NCBI RefSeq assembly: GCF_020921035.1
Contig: NC_063156.1
Coordinates: 28,134,283-28,198,282 of the forward strand
Direction of reading: 5' to 3'
Source of the DNA: Rhodamnia argentea
Lineage: Eukaryota > Streptophyta > Magnoliopsida > Myrtales > Myrtaceae
Length of the DNA stretch: 64,000 bases
In this document: positions 1 to 64,000 of the stretch, one piece after another
How positions within the stretch are numbered: position 1 is the stretch's first letter
Layout of the letters: the number at the start of each line of letters is the position of its first letter
Notes under the pieces: generated by a model
What the model saw: the letters and a program-made list of their open reading frames with translations, nothing else
Told to the model about the DNA's origin: nothing
Databases searched by the model: none
Made by a program: the position numbers and the translations under genes

Positions 1-591
1 GACCTTTTCTGTTGAATTCAACTGTCCTATTTTCCGTTCTTTTCGTGTCTCAGTTTGTTTCTTGTAGGATGATAATCTGCACACAAAGGTTTACTCATGA
101 AAGATTTTCTGACAGAGAGGATGCGATTCCTTTCTTTCAGAAACGTTTGGTGTTTTGTTAGCCATGCATTGGCTAGACTAGTAGCTGTTAGATGAAAAAA
201 TTTCAAAATATGCTGCCCTGGGAAGTTACTGACAGTGATGATAATATTGATAATAAGTGTTGCAATGAGAACGGCTGATCATTTGATCTGCCAGTGACCC
301 ATTTGGGGTGATTTCTACTTTCAATTTACTTCTTTTCTTGAACTTTGGGGCTCACCCATTTTCACATTTTAAAAGAATCTAAAACCTATTTCAATTCATG
401 GCATCAGTTCTTAGAGATATGTATAATATTTTCTACACTTTTCCAAGAATGTATTTATATATGTTTTCTTCCAATATCAAATTTGGGAGAGGAAGTCGTA
501 AGTAAAATTAGTAAATAACTTAGTGGGCTTCCCAAGCCTAGGAAAGTTACTCTTGGAATTTTCTTACTAAATCCGCTTTCCATGTTGGCAG

Positions 592-765
592 GTTTTGAGG
601 GGAATGCCCAATGGTGAAGGGCCGAAGCTTGTAGAGCGAGAAGATGGGATTGACGCCATGGAAAGGTTCCAGTTTCACGAAAATGAGGACCTGCGAAATA
701 TGGCGAATGGTCTGGTCGACAAGTACTTCGGGGAGGATTACGGGGATGATGAATTGGCCGGTTAA
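592..765 (+). CDS. C-terminal exon of an unrecognised protein (gene continues off the left edge)
   Basis: A consensus acceptor (ttggcag) ends at 591 and opens a phase-0 exon that reads 57 residues to a TAA at 763-765. The peptide is acidic and ends in KYFGEDYGDDELAG. It contains MERFQFHENEDLRNMA, a helical pattern like the last helices of armadillo/HEAT-type proteins such as importin alpha. Base composition and codon use look coding, unlike the flanking intron at 1-591. The minus-strand open frame across the same bases is a shadow. I cannot name the protein, and the armadillo-tail idea is inference only. Confidence 0.55.
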   Translation, partial: VLRGMPNGEGPKLVEREDGIDAMERFQFHENEDLRNMANGLVDKYFGEDYGDDELAG

Positions 766-1841
766 TTCAAGGATGACCCTGGTGCTTGGCTTTTGAACTT
801 GCAATTGTGTACATTAGGCCTGTGAAATTATTGTGGATCATTTTAGCTAATTTTAGGAAGATGAGATAGCTGCGAAAGTCCACCTCTTCAATGTGCAGAT
901 TTTGATGGGTTTTTCTCTCTCCGGTCATGGCTTGTCGTATTGGCTGTGGACGCGCTTGCGGCCTCCTTTGGCATGTCTTTTGCTGGAATGTCTTTGCTCA
1001 AGGAAAAGCAATATAGGGAATACATTTTATTCCATCCTTACATGTTTCTTTTCGGGACATCGAGCGCGCGCTTTTGCTATGTCCATAGACCGGAATTGGT
1101 TATGATTTCCCGATGTGTGCATAGAAATTTATATCCTAGCGATTTTGCGCGTGCCCACGTCACACAAATCCTTCTGGTTATATGCGTATTCCGGAAATTC
1201 GGAGCTTCAACTCTTTCGGAGTGTCACTTCTGCCTGTACCTTTCCCGATGTTCATTAGTTTTGAAACGTTCGCGGTGGTGCATGAGATGATCTGATTTGG
1301 AGGAACATTGAGGTCAATCTCATAAACAGCAGAATTTCACATAACTGGAGAGAACTTATTCAAGTCGAAGTTGGAATAAGATCTCAAGCAATTAGTACAA
1401 TCTTAGAGTGGTTGATAGAGATTTGTCCTTTCGCATAATCTAATTGACAGGTTCGATCTAACCACTGTTTGTCCAATCTTTAGTTCAAGTCCTTGTATAT
1501 ATGTTGATGTGTTTCTTTTGTTTCAAGTGAAGCAATTCCTGTTTTTACCAAGTTGAGTGAATTGTTAAATTCAGGCATGCACGTTAAGGTTGCCTATGAC
1601 AGTGAACAACTTGGATCTCTGCCCTGCTCCTTACCTCTCCCAAATACAAACCTTCACTCTAGATCCAAATCATCATATTTTAATCGTGCTTCTTTATGTA
1701 TAAACATATATGTTATTAGCTCCTTTTGCCCATAAGATATTCTGGATGACTGGTGTGGTGCATCAAACCTCATTGTCAGACTGTTAGTTTATTTCTGCCT
1801 CAAAGCTCAAGATTCTAGTGACTCTCAACTTGTTTTTGCAG
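766..1841 (+). other. 3' flank of first gene and probable 5'-leader intron of the IRX9-like gene
   Basis: No convincing coding exon is visible. Short open frames at about 890-1290 have no recognisable content. A splice-acceptor-like tgtttttgcag ends at 1841, two bases before the ATG at 1844. This suggests that the IRX9-like transcript has a 5'-UTR intron and that its upstream leader exon lies in this stretch. Confidence 0.4.
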
Positions 1842-1843
1842 AG

Positions 1844-4536
1844 ATGGGATCCGTGGAAAGATCAAAGAAGAAAGCCCAATATTGGCAAAGAGCCATTCTC
1901 CGTTTCTCTGTATGCCTGGTTATCGGTTTCTTCGCAGGCTTCGTTCAGACAATTAAGGCCTCCACTTTTGCCGGTCGTGTTGCTGGTACCTCAGATAAAG
2001 CGGATTTCTCTCCTCAGACAGCGCTGAAATCTAGGATAAGCATCGTCAACGCAAGTTCGAAAACCGAGAAACTGGCCGTGGCAGCTGTAGCTGGAGGAGA
2101 GGATGAGTTACAGGAAGAAGAAGAAGAGGTAGTCAAATTGATTCCAAGAAGACTCCTCATAATTGTCACACCCACAAGGACAAAAGACAAGTTTCAAGGG
2201 GTGTTCCTAAGAAGGTTGTCCCACACCTTGAGACTTGTTCCTGCGCCATTGCTCTGGATCATTGTGGAGCGGCAATCCGAATCCAATGAAGTATCGGGAA
2301 TACTCAAGAACACCGGCATTATGTACCGGCATTTGGTCTCCAGGGAGAACTTCTCCGACCCGGAAGCAGAAACCGATCATCAGTTCAACGTTGCTCTACG
2401 GCACATCGAGCACCACCGGATAAGCGGGATCCTCCATTTTGCGATGACTTCGAATGCTTATGACTTGGACTTCTTTGAGGAGCTCAGGGAGATAGAGTAT
2501 GCACCAATATTAAAGTCGCTTTACATTCGAATTTCCATCTCTCTCAGGATGTTTCTGATGTTCTTTCATCTTTTCATTTGTTGCTGTTTCGGACTGCCTG
2601 GTAATGAAAGAAACTGGTGTTGGTTGCACCAATTGATGTTTCAATCTTAAGCAGAGATCGAGTAGAAGCAAGGGATGAATGCCATACTTCATCATCAAGT
2701 CTGAAGCCAAACAATTAGAACTCTTTCTTTCCCTTCTTCTTGATGAGAATACTTCATTCTCCTTTTGAGTTCATATCTTACCAATTTGCTACCTGCAGGG
2801 TGTTGGGGAAGTGGCCAGTGTGCAAACCTACTTCACAAGCTAGAGGTTGGCATTATGATGGCGACCAGAGCAATGACACAGACCCAAGGCCTCCATTGAT
2901 GATGATTCATCCTTCAAGTTTTGCATTCAACAGTTCGATTCTGTGGGACCCCGAAAGATGGGGTCGATCTTCATCATCCGCTCATCCCACCGCCGTCACG
3001 GCCAATGCCGCCCAGGTACACAGACAGGCAGCCACACCAGTCTTAGTGTGCCTAGCCTTAGATTGCTTGATTTCGTGATAAGAACCATCAAAATAATTGC
3101 TTCAAAAGCAAGCTTTAAATATGTGGAATCGACACCTTCTTGAAATAGGGCTAGCAGATTCAGGCATATTTAAAGTTGGCCTGTTGACAATTCATAGCAG
3201 AAAGAGATGCATGGCCTTTCAGCAAAGATGCGACATTTTACAGGTGCAATGCAAATGCAACGATGGGTGCCAGCTCTATGAATTATAAAATATGGTAGAG
3301 AGTACTTAAGGATCTGATCATATCTTTATGCTGCAAAAATAAAAATGTTTTAGGTTTGTCCGAATTGATAAGCCTAGTTCGGTAGGAAATTTGGCCAACC
3401 TCCAACCTTTTGCCAATTATTTATAGATTTCCATGAAGGGTAGGTCATAGGAATAGGAAAGCATTAGGCTTTTGGATTTATCTTGTGAATCCGTAACAAG
3501 TGATTCCCTCGAACACATGGGGGCGTTCAAACGATTTGGACCGTTTAACTTATTAGTAGGTCTAATAGATTCACGCACGAGACCCCGGTAGGTTCAATAG
3601 TTCATATGATTTCAGGATTCACACCTAATCAATGTAGTAATTATAAAAAAAAGTCTAAACCTATGTAGCAATTGTGCCAATTCAGTCGTAAACATTTTAT
3701 ATTGGTGCAAATTCGGTCCACCCGGCCAACGCCGACGTGAACTTTTTTTTAACTATTATTTTAATTATTCTTTGGACGTTTTATATTTTTTTCTCTTTCC
3801 TTTTTTCTCCCTCCTTTTAGGCTTGGCAAGGGGTCGTCGGCCGACTCTCGCTAGCCATAGGCGAGGGCTAGAAAGCCCTCGTTGGCACTAGGCAAAGGTG
3901 AGGGTGCGCGGCCCCTCATCGGATTTGGCTAAGCGGCTGCCACAACGCCCTCGCCGAGTGGTGGCGATGGAGTTTGCCCCTAAGTCCAGAAAAAAAAAAA
4001 AAACTAAAGAAGAGAAAAGAAAAATAAAAAATAAAAAGTTCAAGATACTATTATAATATTTGGTAAAAAAATCCACATCGTGGTCGGTTGGTCAAAATTG
4101 GCCGGATGGACTGAATTGACACAAATGCAAAATGTTTAGGACTGGATTGACAAAAAAAAAAGTTTAGGATGAATTGGCACATATGCAAAAAGGTTCAGAT
4201 TTAGGCCTTTTTTTTTTGGGTAATTGTCTCCAATTTATCTTATAAAACAGACCGAACAAAACAAAACTCGTTGAAATTGTTTATCCTTTTCTGATTGTTT
4301 CTTCGCTGTAATAATTTAAATTGAAGAGGTTTTCATTCTCTCGTCTTGCTTGTTTTAAGGATCTGTTGAAGTTTATGAAGCAAATTGTCCTTGAGGACGA
4401 CACGAAACCAAAGGGTGTTCAAGCAATAGATTGCTCCAACAACATGGTCTGGCATCAGGAAATCCAGATTGATGTCGGGATGTCGAAAATCGAACAGTTA
4501 CGAGGAAAATCCAAAGACGTGCAACCGAAGCATTGA
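1844..4536 (+). CDS. IRX9: IRX9-like glycosyltransferase family 43 protein (xylan backbone synthesis)
   Basis: Three exons join in frame: 1844-2496, 2799-3015 and 4360-4536, giving 348 aa, close to the usual IRX9 length of about 350. The start MGSVERSKKKAQ and a type II membrane anchor at about residues 19-38 are typical of IRX9. LLIIVTPTR opens the GT43 domain, HFAMTSNAYDLDFF lies where the DXD region falls (IRX9 proteins lack a canonical DXD), and exon 2 carries SSFAFNSSILWDPERWG. Exon 3 holds LLKFMKQIVLEDDTKPKG and MVWH. IRX9 acts with IRX14 and IRX10 in a Golgi xylan synthase complex. Exon 2 lacks roughly 18-20 residues that family members carry between the WPV and GWH segments, and intron 2 holds a TIR transposon. 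It could be a paralogue (IRX9 or IRX9L) with reduced function. Family assignment is firm; function is not. Confidence 0.85.
3638..4226. mobile_element. Family A TIR element (Mutator-like, non-autonomous) inside IRX9 intron 2
   Basis: The left end reads as repeats of the type 'caattgtgccaattcagtc', followed by a 'ccggccaacgccgacgtg' block. The right end is the inverse, with 'ggccggatggactgaattg' and a final run toward cccaaaaaaaa. Between them lies a GC-rich core with repeated gcgagggc/gccctcg words and A/T-rich flanks. No transposase is visible. The same terminal sequences recur near 4.9, 24.0, 37.7, 40.8, 61.6 and 62.0 kb. No clean target duplication could be seen here. Confidence 0.75.
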
Positions 4537-4885
4537 AGGCATTTCTCATTCATTTCAATCTTTTTTTAATCCTGTATCATTTTTTTTCTGTAAATTTGTC
4601 GATTTTCATTGTATCAATAGTTGAGCTAATAACTTATTAGTAATAAGTGCGAATTGACGACCAGTTAGCCAACATCGTTAACTTGTTTAACGAAAACGTA
4701 TGATGAATGGAATTTAAAAGTTTAGAGACTAAATTAAAGTAAAAAAAAATTTACAAACCATGCCGAAGAATTATTAGGAAAAAAAGATTAAGGATTACCA
4801 ATATCATTGCTCCTTATAAAAATAATTCCCCTTCCCTTTACAACCTCCTAATCTTCTGGATCCCAAGGAAATCATGTATATACAC

Positions 4886-5349
4886 GGGGAAAATTATCTG
4901 AAAAGTTCTAAACATATTGCGTTTTTGTTAATTCAGTTATAAACTTTTTTTTGCCAATTGAGTCCTAAATCTTCTCATATTTTATCAATTGAGTCTATCC
5001 GGCGAATTTTGGTTGGAAATCGCTGATGTGGACACCAACTATCCTATGGTCGACGCCGACGTAGATAATTTTAAATAACATTTTGATATTTTTGAATTTA
5101 TCAATTATTTCTTTTCTAGCAAAGAAAAGAAAAAAAAAGACAAGAAATAATAAAGGTATGAAAAAAAATATTAAGATACTATTAAAAATTATATGCATCG
5201 TAGTCGACCGTACCACATATAATAACTGGCTTCCAGCTCAATAATTTTCGATCAAAATTGACTGGACGACTAAATTGGTAAAACACGAAGAGATTTAGGA
5301 TTAAATTGATAAAAGCACAATAAGCTTATGACATTTTGAACGATTATCC
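4886..5349. mobile_element. Family A TIR element with probable 8-9-bp target duplication
   Basis: It starts ggggaaaattatc and ends gattatcc. The internal halves are inverse: 'tgagtctatccggcgaatttt' style on the left, and 'aaaattgactggacgactaa' style on the right. The flanks are catgtatat at 4873-4881 and catgtatac at 5349-5357, an 8/9 match fitting Mutator-like insertion. The core is only AT-rich (gaaaagaaaa), without the GC-rich block of other copies. Confidence 0.7.
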
Positions 5350-5661
5350 ATGTATACAACAAGAACAAACGCCAAAATCACAAACCACGAGTGCCTTCAC
5401 CTAATGGGCCAGCATAAGCATCTCCAAGTAGCCCATCGCAAAAGAGAAGACAACCAAGTGGCCGATCGGGTAGCCAAGGCCCGCGGGCGAAAGACTCAAC
5501 CTTGTAATTGGACTACTAATCATCCTCCTCAGCTCTTATTTACGGAGGCCCACGATGACGCCGAACGAGAGCTGGACCAAGTGCAGCGGTCGAACGAGGC
5601 CGAAACCTCTGCAGGATCCTCAATAATCAAAAGGGTCGCCAGCTTCCCCGGCTCCATGTGA
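5350..5661 (+). pseudogene. Fragment of a retroelement RNase H domain (RVT_3 type)
   Basis: The frame reads HLQVAHRKREDNQVADRVAK, which matches the end of the plant LINE-type RNase H domain (the pattern H-x-x-R-E-x-N-x-x-A-D-x-L-A-K). Nothing upstream encodes the rest of RNase H or a reverse transcriptase, because the family A element abuts directly. The downstream residues have no recognisable domain. This is a truncated remnant, not a gene. Confidence 0.6.
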
Positions 5662-6700
5662 CACTGACCGCCGACCGGCGGCGTCTGTGCTCGTGACTCT
5701 GGACCCATCGATCCTACCAAGAGAACAACAACGTGGGGGCGATTCCAGTGTTGGCTGTTGCGTTGACGACCCCGGCTTTGATTCGAACAGGACAGTAAAG
5801 CACGTGTTCTAGTCTAGGACACCCTTCCCTCCATTTTCATCAAGGAAGATGCTTTGACCCTCTGATCACAGCCCACATCTTTTGGTGTTCCGATCAAGAT
5901 TTGGGATCCACGAACCATGACTATATATCTCCCCCTTCTTCTTCGTTTGACTCTCCAATGATTCAAACCACAAAGGAGGCACTTACTTAAGACTAATCAA
6001 AATTAGTAATAATGCATATCCGCGTATCTTGAAAATTGAGATCGAGTAAATTTAAAGCGAAGCTGACATATTTCAAATGGAAGTGTTCACATTTTCAAAG
6101 CATAATTAATAGCCCTTTCACCAAATGTGTTTGGGAAAGTCTCGAGTTCTTTATTCATTCGTCGCCGTAAAACCTGCTGATTCATTTTCTTCTCCTCTCT
6201 TAAGCAACTCTGAAATAAAGACCGCGGTTTTGATCTTTTTTCCGAGGGAATCATCATGTCGGAATTGAAAAGAGGCTGAAATGTCGTCTCTTTTTTCTTC
6301 AAGTTAGAGATGAGTCAAGAAGAAGAGTAGCTTTTCCTTTTAGCATTTTCAATGCGAGGGGCTTAAGATAAAAAGCAGGGAATATGTCATTTAAGCAGTT
6401 CACAAAGGAAAAGAAAAGTAATCTGAATAAGCATGATTAAGAAAGTAAGGCAGCCATTTTAATCCCGGATGAACTGCGAGAAATGACGGATCACTGGAAA
6501 AGGCGCGTGCAAAGTGAGAGAGCGTAGCATCGTGGCTCGTGAAGAGTGCTGCAACAGTCAAGTAAGTAGTCAGGTTGGTCACCTCTTGCTCTCTCTCTAG
6601 ACAGAGTTTTTGGGAAATGAGAAGTGAAGAAAGATAGCTTAGGCCGACGAAGAAGAAGAACCAGAAGGCAAAGATACCATTGGCCCAATACAGTCCAGTC
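5662..6700. other. Intergenic spacer and distal promoter of the ICR gene
   Basis: I see no gene. Open frames on both strands at 6087-6700 are short, overlap each other and lack recognisable motifs. Pyrimidine-rich stretches close to 6700 probably belong to the ICR leader. Confidence 0.3.
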
Positions 6701-6859
6701 AAAGTCCCTTCCTTCCCCTAACCTCCGTCTCTCTTGGGATCCTTCTCTATTTTTCCTCTGCTTTTTCTCGGGGACATTCCTTCCTGTTCTCGCCCACATT
6801 GGTCCAAACAAACCAACCGGTTTCAACCCCTCATTTGGAAAGCTCGTCTTCTGCCGGTG

Positions 6860-7920
6860 GTAAGCTCGAAATGCTCTTGTTCTATTTCTACCGCGCTCGC
6901 TGTTGAAGTTCATTCCTTTTGCAACTACACAGGTACTCTGTTTTCTTTTTCCTCTTCTTTAAGCCTTGTGTTGTGGTGAAACTCTTCTCTGCTTTCTTCC
7001 GGTGGGATGCAAATCTGTTCGCATCAAGTTGGGACCCTTTTTTCCTTCGCTTGCCTTTTAGGTGGAGAAATCCGAAATGGGGTTCTCTTGTAAATTTAAA
7101 AGAAGACGTTCTCTTGGGGACATATTTTCTTTGGTCTGTGCTCGTGAAGTAAAGTTACAGCCTTTTCTTCTGTAGCTTCCATGTTTCTTTTTCCCCTTTC
7201 GAAGGTGGTGCCGCTTTTGCCCTCCTGTCGACTATTTACGATTAATGGCAAAATTTCATGCTTTTTGAATGATTTCGCTAGACATTTGCTGGGTGTTGTC
7301 GCTTGTGATTTCATTACGGAAATGCCCTACGAGACATAATGCAAGCTGTTGGTGCTCAAGCTTGAAGTTTTTGGAGATCTTCCCACTTCCTCGGGAGGCC
7401 CGCTAGTGTTTTTATTATTGAAAAGGGCGGTCTTCATGGTCCATTATTTTCATTTATTGCTCTTTTTGCTCTGTGGCCCATGTTGTTGGGTTGTCCTCTC
7501 CAATAATGTGCCTTAAAGGCAAGAGTTAAGTGAAGAGTAAAAGGGAAGGAAAGTGAGGAGGCAAAGATAATAAAGAAGAGAAGTAATTGCGGAGACGGTG
7601 TTTATGATGAATTCAGTGAGTTCTTTCATGTTTTTTCTGTCTTCTGATATGGCTAAAATCTTTTAGGGTTCTTGTTTTGTGGTTGTGGTTGGTAGTGGGG
7701 TGGAAAGATTCTGTGGAGTTTCTTTGAAGGGATTGTGTGCTCGTTTGTTTGTTGGGTAATGTACTAAACACTCATTGAGGTGGCTGTCCCTGTTGTGGAC
7801 CATTAACCTAGTTTCTTTTGTACATCATCGTACTTACATTCCTACATGCTTGCACATTCTTTTTTCCTTTTCTTCCCCATTAATTTCTCCAAGGAGGAGT
7901 TTCAATGAAAAATGTTGCAG
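6860..7920 (+). other. Probable 5'-UTR intron of the ICR gene
   Basis: A strong donor ccggtg|gtaagc at 6860 and an acceptor aatgttgcag ending at 7920 bracket a T-rich stretch. The following exon (7921-8019) carries the start codon at 8000. No coding potential is apparent within. The leader exon upstream (about 6700-6859) is pyrimidine-rich. This is inferred from splice consensus alone. Confidence 0.5.
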
Positions 7921-7999
7921 GAGGTGTGGGTCAGGGGGTTGTGAAGGGGAGGGGTTGGTATCTGCTCATTTCGCTATTTGGTTGAGGAGGACCTAAATC

Positions 8000-10900
8000 A
8001 TGCAGACGCCACAAGCACGGTGAGTTAGCCTTTTGATCCTCCGTGCTAGTATTCTCCGACTTGGTATTTTCTCTTCTATTAATTAAAGAGATTATCGATG
8101 AACAAGAAAAGTTTGCGATAGGATGCTATGACTGTTACCTAACCAACTTTGGCATCTTTCTAGTCAAGATTACGGAGATTCTGTTGTTGTGAACAGCATG
8201 TCGTTGTTAATAGCCTGTTCTTGAATTTGCTTCAGGAGCATTTTGTAAGAACATGCAATAATAATTAGGGTAAGATGCTTGTTCTGGTAACAGGACAAGG
8301 AAGTGCTTCTCCCGTTCTGTGTCATCATAGTCTTTATCGATCGATCTATTTGACACAGCCTTTATCTGCACTAATCCATTGACTTGTTTCTGTTTTGGGT
8401 GTGATATTGTATGAGCCATGCCAGGAACCTAGTTATTTGCATCGATCATGGTCTCCTCGCCTATATCGGATATCATTCTCTACAACGTGTTAAGTTTATG
8501 TATCAGCTATTAACTAGAATCCTGCGGAGCTAAATCAGATGCATACCTTCTGTGTCAATCCTTGCTGATTGAAAGAATGCATTTCCGTTAGCAATTACCT
8601 TCAACTTCTTTTAGACTGAATCATCATAATATCTTCTAAATTCAAAAATCTGAAAGTCTCTTCCTGTATGCAGATTTATGCAATTTCTACTTTAACTTTC
8701 TTTTATTTGAGTGCACCTATAGACTCCAAAACATATTTCAATTTCTTGTCATACTAAATATTCTGTTTTCACATTCCTAGGCAATTTTAGTATGGTTTTT
8801 CTATTTTTCTCCGTTTAAAAAAAGCCATTTTTCTTTCCGGTTTATATGCTACTGACTAAACATGTCAAGTATACGGTAGTTTCATAACTGTTACACGTTA
8901 GACTTTATGTATGCCTCATTGCTTCTGCTGTCGCGCAGCTTGTGTTTTCTTAAGGTGGTTCTAGTTTATTAGTGGGATTGTCACCATACACATCTACTGT
9001 ACATGCATAATCAGCCTGCAAGTATTGGTACACCAGCTTGAAAGGACGCCTGCCTTGACATCTGCCGATTATTGATGACTAAAAAGTTGCACCTGAACCA
9101 CCGTTAAGATCAAAAGTTCTATTAAAGGCTGTTAGCCCTTCCCTTCTTAACATGCCCTTAATGGTGGTTTTGCATTGGCTAACATGTTGCAGCTGGAAGA
9201 AGAACTGTATTTCTTCTATTTTAATTTCATATGATTTATTTTTTGTGCATGTCGGTGAGATAAAGTACTAAATGTTTTGAACTTGTGGTGCAGAACCAAT
9301 TCTCAGGAAGTTCCTCAAAGGAAATCGCCCAGAACGCCTCGAACTTCGCGCCAGCTTAAGATTCCAGGATCTGATCTGGAGAAAATTTCGTCCTCCCCAA
9401 ATGCTGCTGCAAGGACTCCTAAAGGCAAAAGTCCTAAAGTTGGTGAGCGCAAGTCACCTCGAAGTTCGGCATCAGCTGAGGTACTCTGTGTGAAAGCAAT
9501 GTCAGAACCCACAGTTGACTCTTTGGAAATTTGTGAAATCTGAAATTGATGCTGCATTCAGGAACTTGCATGCTTATGTATGTGCTGATACACATGCATT
9601 CTCTCACACTTCTATGCTTATGGTTTTGGTCTTAGTTGTGAGTTTCTTGAATACAATTTCATGTTCGAAGTATCAGTTGAGAAGTTTCTGCGTAATAAAA
9701 TGTTTTTAAAACTCCTTTCTCAGTACTGGTTTTGGAATCAGATTTTAAGAAAGCTTACTTTTGTCGATGCCAAAATAACTCATTTCAGTTGTTATCACCT
9801 GGCTATGACTAAACATTCCAGACATGTGCAATGCTATTTAACAGACAACATAGCTTTCGACATGGCCACTTACACCATTGGAAGTTTTCTCTATGAAGTT
9901 TCTCTGAGCCTTGATTTTGATCTTTTAAAACTGTTTATGCATTACAGAAGAAATGCCTGAGCAGAGCATCCGAATTGGAATCACAGATCATTCAACTCCA
10001 AGAAGATCTTAAGAAGGCAAAGAACCAACTGGACTCATCTGAATTGGCAAAGAGGCAAGCCCAGCAGGAAGCTGAAGAGGCCAGGAAGCAGCTCTTGGCC
10101 ATGTCAAAAACACTCGAGGAGTTGCAACAGCAGCTGTTGGAGCTTTCGGCTTCTGAGGAAGCCCGGGTTCAAGAACTGCTTAAAATTTCCCAAGATCGTG
10201 ATAAATCCTGGCAGTCCGAACTTGAGGCCATCCAAAAGCAATACACTTTGGATTCTGCTGCATTGGGTTCAGCCATGAATGAAATAAAGAAGCTCAAGGC
10301 ACAACTGGAGATGGTGGCTGAATCTGAAGCTACCCAAACTAAGCATGCAGAATCAGCACATCACAAGATTCAGCATTTGAGGATGGAACTTTCGGAAACC
10401 CTAGCCCTCGTTGAGAACCTGAGGATTGAGCTTACTAACTGCAGAGAGTCAGAAGCTCAGGCTCTAGAAGTCGTGAACAATTCTCAGAAGCAATTGGAAG
10501 CGGCGAATGCCACTGTCGAGATATTTCGTACAGAGAGTATGAAAGCCAAGGAGGCTTATAGCTCTCTATTTACTGAGTTAGAACAGTCGAAATCTCGAGA
10601 AAAGTTTTTGGATGATCTCGTGAAGAAACTCCAACCAGATCTCAGTGGCAGCAACAATTGTCCAGCTAATTCCACAAGCGATGTGAACCTCCCACGTGGA
10701 GATAGCGTAGATGAGGACATAAACGAGCTCAAAGCAGAGCTTAATTCCGTGAATCTTGAGGCAATTCAATTAAAGTCGGCTCTGGGTACCGCTGAGACCA
10801 GGTATCAAGAAGAGTATATCCAGAGCACATTGCAAATCAGAAGTGCTTATGAAACTGCCGAACATATAAAACTAGAGTCCTTCCAGAGGCAGGCTAAACT

Positions 10901-11597
10901 GGAGGCTGAATTAGAGGCGGCCAAGAGTCTTATTGAAGAACTGACTGCAAAATCAAAAGAAAAGGAAGCAGAATTCCAGAGTGTCTTGGATGAGCATCAC
11001 AAACTAATTGTGAAGAAGGAGAACAACCAGGGCAGTGCAAGAGCATATGAACTCAAGATGGATTTGAGCAAGTCTCAGGTGGATTTAGAAGGGTTGAAGG
11101 AAAATTTGTTGGGAAAAGCAAGAGATATGCATAATTTGGCCGAGGAAAACGAAAGGCTCAAGAACGAAATGAATGAGAGGGACGTGGAGAAGAACAAAGC
11201 AAATGATGAGGCAGTGGCTTTAGTGGAGGCTGCGCGGGCTGCAGAGCGAGAGGCTTTGATGAAACTGGGATATCTGACAGAGGAGGCCGACAAAAGCAGC
11301 AGGAGAGCGGCTCGGGTCACCGAGCAGCTCGATGCGGCTCAAGCTGCGAACTCTGAGATGGAGGCCGAGTTGAGGAGGCTGAAGGTGCAATCTGACCAGT
11401 GGAGGAAAGCGGCCGAGGCTGCAGCCACCATACTTTCTGCTGGGAACAACGGGAAGTTTGTTGAAAGAACAGGCTCCCTTGACAATTACCACACTCTCGG
11501 TTCACCTTATTCCGAAGACATGGACGATGAATCTCCCAAGAAGAACGGGAACGTGCTGAAAAGAATCGGTGTCTTGTGGAAGAAGGGGAATAAGTAG
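8000..11597 (+). CDS. ICR2: Interactor of constitutively active ROPs (ICR2/RIP-type coiled-coil ROP effector)
   Basis: Three coding exons join in phase: 8000-8019, 9294-9480 and 9948-11597, giving 618 aa. The first residues MQTPQAR, then [20 protein letters not shown] and [13 protein letters not shown], are the family's conserved basic N-terminus. A long coiled coil fills about residues 80-540, beginning [19 protein letters not shown]. The C-terminal [10 protein letters not shown] motif, which family studies tie to ROP binding, precedes a basic end ([13 protein letters not shown]). ICR/RIP proteins link active ROP GTPases to the cortex, exocyst and microtubules in polar growth. Arabidopsis ICR2 and ICR3 are about 560-580 aa. 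Assignment to ICR2 rather than ICR3/ICR5 is tentative. The other open frames overlapping exon 3 on the minus strand are shadows. Confidence 0.9.
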
Positions 11598-12175
11598 ATG
11601 GAATAACAGGTAGGCAAGCTGATCTTTCTTTCTTCCACTGCTTCTTTTCTTGTTTAATATCACTCTATCATCTATTCTAAGGAGCTTCATGGTGATTCGG
11701 CTATTCTGTTATCTGCGTCAAATTTTTGAGACTTCTCAGGGGACAGGTTCATTGTAGCGTTCATCGTTTTACTTGCTTAAATACACACAAAAATATGTGC
11801 AGGTATGTAAAAACTCGCGAGCCTTTTTCGTTTTAGAACTATCTATGGCGCCTTGGATGAAGCGCGCCTCTTCCTTCACTGCAACGAGATGCTGCGCTTG
11901 CTCAACAATGTGCAGAATTCAATATATGTTTCGGCAACGATTTAGAATTGCTGGTTATAGAATGTTCTCATTCTAGCTCTTGGAAACCGAAACTGTAACC
12001 ATTTGTGCACGAGTCTGTCGCTCTGGTCACAGATGATATATGAGGATGTTTATGCATGTTATCTTGTTCACTCCCGTAGAATCATTTGTTTGCCGTTCTT
12101 TTCGCAATTTGCGGTTTTGATGAATTACTTGTATGGATGTATGGCATATGCAGACGCGCAAGTTTGGTATCTGAA
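11598..12175 (+). other. 3' UTR and downstream flank of the ICR gene
   Basis: Downstream of the TAG at 11595-11597 the sequence is T-rich and non-coding. Short open frames at 11773-12302 have no recognisable content. I see no further gene before the repeat array. Confidence 0.35.
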
Positions 12176-12179
12176 GAGT

Positions 12180-13065
12180 GGATTCGCTATTCCTTGTACG
12201 AGAACTGATTCAAATGACTTTTCATGCAAACTTTCCCTTGCAATTGGTGCGAACATTCAACAAAACCAATTCATAAAAGCCTTTCGTGTGAATTTTCCCT
12301 AGTGTATCAAAAATCACATGGAACTTTTTCAAGTGCCTATAAAAAATCACTTAGTGCAAACTTGCACGAGAACTTATTCAAATGACTTTTTGTGCGAATT
12401 TTCCCCTGCAATTGGTGTGAACATTGAACAAAACCAATGCACAAAGCTTTTCATGTGAACTTTCCCTAGTGCCTATCAAAAATCACTTGGTGCGAACATC
12501 ATGCGAACTTTTTCAAGTGCCTATCAAAAATTTGCACGAGAACTAATTCATGCGACTTTCATGCGAACTTTTCCTTGCAATTGATGCGAACATTCAAAAA
12601 ATCAATTCACAAAGCTTTTCAAACAAACTTTCCTAATGCCTATAAAAAATCACTTGGTGCAAACTTGCACAAGAACTAATTCAATCGACTTTTCGTGTGA
12701 ATTTTCCCTTGCAATTGGTGCAAACACTGAACAAAACCAATTCACAAAACTTTTCGTGCGAACCGTCCCTTGTGCCTATCAAAAATCACTTGGTGCGAAC
12801 ATCGTGCGAACTTTTTCAAGTGCCTATAAAAAATCACTTAGTGCAAACTTGCACGAGAACTAATTCAAATGACTTTTCATGCGAATTTTCCTTTGCAATT
12901 GGTGCGAACATTCGAAAAACTAATTCACAAAGCTTTTCGTGCGAACTTTTTCCAATGCCTATAAAAAATCACTTGGTGCAAACTTGCACAAGAACTAATT
13001 CAAACGACTTTTCGTACGAACTTTCCCTTGCAATTGGTGTGAACATTTCAAAAAATAAGGTTTAG
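12180..13065. repeat. Degenerate satellite-like tandem array, about six units of 130-185 bp
   Basis: The phrase 'gcac(g/a)agaactaattca' recurs near 12199, 12366, 12536, 12668, 12851 and 12985. Each copy is followed by 'gacttttcgtgcgaa', 'cccttgcaattggtgcgaac' and 'cctataaaaaatcacttgg'. Spacing alternates (about 167, 170, 132, 183, 134 bp), so some units lack an internal 35-50-bp block. Open frames through the array arise from the repeat and have no coding signature. Confidence 0.8.
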
Positions 13066-15180
13066 AGCTTAGGGTTTATGGTTTAAGATTTAGAAATGCA
13101 AAACAAGAACAAGAATAAGATGCAAATGAGGATGAGAAAAGGAATATGATCCCCTTGTTCCAGTACTTGAACCCATCAAGACAAGCAATTATGGAACGGG
13201 GATATCTTGAATCGGTTCGGGATTTTCTTTTCAAGACAGGAGATCCCGAATGATGGTTACATCGTGATCAATATTCCGACATCGCATATTTCTTTTTCAA
13301 GTAAACCGGGATTCCCACCACCCCCCCTCCTCTTTTCTTAAACACTAGTTAATGTGATTTTAGCAAAGAGAAGTAAGTTCCAATTATCATGATCACCATT
13401 TACTGCTACAATCCATTGACCACTATTCAGATTTAGAGACACAAATGCACATAAAACATTAACAAAAAAAAAGTCTCGACTACAAATATCGCTGGAAATG
13501 GAAGCTCGGACCGGTGGTTCCATATTACATACTCATCATCAAACGCCATAAAACACCGCAAGATCCCGCCAAGACATATCAAGAAAAACACAAAAACTTA
13601 TTACAAATTACAGGTTATGGGTTCTAAGCTCTAGGTAGGTGGAACCCGAAACTTGAAATCTATCCGTCGGAACAAGTTCTCAAATCTTTTAAAACTGAAA
13701 CATATCTTGCGTACCTTGGAACCCGGAACTTGACCGATACCCTACCGGTTCGGCTCCAGGGCAAGTTTCATCTTGGAACCATGCTCACCCCTAAAAAGAA
13801 TAATGTATCATTTTTTTTTCCAAAAGAATAAAAAATCTGTGATAGTTCTCCTTTTTAAGAGATTAAAGATTTAGAATGATGGACCTCAACCCAAATACGC
13901 AATATTTCTCTAGACAAGATTACTTTTCTTCTCAAATTCCTTCGAACGTCTGTTGATTCTTGAATCGATGTCATTCTAGGAAACAGAAGAAACAACATTT
14001 TACTGAGCCCTACATTTTACCTCTTGTTTGCTACATAGGGCCCTGAGTTTTTCACAGAGGTTCGAGCTAAAGTCTGTCGGAATTTCAAATATTATGTAAC
14101 TTTCGAAAATTTTGCAGAAATTATATGTAACTTCATGTGTTAAAAAATTTCTGAGTGTTTTGGTTCTTAAAAAATTAAGCGGCGCGCATTGTGAAATTTC
14201 GTATAAGGAAAAAGTACAAAGTAAAAATCAATTAAGACAGGCTGGCCTTGCTGTGGAGAGGGTATTTTATGTAATGTTTTATTAAGTGATGGTCACACAT
14301 GGTGTTAAAAACCCAATCGAAGCATTTATGTATTACATATGGTGCTAATAATAGAATAAGATGCGCATCATGCCAGTAGTAATTGGTCGATTATAACATG
14401 TTACCACTTTCCACGTGATGTAACCGTCGCATCGGATGTTGTAATTTTAACCATGAAAAGAGGTACAACTAGTAGAATCAAATTTTTTTTTTTTGTCATA
14501 GACTAGTAGAACCAACTTACTTGGTCTTTTGTAGGGTGAATCTTTGAAAGCTATCCTTTTACATTCTAAACCGTCTTATCAATCATATCGATTTGAGATT
14601 CTTTGTGATATTATACTAATATAATAACTCAATTAAGATGTGAATCAAAGCACGAGCAAAGTAGCCTAAACAAGGAACGATATGCTCTTGGTAGCATGGG
14701 AATTGCACCTATCTCGCGCGCAATCAATCCATATGCACAACTTGGTTCTCATTTATTAAGCAACCCATTGAGGCTAATATTGGTTCCACTTGTTTTAAGA
14801 AAAATGAATGACATGGAAAACATGTTCATATCACTTGAAATAATTAGTCATTGAAAAAATCTTTTCATTATTGACAACAACTTATGCCAAAACATTTTCA
14901 TGAACGACAACCGGATCAATCATTTTTCGCGAAACAAACGAAGATTAAGAAAATTTGTTTCCGGAAATTTGTTTTTTGACTTTTTGGTGTTTTGATGAAG
15001 GAAAACTAATCAATTTACGAAAAACATGCTTCATTGACAAAAAAATAACAAATTTAGATTGGGAGAAAACAACTTTCCCTTCTAGCAAAAAGAAACTTTT
15101 CCTTCAAAAAGAACTACCAATTTCCTTGTATACGGGGTAAGGGACCGGCTTGACGGGACTGGAGGCTCCACTCCTGTATA
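13066..15180. other. AT-rich intergenic spacer
   Basis: No gene, RNA gene or clear element is visible. A short telomere-like patch (gcttagggtttatggttt) follows the satellite array near 13065. A duplicated phrase ttgtatacggg occurs near 15126 and 15173. Open frames are short and lack motifs. Confidence 0.3.
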
Positions 15181-15187
15181 CGGGTTG

Positions 15188-15357
15188 AGTGGGCCTCACG
15201 AAGAGCCCAAACCTGAATCACTTAAGGCCCACGAGTACTTAGAGGGTCAGGCCTTTGGGCCCAAAAATTTCAAGGCCCAATCAGAGAACAGGCCCACACA
15301 AGCCCGACCACACACAGATATATACCGCCACTGATGACCGCCTGAGGCTAGGGTTTC
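15188..15357 (+). promoter_or_regulatory. RPS23 promoter: site II (GGCCCA) cluster, TATA and telo-box
   Basis: GGCCCA/TGGGCC-type site II words occur at about 15190, 15226, 15257, 15274 and 15291. A TATA-like atatatacc follows at about 15318, and a telo-box (ctagggtttc) at 15348-15357 lies just before the coding leader. Site II plus telo-box is the known arrangement of plant ribosomal protein promoters, bound by TCP and Pur-alpha-type factors. Confidence 0.7.
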
Positions 15358-15431
15358 TTCTTGCAGCTGCCGCTCGGTCTTCAACCTCGCCAACTTCCTC
15401 AGAAGGCCGCCGCAACGCCTACTCAGTCACC

Positions 15432-17178
<1,747 letters not shown>

Positions 17179-19043
17179 GTTTGATTGTGGCTTTTGTCCA
17201 TGATGTCAGTTTAAAAGCTTTATCACATTTGGGATGGCACTTTCAATTTTGATTTTGGCCCTTTGAACGATCCGTGATCACTTACCTAGTTTATTGCACC
17301 CGTTTCACTTCCAATTGATTTGATATGATGACTCTCTAGATTATTGCACTTGTTTCACTTCAAGTGACTCGATTTGAAGAATCTCCCTCGCGAGAAGTAA
17401 TGACATCCGAATGTGAGGGCATATATCCAACTTTAAGCCCATGTCAAATACAATAATCTTTTTGACCTTTTATATTCTAATTCGAATTATGTTTTTCACT
17501 CATGCATTTTATTCAATCGCCATTCTATTTCCCAAAACGAAACCGCACGCTCTCTTGTTCTCTCTCTCTGCCCGGCTCACCTACCATCGCGTCTCCGCTG
17601 CATGCTGTCTGTTGCTCCTTCAGCGGGTGATTTGACACCAATTACAGAAGTCGCACCACCTCAAGAGTAGTTCGAGATCGACGACCTTGATTTGGCAGCC
17701 ATGGCCAAGCTCTGTTAGAGATGCTTGCATGGTCGACCGTGGCCCTGGCTATGGTGAGCGCAAGGCCATGCGAGCGAGAAGGGGGACAAAAATAGGCAAC
17801 CAGACATAGTCCACCATAAAAGAAACAAGGAAAATCAGGCCGATACAGGGCCTTGGGAGCTAGGGCGTCGGCCGCGGGGTCACGCAGCAACTTGATGCTG
17901 TGGGGGTGGCTTGGTGAGGGTGGTGCTGTGTGTGAGGGCACTGAGGAAAGACTAACGGATTGGAGGAAGATAAAACAGGGGAGGAGTTTGGGTGAGATTT
18001 TGGGCGTGTCAGAAGACAAATGAGTGTTTTTAGGCGACGGCATTTGATGTTTAAGAAATGGTATTTTAGGTGTAAAAAGTAGATTTTAAAACGTGAGAAT
18101 GGTATTTGATATGGAGAATACAATTGAGAATAGTTCTTGCAATCGTATGGAATGTGACACAAAAGAGAGTACATGTCCCATACAATATCGTGTTTTGATC
18201 CACTGAAGGTACCTGAATTGCGCAATGTGTATAAAATGCGATTACGCCTACATCTATGATGTAAAAAGTTCTTTTCCCCGTTGGCGATAGAATAGGATTT
18301 ACGAGCATTCAATCCTTTATGGTGCATTTCTTGGCACACAGGAAACATGATCGCCCAGCACAATGATGCCCATTGTAACACTATATTATAAGCTCGCCTA
18401 GATATGAAAAAACAGAATTGAGGAAGATTTGAGTATGTGATGCTCTTCTGAGAAATGGAACGTTAACTGGAGCTAAGCTTAAAGCATGCTATTCAGATCC
18501 TGTCTCAACTCCATAAGTTCACACTATCAAACACCTGTTCTGTTTTCACATGGCAGAGACCTTACTTACTTTCCCAACCAAGGTCACATTTCCTGGCCAA
18601 ACAAAAGATGCAAGGCACAAAAGACTAAATGCATTTCCATCGACATCGGTTTTTGCCCTCAAGATCTGACAAAAAACGACCATGAAGGTTGAGTCCGGTG
18701 CTGGCGGTTGATCATGTAGATATCGAAGAGGAGGATTTTGCTGGCAATCTTGACACACTGTTCATCAATCATCAGCAACTCACAGCAAATGACGCCTTTC
18801 GGAGCGTTACTCAAAAACCTCCCGTCTTCCAAATGCAAAATGTCCAAACATTTTTAGTGCACATGAAAGTTGAAACCATGGGCCAATGAGCTTGAAAGGC
18901 CATTTGATCCCTGACAAGGCCAAAAGAGAAGAAAAGAAAAAGACAGGAACTTTTTTACCATTTTCAAGATTCATGTATGAATTGAAAAACTAACGCATAA
19001 ACTGCAAATAGCGATAGAAGACCTGGAGTCACAGCTTATCCTG
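17179..19043. other. RPS23 3' flank, spacer, and 3' region of the PWWP gene
   Basis: An imperfect 50-60-bp duplication ('ttattgcac..gtttcacttc') lies at about 17293-17390. The stretch 17640-18400 has scattered open frames on the minus strand but no recognisable domains. 18400-19043 is the probable 3' UTR of the minus-strand PWWP gene. I see no supported gene. Confidence 0.35.
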
Positions 19044-22000
19044 CTAGTTGTGCCTTCTGACGTGAGAAGGAGAAGGTTCAAGAGAGCAGGATCGCACGTA
19101 CTTGAGACGATAACTTCGAAGTGACGGCCCGACAAAACGCTGCTCTCCAAGTCTGATGAAAGCAGCTTCCGCATCCATACTATTCTTGAAGATTATTTTA
19201 ACCTGCTTGCTCTTGTTCAACACTTTCGACTCTGATTCCTTCAAGGGACCGAAGCAGCTGAACATCTTGTTCAGATTAGTTACTGAAGGAGCTAGATTCA
19301 AGTTGGTAAAGGTTAAAATTAGAGCAGTCGAAAAATAGTCTTCCTTGCAACTCCCGGGGACGTCTCTGTCTGGCTCTTTTACTTCCACATAAGGATTTTC
19401 ACAAGGAGATTGAGCTTCTTGAATCGAGGCAGGACCAAAATGGTGATTGGTTTGTGGTCCCGTAAGATGAGCAGGCTTCGTGATTGGAGTTTCAAGCACA
19501 GAAACCCCTGTATCCTCCTCATCTTTGACCAACACTTTCTGTTCGGGAATGCTCTGGGTTATCCTGCTGGTCATACACGTATCATGTGAGCACTCAAGTG
19601 CCTTTCCAGAGAAATCATCACTTTGACGTTTGGTTTCCACACAAGGATCTTGAAAAGGAGCCTGTGATTTCCGAATCGAGACTGGACAAAACTGGCAATC
19701 TGTTTGTGGTTCCATAGAAGGCACGGACTTCTTGCATGGGGCTTTAAGCAGAGAATCCCCTGCATTCTGATTTCCAAGAGACTGTTGCGGTTTAGGAATG
19801 CTTTGGATTATCCTGCTGGACATAAATGAATCCTCGGAGAGCTCAAGCACCGTTGCAGGGATGGCATTGTTTGGCTGTTCTCCTATCATGTAAGGATTTG
19901 GACGACGGACTTGTAATTTATGAACCAAGGTACGACGAAACTGGCCTATTTGTGGTTTGATAGAAGGAAGAGGCCTCTCACATTCAATCAGAGGATCTTC
20001 TGTATTATGGTTTCCAAGCGATGGTTGCTGGACGGCAATGCTCTGGATGGTCCTGCCAGTGGAAAATGGATCTTTCGAGCACTCAATTCTCGTTCCAGAG
20101 TCATCATGAATTGGCTTTTTTACTTCCATCAGAGGATTTTCATGAGGCAATCGAGGGCCCCGAGTAAAGGCAGGACAAAACTGGTGATCCTTTTTCAGTA
20201 CCACAGAAGGAACAGACCTCTCACACAGGGTTTCAAGCTGAGAATCCCCTGCATTCCAATTTTCAAGGGGCAGTCGGGGTTCCTGAATGCTACGAGTTAT
20301 CGTGCTTGTCCTGACAGAATCCTTGAAGCATCTAAGATCCATAGGTTCTGCGATGCCAAAGTTTGTCGAAGTACTCTGAGTCTCAACAACAGATGCTTCT
20401 TCTGCAGACTCTGCACACGACTTCAATAGGAGATGACCCGGGACAACTGAATTTCTGAATTCTGAGAAGTATCTCACTGTGCGAGTCGGAAATTTATTCT
20501 GTCTCATGGGATTGCCGGCAAGACGACAGAGCTGCGAGAGCTTCTGTTTAGGAGAGGCATATCCAAGGAGGGTTTTTCTACTACCGGAATCATGAGGAAT
20601 GAGGCCAGAATGGGGGTTTTTGTTGCTTCTACCTGGGGGACTTTCTTTAAGATGCTCTGCCAATGGGAGTGACCCATTTGATTCACTTGCAACCTTGTGG
20701 ATTCTGTGCATTGCTCTATGATTTTGCCTGAATTGCATGGATTGGTCCATGCTAATCGTGGTCGGAGCACCTGTAAATGATGATTCCGATTCATACAGAC
20801 CAGCAGCTTTGGCAAACGATTTCCCACAAGCTCCTTTATCTGACCCAACTTCATCTGTCGACATACGCTGACAATTCTTCGCTGACAAGGCTGGGAAGCT
20901 CTTTCTCTTTCTTCCAGTATGCACCATGTCAAGCGAAACGTGCTTAAGCTCATTTGAGCGGTCTGTGCTAATCATCGTTGGAGCGCCTGTACATGGCGAT
21001 CCCAATTCATTTGGACCAGCAGCTTTGCCAAACAAAAAGGAGTTCCCATGAGCTCTTTTGCCGGAACCAACTTCATCGGTTGAAATATGCAGACAGTTCT
21101 CAGCGCACAACGCCAGACCGGTCTTTCTCTTTCTTCCAGGATGGATGCCGACTTGGAATCTGTCCTTATGCTCACTCAAGCCACTTATGTAACATCCTGT
21201 CTTCACCGCAAGCATCCCAGGACAGCCCTCAAACTCTGGATTAGCGCCATTAATCTCTATGGGGTTCTGATAACAATCTCCTAATGAAGTCATTATGTCG
21301 GCCTCATTCTCCAACTTCCCACCAAATGATATGAATTTAGGTAGCCGAGGAAAACCCTTCCATCGGGAGAAGGCCAACAGTTGGCTCTTTGCCACAGAAA
21401 GCAGGAGTCTGCTAGGTCCATCGTGAGGCGATTCACCCCATTGTTTTATATAGTTGACAAGTTCCCGAGGTGTAAAAGAAGCCGTATTCAGCACACTATC
21501 TTCAGCTCCCCGTTGACTCGAACTTTTCACCAAAGCAGCATTAACTTCAGCCTGAGCTTCGAACCTGTTTTGCACTTCTCTGGGCACACACCGGCAGGTC
21601 AGCACGTATTCTGCCCGCCTAGAGAGTTCGTCAAGAGCGCAGTCCACAGCATGACGGAGCTTGTCTGTGCCGCTTTGCATCTCCATCAGTGGGAAATGCT
21701 CCCACAATGGCTTTATCAGCGAAACCCGAACAGGACCAAGTGCCGGATCCCCAAAACATGCTACCAAAAAATAATTCTTCGTCGCTCCGGCAGAGCAACC
21801 GATTAGCTTCCCCGGCCACCAATAAGGGCCCTTTATTTTGCACCAGACGAGATCCGATATACTGATCTCTAGGCCCAATTCTGCCGGTCTTCCATTCCTC
21901 CGGGTTCCGTCCCCCAAATCATCACAAGGCAAAATCGGTGCGGCCATAACGCACTCACCCACATTACTAACACACTCCATGGATGGCAAAAGATGGCAAT

Positions 22001-22058
22001 TCTTGTCGTCCTCCTTATCTCTGCAGTATTCTGTTTCAAGTTCAGAACTTGCAGTCAT
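19044..22058 (-). CDS. PWWP-domain chromatin protein with C-terminal RRM-like domain
   Basis: One long exon encodes 1004 aa from the ATG at 22058. The PWWP domain starts at about residue 65 (ISDLVWCKIKGPYWWPGKL, with ACFGD and PLWEHF following). Plant PWWP proteins (PDP group) read histone methylation and work with MSI4/FVE and PRC2. The C-terminus (LILTFTNLN...LNKMFSCFGPLKESESKVL...VKIIFKNSMDAEAAF) is the RRM-like fold also found in these proteins. The frame stays open upstream to 22097, but that codon is TTG and a cttgtcag acceptor ends at 22080. A small upstream exon (22192-22233, MKWCGWMTIDIPEE) would join in frame to 22079 and give 1025 aa. Between the two domains are two sets of internal repeats. 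The centre is otherwise low in recognisable motifs. Confidence 0.85.
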   Translation of the reverse strand: MTASSELETEYCRDKEDDKNCHLLPSMECVSNVGECVMAAPILPCDDLGDGTRRNGRPAELGLEISISDLVWCKIKGPYWWPGKLIGCSAGATKNYFLVACFGDPALGPVRVSLIKPLWEHFPLMEMQSGTDKLRHAVDCALDELSRRAEYVLTCRCVPREVQNRFEAQAEVNAALVKSSSQRGAEDSVLNTASFTPRELVNYIKQWGESPHDGPSRLLLSVAKSQLLAFSRWKGFPRLPKFISFGGKLENEADIMTSLGDCYQNPIEINGANPEFEGCPGMLAVKTGCYISGLSEHKDRFQVGIHPGRKRKTGLALCAENCLHISTDEVGSGKRAHGNSFLFGKAAGPNELGSPCTGAPTMISTDRSNELKHVSLDMVHTGRKRKSFPALSAKNCQRMSTDEVGSDKGACGKSFAKAAGLYESESSFTGAPTTISMDQSMQFRQNHRAMHRIHKVASESNGSLPLAEHLKESPPGRSNKNPHSGLIPHDSGSRKTLLGYASPKQKLSQLCRLAGNPMRQNKFPTRTVRYFSEFRNSVVPGHLLLKSCAESAEEASVVETQSTSTNFGIAEPMDLRCFKDSVRTSTITRSIQEPRLPLENWNAGDSQLETLCERSVPSVVLKKDHQFCPAFTRGPRLPHENPLMEVKKPIHDDSGTRIECSKDPFSTGRTIQSIAVQQPSLGNHNTEDPLIECERPLPSIKPQIGQFRRTLVHKLQVRRPNPYMIGEQPNNAIPATVLELSEDSFMSSRIIQSIPKPQQSLGNQNAGDSLLKAPCKKSVPSMEPQTDCQFCPVSIRKSQAPFQDPCVETKRQSDDFSGKALECSHDTCMTSRITQSIPEQKVLVKDEEDTGVSVLETPITKPAHLTGPQTNHHFGPASIQEAQSPCENPYVEVKEPDRDVPGSCKEDYFSTALILTFTNLNLAPSVTNLNKMFSCFGPLKESESKVLNKSKQVKIIFKNSMDAEAAFIRLGEQRFVGPSLRSYRLKYVRSCSLEPSPSHVRRHN
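19340..20315 (-). repeat. Four degenerate ~80-residue repeats inside the PWWP gene
   Basis: Repeat starts, in coding orientation, lie near plus positions 20300, 20058, 19815 and 19567, a period of about 245 bp. Each begins with an (S/T)xIxxSI...(Q/L)xLxNxNxxD phrase, continues with PS...(F)xPxxxxxxxxPxxNPxxExK, and ends in ECSxDxFxT. Divergence is high, so duplication is old. Confidence 0.65.
20690..21141 (-). repeat. Two ~75-residue repeats inside the PWWP gene
   Basis: Two units share GRKRK..ALxAxNCxxxSTDEVGS, then AxGxSF..KAAG, then TGAPTxIS. GRKRK anchors lie near plus positions 21114-21141 and 20891-20916, about 225 bp apart. GRKRK could act as a nuclear localisation signal. Confidence 0.7.
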
Positions 22059-22559
22059 TCGATTCCTGCTTCTCTCTGCCTGACAAGTGAGAAGCAATCA
22101 GCGCGCACCCCGTTGAAAATGCACACACGTTTATTTTAATTACATCTGGACTAAAGCAAAAATCAGTAAATACACACGGACATGAATTTACCTCCTCCGG
22201 TATATCAATCGTCATCCAGCCACACCATTTCATCCTCAGTAATGTCCAACGACGCCTCCCGGTTCCTCCACCAAATTCATTAGCCTACAAGGTTTCAACG
22301 CTAAAACCAGATCAAACAAGCGAGCCAAACCCCAGAAAATGAAAGAGATTAGTCACCGAACCGACTCACATTGTAAGGGCTGCGAGTGATGTAACCAGTA
22401 TCCGCACGTCAAAACACCTCCTTTAAGCTCACAGCACAAAGAAAGGACCAGGATAACGAAGAAGCAGAGTCATGCGGTGTGCGAGATGAAGTCATTGACC
22501 TGTTGCTTCTCGAACGGAATCCGTCACCATCTGTTGCTTCGAGTCTGGCACAATGCGTA

Positions 22560-22620
22560 ATGCTCTCTAGAGAGAGAGAGAGAGAGAGGGAGGGAGGGAG
22601 AGGAGGGGGGGGGGGAAGAC
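22560..22620. repeat. AG/G-rich microsatellite in the PWWP 5' leader region
   Basis: A run of about 13 AG units passes into gggagggaggg and a poly-G tract. Long poly-T stretches follow at 22759-22890. Both are simple-sequence features of the upstream region. Confidence 0.8.
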
Positions 22621-22890
22621 GACGAAAGACTACTTTCTTTTTCCCCGGCTCTGCTCTGAAAAAGACCAGGACGAGGAGAGAGAAAGTTGTGACGCAGACA
22701 ATGACGACAAAGCCGAAGACGACTCCTCCCAAGGCTTTTGTTCTTTCTTCTGTCTATTTTTTTTTTTTTTTTAAACTAGGTTTCGATTGACTCCACAATT
22801 AATGGGGGATTTTTTTTTTCTTTTTTTGGTTTTTTTATTTTTATTTTCTTTTTTTGGAAATTTTTTTTGGTTGATTTTTTTTTTTTTTGA

Positions 22891-23983
22891 ATTGAATGAA
22901 CAGAAAATGGAATTTTTAAGGCATTTATGGCAAAATCGATCAAAATTGTGATTTAATGGAGCAGGCATGGATAACTGAAAAAGAAATAAATGGACCCTAT
23001 AATGCGTGCAAAAGGAATTTAATGACGTCATAATCTGAACTAATTTTTTTTTTTACCATAAGTACTTTGGCGATAGAGCTTGAATTTTTTTGGAAAAGCC
23101 GGACTCTTATCATTTATAGACCGGACCTCGACATAGTCAATTGCTTTCTCGTATCTCTTAATTTCGCACGGTTGTTTTCCCCGTCTTCAATTACTGCTCT
23201 CGCGTTACGAATGGCTCTTGCAGCTCCACTCCCGATGACAGATAATTTCTTTCGGTCGCGACGAGATAGATCCTCGTTCTGAGTAATTTTAACGAGATAA
23301 AATTACGTTCGACTATTTAACGGGATCACAACATACGTCAGAAAGTAAACGTGGACGATGGTGAAATATTCTAGACAAATAGTTTTGAGATCGGTAAAGG
23401 GAATCTCCTTGATATGCTTTACACATTATAATCTTCCATTATAATAATTGACAAGCTTTGTGATTTTTTTCCTTTCATTTATCGAGAGGCGGCTCCTGGA
23501 ATTACTATTTCGCCGGTTGTTTCAATGCTTTGGTAACTGTCGATAATCGTCTTCCCCACCGCATATTTAAAGGAAAAAAATATCTTTTTCTTCAAATGCG
23601 TTCTTAGAAAATATTCAAGTGACTGTCGATAAGTACTTTATCATCGATCCGTGCTAGTATCGATAGGCTTTTTAAAGTTTTCTCATTGATCAACAACTAT
23701 GGAAACTTCGCGTGCCATGCACGTACCCTTCTTCGTATCTTGATGCCGTGCTTAGATCCCTTCATGTCTCTCGTCACTGAAGCAAGGATAGAATTATGAC
23801 CAAAAAAAAAAAGCAAGGATAGAATAACTTTTTTTTTTTTGCACATGTTGTTCAACTTTGCACGCGTGCTTAAATCTATCTAATATTACTCGTGGTAAAT
23901 AATGATCTCGCACCAGTATAAACTGGGTTAGTCTTCATTCGATTTTCATCTACTGAGTTATAGCAGTCTCACACACATTTGTT
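22891..23983. other. AT-rich intergenic spacer
   Basis: No gene, RNA gene or structured repeat could be supported. Open frames are under 75 codons and lack motifs. Confidence 0.3.
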
Positions 23984-24690
23984 GGGAAAATTACCAAAAA
24001 AGTTCTGAACTTATTATAATTGTGTCAATTCAGTCATAATTTTTTTTTTTTACCGATTTAATCATAAACATTTTTCAATTGTGCTAATTTAGTCTATCCG
24101 GCCAAATTTAGCCAACCGGCACTAACGTAGAGACCTGATGTCCGACGACATAAGCTTTTAATAATATTTAATTTTTACTTGTCTTTTTTTCTTTTCTTTT
24201 TTCCCTCCTTTTCTTCCTCCTTCGAGGCCAGATGCGACGGCTGGCTCAAGAAGAGCTCATCCCTGCAGGCTGGCGAGGGCGAGGCTCGCCTCGCCAGCCC
24301 AGATCTCGCAAAATCGGCGACTCCTGGAGCCCAAACCCCGATTTCAAGCAGGTCTCCCTCGCGGATCACCTCCAAAGGTACGGTCTTTCTCCGTCGCAGT
24401 CGCCTGATTTCCTCGCGAAGAATCGGTTCTTGCTCGATGCTAGCTTGCACGACACTGAAAGATCACTAAGCATTTTGTCCTCAGCTCAAGATTCCCAACG
24501 AATTGGGGGTCTCTTTGATGAGTCAGTATCCTGGGGTTTTGGAACATGAGTTCCTGAGGAAATGGGATTGGGAGGTGCCTCCCCGAGAAGACAACAAAGC
24601 TCGAGCAGAGACACGACCAGGACTCGCTCGCCCAGCGTCGCCTCACCCGGCGAGGGCGAGGCGGGCCCTCGCAGTCAATGAAATATGGCC
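23984..24690. mobile_element. Family A TIR element, right end lost, with a coding-like insert
   Basis: It begins gggaaaattaccaaaaaag with the family A left end, then enters the GC-rich core (ggcgagggcgaggctcgcc at about 24262). A related gcgagggcgaggcgggcc word returns at about 24647. The expected inverted right end is absent. Between the GC words lies about 300 bp with low stop density and the reading PNPDFKQVSLADHLQRYGL, followed by an acceptor-like tcctcag and IPNELGVSLMSQYPGVLEHE. This resembles a captured gene fragment with an intron. The source gene is not recognised. Confidence 0.5.
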
Positions 24691-25141
24691 AAAATCTCTG
24701 CTTTCTTGCCTTTTTTAGAAAGAAAATAAATTTTAAATCCATAAATGAACAAATAGGCCGATAATATCAATCTCGCACTTAATCAGACAGAGTCGACCAG
24801 ATTTGGCGTCACGGCCGAAAGAGTGTCCAACCGCATCTTCTGGAGGTGAAACTTGTTGTTCACCAGTAAGCAATCGATCGACCTAATACGAAACCAAGAA
24901 CCGCAGAGCTCATCCTGTAATTTGCTGATGGAATTGGAGACCACCACACCAGCCAACGGTTCATGGCGTGTTCAGCTATCAATCACACTGCAATTTTGTT
25001 GTTTGAGCTTTTCATTGTACAGGAAATTACAACGATATGCATACAATTTCCAATGTCACTCTGTGTTTACACTAACCAACTATACACTTCAGTTCAGACT
25101 ACCATCGACTATCTTCCCCGGTAAATATCTTTAATTCGCCT

Positions 25142-27426
25142 TTAATCGGATCCAAAATGCCACTCGCTCGCGTAATACGAGTTCGGCAGGCCCACCCAGA
25201 ACTTGAACGCCTCGGCCGCTCTCTTCCGCTCCACCCTCCTGGCTTGCCTGGCCTGAGAAGCGTGCTTGCTGGTGAACATTCTCGAATGCATCTCCACATA
25301 AATCCTCTTGTACTTGGTCTTGTTAGGTGAGATCCCATTCTCTTCCATGCACGCCACGATCTCCAAGGCCTTCCTGAAGAAAGCGGCCCTCACGCATATG
25401 TCGGCGAGGGCATCCAAAAGGCCCTCATCCGGTTTCAACGGCGGGAGAGACGGCGAAGTATCAGGTTTCTCGCATTTTTTACTCGCTCGACACCTTTCCT
25501 TTATCTCATTCCAGAGCAAAAGGGCCTCTCCGGGTTTCCTGGCCAAGGCAATGCCACTGGCAAGACTACCGTAAGTGGCGACATCGGGGTATGCCCCGTT
25601 CTCTTTCATCCTCTGAACAACCTTCTTCGCTTCTTCAACCAACCCAAGTTTGCAATACCCTTCCACCAGCATGTTCCAAGCTGCTGCATCGGGTTTCACT
25701 CTTGGATCTTGGATCATCTCGTCGAACACCTTGTGCGCCAGCTTCGGTTGCCCAGATGAGGCAAATGCTTTCATCAATGTAGTGTAACTGATCTTGGTTG
25801 GGGCAATCCCTCTCGCTCGCATCTCGTTGAAGAATTTGAGCGCCCCCGTGCTGTCATCAATTAGTATACATCCGTCGATCAAGGTATTGTATGATACCAC
25901 ATCAGGCCGTACCTCCGCGTCGCTGGCCATTTCTTTGATCAACTCCTTGGCCTTGTCCATCTGCAGTTGCTGGCAGTAGCCCTTCAAGATTATGTTGTAG
26001 GTGATCCTATTTGCAGGAACACCAATTCTTTTCATCTCAGCAAGCACCCGACGTGCTTGATCCATCGACCCGGCCTTCACTTGCGCAGAAATGACAGTAG
26101 TGTATGAGATGTGGTCTGGATGCCTAGAGCTGTCTTCCTCATGCTGCATTGCCTCTAGCATCCGGACTGTGTCCTTCACACGTCCCGTCCTCATATATCC
26201 CTTCATTAGGGTAGTGTATATTCTGGAATTGGGAGCGTATGAATTCGGCAACAATGGAGGGTCGCCTGAATTCGGTTGGATTGAATTTGGAAGCAACTTC
26301 GCAAACACAACGATTTCACCATCATCTCTAACCAAATCTATTGTCTTCAATACTTGTTCATATTCATCTTCATCTTCCTCCTCATCACTCAAATCTTCCA
26401 TATTGGCATCCCTCAGAATCTTGCAAAGATCTCTCCTTCCTTCTCTCATAGCCTGCACTATCTTCCCTGCAGTATCCAAGTCGCCAAAACCAACATAGGC
26501 AGCGACGAGTGAATTCAACGTAGTCATGCACAATGGAATTCCCTTCAAAAGAATCATCTCCAACACACACACAAGCAAGTCCTTCCTATCTACTCTAGCA
26601 CACAACTTAATCATCACGTTATAAGTCAACGCATCAGGCTCAGCTCCGAACTCGGGCATTTCATCGAACAGTTGCGAGAATTTCCCTGTGTCGCCCAAGT
26701 TGGCGCACGCGTTGAGCGCCGCATTGAACGCGGCCGTGTCGGGCCTCGAGTCAGCCACCACAGCAGGGTCGGCGACTTTACGAAGCCGCCGCGTCACGGC
26801 CTCGAAGAGCCTGAGCGCCTCCGCTGGGCCGTCGTCGCCGGACGCGGAGAGGCGGCTGACGACGGCGCTCCAGGCCTTAACGTGGGGGAGGTAGCCGGAG
26901 CGGAGCATGGACTTGACAACGGAGGAGGCGTAGAGGGTCTGGCCCGCCTTCGCGGCGGCCACGGCGAGGAGGCCGAGGGAGTTGGCGTCGAGGCGGCGGA
27001 GCTGGCGCTCATCGCGGAGGCGCGTGAGGATGGACTGGGCGCGCGTGAGTCCCTCGAGGGTCTTCTGGTAGGACAGCTGCGACACCAGGCGGCTGAGGCA
27101 GGTGGGATTGGGGAGGTGGGCGGACTGCGTGTACGCAACCCAGGCTGCCTCCGTCTTCCTCTGGCGAAGGAGGGTCAGGAGCTTGGCGTCTTGAGAGTAC
27201 GGTTTCGGAGGAGCGAGAGTGGTGGCGGCCGGGGAGGAGAGAGAGAGGTCTCGCGTGTCGACTGTGCCGTGGGCGCAAGATGGCCACTTGGGTTGGGCGG
27301 TGGTGGGGGAGGTCGTGTTGGAGGGGGAGGCGGCGGAGAGACGCGGTGGAGAGAAAGTGAGCGGGAAAGTGGAAACGGAGTGGGGGTCGGTGAAGAGGAG
27401 GAAGTGGGAAGTGATAGAGGGTTCAT
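25142..27426 (-). CDS. HCF152: Chloroplast PPR protein HCF152 (At3g09650 type); N-terminal frame problem
   Basis: A long open frame carries about a dozen P-class pentatricopeptide repeats (for example PDAAAWNMLVEGYCKLGLV, ITYNIILKGYCQQLQMDKA). It ends WVGLPNSYYASEW, like Arabidopsis HCF152, which is about 780 aa. HCF152 binds the plastid psbB-psbT-psbH-petB-petD transcript and is needed for petB processing. An acidic insert DLSDEEEDEDEYEQ lies mid-protein. The PPR frame is open to 27583, where the codon is GTG, and has no ATG for about the first 200 codons. The only suitable ATG (27426) is in a different frame. It encodes MNPLSLPTSSSSPTPTPFPL, a plausible transit peptide, and stops near 27175. 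A one-base frameshift (genomic or assembly) between about 27190 and 27400 is likely. No introns are visible. Confidence 0.85.
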
Positions 27427-28750
27427 CACTGGTCCATCGACGGAGGAATCCTTGAAGAGTGTCTGAACTCTTCTCCTTCTCTTCTGCTCCTCTGAGAGTA
27501 GTGAAGATGGAGGGACGAAGAAGGTGGAGAGGATAATGACAGAGAGAGACAGAGTTCTTACTTGCGCGCTGTACGGTAAACACGTGAGCCCTTCCAATTT
27601 ATATCGTTAGATTATGTGGGCCCCCTTTCCGACCAGCATCATCCAATGGTTGAGATGGACTAACACGGCTACTCCAAGTGTAGGATAGAATTGCTCGAGT
27701 GGAAGAGGGATGGACAACGTCGAGCATATTCTGTCCCCTCGTTCTCGTCACCTCGTTGGTTGGTCTATCCAGGACCGGTCACTGGATTCATTTCGCATTT
27801 TCAAAAGTTACTGATAAACTCATTAATTATTGTCATGGGGATTTTGTTAAGGAATCTCTGTTAATTGGCGTGGACATAAGTTCTTTCTTTTCAAACCTTT
27901 CAGGCACTGATTTTTCTTCAATAATTACATGTGCGCCTTAAGAAATCTCATAATTGTAGCAGCTAAGGCTGACAAAATAAAAAGTTGGACGCCATAACTT
28001 CGGAACGAAGATATTGCAATTGAAAGATCGAGCATTTGAAATATTCATACATCGAACTTTATGAACTCCACTTGGGTGTTCACCTAGTCAATTTACTCAT
28101 CTAAACCGGTCTCTTTCAATTGTCAAGTTCCATAAATTCGTCCCCCCGCATCTTTTAAAGTTAGGGCCCTCTAGATGTATTAAAAATCTTAATAGGATTC
28201 AATGCCTCTCGTAAAATCGACCTCATTAGAACTATGATTGCATTATCGCCATTTGATATGGTTCGGATTGAAGATGGAGCCTCCACTTTAGGCAGGGGAG
28301 AAAAATTTGGAGGAGAGGAAGCATGACTTGGACAAAAATATGGAGTGCATAATTTTCAAAATTGATATCTTAGGTTACTCAAAAAGTCCTAAAACCCTAA
28401 TTTTACCTTATTCAGAATAAGTTATTCCACTAGGGTTTTGCTTTTAGCTTTGGAATCGGGAGAGAGTGCACAAATATGATTACTCGAACCTTGGCCTTGG
28501 CCTTAGGAGTGATGAACACAATTACCACTTAGATGATCAGGGCTAACCCTAATCCTGACATCATAACCAATTGTATCAGCTGGGCCACCACATTCATGGG
28601 AGGGATCGACTAGGCAGGCAATTCTTATCATGAACACCAAATCCACTTCTTCATCCCAGACAAGAAGGACAACAATCTCCAGCCGCACCCAAGAATAAAC
28701 AGGAAGTATCACGAGGGATGATTAGTGGAAAAAAAAGGAAGTGAAAAGCT
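27427..28750. other. HCF152 upstream region and spacer to the receptor kinase 3' end
   Basis: A G-box-like cacgtg lies at 27581-27586, just upstream of the HCF152 coding region. The rest is AT-rich and shows no supported gene. The segment closest to 28750 is probably 3' UTR of the kinase. Confidence 0.35.
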
Positions 28751-31700
28751 CTATCGAGCGGTCGGCAGCGCGATAGACTCATCGATCGATACGTAGTTCT
28801 CGGTCCCGGGAACGTCAAAGGCATCCATGTTAACGGACGAGTGGAACGAGTTCCTCGACAGGTCCGAGAGGCCCTCCCGCGTCGCCAGGGCTTCTCTCTC
28901 GATCAGCAGCGCGTCCTGGATCTCCTTGAGGACCTCCGACATCGATGGCCTCATGTGCCCGTTAGCCTGGACGCACATCAGAGCCTTCTCCGCTATCTTC
29001 CATATCGACTGGATGTCGTAGTCATCGCGTAGGTTCGGATCGATGATGCCTTGGATGTCCCCGCTCTCTATGTGTAGTCTCGCCTATGACAAGAGAGTGC
29101 AACATGTGAAGGAGCATACAGTACGCGTGCCGGACTTCGCTTCGGTAGGATAAAGGTTTTGAAGAATTTGCAAAACTATCAATGAACAGGCTTTGTCGCA
29201 CTTACTGCACTGGACTTACCCATTGGACTATGTTGCGACAGTTCGCGCCAAAGCTTTCATTAGATATCGCTTCCCGACCCGATATCAATTCAAGAAGAAT
29301 GACGCCAAAACTATAGACGTCGCTCCTGTCCGTCAATTGCTGGGAGATGTAATACCTGTCAAATTACCTCAAATATAAGAAAGTGAACCACGGATACCCT
29401 ATAGTTAAAGTATTTAAATATTAAATCACGTCATTGTGTAATAGCTTAAGCTTCACATAATATTAGAGCGGGAGATGCTGAATTCAAAATTTTCTAGACC
29501 CCCCATTTACCTCCCATATTGTATATTTTCACGTCTTAGTCTTAGGCCAAAGTTCAGCCTACATACGACGGGGAGCATCAATGGCATTTAAAAATTACAC
29601 AGTGCTTTATTCTAACAGCCAAAGCAGCTAATTGGTATGTGATTGCATCAGTTAGTTTGCTACCATTTTCCCTCTGGAGGAATCAACACTAACCGAATAA
29701 GGTTTCCTTCAATGGCACAGTAACTTCAAAAGTGAGTATGAATCAAAGGCATCTGGGCTTTGGGAAGTGGCATTGGTGAGTGGTGACAGATAAGTCGAAA
29801 TTGCAATTTGCCAATTAACATCATTTTCTAATGGGCATTGAGCATTGAGCCAAGAAGAATTATAAGGTGAGACACAAACACATCCTCACATATGTAGCCG
29901 AGAGCTAACACAAAGAACGGAGTTTCACGGAATATGCATCTTGATGGATCTTACAACCACGGTAATGGTAACGAATCTTGGAAAGTCAGAAGAAGCAGAA
30001 AGGCTTTTTCAGAAGGAAAACTGTGAAGGCTGAGATGCATTCATGAATAAGTGCAGAACTTGCCTAATAGATTTTTCAAAACATGCCCGAGTTGATGAAT
30101 CCCCATTTCAGAAATAAAATTGCATCGAGACATAATGACACCCTATTAACTAGCTTCAAATTCATAATAACTAAATACCCGTTAAGAAATAGAAGGTGTG
30201 ACCAAAAATATGCCTTACTCGGGGTCCAGATACCCAACAGTTCCTCGAACCACACTCGAGACGTGGGATGCTCCGTCAGCTTGAGATTTTGAGAGACCAA
30301 AGTCTGAAACTTTTGCTTTCAAGTTGTTGTCCAGAAGAATGTTGCTACTTTTCAAATCTCTATGTATGATGGCTGGAACACATCCAGTATGAAGGTACTC
30401 AATCCCTGAAAACGATGAATGACATTACCAACTTCGGTAGCTAAAATGACTTCTACAGCTAATTAAACCAGTTTATGGAGGACTACCGACCTCTTGCAGC
30501 ATCTTCAGCAATCTCAAGACGTTTGATCCAATTAAAACTCCACTCATGAGTCAATGGACCTTAGAGATAGATATGTGAATTAATATAGATGTATGATCAC
30601 AGGCACACAGCATAACGAAGAGTATGATCTTACCATAAAGGTGCTCTTTAAGAGTTCCATTATGCATGAACTCGTAAATTAGCATGTTTCTCCCGTCTTC
30701 TTGGCAATATCCAAGGAATTGTACCAAATTCCTGTGATGTATTCTTGAAAGAAGAGTCACCTAGATCGCATACAGCATTAGTTATGCTATTTAGCTGAAA
30801 ACTGATGCTAATGACGCTAGTCTTTGTCAGTGCAGAATACTAGTTTCATGAATATCAATCTAAGTGACAATGGGTTGGATGATATCCAGATAGTAATTCA
30901 CAGACGAATGCTACAGAAACATCAACACTGAAGACTTACTTTGCATCAACTAAAACTTAAGGACATGAAAAAGTAATTATACTGAGTCCCCACTAAGCAC
31001 GCAAGGGACTTCTGTTATAGCTTATTATTTCATTATTCACTTCCCTAGTGATTTGAGTTTAGTCAAGAAGATCTCAGCAGTAGCATGTGCTTACTCCTTG
31101 TAAGTACAGAAAACCATATTAACTTGTGATAAGTTCATTTAGCAGATCCCAACAGAGACTAGAGAGGCTAAGCATCCCTACCCATAGTGTTCAAAATTTG
31201 GTACAGTTACCTCATTTGAGAACTCTCGCTTTCCTTGATAGGAATCATTAGTCAGAACCTTGACTGCAATTTCTCTTCCATCTGTCAGTTTTCCATAATA
31301 GACAACTCCGAATCCTCCAGAACCAATTTTCTTCTCAAATTTTCTTGTGGCATCTTCAATTTCTGACAGCATAAAGCAATAAGCAGCTTCTGTAGGAGCA
31401 TTACTCGAGGAAGAAACTAGCCGCTGCGTCGGCAGTATTTGCACGTTGTCATCTAGCAAAGATTACACGAAAAAAATAAGAACATCACGCGATAGAGATG
31501 CCAACACAACAAGATGGATACATCATTCCCTTGATTGCTCCAAACTCATACCATGCTTAGTGTTCTTGCCTCTCTGTATGAACAGACACGAGGCAATTGT
31601 AGCTACCAGGAGAACAGCAGCTCCGACTGATGAACCAATGATAATCTTAGTCTGGCTTCCTCTGTTCCCTCCCTCATGAAGATTCATATTCCCGGTATAG

Positions 31701-34700
31701 CTGTGAACGGCGGTGTTAAGATGCTACTGGTAAATAATTGGACAACAATACAGGAGCAGCAAAAAGTATGGAAAAATAAAAACTCAGTTTGAAAAAAAGA
31801 TGAACCAAGTCCAGATATAGCTATATATAGGGATTAAAAGAAATGGTTCAGAAAAAAGTGAAAAAGTAGTGACACAATTTGGTAGCAGAAGCTATCTGTA
31901 ATGCTGTGATCCCATATCTGGGGCTACTGCACCTAAAATTTCAGAAATGAAAATCAAACTCCTAAAATATGGATCTCACATTGTTTCACTATGAGAGAAG
32001 TATAAATTATCTAATTATAATTGAATTGTTCTGCAAAAGATTGTGGCAGCTACAACCGTAGATTGAAGCTATTAGAAGGCACGGCACCACGAAAAACTTA
32101 ACAACAGAACAAGCCATTTGCTATAATCAGCCGATCAAAAGTTAATCCAATTAGCACAAAACGCAAGAAGGTGACAGATGAAGGATCTCTACAGATCAAA
32201 AGGCGAACCCCTAACACAATGTTACAGAATGACACAGAATACTTCAGTTTTCGGCTAGATAAGGATCCGAGCTCCAAAATGTCTGGAATCCACATCTGAG
32301 AAACCTTTCAGTCAAATAAATAAGGCCAACAGTAAATACTGGATAATTTTTATGACAAAGTAAAGGTGTGTTGGGAGGTCTGGCCAACAGCCATACTTTT
32401 AACTCATCTACCCCATCATGCCAACACAAATAAAAAGTTTCCCTTGCTTTAGCTGGCCCTTCGCGATTAGACCAACATACACAGAATTTAAACTAAATGT
32501 GATGAGATAAAGTGTAATGTGTGCATTGTTTCAGGAGCATTCAGCATCGCAGTAAAACTTAATCAGAAGTTGTACCCACTTCAGATTCAACTTTTTGTTG
32601 AGAAGACCAGATGGCACCGTGCCTGATAACATGTTATTCTGGACATACCTACAACCATCAAATTTAGCATGTGGGTAAGGTTTTTACTCAGGTACGGAAT
32701 AAAAGCTACCACCGAAAATTGTTCATTAATCAACAATTGCATCAACACTTCATTCAAGGCCCGATAATCACATATATCAGTCAGATCCACATGTGAAATT
32801 CATAAACACAATGTGCTAGTTACTTGAATCGTCGCCGTGGTAAATGAGAAATCCTCATGTAAGTTTATGAACACTTACAGTTCCTTCAAGTTTGGCAGAG
32901 TTGCGAGAGAGGAAGGCAGCTCACCAGTCAAGTGATTGTTCTCAAGATGACTATCACAAAAGAAATTCATCAGCATTAAATTTTCCAAGTCCATTCAAAG
33001 AGGACAATCCATGGAGCTTACATGATCTCCAGGTTCATGCATGAAGAAAGATCAGGTATTGAACCAGTGAGTGAATTCCCGTCAAGCCACCTTCAGAAAA
33101 AAGCCAAGGCATACTTCAAAATAAGACATGAAAAGTTCGAGCATAGACATTGGAAAGAAATAAACTACTATCAAGTGGAAAAGGAACTTCTACATAAACT
33201 TACAGCTCAACCAATCCGCTCAATTTTGCAATGTCTGAAGGAATGTTTCCGGTCAAATTCTTACTAGATAATGTGCTGCAGAAATACAATTTATAACTTC
33301 AAAGCTTGATCATCCATACGGCGTTGACATGCTCCTAGAATAAGAAATGTGATCACAAAAGCACTTCACAAGAAGTAGACATATACACTGCAGTTATCAG
33401 TGGAGGCGAATCTGAGCTGCAGCGCACCCATGTCCATGGAACTGGCAGGCACGGGTCTCCACCTTCCTGTGCCCAAGCTGCTGAGGTATAGGGTGAAATT
33501 ATGCTAGCAATAACTCCTCCTGCAGTTCATGGAAAAACCGTAAGCTAAACAAATAAACTTCATATATCATGCTCACAAAGGGCAGATCCAGCCTAATAAA
33601 ATAGATGTGCCAGAAACAGGGCTCTACAAGCTCACACCAAGTGATAAATCACAACATGATCATCACATTAGCAGCAATCTTACAAACTACAAACTCAGTG
33701 GAAATTGATCAAGGGACTTACCATCTGGAGAACCATCGATTTTCTTCACATACTTGTTTATTTCCATGGCATTCAATAGTGGACCCTTCGAAGAATCTAT
33801 TGTCCGCGCGAACTTAAAGGACAGTACAAATGGGAGGGTTATGTTCACAAATCCTGGCTCATACAGGCGATACTTGCCTTGAGCATTTTCAATTATATTG
33901 ACAACAGCTTTGCTGATATCAGGTGAGCCTGGGAGGATCAGCTTGAATTTTCTCGTGTCATTGGGAGCCAAATCTTCGATCTCTGCAAAGTAGGAATATG
34001 CCCAGCCACAACCGAGAAATCCGTCCAAGTTCAAGCGGTAAGTTAGTAATCCATTTGTTCCGACTACAGCAGTCTGCATAACTTTTCGAGGTGGCTTCTC
34101 ATCATGGTTAACATCAATTGGCAATTGGGTTGACACCTTTTTTGTGCCAGCAGCCACGTCGACAAGGTAGTTTGCTTTCTTTACAGAGTCAGACTCCCAT
34201 ATTCTATCGAATGGATCATCTGGATACCTAATAAAGAAGAACTGCATGTGAGCAATAAGGATGACCAACTCATTTGTAGTATAGACTCTTTTCACCCAGG
34301 AATCATAAAATACACATGTTTTCCACTTCTTCTTAAATTGCAAAAGCCATGGTCAGAAACTAGTCAAACAGCCGAGCAATAAAAGCTGGAACAAATACAT
34401 ACACAATGTTCTAGATATACCTGACTGGCTCTTCACTTTCTGCACCAAAATTAATCCGGGCAGAGGTACCGAGATAAAACTGGTTTTCATAGTCAGTGTA
34501 GTACATCGAACCATTGAACTGACGGAGCTCAAGGGTAGATATGAATGGCTTGCCTGTAGTAGCATTAGATAGGCACACATCGATGGTAGGATCTGAGGCC
34601 AGAAATATGAGCTCTCTCACTTCTATAGTACTGGCATCAGAAATGGCAATCGTGGACCAATAAGTAGGTCCCAGGGAGATCTCGAAGCTTGGGTACACGT

Positions 34701-35779
34701 TATCGCTGTCAAAGTTCCCATACAAGAATGTCGCTCTTATTAAGTATCTTGTCCTAGTGGTCACATTTAAAGTGTAACAGTACTTTCTGTTATCGGCTGG
34801 GAAGTATCTCAATGTCGTATATTGAGTCCTCGTCTCATTGGCGAGAGAAACGTTAGTTATTTCTCCAAAGGTGAATTGGTCATCCGGAGTCCATTCCAGC
34901 CCAATCTCATCGGTGAAACTCTGAGATCCTCCACAATCCAAACTAACAGAACCTGCCCAATGAAATCATGCATATCAGTCGGCCAACCCAGCACAAATTA
35001 TGAAATCAACAGAGGTAGGAAAAAGGTTATGAAGCTTTTGATGTCGATAGGAACCTTCACAAATTAGAAAAGCATCAATCACACGCTATACAAATTACCA
35101 GAAAATCGAAATCAGGTAGCAATCTTGATATCTTGATATACAGTGAAGAAGGTGTGAATTCTTCAATTCACTCACTCGAAACATCAAAATAAAAGAATGC
35201 CTTCATCTGTCTATAACAATTTGTGTTATGAACTTTCACATAGATGCTAGATAGGATTTTCAACGAGACAGGAGGACCACACATTTTCCTTTTAGCAGGA
35301 GTGATTAGCTACACAGTCAGTTTCTTCGGTACAAGCAGAGGATAGAAGAACCACTTCGAAATTAAACACAGAAATGACAAGCATTCACAAGATTGCATAT
35401 ACAGATGCGTAGAGAAATGCCCAACCTCAACAGAGCAACCACATAATTAATTAGCACGTTGAAGCAAACAGTAACGGGTAATTCTAACAACTGAAATAAG
35501 CAAACAAAAGAATGAGCCTTTAAAGAACGAAAACTAAGGGTAAGAATCATCATCCGGAGAACTGCTCAAAACTCATATAACTAAGTCCTACAAAAATTAC
35601 AAATTGCTATAATAAACGAAGGCAGGTCTTAATTTTCAAGATACTTTTGCTTCACCAAAGTAAAGGCAATCAAGAGATTTAACAGGGGTGGAGAGAGAAC
35701 CTGGCATCTGAGCAGTGGAGGACTCCATGAGAAGTGGAGTGTAGAAGATGAGTAAGAACAGGAAGAGTCCCCTTCCCAT
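28751..35779 (-). CDS. Malectin-like/LRR receptor-like kinase (LRR-I, At1g67720 type)
   Basis: Fifteen exons join without a break on the minus strand: 35701-35779, 34421-34952, 33722-34227, 33387-33519, 33204-33275, 33022-33090, 32879-32950, 32580-32648, 31552-31700, 31211-31452, 30634-30760, 30491-30559, 30219-30405, 29220-29355 and 28751-29083. The product is 924 aa; At1g67720 is of similar length. A signal peptide ([17 protein letters not shown]) comes first, and the malectin-like domain spans about 29-385. A GDPC motif is followed by four short LRRs on 69-72-nt exons. The membrane helix lies at about 529-551. The kinase has GSGGFG, AVKVL, HRDLK and DFG, so it is an active-type RD kinase. 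The end [14 protein letters not shown] is conserved. It is a plasma-membrane receptor; the ligand is unknown. Confidence 0.95.
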
Positions 35780-36640
35780 AACTGCGTCTTCTCTGCGAGT
35801 CCCAGAGAGAGAGAGAGGAAAGATTGCCCAAAAGAAAGAAACTGAGAAAAGCTAGTCCGTGTGTCAGCAACGTTCGATTAAAAACAACACGGAGAGAGAA
35901 AGAGAGAGCCAATGGAACGAACCCCTTTTTCTCTTTATTTCAAAGGGCGAAGAAAAGGAGACGCTTTACAGGAGAGAGAGAGAGAGAGAAGAAATTTGGT
36001 AATGGTGGAAGCTGCAGTTCCAGCAGATAGTTCCCAAAAAGAACCTAGCGAGAGAAGAAGACGATGAAGAAGAAGAAGAAGCAACTCAGCTTCTTGCCAT
36101 TTACAGAGAGAACGGGCCACAAATCGCAATCATCAAAAGCTGTAAGAACGGCTTCAAATCCGTTCTATCATCGGTTTCACACTTGTGCGGGTGGCGTGGC
36201 GCTGAGCTCGAGCTTCGTTTTGTTAGAGATGGACACAGAGCCGTGGTGGTGAGGGCGTCGTGTGTCGCCAATACAAAAGTGGACTGGACAGTGTAGAAGC
36301 TGGGACTCCGGCGACGACTCGCTGGAGCTAGAAGAAAATCTTAGGAACATGACGAGATTCGGCCCCTATTTAAAGCTTTAAAGGAGGAGGGATGTGGGGG
36401 GGGGGACCCACGGTCACCATCTGGAGGTTCCGGTCTTGGCACATGGCATGGGCGTGGCGCATTCGCATCAAGAATCGCGTGGCCTCACGCGCCAGCAACA
36501 TTCCCCCATCGCCTATGGCGTCATTATTGCAGCGACAGGGCTTAATTATCCGTGCCTGCTCTAATGATAGCAACATGTGACTTTGATAACATGTTGGTAA
36601 CAATCGTCTCAGGATGGCATGGTGGTAATCAGGGGATTTA
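35780..36640. other. Receptor kinase leader and promoter region
   Basis: GA-rich microsatellite tracts lie at about 35804-35818 and 35971-35992, with further GAAGAA runs near 36064. They are typical of plant 5' UTRs. A poly-G run of 11 lies near 36398. No gene is seen. Confidence 0.4.
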
Positions 36641-37110
36641 GCCAATGCTCTAAACGAGAGGTGGGTAATCTTGCGGCTGTGATTAATTGGGTGTTAAATG
36701 ATAATGCGTCCGTTCTTGGACAATGCATGTGAACTTACACATGCATTAATTAATCGATTTGTTCTAATTATTGGATCGAGCTCTAAATGAGAGTTGTGTG
36801 ATTTAACCGTTTGGACGTTGATTCGTTCGATCCATTTGAATCATTGTAGAGGGGTGTACAATACGGGCATACGATCTAACTCTTTTGTGATTAATTAAGT
36901 ACGGATGCATTGACTAATCGATCCATGCATGCTCAGTTCATTCAAATTATTGGATCGAGCTTTAAGCGAGAACCGTACGACGTGATGGTTATGATCGGTT
37001 GGATGTTAATGTGTCCATTATTGTTCGATCAAATTATTGGATCGAGCTCTAAATAAAAGTCGCGTGGTCATTGACGCTATTAATGCATCCGATCTCGCCC
37101 GATCGAGACG
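36640..37110. repeat. Four diverged tandem copies of an 80-180-bp unit
   Basis: The phrase 'attattggatcgagctcta' or a relative recurs near 36645 (gctctaaacgagag only), 36770, 36950 and 37034. Each copy is followed by 'gagagt.gtgtgat', 'ggttggacgttaatg' and 'gtccattattg'. Spacing is irregular, so units have gained or lost internal sequence. No coding potential. Confidence 0.6.
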
Positions 37111-37652
37111 GTTTTTGACGGAGCATCTTAGTCTGACATGGACAAAGGACTCTCCTAAAATGGTTGCCCTACCTCAGGTCATCAACTGCTCGAGACTCGG
37201 TCCATGGCGCAACAAGAGAGACCGGATCAAAATATTTGGTACTTTTTTTGTCGTTGTGGATAACAACCCCCGTTCCTCTAGATTTTACTTTTGAATTTAA
37301 ACTGATTTTCAGTAATTACTTTATTTTTAGCGTTGTTTGTCTTCATCCAAAATCTTGCTCGCATAAAAAAGAAAAAGAGAGGCACGTGCAGTGCATGTGA
37401 ATGAAAAAGTTTACAAAGACTTCAAATTATAAGAAGTAGAACGAAACATAGAAATCTGTTCCACTTTGGGAATAAGAGTTTAAAACGATACAAAGACTAA
37501 AATATGGGGGATTCATGCACTATTTTTGCAATGATCTTGCAAGAAAATTCAGGGAGGGAGATTTTCATGGATTATATCCTTCTAATCACCTTCATGATTA
37601 CATCGATAAATACCCCGATTATCAAAGTTCGCGATTTTATCCATCCATAATC

Positions 37653-37770
37653 GAAAAAAGTTACCAAAAAAGCCCTTAATCTATTACAATTTTGTCAATT
37701 CAGCCGTAAACTTTTTTTTTTTGCCGATTGAGCCTTAAACTTTAGTCAAGAAAGCTAACGGAGTCAAATG
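37653..37770. mobile_element. Family A TIR remnant (left end only)
   Basis: The sequence ttaccaaaaaagcccttaat, then 'caattcagccgtaaac' and 'ttgccgattgagcc', matches the family A left terminus. The homology stops within about 120 bp and no inverse partner follows. Confidence 0.6.
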
Positions 37771-40330
37771 ACATGGATGTAATCATTGTCAAATTGTCAA
37801 TGATGGCTTTTGCTTGCCACAACCCAAAGTGCCGCTTGACTCGAACCCTACCATCACTCAACTCGATTCGAGAATGTGGCTCAACAATCATCGTGGCGGG
37901 GTGTGGCGCGCCTGTAATCTAGTGAAAGCAGAACCAGTGCTTAAGAAAGATTAAGAGAAGTTGGCACATCTTTAACTTGGCTACGAAACTATGCTATGAT
38001 TCCCAAAAAAAAAAAAAAAAAGAAAGAAAGTAGCCCCGCCTATAACACCAGAAAGAGAACTGCGGGAAGAGCAGATAAGAGAAGAGCTCATCCATCATCG
38101 GCGGCGATAGTGGTGGTGACAAACGATGGGGGTGAAGAAACAGGGACGGCGATGAGCAATAACGGCGGGTGAGTCCGGTAGAGAGGCGGGGGAGATTAGG
38201 TGCCATGGAAAATCAAAACTGATGTGGTGGTCCAACGGTCTCTTCTCCCCCAATCATTTGCCCATTACGCAATCCACAGGGGACAAATGCATGTGATGCA
38301 GTGTTATGCTTCACAGATTTATCATTTGATCCAATCTATAAATGTTTAGCCGCTAGATCGAATAAAAATAACAGTTCACAGATTATATGAAACAATGAAG
38401 AAAAGTTCATAAACCGTTGATGTCGTTATCACTTTATCTTAAATATAGTCGGTACACTGAATTCTTGCTGCAATTTCTAAGGTTGAGATTGCCGTTGGGT
38501 CCAATGGCATTCATAGTCAAAGCTAAAGCACAGTTCATGGCACCTACCACACGTGAAATTTATCTAAACAAAGAGGCTATAAATAAGAAAACGAGCCTTA
38601 TTAACTATGACTAACTTTCCACGACATAATTGACTCACACGGCACTATAAGGTGTTCATGTTTCCAATGCGCTAAATTCTAATTTTTCGTCGCGTGCTTT
38701 TTTCAATCGATGTATCTCGAGCCTATCTTTCAGCGAGACGTCGATTCGACGGCTGTTCCTAGCATCGAAAAACTAGTCGCGTGCCCGCCGATGCGATATC
38801 TCACCAGAGAACAAATTAGGTCCCCGTCAATGCGTGTCAACTGTACGGAAATGGAAATTTTGGTTCATTAGTCATCGACAATCAAAGTCGAGTGACCTTG
38901 TGAAATAACAGTTGAAATTCACTCAAACTCTTTGTTTGAACCCCCCCCCTCGCGTGTGCGAGACGTCCAACTCTAGAGCTTACTATACAATATTGGCGAT
39001 CAAGGATTCGAGGCACAGGTCATACCGTTGACTTCTCAGTCAACTCGTTGATCAATCACGGTGGTGTGGATACGCGCTATCGTCCGCGCGTGCAGCTACC
39101 TTTCCGGAGATTAAATTCCTTTATTTTCCTTTTTTATTTTGTCATTTATCTCTGGCTCTTCTTTGATTATTTATTTATATATTACATTCTAGTCATTAAC
39201 ATATATTTTGTTGGCCACTACTACCGGCCATGTGATTGGTGATTAGTGATCGAAAGAGTAAATTAGGTGCGGATTTAAATGAATGGAGGAAAATTAAGCG
39301 AAGATTGAAATGAAAACTTTAAAGGCCAACCTATTTCTAATTTTTCTTTTTCGAATTCTTTTCTTAGTGAGACTTTATTTTTTGGTATGTTCTATCTCTA
39401 ACTCTCCTCTATCCGACTTTTGCTCTGTTTCTTTGCAGAGCACGGGAGTCGAATCCCGCACTTGTGATACTAAGTACTAACCTCCCCGCCCCCAATCCCT
39501 TTATTGGTAAGATTGCATGCCTATTGGCTTCTTAATGAGGTTTCACGCATTTTTTTTTTCATTTTTTTTAGGGTAACGGTTTTGACGGTCTGGGGTGACA
39601 AAAACAAATTCCAACTCTTCTCTTGAAGCAATAACGCGTTGATTTAGTCGCCATCAAAGCCACAAAGGACCATCTAAATTGATTCTTTTGTGTCGACAAG
39701 CTCCGATAAAATTTATTTCTCTTTAAATTTTGCCACGCATGTATGCTTTAACTTCTTTTTAATGGGAAATAGTTAAATCATTTCAAAAAAATACAAATAT
39801 AACCATGAACGATATTTTCATAATCTCTTTCAAACATAAATTGTTTTTTCCTTTTTTTTTCAATTTTCAAAGGGAATTCCCGGAGGGAAATTAATGGTAG
39901 TTTTGTTCTTCTAAAAGTCGAGGAAGAAAAGAAAACAACTAGTAATGCAAACCGCAACATACCATCCCATATTAGCCCGCACTCCGTTTATTTGGCGAAA
40001 AATAAATGACTTCAAAAATATCTTTTCTCAAAGTGATTACTTGTATCACTAGGGATTATTAGTCAATGGGTGATGTTTTCATTTTCGACCACAATTAATG
40101 TTGAAATATTTTTCATGGACAATGAAAATATTTTTCGTTCATTCGTTTGTCATAAGTTATACAAGCGATTATTTTTAGAAAAGTATTTTCAAAACATTCA
40201 TTTTTCATGAAATAAACATAGCATAACAGTAATTTTTTGGTCCAAAATTTAAGGAAAAAAAGAAAACAACCATCAATTCATATTGCAATGTAGAGTCCCA
40301 CTTCAGTGTCATGCATCCCAAATAGCCTAT
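37771..40330. other. AT-rich intergenic spacer
   Basis: I see no supported gene. A T-arm-like hairpin (cgggagtcgaatcccg) occurs at about 39444 without a tRNA body. Several poly-A/T tracts and a poly-C run (about 38941) are present. Confidence 0.3.
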
Positions 40331-42323
40331 CCTCGATCTCAATAAATCTTGGTTAGTCAGCAAAGATGGGGGTTGGGTTTAGGTGTATCGCCCGTCTCGG
40401 GCTTCTCCACTCATATCAGAAAAGACAGCGGTGACGAACTTGCCCAGTGAGCACCTAGTGCCTCTTAAATCGAACATTCCAACGGCGGGTGAGATCGATC
40501 CCTGTTTCTTCCTGACCCCATTGTTCACACTTTGCCCATCGAAAGATAGGATCCAATCTAAATTCTAATCAAAGCCTCATGTCAATTCAGGATAAGAAAG
40601 GTTTGCCCCCTTGACCATATCCTTCGCGCATAGGAGGGATGGATCCGAGCTGGGACGAAATCTTCGAAAGCAAGGATTAATAAAGGGTTTAGGCCCCACC
40701 ATCCGAGGTAATGAATACATTAATACACGTCTCTTTTTCCTACTTTGCCTTTTGACATTGACTTATAAAAAGTTCCTACTTCCCTTTATTTACTTTTCAT
40801 TTCCCAAAATTAAGGAAAAATTTTACCATAAAAATCTTAAACATAATATAATTGTATCAATTCAGGTCTTCATATATTTTTTTATTCGTGAATTAAATCA
40901 TAAACCTTTTACATGCATGTTATTTTAGACTCTCGGGCAAATTTTGGCCGGAATCCCCGATGTGGACGCCAGACGTCATACGTGGCACATCCACCGTTGA
41001 CGTGGATAATATTAATAATTTTTTTAATTTTTTACATAAATTTTATTAATTTCTTTTTCTTTTTCCTTTTCTTCTTTTCTTTTCTTTTATTTTTTCCCTA
41101 TAAAGTGGCTGGCAAGGGCTGATAATATGAAAAAAATAATGAAAACAAAATAAAGAGAAAAGGGGAAAATAAAAGTAAAAAAAAATTGAAAAAAATTGAA
41201 AAAATAATGAAATACTCTTAAAAATTATCCACTTCAATATTGGTCATGCCAAGTAAGACGGCCAATATCCATATTAGCAATTTTGGCCAAAATTAACCGA
41301 ATGGACTAAATTAGCACAAATATAAAAATATTTGGGACTCAATTGATTAAAAAAAAGATTTAAGTCGGAATTGGCATAATTATAATAGGTTTATATTTAA
41401 GTAATAATCACGTGTGCTCATTTACTTGGTATACAATCGTCATGTATTAGTTAAGTGCTGTTTTGTTTAATAAAGATAGGGCGCTTTCCAATGGGTAATT
41501 TCACGCTTTTTGAAGGAGGTGCGCGTCAGCCAGCAAAAGTAAAAGTACCCACTACCACAGCGCAATCGCCAACCTCTAACACCGCTAGTTCCGACGCCGG
41601 CCATCCCTTCTGATTGGGATCACTCCCCGTCATTGGCTCATTGCCCCTCTCTCTCCTCTGTTACAATACTGAGCATCTAGTAAGGGATTTCATTCATATC
41701 AATGTAATAGTCGTAAGTAATGACGTGCGTTCTGATCTGAGGTTTGGCCGGGAAAACCTTAGAATGTCATGCCCCACGCACCTTGATCTTCTTTCGTTCA
41801 TTCACTATAGGTGGAAACCAGATGATCAAATCAGCCCGGCAATCTTTCTCGCGTAAAGACAAATTATTTTGGCTGTCAACTCTATTAATCAAAAGTAGGG
41901 CCGACTGGCTTTTCAAAAAGACCAATCAAATCTCCGCTGGCTCTGTCTAATGCCTCGACCCCTTTTTCGCTGCTTTACCCGTTGGAGGATGAGGACTAAA
42001 GCCATACGGTACAAGTAATCATTCTTTTGAAGAGGAAGGGGACCATCATGAGTCCAGGCAAAGAAGGCAACCATAACAAAAGCTTTTTTATCCAACGAAA
42101 AGGTGAAGCGGCATACAAAAAGCTTTTCTTAGCGTCTAAGATTCCTACGACAGCAGCAACACGGGCTTCACGAGGCATGGCGAGCGATCGGGAGTAGTAG
42201 CCCAAGAATCGCTCTGAGCTTCTTCTAGGTCGCTCAGACGGAGCCTATCGTTTTGTGGCTCGGTTGGTGTCCCGACAATATAGGATAATCCCCACTTGAA
42301 TGTGACCGAGAGTATAGTCTCAT
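40331..42323. other. Possible nuclear insertion of mitochondrial-like DNA, interrupted by a TIR element
   Basis: The segments 40331-40710 and 41460-42323, and 49295-49510 beyond the large element, have higher GC and a different texture from surrounding spacers (for example ggtgagatcgatccctg, ccgacgccggccatccc). This recalls plant mitochondrial intergenic DNA. No mitochondrial gene is recognised in them, so this is a compositional impression only. Confidence 0.25.
40814..41412. mobile_element. Family A TIR element
   Basis: The left end has ggaaaaattttaccataaaa, then a 'gggcaaattttggccggaat' and 'gtacgtggca' type block. The right end returns the inverse ('ggccaaaattaaccgaatgg', then a 'tataataggtttatattt' run). 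The core is AT-rich homopurine/homopyrimidine. No coding region. Confidence 0.7.
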
Positions 42324-42333
42324 CCAAGGAGTC
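42324..42333. repeat. Left target-site duplication of the large TIR element
   Basis: CCAAGGAGTC directly abuts the terminal GGCTAATTCCC. The identical 10-mer abuts the other end at 49285-49294. Confidence 0.85.
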
Positions 42334-43114
42334 GGCTAATTCCCTAAAAAAGCACCAACTTTAGGTCTAATGATGATTATGGCCCGAACTTTGTTTTGTC
42401 TCATAAAAAGGCATCAAATTTAGGTCCAATGACGATTCCGGCCCGAACTTTTTTCATCTCATGAAAAAGCCCCAACTTTAACTCAAGTCCCAAATCCGAC
42501 CCCCTTAATTTGGAACCATTAGTTGTCCAACGTGGCAATCACACGTCATCAATAAATCCACGTGGCTTATTGATGTTGATTTAAGGCACTATTTATCGTT
42601 TTCTTAGCACGGAATTTGAAATTATTCATCCGCTTGATACCAGAAAGGAGCGGAAGCAAGAACTTGATCTAAGACAGATATGCTATCCCACACGGGCTCT
42701 CCGGCCACTCAAGGGACCGCCTGTTAGTCTCTAGATCTCGCTCTTGGAACTAATCCTTTAAGACATCGATTTCTGATCCACAGGATCCACTATCCATTAC
42801 CACCATAGGTTTATCCCGATCAAACATTGGATAGATCCAGCGCTCACTTGCGAAGTTAATCAACAAGTGGAGAGAGGCCCCGCCGGACTCTACGCGCGCT
42901 TTAACCCAATATTGGATCTAACAAACTTTCCGGATGATTACTGCATTCGTGGCAAGTGGAGAGCATACTGAACCAACCATCATAATAGAGAAGTAGAGAC
43001 ATTTTAGCACGTAAGAATCTGCTCAAAGAGAAAAGAGGAAATTTTTTTTTAGAAACTCATGAAGCAAACTTTTACTTGGATTTTACAAAGGAGGCCGAGT
43101 TCTGCCCATTACAG
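42334..43114. repeat. Left terminal inverted repeat of the large element
   Basis: About 781 bp. The outer ~310 bp matches the inverse of the right end. A middle ~290 bp does not match. The inner ~180 bp (about 42930-43114) matches again, including an inverted copy of the ORF1 start (ATG at 43059 on the plus strand). The outer part contains about 2.5 tandem units of ~58 bp built on 'aaaaagcaccaactttaggt' and 'ggcccgaactttt'. Confidence 0.8.
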
Positions 43115-43126
43115 AGGTAAACACGC

Positions 43127-43137
43127 CTTATATAGGC
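43127..43137 (-). promoter_or_regulatory. TATA-like near-palindrome at the inner edge of the left TIR
   Basis: The minus strand reads gcctatataaggcg just after the RT-containing frame ends. A pararetrovirus promoter would be expected there on a circular map. The surrounding word is almost palindromic. Promoter activity is inference. Confidence 0.35.
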
Positions 43138-43409
43138 GAACACACCAAGGAACCTCTATAATTGAGGTTCAATAAGTACGCGCAACCAACATTGACTTCG
43201 GAGGAAGCCAATATTACAGACAAACACATACAAACAAACTCTGCTGCCTTGCTTGACCATTTTTACAAAGTGGAGCAGGAGAGTAGGTAAACACACGACG
43301 TCTTCTTCTTAGAGTTCCGAGGAAGCACATGGCTTTGTCTGATGGAGCAGGTGGTGTCAGACGGAGAAAATGGATGGGCAGGTGGCCATGTCTGACGGAG
43401 CAGGTGGCA

Positions 43410-46370
43410 TTATCGTCTCCCGTCCGGGTCGGGATGATAATTGGCGTCGTCCGAGTCAGAGCTGTCTGGTCCATCATAGTCAGAAGGGCCATCTTTCTGA
43501 CTTCCGTAGGCTCGCAATAACCGCTCTTTTTCATAGTCTGAGATGATTTGGTCCAAGTGTGGGTCATGTGGAACGCCCGAGGTGTTTCTGGATGAGGAAG
43601 GGACGTCGGGCATGACGGGTTGTGGGTAGCTGTATGGATCTTGTGACAGCTGTCCGCCCCATGGATCAAAGGACCGAGTATCTGTGTCCATGGAAGAGCT
43701 TGGTTGATTGTTGTTGTACTCTTGGAGGGCTTCGAATACATGAGGATGGGTCCTGGGTGTATCCCAAGAGTAACTCACTGAAATGTAAGGCCATATTTCA
43801 GGTGGTATAACCTTATTCTCTTGGCAGAGTATTCGCTGGAGTTCTCTGTATTCATGAGGAATGTCAAATACGTCCCTGGAGTACGTCTTGTGAATCTTGA
43901 AGACTTGATCTTGGAGTACGTGCTTGAAGGCGGTGGTGCCTGTTTTCGCAGCATTGGATCTTTTATCTCCCGAGGGTCCGATGAATGACCAGGGATGATG
44001 AAAAAGGACAACTGTGTGTCCGCAAGGTTCCGGTCGACTAACTTGTCTTTGAAGAATGAACAAGTGTTTCCATGCTTGAAGGGGTTGGAACCAAGTGAGA
44101 ATATCAAGGAAGAACTTCTGGGGATGGTCCCGATAATTTCCAAAAAGAGAGTCAGACAAAACCTTAATGATTTCGTCTAAAGGGAATTCTATGGCAACTT
44201 GGTAGAGATGAAACATGAACCAAAACATCCATTTTAAATCAGAAGGGAAAGGGATGGTAGAAGACCATCTTAGTGGATGTATGAACGGATAATCACAATT
44301 GAGGCCTGGTTTGAGGAATAATCCACCATAATCTTTAAAGATGACATAGTGATAATTCCAGAATAACCTGTGAAAATTTTCAGAGAGGGAATTCTGTTTG
44401 AGGAGTGGAGGAATATCGGGTGGATACCGGTGTGATGGCCACCGGTGTTCACGCATGTTCTGGGTTTTGAAGGATCCTGAAAACTCTTTTCGAATAAACA
44501 TGTTTATGGACTCGAAAGGTTCTTTTGGCCTGGAAAAGAAATCAGCCAAAATATTTTTCTTTCCGTAAATGTGTTTTGAATCGAAAGAGTATTTAGAAAA
44601 CCATTCAGCCCAACGTAAGAGTTGAGGATGAGGAACTTGTTTTTGCTTGAATTTGAGCATCCGAGGAAAAGAGGACATATCCATTTCGACTAGAAAATGA
44701 TGACCAATAAGATGAAACTCAAATTTTTTGATTCCATTTTTGACTGCAAGAATTTCTTTGAAAGTGGAGTGGTAATGCATTTCGCGCCGAAAACTTTCCA
44801 CTTTTATATGCACAAATTCTTCGCTTACCTTGGTTTTCTTCAAGGAGGATGGTCGCCCAAAGTGTTTGTCACCGGCATCCGTCTCGAAGGATTCTCGGTT
44901 CCAAGTGGAAGGGATCCGGAGAGGAGGCAAATTTTGCAAGATTTCCTTCAAAGTTTTAATGGAAGTGGTTTGTTTTTGTGACCAAGGGGGAGGATTCTTT
45001 TTCAACATCTTTTGCAGAGGAGAAAGGACTCGAGAAATTTTTGGGATGAAATCTCTGAGATAATTGACAATTCCTAAAAAGGATTGAATCCGGTGAATGG
45101 AGAGGTTTTCATCCGGGAACTTCTGAAGATCTTCCGCAATGTGTGGACCAGGGCAATAGGTTCCATTTTTCAGTCGCATGCCGAGAAATTCAATTTCTCG
45201 TTGAGCTATGATCATCTTCTTCTGTGACAGCATGATGCCATGAGTATGCACAATTTCAGCAAATTGTTGAAGGAGTTTTGCATGAGAATGTTCATCATGG
45301 GAAAACAGGAGAATATCATCAATGTAGATCCGGGCATTGGCAAGGATGGGTTGGAAAATTTTGCACATAGCCTTTTGAAATAAAGACGGAGCAGTTTTAA
45401 GTCCAAAGGGGAGGACTTTCCATTGGAAGTGCTGGTTAGGGATGCAGAAACCGGCCTTGAATCTGTCCGAGGGATGAATTCCTAATTGCCAGAAGCCCGC
45501 CTTAAGATCGAATTTGGAATAGATCTTGGCCTGGGCGAGGCTAGAGAACAAAGAGTTCTTATGGGGCAAAGGGAACTTATCATCTTGGATAAACAGATTG
45601 AGAGGCTGGTAATTTATGACTAACCGCAGCTTTCCACGATTTTGTTCTGCTCTTTTGTTGACATAAAAGGCTTCACATGCCCAAGGGGAGTCAGAGAGCT
45701 CAATGAGTCCCCGAGAAAGAAGCCGAGCACATTCCGCTTGTGCTAGAGCAAGGTGATCCGGGTTCATGCCCGAATGGCTTGCTTTGGTGGGATTGATTTC
45801 TCCATTTTTCTTAAAGGGAATTTTGACAAAAAAGTCAGAGTTTTGCCAAAGAGGGTTGGAGCAGATCCGAGCAAACCGCCGATGAGATTCTGAACAATGA
45901 GAGAGAAGAGATTGATAGATGGGATCAAGGATTTCCGGTTGGATGAGAAAGAGTCTCCGGATTTCAACAAACTCCTGGAACTTCTTTTGAAATTTTAACC
46001 CCTTAGGGTTAATCTTGAGCCGTGGAAGTTTAGAGAGAATATCCCACCCAATGATGAGGTCTTTGTCATGAGATGGACATCCAAGGATTTGGGTAGTGAT
46101 TTTACAACCGGGGAGGATATGAATGGTGAGAGGTTTACTACGCAGTTTGGTAGTAAAAGTTTCTCCCGAGGCTGCCCGGAAATATCCGGTATATGGTGTC
46201 CAAAGATTCTTCCGGGAGGATTTTGGTATCTAGCGGGGATGCAGATGCGCCAGATCAATGAGGGCAATGACTTGGATGGATTTTTCTCGAAGGTGGATCT
46301 GGACTGGAAAATGTGGGGGATGGAATGTAGGGGAGTGGATTCTGAAAGAATCAACAAGAGGAAAGAAGGA
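43410..46370 (-). pseudogene. Pararetrovirus-like protease-reverse transcriptase-RNase H frame (decayed)
   Basis: One frame runs from about 46370 to the stop near 43410, broken by a TAG at 46230-46232 inside the protease. The protease active site reads ALIDLAH instead of D-T/S-G, and IIGWDILSKLPRL follows. Reverse transcriptase starts at about 45960 and has KIPFKKNGEINPTKASHSG, FDLKAGFWQ and the catalytic YIDDILLF (about 45301-45326). RNase H has ETDAG, HYHSTFKEILAV and ADFFSRP. The open stretch from 45767 to 43410 is 785 codons. About 340 residues beyond RNase H form an aromatic-rich, then proline/aspartate-rich tail with no recognised domain. The broken protease suggests the copy is dead. 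The family is plant pararetrovirus-like, not an LTR element, since no integrase or LTR is seen. Confidence 0.8.
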
Positions 46371-47460
46371 GAGAATATCTCCCGGGCCGAGTCCGAATCA
46401 GAAGAGTAAGTTTCAATGGCACACAAGGTGTCTGGAGACGGTTCTTCTTCAATGGAGAAGATGGATTCAACGTCTTCATCACCGAGAGATATCCCAGTGT
46501 TTTGAGAGATTTTCTGGATCATGTAACTCGCCTGTTTCTTTGCTTGGGGGCATTTCTTTGCAAAATGACCCTTTTTGTTGCGTATATAACATCCGTCAGA
46601 CTTGGGGTTTTTTGCGGTGCTTTGCGTAACGACCGTGTGATTTCTTTTCGAGGAATTTCCACTTGCTTCTACGAGGCTTCGCAAATGAAAACTTCTTGAA
46701 ATGAACTTTCTTCTTGTGACCCGAGCGAGACGGATCATTACGATCTCTGGTGCACTTGATCTTCCATTCTGGCCTTTCACAGTTCTTGTCATACTTACGA
46801 TTTTCTTTCAAGAACTGGTCGAACTGTCTTTTTCTTCTGCATTTTTCTTCAATGGCAATATGAACAGCTTGCTGTATTTCTCCGAGTGTAGATTCAAGGA
46901 GAGGCCTTTGAAGATGCTTATCAACTTCATCTGCAATCTCTTTAGGGATGGAGGCTAAAAAGATTGGTTTGAGATTGATGTCTGCTCCGAGATGATAAAA
47001 GAGTCGAATCATCTCTTTGAAATGTCTGTCAAGATCTTTTCGAGAAGTGGAGCAACATTTTCTTTCGAAGAACTCCTTTCGCTTGAGTTCTTTTTCACCG
47101 GTGGGTTGACCAACAAAATACGAGTGGATGAGACCGCATAGCTCCGATTGAAGTTCATCGGGAGAAAAGCAATTTGGTCCTCGTTTCGAGATAGAGGTCC
47201 ACCAGTCTTTCGGGGTTCCAATGAACTTGCTAGTGAATTCTAAGAGAACCTCATAAGTGCTTTGTTCGCCTAGATTTCGGCAACAAGCCATGTATGGAAC
47301 TCCTGGATTTTCATGGGCCAACGATGGTAAGGAACATCATCAAAGGTAAAGTATGTGCTTGATGAGGAATGGGCCGGACGAGATGATGGGCTTGGATCCG
47401 AAGGGGTTTTAAGATTGACAAATTCCACTTCTTCATCTTCTTCTTTTGGGATCGCCGCAG
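46371..47460 (-). pseudogene. Pararetrovirus-like capsid (Gag) region with zinc knuckle, frameshifted
   Basis: The capsid-like part includes FTSKFIGTPKDWW and a basic tail. It is followed by a knuckle that reads CYIRNKKGHFAKKC, where the second Cys of C-x2-C-x4-H-x4-C is Arg. Acidic serine-rich sequence comes after. At least three frame changes are apparent: near 47275, near 46610 (between the capsid and knuckle) and near 46390 (before the protease). Caulimovirid capsids carry this knuckle for RNA packaging. The breaks show this copy is not functional. Confidence 0.75.
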
Positions 47461-47513
47461 ACCATCATAATAGCTGGGATTTGGCCCGAAAGTTCGGGAT
47501 CATTTTCGGATTC

Positions 47514-48677
47514 TCAAGAAGGAGATGTTTCTGACGGTGGTACGGATGATGTCGAAGAGGAATCATCTTGTTCAATGGCTTGAATTGTGGAAATGGATGG
47601 AATTTGTTTCCTCAAAAAACTTTCAATGGGATTAGAAACCATGAATGAAGGTAGCTTCTGTGAAGGGGAATGTGGAGGTGAGTCGGGAGGTTCTCGTGGT
47701 GCTTGGGGAGGAATTGGAAAAGTAGGAACCGATGATGAAGTGTCGGAGAATTTTGTTCTTTCGGCATCGCCTTCACCTTTCTTGATTGCTTTGAGACGAG
47801 CACGAAGAGCAAGGACATTTAGACCTGAGTCCGAAGGTACTGTCTCAAGAACTTCTTGGAAAGGGGACGAAGAAGTTTGGCTAGAAGCCTGTGATGGACG
47901 GGTAGTAGGATGTGTATGAGAAGGGAATAAGGGAGCAGGGAAAGTGGATGAGGGAAAAGGTGGTCGATACTCAAGTTGAGCTTTCTGATTTTCAAGAATG
48001 AGGATCTGTCTCTTCGACTTCTCTATTTGAGGAGTCTGATCTTCTAAATAATGATGATGGAGCTGCTGATTTTCCATCATGTAGACTCTCTTTTGAAAAT
48101 CTGCAAGCATCTTGCGGATGTGTGTGGAAGCTTGATCAACTCGATCTACTTGAGTGGAAACTTTCTCAAGAGCCACATTCTGGGCTAGGGCATTTTCTGT
48201 TTGCCAATTGAGAACAGTTTGAGATGGAGCTGGACCTTTCTTTTTCCCATGTGGGTCAATCTCGGTTGGTGCGGGTATTTTAGGAGCATGGTAGTACTGT
48301 TGCTGAGGGTCAGAAAATTTTCTGAGTGGTGGAAAATTTAAAGTGGATGAGTGAGATTCATCTCCGGGCCGAAGGGGAGGAAAATCGCCAGGTTGGAACA
48401 TACAAATGCTTGGAAGTGGTGCGGGGATAGGGGCACATGGTTTTGGGAGATCAATGGAACAAGTTGGATTTTTCTTGATCCATTTTTGGATGGGTTTATA
48501 AAAGGGACCGGTAACGTGTTTCTGAGGCGGTGTTGGTGGATATTTTGGGGGGTCCGGTTTACAAGAGGATAAAGAAGGAATTTGGGGTATTGGTGGAGTG
48601 CCATACTGAACAAGGTATTGCCTGTAATGGGCGTAACTCGGCCTCCTTTGTAAAATCCAAGTAAAAGTTTGCTTCAT
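47514..48677 (-). CDS. ORF1 of the pararetrovirus-like element: proline-rich, coiled-coil protein
   Basis: An uninterrupted 387-codon frame with a true ATG at 48677. The first ~19 residues (MKQTFTWILQRRPSYAHYR) lie within the right inverted repeat. A proline-rich stretch follows, then a coiled coil at about residues 180-240 (ALEKVSTQVDRVDQA, MLADFQKRVYMMENQ). The C-terminus is Ser/Pro-rich. Similar proline-rich/coiled-coil segments sit upstream of capsid in some endogenous pararetrovirus polyproteins. The role is unknown. It is the only intact frame in the element besides the RT part. Confidence 0.6.
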   Translation of the reverse strand: MKQTFTWILQRRPSYAHYRQYLVQYGTPPIPQIPSLSSCKPDPPKYPPTPPQKHVTGPFYKPIQKWIKKNPTCSIDLPKPCAPIPAPLPSICMFQPGDFPPLRPGDESHSSTLNFPPLRKFSDPQQQYYHAPKIPAPTEIDPHGKKKGPAPSQTVLNWQTENALAQNVALEKVSTQVDRVDQASTHIRKMLADFQKRVYMMENQQLHHHYLEDQTPQIEKSKRQILILENQKAQLEYRPPFPSSTFPAPLFPSHTHPTTRPSQASSQTSSSPFQEVLETVPSDSGLNVLALRARLKAIKKGEGDAERTKFSDTSSSVPTFPIPPQAPREPPDSPPHSPSQKLPSFMVSNPIESFLRKQIPSISTIQAIEQDDSSSTSSVPPSETSPS

Positions 48678-49284
48678 GAGTTTCTAAAAAAATTTCCTCT
48701 TTTCTCTTTGAGCAGATTCTTACGTGCTAAAATGTCTCTACTTCTCTATTATGATGGTTGGTTCAAGATGCTCTCCACTTGCCACGAATTCTGTAATCAT
48801 CCGTAAACATAACTTGAAGGACGACGGTTTCGTCTCCTTTACTTCATCCACAAGCATCAGCTGTTTAATTGGAATCCGAAGTTGTGTATGTCCACTCGGG
48901 AATAGACGCCATGGACGAGATCGCCAAGCTCACGACTAGAGTCTTCATTTTTTAACAAGCCTCACCCTATCCCCTCCCCAAAGCGGATGAACAACTTCAT
49001 ATTCCATTCCAAGAAGATGATAAATAGTATCTTAAATGCACGTCAACAAGCTATGTGGATTTATTGATGATGTGTAATTGTTATATTGGATAACTAACGG
49101 TTCCAAATTAAGGGGGGCCCGATTTGAGACTTGAGTTAAAGTTTGTGCTTTTTCATGGGATGAAAAAAAGTTCAAGCCGTAATCATCATTAGACCTAAAG
49201 TTGGTGCCTTTTTATGAGACAAAAAGAAGTTTGGGCCATAATCGTCATTAGACCTAAAGTTGGTGCTTTTTTAGGGAATTAGCC
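48622..49284. repeat. Right terminal inverted repeat of the large element
   Basis: About 663 bp, the inverse of the left repeat. The outer ~300 bp and inner ~180 bp match the left arm, and the middle is unrelated (about 120 bp shorter than the left). It carries the leader and first codons of ORF1. Confidence 0.8.
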
Positions 49285-49294
49285 CCAAGGAGTC
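49285..49294. repeat. Right target-site duplication of the large TIR element
   Basis: CCAAGGAGTC is identical to 42324-42333 and abuts the terminal ...GGGAATTAGCC. Confidence 0.85.
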
Positions 49295-49789
49295 CGATTC
49301 ATTTTTCTTGCTTTCTGAGGCGGATTGCAAGATAGACACGGAAAAAGACGGACGTGTACTTTGAATAGCTTTCTTCATTCTTGACCGTTCGGAATGAATG
49401 AGCTTTTTTCACTCGGCTTCTCACCGTGCGGAATTTGGCTCGGGCTCACAAAAAGAAAGCACGATGTAATGCAGAAGTCCGATCCATCCGCAAGAGGTGT
49501 GTTCTTAACACCATCAATTCACGGAAACAAAGAATAGGAGAGATAGATTGATTTGTCTAAGTAGCGATGATATTGAACAAATTAATATTCGAGCAATTGC
49601 ATAAAAATAAGGGAAGACATCGCTGAAGGTAAAGGGAAAAGAAGCTCGAAAGTGGAAATAGAAAGTGGGGGCAGGTGAAGTTGAGAGTGGCATTGGAAGC
49701 AACTCTCCCTTTATGTCTCACAAGAAAGTAGAGGAAAAATGAGTAGCCCTAAAATTAAAAGAACTAGGAGTGTTTTGAAATAATTTCTT

Positions 49790-51011
49790 GGGAAAAATCC
49801 AAAAAAGGCATGAAATCTTATTGTTTTTTCAACAAGGGCATCAAGTGAACTCTGTTTTAAATAATGGTCTAAAGTGATATAGTATGTTTCAATTAAAGGC
49901 CCGAAGTGCTCATAGTGTTTTACAAAAGGGTTTGGTTGGAAGGGCATTTTCGTCATTTTACATTTTAATTTTTTTGCTCATTTTCCTCTATTTTTTTTCC
50001 TTTTTTTATTTAAAAAAAAAAAGGGACTAAAAAAGCCACACAAGCGAGAGGGGCCGCCGGCCCACCGCCGATGGTGGATCGACAAGGGCGGCGGCGGCCG
50101 GCGAGGTCGCCAACCAAAGGCGAGGGTCACCAAGAGAGGGTCGAACCCTCTCCCGGATCTGTGCGAGATCGCCCGGCCCCGCCTGCATTAAGGGTCGCGA
50201 GTCGTCGCTTGGGATTGGGTAGGGGTCGCACGAACAGCGACACGACCTCGTGGCCGTAGTGGGTCGTGATTGAGAAGGCCGAGAGTGGTGTCGAGTCTCA
50301 TAGAGGGCAACCGCGAGATCCTCTAGTGATGCGACGGCTCAAGGCACGGGGTCGGGTGCAGATCCGAGTTTCTCGAGCTCGGATCCGGTGGCAACGGGAG
50401 GGCGGGCCGACGATCGAACGTATGGCTGGTGGCGCGAGGTGGAGTCAGTGGTCGAGCGGGTGGTTGGTGGCGGTGAGCAGAGAAGGAGATAGGGGTCGGA
50501 CCTCATCGAGCTCGTGGGTTCATAGGGCTCTCGATGTTGGGTGCAAGGGCTCGGAACGGTGGCAACGGCAGCGAGAGGCTCGGACCAACGGTCAAGAGGC
50601 GCAAGTGCGGGTGGGCTCAAGTGGACGGCTGGCTAGCGTCTAAAGATGGTGGGGGTGGTCGTCAAGAATGGAAGGAAAAAGAAGGAGAAGAAAGAAAAGA
50701 GAGTGGGAGAGGGTCTGGTCGCATGAGGAAAGAGAAAGAGAGAGTGAAGGGAAAAAAAAGTGTAAAACAAATTAAAAAAAAGTAAAAAAAAAAGAAGAAA
50801 AAATCAAATAAGTAAAAAGACAAAATTGCCCTTGAAATCAGCCCTTTTTTGAGATTGAATGACCACTTTATGCCCTTATTTGAAACAATATTCACTTCAA
50901 GCCATTTTTCGAGAAAATAAAAACACTTCGAGCTCTTATTTGAAATAAAGTTTACTTAGGGTTCTTATTTAAGAAACAAGAAGACTTCAAACCCTTTTTT
51001 GAATTTTTCCC
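49790..51011. mobile_element. Family B TIR element with GC-rich core and 9-bp target duplication
   Basis: It starts GGGAAAAATCCAAAAAAGG and ends in the inverse (ccctttttt..gaatttttccc). Flanks taatttctt (49781-49789) and taatttcct (51012-51020) match 8/9. Arms contain degenerate ~45-bp repeats such as 'caagggcatcaagtgaac' and 'cttatttgaaa..aagtttactt'. The core at 50050-50640 is strongly GC-rich with open frames on both strands and no recognised domain. No transposase. Confidence 0.7.
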
Positions 51012-51020
51012 TAATTTCCT

Positions 51021-52314
51021 TTCTCCCGGAATCAATAAATTAGTTCCTCTTGTAATCATTGAAATTTCTTCAACTTTCCGTCATTATTCGCTGTCATTAC
51101 TAAGCTTTTGGTTAACTTCAATCCTTTCATTAAAATCATTGACGGAATGTCCTGACATGAACGGAATACCAATTCGCTAGCCGTCGAACCAAATATCATC
51201 ATTGAAACAACACCCACAACGCCCCGTGATGCAAAAGACAGAATTTTTAAAACACGAACAAATCATCACAAGCAAAACAGTAAACAGAGGCATTCAAACA
51301 GAAAATGCATCCAAAGGCAGTTAGCTTTTATCAGAGAACAATGTCAAATTTTATATTCCGGAAACGATCGTTCCTAGGATATCTCTGTAAAGACTTCTAT
51401 GAACCCTGCAAACCATTGCTGAATATGAAAATTCATACTGGTGTCGCATATAGCAACGCATGTCATGTGAGCACAGAGGAAGTACTAATGCCTATTTCAT
51501 AACTAGGTCACGAATTCCATCATGAGTATCTCCATCAAATGCACCAGCTTAGATTCAAGACTTCACGAGAAAACAGCAATTTCTAAAGCAGAAAACAAAA
51601 AGGTAGCAGTCACATCCTTGGAGGAAAAATTCCCGACCCCTTCGTGATCATCGGATCATAAAAAGTAGAAATTCCGGCCGTTCGATCTATAACCTTTAAG
51701 ATTTTGTGCTACTACATTCTGGTGTGGGAGTTACGAAGAGATACAAAGAATTAGAACCATTTAACACCCAAAGATCTGTCGCTTCATGGACCATAGAACT
51801 GCCCCAACAGACTTTCGATGTCATGCAACGAGTTCAGGAAAACATGTTGCTTGATGAATATATCATACTTGTGTCAATCGTGATAGTCTCTCATGTGAGT
51901 AGGGATGCTAAAGGGGATATGAATCAAGCTTTAAGCATCTAATCCAAAAAATGCAAACACAAAACACAGGCAACAAACATAATTGAAATGGCAAATCAGA
52001 CTCGAACACTTAAGAATGGCACATCCAATCTACAATACCAAATAGCATAATAATACGCAACTGTCGAGAACCCCAGCTAACGTATTACTTAAAGTTCCGA
52101 TCCTGTATGTCACCATTAAAAAGGGAACAAGGACTGTTGAAAAGAAGCAGGTCTGGAAAAATGAGAAGTCCCTCTATTTTAATTCCACTCACTTACCTTC
52201 CTTCCCAAAATCTTCAATGTCTAAGGACAAAAAAAGCACGACTAAACAGCACATTAAACAACAAAGGAAGCACAAAATAAAACTCTAAGCTGAGAACTCA
52301 ACTGGAAACTAAGT
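51021..52314. other. Spacer and RPL4 3' flank
   Basis: No gene is supported. The part closest to 52314 is probably the RPL4 3' UTR on the minus strand. Open frames at 51305-51942 lack recognisable content. Confidence 0.35.
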
Positions 52315-54545
52315 TTACTGGGAGACACCGAGCCATTTTGAGAAGTTCTCAAACTCTGTGTAGTCACTATCCGAGATCATAGTCTGATACCATGCCTTCC
52401 CTGCAGACTTGATCGCAGCTGCCTCCTCCTATCAGGCACAAGAGAAATTGATAGGGCAAATCAAAAGGCTTAGATATAGTTGCACAGTTGAAGCATTTCT
52501 ACTTGGGAAAAAGAAAGCTGCAAGCAATGGTCTAAGACCACAAATGATACATTGCCCCAATAAATATCTAGAGATGTGAATATAATAGAAGAATTTGAAT
52601 GCCTACAAACTTGCAAAGCATCTCCAATAGACAACAGCAGGATAAGGACGCAGATTATTTAACCCTCTTATATATTTATTGCTGAGAGAGAGATGCCACC
52701 GTCAAGGTTATTGACAACTCTTGACAGTTGGTTGTTTTTGGAAAAGCGGCTAATGCAGAAATTAAATTAACAAGAGACAGCTGATATATATGAGAGCAAT
52801 TATTCCATCACCACCTACGTTAATATGATATGCCCCGTACATAGCTCACTCTTTTCACCTTAGCAAGTCCCATGCATAGTAGTATAGCCCCAACTGTAGC
52901 TATTAATAAGTATCGTAATGAAATCTCTTAGCACAATGAATCCTACAGACTGGAAAGTAATTTAACCATTTGTAGAGTTGAATACCTCCCATATACTATC
53001 AGAGACCATGTAAGAATCACACGCAAGAAAAGAAAAATTAACATTTCTTTTTCCTATCAGATGCATTTTGAGTTTGATGACATGGGTCCATTTGCCCATC
53101 AAGTCTATTGTCTTCGAAATCTGACAACATAAGTAAGACAATTATGATTCCTATGGCACGTGGCTTGCATCCTAACTCAACACCAGATTGACAATCCATA
53201 AGACAACATGGTAAAGACATAAGGCAAAACCGCGGAAGATGTGGGCATGTATTGAGCGTCCAAGGAACTCCTGAACAAAAGCGAGTATCCATCCAAACCT
53301 TACAAAGGTCTACATATATACGTAGGGACATTATGACCATTACCGTTCCGCTACAGCATGCTCAGAAAGCATCAAAGTCCAGATATCAATGCCCACAGCA
53401 GAAGAGAAAAGTAATCGAAGACAAGCAAATGAAGGACGTACCTTGGTGATGGGCTTCCTCTTCTTGTCAAGCTTCTCCTTCTTAGCCTTCACACGCTGCT
53501 CCTCGGCCAACAGAGCCATCCTCCTCGCCGTCTTTGCGTACGGGTTCAACCTCAACATGGTGTTCAGATTCTTCAATGGATTCTTCTTCAGAGGGGCCCT
53601 CTTCACGTCCTTCTTGATTGGCCTCACCACGGACTGAACCTCATCCGAGTTGATGATCCTGGACAGATCAGCATTCACCATCTTGGATCTCGGCAACAGG
53701 TACCCCTTCTTCTTCTCGGATGGCTTATCGAAAGACCCAAAGATCGAATCCAGCTTCTCGAAAGCCGACTTGGTCCAGATAACGAACCTGCCTAGGTGCC
53801 CGCCCGGGGCGAGCTTCAGCAGATTGAGCCTATCGACATTGGCGACCTCCACACCGGGGATGTTGCGGAAAGCCTTCTCGATCTTGGCTCCCTCAGTGCC
53901 GTACACGATCAGAGGTCCCTTCCTGTTGATGTAGCGACGATTGCGCATCTTACCCTTGCCGGGCCTTATCCCCTGGCTGTCCTTGGCCTTCTCAGCATCA
54001 GCGTACGCGCCAATCTGCTTCAGGATCTTGATCGCGGCCGGAGTTTTCTCCACGCCCTCAGCAGAGTCGCCGATCACGAGGGGCATCTCTGGAACGGACT
54101 CGATCCTGTGGCCACGGGCCATCACGAGGGAGGGAATGGCGGTGGCGGCGATGGCAGAGGCGACGGCATAGCGCCTCTGATTCACGTTGACACGGCGATG
54201 CCAGCGGCGCCAGATCTTGGTTGGGGCGAACATGCGACCGCCACGGCACATGTTGCCGAAGGCACCCTGGCCGGCGCGGTGGGTGCCGCCGCCGGGGACG
54301 CGAGGGATACGGGAGACGGCACGGCCGGTTCCCCAGGACTCGGCGGAGGTCTGGTGGCCGGCTTTCTTGGAGACGGCGTAGGGCTGGCGGGAGTTCTTCG
54401 AAATGTTGGAGTGGACGAAGGAGACGATGTCGGGGCGGATGGAGGCCTTCATGACGTCGGGGAGGGGAACGGTGACGGCGGAGTCGGTGGCCATCTCGCC
54501 GTCCAGGGATTGGATGGTGACGAGGGGGCGTGCGGCTGCGGCCAT
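52315..54545 (-). CDS. RPL4: 60S ribosomal protein L4 (uL4)
   Basis: Two exons, 53442-54545 and 52315-52428, join in phase 0 after KKRKPITK to give 405 aa, as in plant uL4. The N-terminus is [19 protein letters not shown]. The uL4 extension region [20 protein letters not shown], which lines the exit tunnel, is intact, as is the [11 protein letters not shown] segment. The C-terminal exon ends in [12 protein letters not shown]. The 1013-bp intron contains no recognised element. Open frames on the opposite strand over exon 1 are GC-driven shadows. Confidence 0.97.
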
Positions 54546-54605
54546 TTGGTGGCGGAGGGAGTGGCGGCACCGGGAGCTGAGAAAAATGAAGTGAAGATGG
54601 AAGCG

Positions 54606-54750
54606 AACTAGGGTTTTCGGGGGAGCATATATACGGAAGGGATGAGATCGGAATTACGGTCGTACCACTGAGGGTTTGGATCCAGTGCGGTGTTCATGGG
54701 CCTGAAGGTGGGCTACGCTTCATAGCCTTTCAAAGGGCCCAGCCCATCAT
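54606..54750 (-). promoter_or_regulatory. RPL4 promoter: telo-box, TATA and site II words
   Basis: On the minus strand, aaaccctagt (54608-54617) lies close to the ATG, a TATA-like tatatatg lies at about 54626-54633, and GGCCCA/TGGGCT-type words lie at about 54696, 54709, 54735 and 54742. The layout mirrors the RPS23 promoter in this window. Confidence 0.65.
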
Positions 54751-55662
54751 TGTCGGTCGTAAATCGGTTACATGAAATAATTGTCGTAGTCCTGTCCGAT
54801 GTGCGGTAAATTTACGTGCATTTTATAAATCTGCGGCATATGGTTTCGGATTACGAGAAAAAAAAAAAAAAGGATTTACGACGATATGTGACTTCATAGG
54901 CAGTACCCTCGAGTTTATCCGGCACATGTTTTTCGAAAGAAACTATTGTACATCGAACCCTATAAATAGATTTTGAAGTATGAGCGGCTAATTACTTGTT
55001 TAGACCTTGATAAATCAAACTCTTGTACATCCTTCCCTGCTCCTCTCTCTCTCTCTCGCGCACGTGTGACCTGGCTGTTGTCGCCCGTGGCTACAACAGC
55101 CTCGGTTGAGGTCCCGAAAACACCAACGACCCTCGTTGAGGTTGCGGTGGCCAACTAACGAGAGAGATAACGAGACCAAGAGATGAAGAGCAGATGTCAT
55201 GAATGAAAAAAAAATATGTTCACTAGAAATCATAAAATTTGTTACGAAAGTGCAATTGATTCCTAAATCTTGTAAAAAAATGTAATTAAATTTTAAAACT
55301 TATCAAATTGATTCAATTGACTCCTTCTATTGACACCGTCAATTTGTTTAACGGAAAATGCCGACGTGTCATTTTTAAATTAATTTTTATCCTACGTGGC
55401 ATTTTAAATTATTCTATTTTTTGAAATCTTATTTAAATTAAATTAAAAATTGAAAAATGCTAAAAAATTATTTGAGACAAAAAACAAAATTAGAAAAAAC
55501 AAAGAAAACGGCAGGGCCTCACCGGTGAGGCCCTGTCGACGCCACTGCCCATTGGCGGAGATCGCTAGCCCTGGGCGAGTGCCCTCGATGCCCGGTAGCC
55601 GCAAGGGAAGCCTCACCCAGATCAAGGTTGAAGAAACCCAAATGTGGCGAGGCTTGCTAAGC

Positions 55663-55813
55663 ACTTGTCCCCATCGACCTCCACCTTCTTCAGCCCCAGG
55701 AGGTCGGCAATGAACACGTGAGCTTGCGAGGTCTCCTTCCAGTCGGTCGGGGTGTTGAGAACGCGGCGCTTGTTGACCATCGATAGGAACTAGTCCAAGA
55801 TGTCGTTCCCCAT
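55663..55813 (-). pseudogene. Captured fragment of a small heat-shock protein gene
   Basis: The minus-strand frame reads VLNTPTDWKETSQAHVFIAD and then LLGLKKVEV. This is the start of the alpha-crystallin domain of cytosolic class I sHSPs (pattern DWKET.EAHVFKADLPGLKKEEV). Just upstream, MGNDILD is followed by an in-frame TAG. Only about 50 residues remain, and the frame leaves sHSP homology after GDK. It is a fragment trapped between transposon arms, not an sHSP gene. Confidence 0.7.
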
Positions 55814-55893
55814 GAGATGGGAAATCAGAGACCTCGTTCGTCAATGGCAGGCACCCGAATGCTGAGCTGGGCAAGCACTGAAGCAGCATCCAA

Positions 55894-56110
55894 TTAGCAA
55901 GATTTGCCATTCTTATACATCTCAACAAGGGAGAAGTTATGGGTGGAATACGCCACTACGCCACTCGAATGCTGCAAAATCCTGTCGCTCTCGCTAGAGT
56001 CTCCAATTGTTTCTCGGTCCTCTCTTCCCCCCATCGGGTCTATGCTCCACATGAAGATGTACATTCGGAACAGGCTTCGAGCAGCGAGATTGCCTTCAGG
56101 CACTTTCGGA
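55894..56110 (-). pseudogene. Second coding-like fragment inside the Pack-MULE-like element
   Basis: An open frame including NLAARSLFRMYIFMWSIDP and SSGVVAYSTHNFSLVEMYK has protein-like composition, in contrast to the AT-rich arms. No family is recognised, and its status as captured exon is inference. Confidence 0.35.
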
Positions 56111-56563
56111 ATCTGGGTATCTTCAATTTGGGCTAGGCTTCGCCCGCGCCTAGCGAGGCCTCCCCTTCGCCGGCCACCTTTGCTCAGTGCTAGCGACCTC
56201 CGCTTGCCCCTTCGACAATTGGTAGCGGCGGCGGCAGGGCCTCACAGGTGAGGCCATGCCCTTTTCTTTGTTTTTTCCAGTTTTGTTTTTTGTTTCAAAT
56301 AATTTTTTTGAACGATTTTCCGTTTTTAATTTAATTTAAATAAGATTTCGAAAAATAGAATAATTAAAAATGCCATGTAAGATAAGAAAATTAATTTAAA
56401 AATTTCACGTGGGCATTTTTCCGTTAGACAAATTGATGATGCTAACGGATTGACTCGATTAAACTAATTTGACAAGCTTTGGGACTCGATTGCACTTTTT
56501 GCAAGTTTTAAAATTTAATTGTACTTTCGTGATAAGAAGTTCTAGGACTTCTAGTGAACATAT

Positions 56564-58399
56564 AAGAAAAAAATAGGGGGGGCTGAGAGATAGTGAGTTG
56601 ACTTTTTGGGGCAATCTGGACGGCACTGACCACGGTGGATTTGAGGCGGTGAGAGTGGTGGCCGGCAACGGGAGGGTGGTGGCAGATATGGGGCTGGAAC
56701 GTTTGAGTTAGGGATTTTAGGTTTTTTTTTTTTTTTGGGGGGGTGGGGGGCAAGATATGGGGTTTTTTCTTTCAAACGGGAGTATTTTGGTCATTTACTT
56801 AGAAAAGTAGAGGCATGTAATTGATACTTAATTTTTTTAAATCAGAAATACTTAATTGAAGAGTGAGGTATGAGTTTAGTATTTTTCCCAATAAGTAATA
56901 TCGGGTAGCATTTCATGGGGCTTATTTGTTTATTTTGACAAAATAAAAAAAATAAAATAAAATAAACAATGCATAGACGTACATGAATTCCTAATTTGTT
57001 CAATGTGATCTCAAAATTTTTAGTACACGTTCAATCTACTATCTTGTAGAGATATTCAATGTTGTTTCTGAGTTAGGATTAATGGAATGACAACATCGAA
57101 CATCTTCTTAAAATTCAGTGACTATATTTAACGCGTACCAAAAGCATATGAACCACATTGCACATTGAGTTAAAGTTTATGAGTTACATTGAATAAATTA
57201 AAAGCCCATATACAATATTATATATTATGCCAAAATTTCCGCCAAAGACTAATTATGACCCTTGAGATCACAATCGATGCATGACTAGTTGCTACCGGAC
57301 CTAACCTAGACTCGAGCTCATGTGAGGTTGAAGGCTTCCAATTGAGAAAGAGAGATGGGTCGAAGCAGGAACGATGGTGGATAACAACGGTGATGTCGGG
57401 GCATAAGAGAAGGAGGGGGAAAATAAAAAAAGGAATTGATTACATAACAGCTTTTGGGTGATTGTTATGTTAACAATCTATTTTGGATCACAAAAAAATA
57501 AATAACGATTAATTAAAAATTATTACGGAATCCACTCTTTTAAGATTTTGTGACTCACAACCTAACTTTATTCTTACAATCACCAAAAGACTATTATGCT
57601 AGCGAAATCCAAATAAAAAAGAAAGGCGAAACAAAAATAAAATAAAATAAAATAAGAGGTAGAAGAAAATATGGATCGCTCAATTCCACTACATCGACGT
57701 GTCATTATCTCATAGATATAATTAGAATCTTTAAATTTGAAAATATCAGCTCGGTAGGCTAACTTTAATCAAATCGGAAGACCTACGAAACCTCGACGAT
57801 GGTCATGTGGGGCGGGCCGGCCGGGAACGATTGCGATCCAAGCATGTCGTCCAACCAAATCCTCCCCGGTCATTTTGTAGCATCCCTGGAGCTTTCCAAT
57901 TGGCTTGGGGAGGGAAAATCGTGTCGCCGAAGCCATCCCCACCACTCCTGGGCTTTGTCCAGTAAGACGACACCGCCATGTCCTGGTCGTGGAGGACAGG
58001 AATGGGGTCGCGGCCTCAAGGAGAGGACCAAGAAAGGCCGAGACAGGAGTGCTGACCGGGGCAAACCCTGAACATCACACAAAAGAAAGGAAACCAAGGA
58101 TTCTCGAGACGATTGCGTTCTGTCGTGTGCAAGCTAGGTGCGTTGGGATTTTTTGTTCTAATTCTCTTACGTGGAAGCACAAACTTTATCTCTTTCGACT
58201 TTTAAACCCAAAGCTCCGTTTGTTTCTCCGAAAAATGAATGATTTAAAAAAAAAACCGATCGTTTTCTTGGGAGTCCATGAAAATATTATCATCGAATTA
58301 TTTATTTCCGAGGAGTTTTAATCTTTGCTTGTTACATTAACAAATTCGACAAGAACCTCTTGACTAGGAGTGGGATCAACATAAAAAGACAGACGGATC
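56564..58399. other. AT-rich spacer
   Basis: Poly-T/poly-G tracts lie at about 56722-56752, and an 'aaaataaaataaa' low-complexity run lies near 57640. A GC-richer stretch at 57799-58071 has short open frames without recognisable domains. No gene is supported. Confidence 0.3.
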
Positions 58400-58960
58400 A
58401 ATTATATATGCCTGCAGCGTGCACGTGCGGGGCCTTATCCCTTGTCCTTCTTGAACCAAGCCTGGGGCCTTCCCATTTCCCCTGTTTGCTCTCTGTTTTT
58501 CCATCACGCATGGAGATTGGTTTTCCTGAATTTATATACCATGGTGTGAAGAATTACACGTGTGCATTGGCCCTCGATCGTATTATTATGGTGAGTGAAA
58601 CGATCGCGTGTCAATTACAGACTGGTAGTAGCCAGTTACAACGAACGCGTGATGCTTGTCGGGCATGTGGGGTTCCCTGGTTCTTCCTTTTCCTCTGTTG
58701 TCCCCTGCAAAACCCAAAGACGCTCGAGACTCAAAAGTTTCCACCTCAGAGTAAAAGCTAGCTTCAATCTTCACCAAATTTGGGTGTGTTTGCATGTGAT
58801 GGGCATCACCTTAAACTGATTGTCATGTCCTCCTCGACATCTCCTCTTACCCTGCAGCCACAGCCTTGGCAAATGTTTGGTCTCTTTAACACTTCATGTT
58901 TTTCGCGAGACGCTAAGAAAATCATCGGCCACCTTGAACCTGATGTGTAACAAGGGATAA
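58400..58960 (+). pseudogene. Decayed duplicate of the promoter and start of the small basic protein gene
   Basis: 58650-58960 parallels 60020-60290: 'catgtggggttccctggttc', 'tcaatcttcaccaaat', 'tgtcctcctcgac.tctcctcttaccctgca' and 'gaaaatcat' occur in the same order. The earlier part (58420-58560) parallels 59220-59330. Where the intact copy has a tatata box the duplicate has none, and the position of its ATG reads TTG. Confidence 0.6.
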
Positions 58961-59064
58961 AGAACTCGTCCCGAAAATCTAGCTTGCCTGCAGAGAAAAC
59001 CCAACTCATTCCTCCCTCTTTTCAGGAGAACGGCCTCGACGGGCAGGTGGGTGCCTAAGAAATG

Positions 59065-59200
59065 GCTCTGACACCATGTTGATCCATAGAAAGGGTGGAA
59101 TATGTATTTTACGAAGACAAGAACAATCTCGTGTCCAGAGGAATCAACTTACGAAGTTGCCGAAAACAACAATAATTATGTCTCCCGGAATAAAGTACAA
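59065..59200 (-). mobile_element. LTR-retrotransposon end with primer-binding-site-like word
   Basis: On the minus strand, ...ggatcaacaTGGTGTCAGAGCC resembles the 3' end of an LTR followed by an initiator-Met-tRNA primer site (consensus TGGTATCAGAGC). The preceding bases have the texture of a short LTR U5. No internal domain remains nearby. Confidence 0.4.
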
Positions 59201-60019
59201 TTATATGCGTCGAACGTGAGGGGACGGCCTCATCCTGCTTCCTTACATAACCAAGAGTGGGGCAGTCCCATTTCCTCTGTTTTCCCTCTGTTTTCCCCGT
59301 CACCCATTACGTAAAATTTAGTACCACGGCACAATGGATCATAATTGGACATTTCAATTGGTTGGTGATGTACGGAATGTGTGTCTACTCAGAATTCGAC
59401 ACATCACTTTGCGTATTGATTTGGTAAATCAAGCTGCAACTGTATGACTAATACTAATGATTCATTTGTTTTGTGAAAGATGAATAATTTAAAAATAATA
59501 TTCTAAAAATAGTCGCTCGTATTGCATAGTCATCATTGATAATAGTTTTTGTCTAAATATTGTCGTTGACGGTAAATTCTTCGTTCGTTCAATAAGATGA
59601 TATATATGGTAAAATAATATCATATGTGCCATAATTTTGATGCGACGCTCATTTAAATATCATAACTTTTTAATTTCAATGTAATAATTTTTGTGTGACA
59701 TTTACTTGAATACCATGACTTTTCAATCGATCATTTGAATGCCATACCTTATAAAAATTGTTCCCCACAATCCGACGAAAAGTTATTGATACTCAAATGG
59801 TCGAATGGAAAATCACGTCACTCAAGTAAACGTTTTTCAAAAGTCGTGAAATTCAGTTGATTGATTAAAAAGTTATATCGTTTAGCAAGTGTTGTATAAA
59901 AGTTATAACACTTGTGATCCTTAGCTCTATGTGCTTTTAGTTACCTTTTGACATTCACAAGGATAAATTCCCGTCAACTTACTTTGTCATGTCACTGTCA
60001 ATATCACTGCTGAATGACT

Positions 60020-60278
60020 TGTCCGACATGTGGGGTTTCCTGGTTCTTCCTTTTCCCCTCCTTTTCCATAAAAACCCACAAGAGCTATGAAGTTTCCACC
60101 TCAGTGTGAAAGTTTCAATCTTCACCAAATGTAGGTGACCATATATAGCGGGCACCACCTTAAATCAATTGTCGTGTCCTCCTCGACGTCTCCTCTTACC
60201 CTGCACCCACAACCTTGGCAAATGTTTTGTCTCTCCGACTCTTCCCATTTTTGTCACGCACGAAGAAAATCATCCACC
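60020..60278 (+). promoter_or_regulatory. Promoter and leader of the small basic protein gene
   Basis: A TATA-like catatatag at about 60139-60147 lies about 135 bp before the ATG. The leader is C/T-rich. The block is duplicated at 58650-58960, where the TATA word is missing. Confidence 0.5.
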
Positions 60279-60485
60279 ATGCCTGAAACTAACGCATCAA
60301 GGAACCACCCCTGCTCGAGAAAAGGGCAGAGGAGGCTACCCCCGAAGAGGGGCATCGTCAAGGAGAGGATCATTGCTGCCATTGCGAAGCTTTTCAAGAG
60401 AAACAGGAGAGAGAAAGGAGCAGAGGACGGCAACGGCCACGGCGACGACCGCAAGAATTGCGACCTGCAAAGTGGAACGGCCTAA
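60279..60485 (+). CDS. Small basic protein of 68 aa, family uncertain
   Basis: A single-exon frame from ATG 60279 to TAA 60483-60485. The product contains RRLPPKRGIVKERIIAAIAK, which recalls small plant proteins with an LPPKRGQIK-type motif followed by a helix. Codon use (AAG/GAG/GGC-rich) differs from the AT-rich surroundings, and a TATA box, leader and AATAAA (about 60625-60635) are in place. It is rich in Arg and Lys, with no signal peptide and an acidic/Gly patch near the end. A partial dead duplicate lies 1.3 kb upstream. No function is assigned. Confidence 0.6.
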   Translation: MPETNASRNHPCSRKGQRRLPPKRGIVKERIIAAIAKLFKRNRREKGAEDGNGHGDDRKNCDLQSGTA

Positions 60486-61509
60486 ATGCATATGTAGTCT
60501 GGCTAGAGGATGACTCTTCCTTAGCATTGCCCCTGTAGGCTTCTTCCTCTTACTCTCCTAGAGCCTTTGTCTTCTGATGCCACGATGCAAGCTTCTTAGG
60601 CGTGTATATTACCCCCTCATTCTCAATAATAAAAGGCTATGATGTTCTCAGCTCACATGAAACTCGGTGCATCGAGTTACAACTTACGCGTCGGACTGGC
60701 TCCGGAGATGGCATTCGAGGGGATAGGTGTGAAATATTTTGCTGGACTACATAAAAGAGAGGGAAAAGATCAGTCGTCTCTAGCTTGGTTTTGCTTGGTT
60801 GATTCCATTAAGGCAGGACTCAAACCCTAGGGCGTCTGAACACATGCATGCACGTATATTGTAATTCGTGGAGGGCGTACTTAGAATGGGGATCTTTCGG
60901 CAATCTATACATTGCATTTCCCACAATGGCATCTGGGATAGTTCTCATCTATTTATATGTTTCCCTTGATCCCGATTTGAACTTTTTCATCGGCTTGAGC
61001 TACCTATCAAATTGAGTTGTCTCCTTAGTGAACTACCTTGGGAAAAGAAAGACCTAAGCCCTATTCACAGCTTTCTCGATCTATCTGAGCTACAAGGTCC
61101 CATTTGTGATTCGGTCGATACTAATTTGGCTATTGACGTAAGGTTGGCCTCGAGCTGGGTACAATTTATGGCCTTTTTTTTGCCCGATCTTTCGTTTGCC
61201 TCGAGGTCGGGTGCGGGATCGATTTAAATGCATACGCATTGACAAACGATAGCTGACTTAGTTCACTTTAAATACCGAACCTGAATCGACGATGTTTGAG
61301 ATAAGGCCTCTTCATTTGAGCTTTCACCTAGGATAATTCCAGCAAGAAATGCGTAAAGTCTCTCTCACTATTGGCAATGGCATAAGTTACGGACGGTAAT
61401 TCAAAAAGTCGTATATTTGTTTGGGTTTTTGTACAATTTATGATGTATAGTATGCAGGTACGTACATGGATTCAAATCCCCAGCAGACACTACCAATTGG
61501 GGGACCTGA
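60486..61509. other. 3' flank of the small gene and spacer
   Basis: No gene is supported. Open frames at 60639-60830 and 61012-61227 are short and lack recognisable domains. Confidence 0.3.
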
Positions 61510-61690
61510 CCAAAAAATTTCGAAGAAATATGAAAATATAATTGAAAATTATCCACGTCACCGTTGGTCGTGTCACGTAGGATGACCGGTGTTCATGTCA
61601 GCGATTTTCGGTCAAAATTGACAAAAAGATGAAAAAGTTGAGAATTAAATTGGCAAAAGTATAGTAGATTTATAATTTTTTGGACAAATT
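61510..61690. mobile_element. Family A TIR remnant (right end only)
   Basis: 'aaaattatccacgtcaccgt', 'tgtcacgtaggatgaccggt' and 'gattttcggtcaaaattgac' match the family A right arm. The left arm and core are missing. Confidence 0.6.
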
Positions 61691-62007
61691 TTTCCTACCA
61701 ATTAGACCCCAAGCCAAACAGCAATTGTGGCGCCGTGTAATATTTGGGCCACAGAATAGTGCAATACATGATCTGTCCAATGTTCATCTTCATGCCAGAC
61801 CAAGAACTTTATAAACATGTTATCTGGTCTTTGCAATGTTGATGTGTCATCATCATGGCAGACCAACAATGTAAGAATTTATTTAGATATTTACAGTTAT
61901 ATTTGCTTGGTTTTTGTTTGATAACTGGGAATCACTAAAGATTTGGCCAAAGAGACTATAAATTCTGGAGAAATGTATATAAAAGTGGTATTGCGAAGTG
62001 TCTTTGT

Positions 62008-62618
62008 GGAAAAAGCACCAAAAAAGTCACCAATACATTATATTGATACAAATTTAGTCATAAACATTTTGATTGGATTAACTTAGTCTTTAACTTTTTG
62101 AATTTGCATTAATTCCGTCCATTCGATTAATTTTGGTCGAAGGTTGTTGACATTATGCTGCCATTCGACGTGGAACTTTTTTACATTTTTTTAAAAAATG
62201 AATTTCATTTTATTTTCTTTCATTCTAATATGCAAGGGTAGGGCCAACAAGCTCTCGCTGGCCACTAACGAGGGTCACAGACTTCACCCAAGCCCTCGCC
62301 GGATCTAGGCGAGGGCCGCCTTGCCCGTGACCGACGAGGGAGAGGGCTCCGTCGCATCACCGGCCAAAAGGAAAAAAAAAAAAGAACAAAAATTATAAAA
62401 TATTTAAATAATTATAAAAAAAAAAAATGTCAACATCCACGTCGATCGTGCTACATAAAATGACCAACGTCTACGTCAGCGTTTTGTGAGCAAAATTGGA
62501 TGGATAGATTGAATTGGCATGAATGGAAAAATTTTAGGAATAAATTGATCCAATTTAAAGATTTAGAACTGAATCGGTAACAATACAATACGTTTAAGAC
62601 ACTTTTGATATTTTCCCC
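62008..62618. mobile_element. Family A TIR element with GC-rich core
   Basis: The left arm starts ggaaaaagcaccaaaaaagt with 'gtcataaacattttg' and 'gtccattcgattaattttgg'. The right arm returns the inverse and ends gatattttcccc. The core (about 62235-62365) repeats gcgaggg words, as in the IRX9 intron copy. No coding region. Confidence 0.7.
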
Positions 62619-62989
62619 CTTTTTTAGGGACTTGACCTATTTTAAGATTTGTGAGACTGTTACAAACTGAGATAGGTCCCATTCCTCATTGTGAAAGATA
62701 AGTACCCATATGATATACCTATGCTATCTAGCTTCTAGATATTTGAAATATTATTGATCGACAATTTTCATTGAAAGATAAGGTATGGACACCATTCTTA
62801 AAAATGACCGCTTGCATCGTTTGTAAAAAAATAAATGAAAAATACTTTCATCGTTAACGAAAATTTTTAGATATATAAATTGTTATTGATAATGAAAATA
62901 TTTTCATTGACTTAACATTTCATTCGATATAAGCGATTATTTTTAAAACAAACGCATATTCTTGTATCACAGTTCGACAAAATCCTCAC

Positions 62990-63720
62990 ACAAGGATGAA
63001 CCGTGATACGACCAACCGACCATGCCATGATGCATTCAACAAACCAATTCATGACCGGGAAAAAGGCTCGACCAGCATCGATCCATCTTGGCCGAGCAGG
63101 TGAATCGGCGAACGAGTCAGTACATGAATCACTGCATGAATCAATGTTCAGTTTGCATGATCCAACGCACGATGCAACGCATGAGCAGGGCGAACTAGTG
63201 CATCAACCAGCGACTGATCCGCATGGTGTCGTGAACCCTGCAGCGAACCACCCAACGAGCGAGCGGGCAGACGAAGAGGCACAACGATCGCTCGACTCCC
63301 CTAGCCTTCCGGAACGTCCATGGGACAGCCCAGACAATGATCTAGCCATGGGGGAGTCGAAAAGACTCACAATGGGACGAATCATGTAGGACAAAGAATG
63401 GGAAACTCAAACAAGCAAGACAAAGAGAATAAGACGAACAAGAAAAGACAAAATAGAGGAGCCCAATAGGCCATCCGAAAATTTGCTCACCCCTACATTG
63501 TAACTCACATTGTACACATCAATCAGTGCAATAGACCCCCATTTCTCTCCCACGGTTCACTCTCTCTTGGTTCCATCTCTTTCCTCTGCTACTCGAGTGT
63601 GCGCGAGCGAACGAACGAACGAACGATTCTCGGGGCCAAGACGTGACGCCAGCAAAACATCACCCAAATAGCCTCGAGTCAACGCGCGATCATGGTTCGA
63701 ACGCCAGTCTGTGACACTTG
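62990..63720 (+). other. Possible solo-LTR-like segment with a 128-codon frame
   Basis: The stretch is GC-richer than its surroundings and contains an open frame at 63003-63389 rich in His, Ser and Glu (ESVHESLHESMFSLHDPTHD) without a recognised domain. Downstream 'cacattgtacacatcaatca' and a pyrimidine-rich run resemble the R-U5 part of a Ty3-type LTR. A (CGAA)n microsatellite lies at 63606-63626. Neither a clear LTR border nor a target duplication could be fixed. Confidence 0.25.
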
Positions 63721-64000
63721 CCTAATTGCTCCTAATGAAGTAGTGACGTGGCGAGTTGACGAGATGGACGCGTATCGCTACCGCTCAAAGCGGAAGTGTG
63801 GACACAAGAGGGACAAGTGCCGTCGGTGGCGGACAAGACCTGACACATGCCCCCGTACGTTTCCTTTCCCGCTGAAGCCGCCCCATGATGAACCCCAGTT
63901 CCTTCTCTTCCCTAGCCTTTTTTTTTTTATTTGGCGGAGGATAATTGATTTTAAAAATACGTATGTTTTTTTACAAATTTATTATCAATTAGTCAACATA
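63721..64000. other. Spacer at the right edge
   Basis: Nothing recognisable; a T-rich tail follows about 63918. Confidence 0.3.

What the first reader, a model, noticed from the sequence alone, without database searches (positions are those of the whole stretch)
42324..49294. Pararetrovirus-like coding block enclosed by long TIRs and an exact 10-bp target duplication
The termini are perfect inverses and CCAAGGAGTC flanks both ends, a DNA-transposon signature in the Mutator-like size range. The cargo, however, is a Caulimoviridae-like ORF1-capsid-protease-RT-RNase H array, which normally integrates without TIRs or target duplications. Either a non-autonomous Mutator-like element captured an endogenous pararetrovirus and moved it, or a TIR-bearing pararetroid lineage exists. 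TIRs, duplication and RT motifs are seen directly; the mechanism is inference.
Basis: partly seen in the sequence, partly recalled or inferred. Interest (0 to 1): 0.9.

Follow-up and report, generated by a model that had tools for sequence, protein, structure and literature searches.

The report
Fossil plant virus inside small transposon
A broken, truncated copy of an old plant DNA virus landed in the middle of a small hairpin-shaped jumping gene that was probably already sitting in the chromosome, so the inverted ends and the duplicated target site belong to the jumping gene and not to the virus; it is a nested insertion of two ordinary things.

Summary
The features are real but belong to two separate elements. 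The outer inverted repeats (302/304 bp, 86% identical) and the exact 10-bp duplication CCAAGGAGTC are those of a ~789-bp non-autonomous Mutator-like MITE repeated in this 347-Mb genome. Empty copies exist: the window's two MITE flanks, placed side by side, align across the joint with 19 of 20 fetched copies, 91% end to end with L010 and L012, with a 10-bp gap at the joint. In that spacer lies a ~6.17-kb, 5'-truncated, frame-broken endogenous caulimovirid (nearest named relative Citrus endogenous pararetrovirus, 54%). Of 40 listed RT places, 39 lie 594 kb or more from any listed TIR match and the other is this locus. No MITE sequence was found in 40 virus loci, and no viral sequence in the 20 fetched MITE stretches. 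Both virus-MITE junctions are found whole only here: 1 of 31 and 1 of 35 matches. The inner inverted pair is a viral fragment repeated in inverted orientation at the virus's right end. The left viral end lies in the tRNA primer-binding site. Best reading: accidental end-joining of viral DNA into a MITE.

The parts
42324..42333 (+). left target-site duplication of the MITE (CCAAGGAGTC)
42334..42635 (+). left arm of a Mutator-like MITE (outer TIR); junction with the virus within a base or two of 42634
   Evidence: 85.9% to right arm; 43 listed matches in own genome
42636..48807 (-). endogenous caulimovirid insert (about 6.17 kb, 5'-truncated, frame-broken) in the MITE spacer; left end inside the tRNA primer-binding site
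42927..43114 (+). viral 3' region segment at its native place (same relative position in L041, L042, L043, L044); counterpart of the inverted copy at 48622-48807
43410..46229 (-). open frame with end of a protease-like region, RT, RNase H and a C-terminal region without Pfam match
45995..46807 (-). broken frame with an incomplete CCHC-like stretch (nucleocapsid-like)
   Evidence: no Pfam hit
46596..47336 (-). broken frame resembling the capsid region of caulimovirids (by eye)
   Evidence: no Pfam hit
47514..48621 (-). 5' polyprotein part; its true upstream, the movement-protein region, is missing here
48622..48807 (-). inverted extra copy of viral segment 42927-43114 joined to the truncated 5' end of the virus
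48808..48980 (+). rest of the MITE central spacer
48981..49284 (-). right arm of the MITE (outer TIR)
49285..49294 (+). right target-site duplication of the MITE (CCAAGGAGTC)

Best explanation
A ~789-bp non-autonomous Mutator-like MITE with 300-bp arms inserted here by a transposase and made the 10-bp target duplication (supported by anatomy and by other copies with their own duplications). Later (inferred order) a linear or gapped DNA molecule of a petuvirus-like caulimovirid was joined into the MITE's central spacer, most likely by end joining at a double-strand break (inferred): about 10 bp of the MITE are missing at the joint rather than duplicated, the left viral end lies in the tRNA primer-binding site (minus-strand discontinuity), and the right end carries a 186-bp inverted fragment of the virus's own 3' region joined to a truncated 5' end. 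The insert looks inert: no integrase domain found, no movement-protein region, broken frames.
For: Empty MITE copies: the window's joined flanks align across the joint with 19 of 20 fetched copies, 91% end to end with L010 and L012, with a 10-bp gap at the joint against L009-L012. MITE copies have own duplications: 10/10 in 5 of 18 (L013, L015, L016, L019, L021) and 9/10 in 4 more (L009-L011, which are one event, and L027), each with 0 of 2000 displaced draws. Virus family: 40 listed RT places including this one, the other 39 at 88-97% and 594 kb or more from any of 43 listed TIR matches. No MITE sequence in 40 virus loci (some overlap) and no viral sequence in 20 MITE stretches. Viral unit and native order from L041 and L043. 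Both junctions whole only here: 1 of 31, 1 of 35. Left end in the primer-binding site here and in 5 of the 6 other ends that run into non-viral sequence, among 25 places. RT-RH is closer to caulimovirids: PDB 8r0s 288.8 bits against 180.8 for Ty3 (7q5b); CitPRV 54% over 423 residues.
Against: Genome-wide lists are capped (40 scored of 258 TIR and of 147 RT candidates), and the fetched MITE stretches are short; for L020 and L028 only one arm was seen, so an insert beyond the stretch would be missed. In the other copies with a clear duplication it lies one base outside the arms, in the window directly at them. No orthologous empty site in a relative was available, so the order 'MITE first, virus second' is the simplest but not proven. 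Long reads were not available.
Confidence: 0.94

Rival explanations
1. The virus first inserted into a MITE elsewhere and the composite (6.95 kb) was then moved here by a Mutator-like transposase, a Pack-MULE-like event.
For: The 10-bp duplication flanks the whole composite exactly, and a MULE can carry several kb (recalled knowledge).
Against: Both junctions are found whole only here (1 of 31; 1 of 35), so no donor locus or second copy is seen; the duplication is equally explained by the MITE alone, whose other copies have their own duplications. A cut-and-paste move would leave no donor, so this is not excluded.
Confidence: 0.05
2. A pararetrovirus lineage with its own terminal inverted repeats that integrates with target duplications.
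For: Only the anatomy of this single locus.
Against: 39 of 40 listed RT places are far from any listed TIR match; the 20 fetched MITE stretches have no viral sequence; the four ~8.5-kb virus loci show permuted or rearranged virus without these TIRs.
Confidence: 0.005
3. Assembly artefact joining a virus contig to MITE arms.
For: Long reads were not available to check.
Against: The two junctions fit one empty MITE with a 10-bp gap and identical 10-bp outer flanks; the locus lies within a contig of 30 Mb.
Confidence: 0.005

Closest known systems
Non-autonomous Mutator-like elements / MULE MITEs (PMC3310237: abstract, outline and introduction seen)
   Same: Long TIRs (100-500 bp in that text), 9-11-bp target duplication, multiple copies; the 20 empty copies are too short to code for a transposase (inference from length)
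   Different: This copy is interrupted by a virus; the transposase partner was not identified here
Endogenous caulimovirids related to Petuvirus (Citrus endogenous pararetrovirus P0040; AcV1, PMC4411674, passages seen)
   Same: RT-RNase H sequence; in relatives the TGGTATCAGAGCC primer-binding site, a movement-protein region and a unit of about 7.3 kb; no integrase domain found; rearranged multicopy integrants
   Different: 54% identity to CitPRV over 423 residues; this copy lacks the movement-protein segment and has an inverted 3' fragment at its 5' side
Florendovirus and rice eRTBV insertions: (TA)n targets, ends at viral discontinuities, end joining (PMC4241990 and PMC526188, passages seen; PMC10377300, section 3.1 read and passages seen)
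   Same: A virus end at a strand discontinuity, loss of a short target sequence, target able to form a hairpin (predicted)
   Different: The target here is the spacer of a long-armed MITE, not a TA repeat
Pack-MULE
   Same: Foreign sequence between MULE TIRs
   Different: The insert interrupts the spacer of one copy and is not seen elsewhere; no sign of capture by the element

Membership tests
Mutator-like element (MULE), non-autonomous | long TIRs (100-500 bp) | tested here: met
   302/304 bp arms, 85.9%; definition from PMC3310237 introduction
Mutator-like element (MULE), non-autonomous | 9-11-bp target-site duplication, different at each site | tested here: met
   window 10/10; 10/10 in 5 of 18 other copies and 9/10 in 4 more (three of them one event); the other 9 of 18 have 8/10 or fewer
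Mutator-like element (MULE), non-autonomous | mobilised by a MULE transposase with matching TIRs | not tested
   the search for PF10551 in the own genome did not complete
Caulimoviridae (endogenous) | RT-RNase H of the caulimovirid branch | tested here: met
   by similarity scores; no tree was built
Caulimoviridae (endogenous) | movement protein | tested here: not met
   no PF01107 hit in the window frames; present in relatives L041 (1.4e-11) and L043 (4e-08): this copy is truncated, the lineage has it
Caulimoviridae (endogenous) | initiator-tRNA-Met primer-binding site and circular genome | tested here: met
   TGGTATCAGAGCC in relatives, permuted order with a ~7.3-kb unit in L041 and L043; cut inside the site in the window; circularity itself is inferred
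Caulimoviridae (endogenous) | no integrase | tested here: met
   no integrase domain at E <= 0.01 in the 7 window frames scanned
genus Petuvirus | groups with PVCV in an RT tree | tested here: inconclusive
   nearest named virus is CitPRV, which PMC4411674 places with PVCV (passages); no tree made here
Pack-MULE (captured and moved cargo) | cargo acquired by the element and carried to further loci | tested here: not met
   both junctions whole only here, 1 of 31 and 1 of 35; empty MITEs align across the joint

The most novel reading that the evidence does not exclude
Long-armed MITEs act as traps for viral DNA: the empty ~789-bp MITE (L010) is predicted to fold into a giant hairpin (-223 kcal/mol against a mean of -75 for 20 shuffles), whose spacer extrudes, breaks and takes up gapped caulimovirid DNA as filler, extending the known bias of caulimovirids for hairpin-forming (TA)n sites to foldback transposons; the nested viral inverted repeat could then feed small-RNA production. 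The evidence is one locus and a folding energy.
Probability: 0.15. Interest if true: 0.4.

Novelty: new member of a known kind. Interest (0 to 1): 0.15.

Why it matters
It shows how two ordinary nested elements can look like a new hybrid mobile element, and it gives a clean example, with empty copies of the target at hand, for reading how caulimovirid DNA joins a plant chromosome (primer-binding-site end, loss of about 10 bp, inverted viral fragment at the other end). It does not point to a new class of transposon or virus.

Tried and rejected
Considered and rejected: TIR-bearing pararetrovirus lineage; Pack-MULE-like capture with movement (kept as a 5% rival); the inner inverted pair as a second transposon (it is viral, and its left member is at the same place in four relatives). 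Led nowhere: searches for papers on a pararetrovirus in a MULE or MITE (only listings and abstract beginnings seen; no title or abstract beginning there described such a case; nothing wider is claimed); comparison of the movement-protein segment with the CitPRV polyprotein P0040 (no meaningful match). No RT tree was made, because the only named virus I saw among the 120 listed of 416 hits was CitPRV.

Dropped or limited: TIR and RT lists are capped at 40 scored candidates. Four MITE copies (C3, L009-L012) share their host flanks and count as one insertion. L056 continues natively for 37 bp only and was counted as continuing. In one search L023 gave 4/10, its left end being uncertain; the control drew 2000 times from displacements of 50-250 bp on one side only. 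The odds of the best explanation were not changed by this.

Full report
What is in the sequence. CCAAGGAGTC stands at 42324-42333 and 49285-49294 and nowhere else in the window as an exact match. Between them the outer arms 42334-42635 and 48981-49284 are inverted repeats, 85.9% identical over 304 bp, with 40 identical bases at the tips and 59-bp tandem sub-repeats in each arm. A second inverted pair, 42927-43114 and 48622-48807 (95%), lies inside and is separated from the outer one by sequence without inverted match. The minus strand carries an RT-RNase H frame, 43410-46229 (RVT_1 1e-27), preceded by broken frames up to 48683.

The shell is a MITE. In the own genome (346.7 Mb, unnamed) the left arm has 43 listed matches (40 of 258 candidates scored), several in closely spaced inverted pairs. 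Twenty loci were fetched, 1.4-2.1 kb each. The element most like the window's is about 789 bp: arm, spacer of about 190 bp, arm. The window's flanks 42334-42634 and 48808-49284, put side by side, align across the joint with 19 of 20 copies and end to end at 91% with L010 and L012; against L009-L012 the joint shows one 10-bp gap. L020 aligned on one side only; L018, L019, L027 and L028 align over the first 439-447 bases shown. Of 18 copies tested, 5 have an exact 10-bp duplication and 4 a 9/10 one (three of these are one event on C3), not reached in 2000 displaced draws; the other 9 score 8/10 or lower. In these copies the duplication lies one base outside the arms, in the window directly at them. 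Long arms and a 9-11-bp duplication are given as the mark of Mutator-like elements (PMC3310237, introduction read). The search for a transposase partner did not complete.

The cargo is an endogenous caulimovirid. The RT-RNase H matches PDB 8r0s (named 'Enzymatic polyprotein' in the output; that it is cauliflower mosaic virus is my recall) with 288.8 bits against 180.8 for Ty3 (7q5b). Its best protein relatives are plant genome proteins (Hibiscus, Gossypium, Citrus and others); the one named virus I saw among the 120 listed of 416 hits is Citrus endogenous pararetrovirus, 54% over 423 residues. An 801-bp RT piece has 40 listed places (40 of 147 candidates scored): the window itself and 39 others at 88-97%. 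Four of these were read at 8.2-8.5 kb. L041 and L043 show that the coding strand runs from 48622 down to 42635, then through 1335-1343 bp absent from the window, then to 48622 again, a unit of about 7.3 kb. The missing stretch codes for a movement protein (PF01107) and follows the TGGTATCAGAGCC site, the primer-binding site reported for the related AcV1 (PMC4411674, passages).

How the virus lies in the MITE. The left viral end is inside that primer-binding site. Of 25 places with this viral end (the 24 viral-half matches and the window), 15 continue natively (L056 for 37 bp only), 3 turn into rearranged virus (L041's second place, L051, L054), and 7 run into sequence that matches neither the viral pieces of the window nor the movement-protein segment; 6 of these 7, the window included, break in the primer-binding site (L044, L049, L055, L063, L065), and L064 some bases before it. 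L051 and L054 also break there, into another part of the virus. The query was that end itself, so breaks far away could not be seen. The right viral end is a 5'-truncated virus at 48622 joined to a 186-bp inverted copy of its own 42927-43114 (96.2% to its partner, 88-94% to four relatives; the partner is 95.6% to L043). Inverted viral fragments are also attached in L041, L042 and L070, and two RT copies on C8 lie in opposite orientation.

Shell and cargo are separate. 39 of 40 listed RT places are at least 594 kb from any listed TIR match; the fortieth is this locus. Forty virus loci (L030-L044, L046-L070, some overlapping) hold no MITE sequence and the 20 MITE stretches hold no viral piece at E 1e-5. 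The left junction is found whole only here; of the other 30 matches 24 have the viral half and 6 the MITE half. The right junction is found whole only here; of the other 34 matches 31 have the viral half (one of them the native copy within this same insert) and 3 the MITE half.

Mechanism. Shown: a MITE with a duplication at its ends, the insert in its spacer, a 10-bp gap against empty copies, the left end at the primer-binding site, the inverted fragment at the right end. Inferred: the order of events and end joining. This agrees with what is in print: no virus-encoded integrase, gain or loss of short sequence and hairpin-prone TA targets (PMC4241990, passages; PMC10377300 section 3.1), and junctions at discontinuities in endogenous rice tungro-like virus (PMC526188, passages). 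The empty MITE L010 folds to -223 kcal/mol against a mean of -75 for 20 shuffles, so its spacer may be a fragile site; this is an idea from one locus.

Verdict. A nested insertion of an ordinary endogenous caulimovirid in an ordinary Mutator-like MITE.

Noticed in passing
window about 42636-42645 and L044, L049, L055, L063, L065: Viral ends of separate endogenous copies break inside the tRNA primer-binding site: 6 of 7 ends running into non-viral sequence, among 25 places.
   Followed up: partly
L041 7558-8498, L042 5087-6535, L070 1470-1703, C8:17943595-17952304: Inverted viral fragments or oppositely oriented copies recur in this endogenous virus family.
   Followed up: partly
L051 and L054 (C11:15.339-15.346 Mb): Two places where the viral end at the primer-binding site is joined to another part of the virus in the same way, flanks 97% alike.
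   Followed up: partly
L009, L010, L011, L012 (C3:7.53-8.77 Mb): Four MITE copies share the same host flanks, so they look like one insertion multiplied by duplication of the region.
   Followed up: no
43410-44525: C-terminal region of about 370 residues after RNase H has no Pfam match, though one plant homologue aligns over 97% of the query.
   Followed up: no
12193-13058: Tandem array with periods of about 135-168 bp and shorter ones.
   Followed up: no
53340-54545; 25142-27583; 33687-34343; 1844-2650: Ordinary plant gene frames around: ribosomal protein L4, a PPR protein, a malectin-like frame and a GT43 frame.
   Followed up: no
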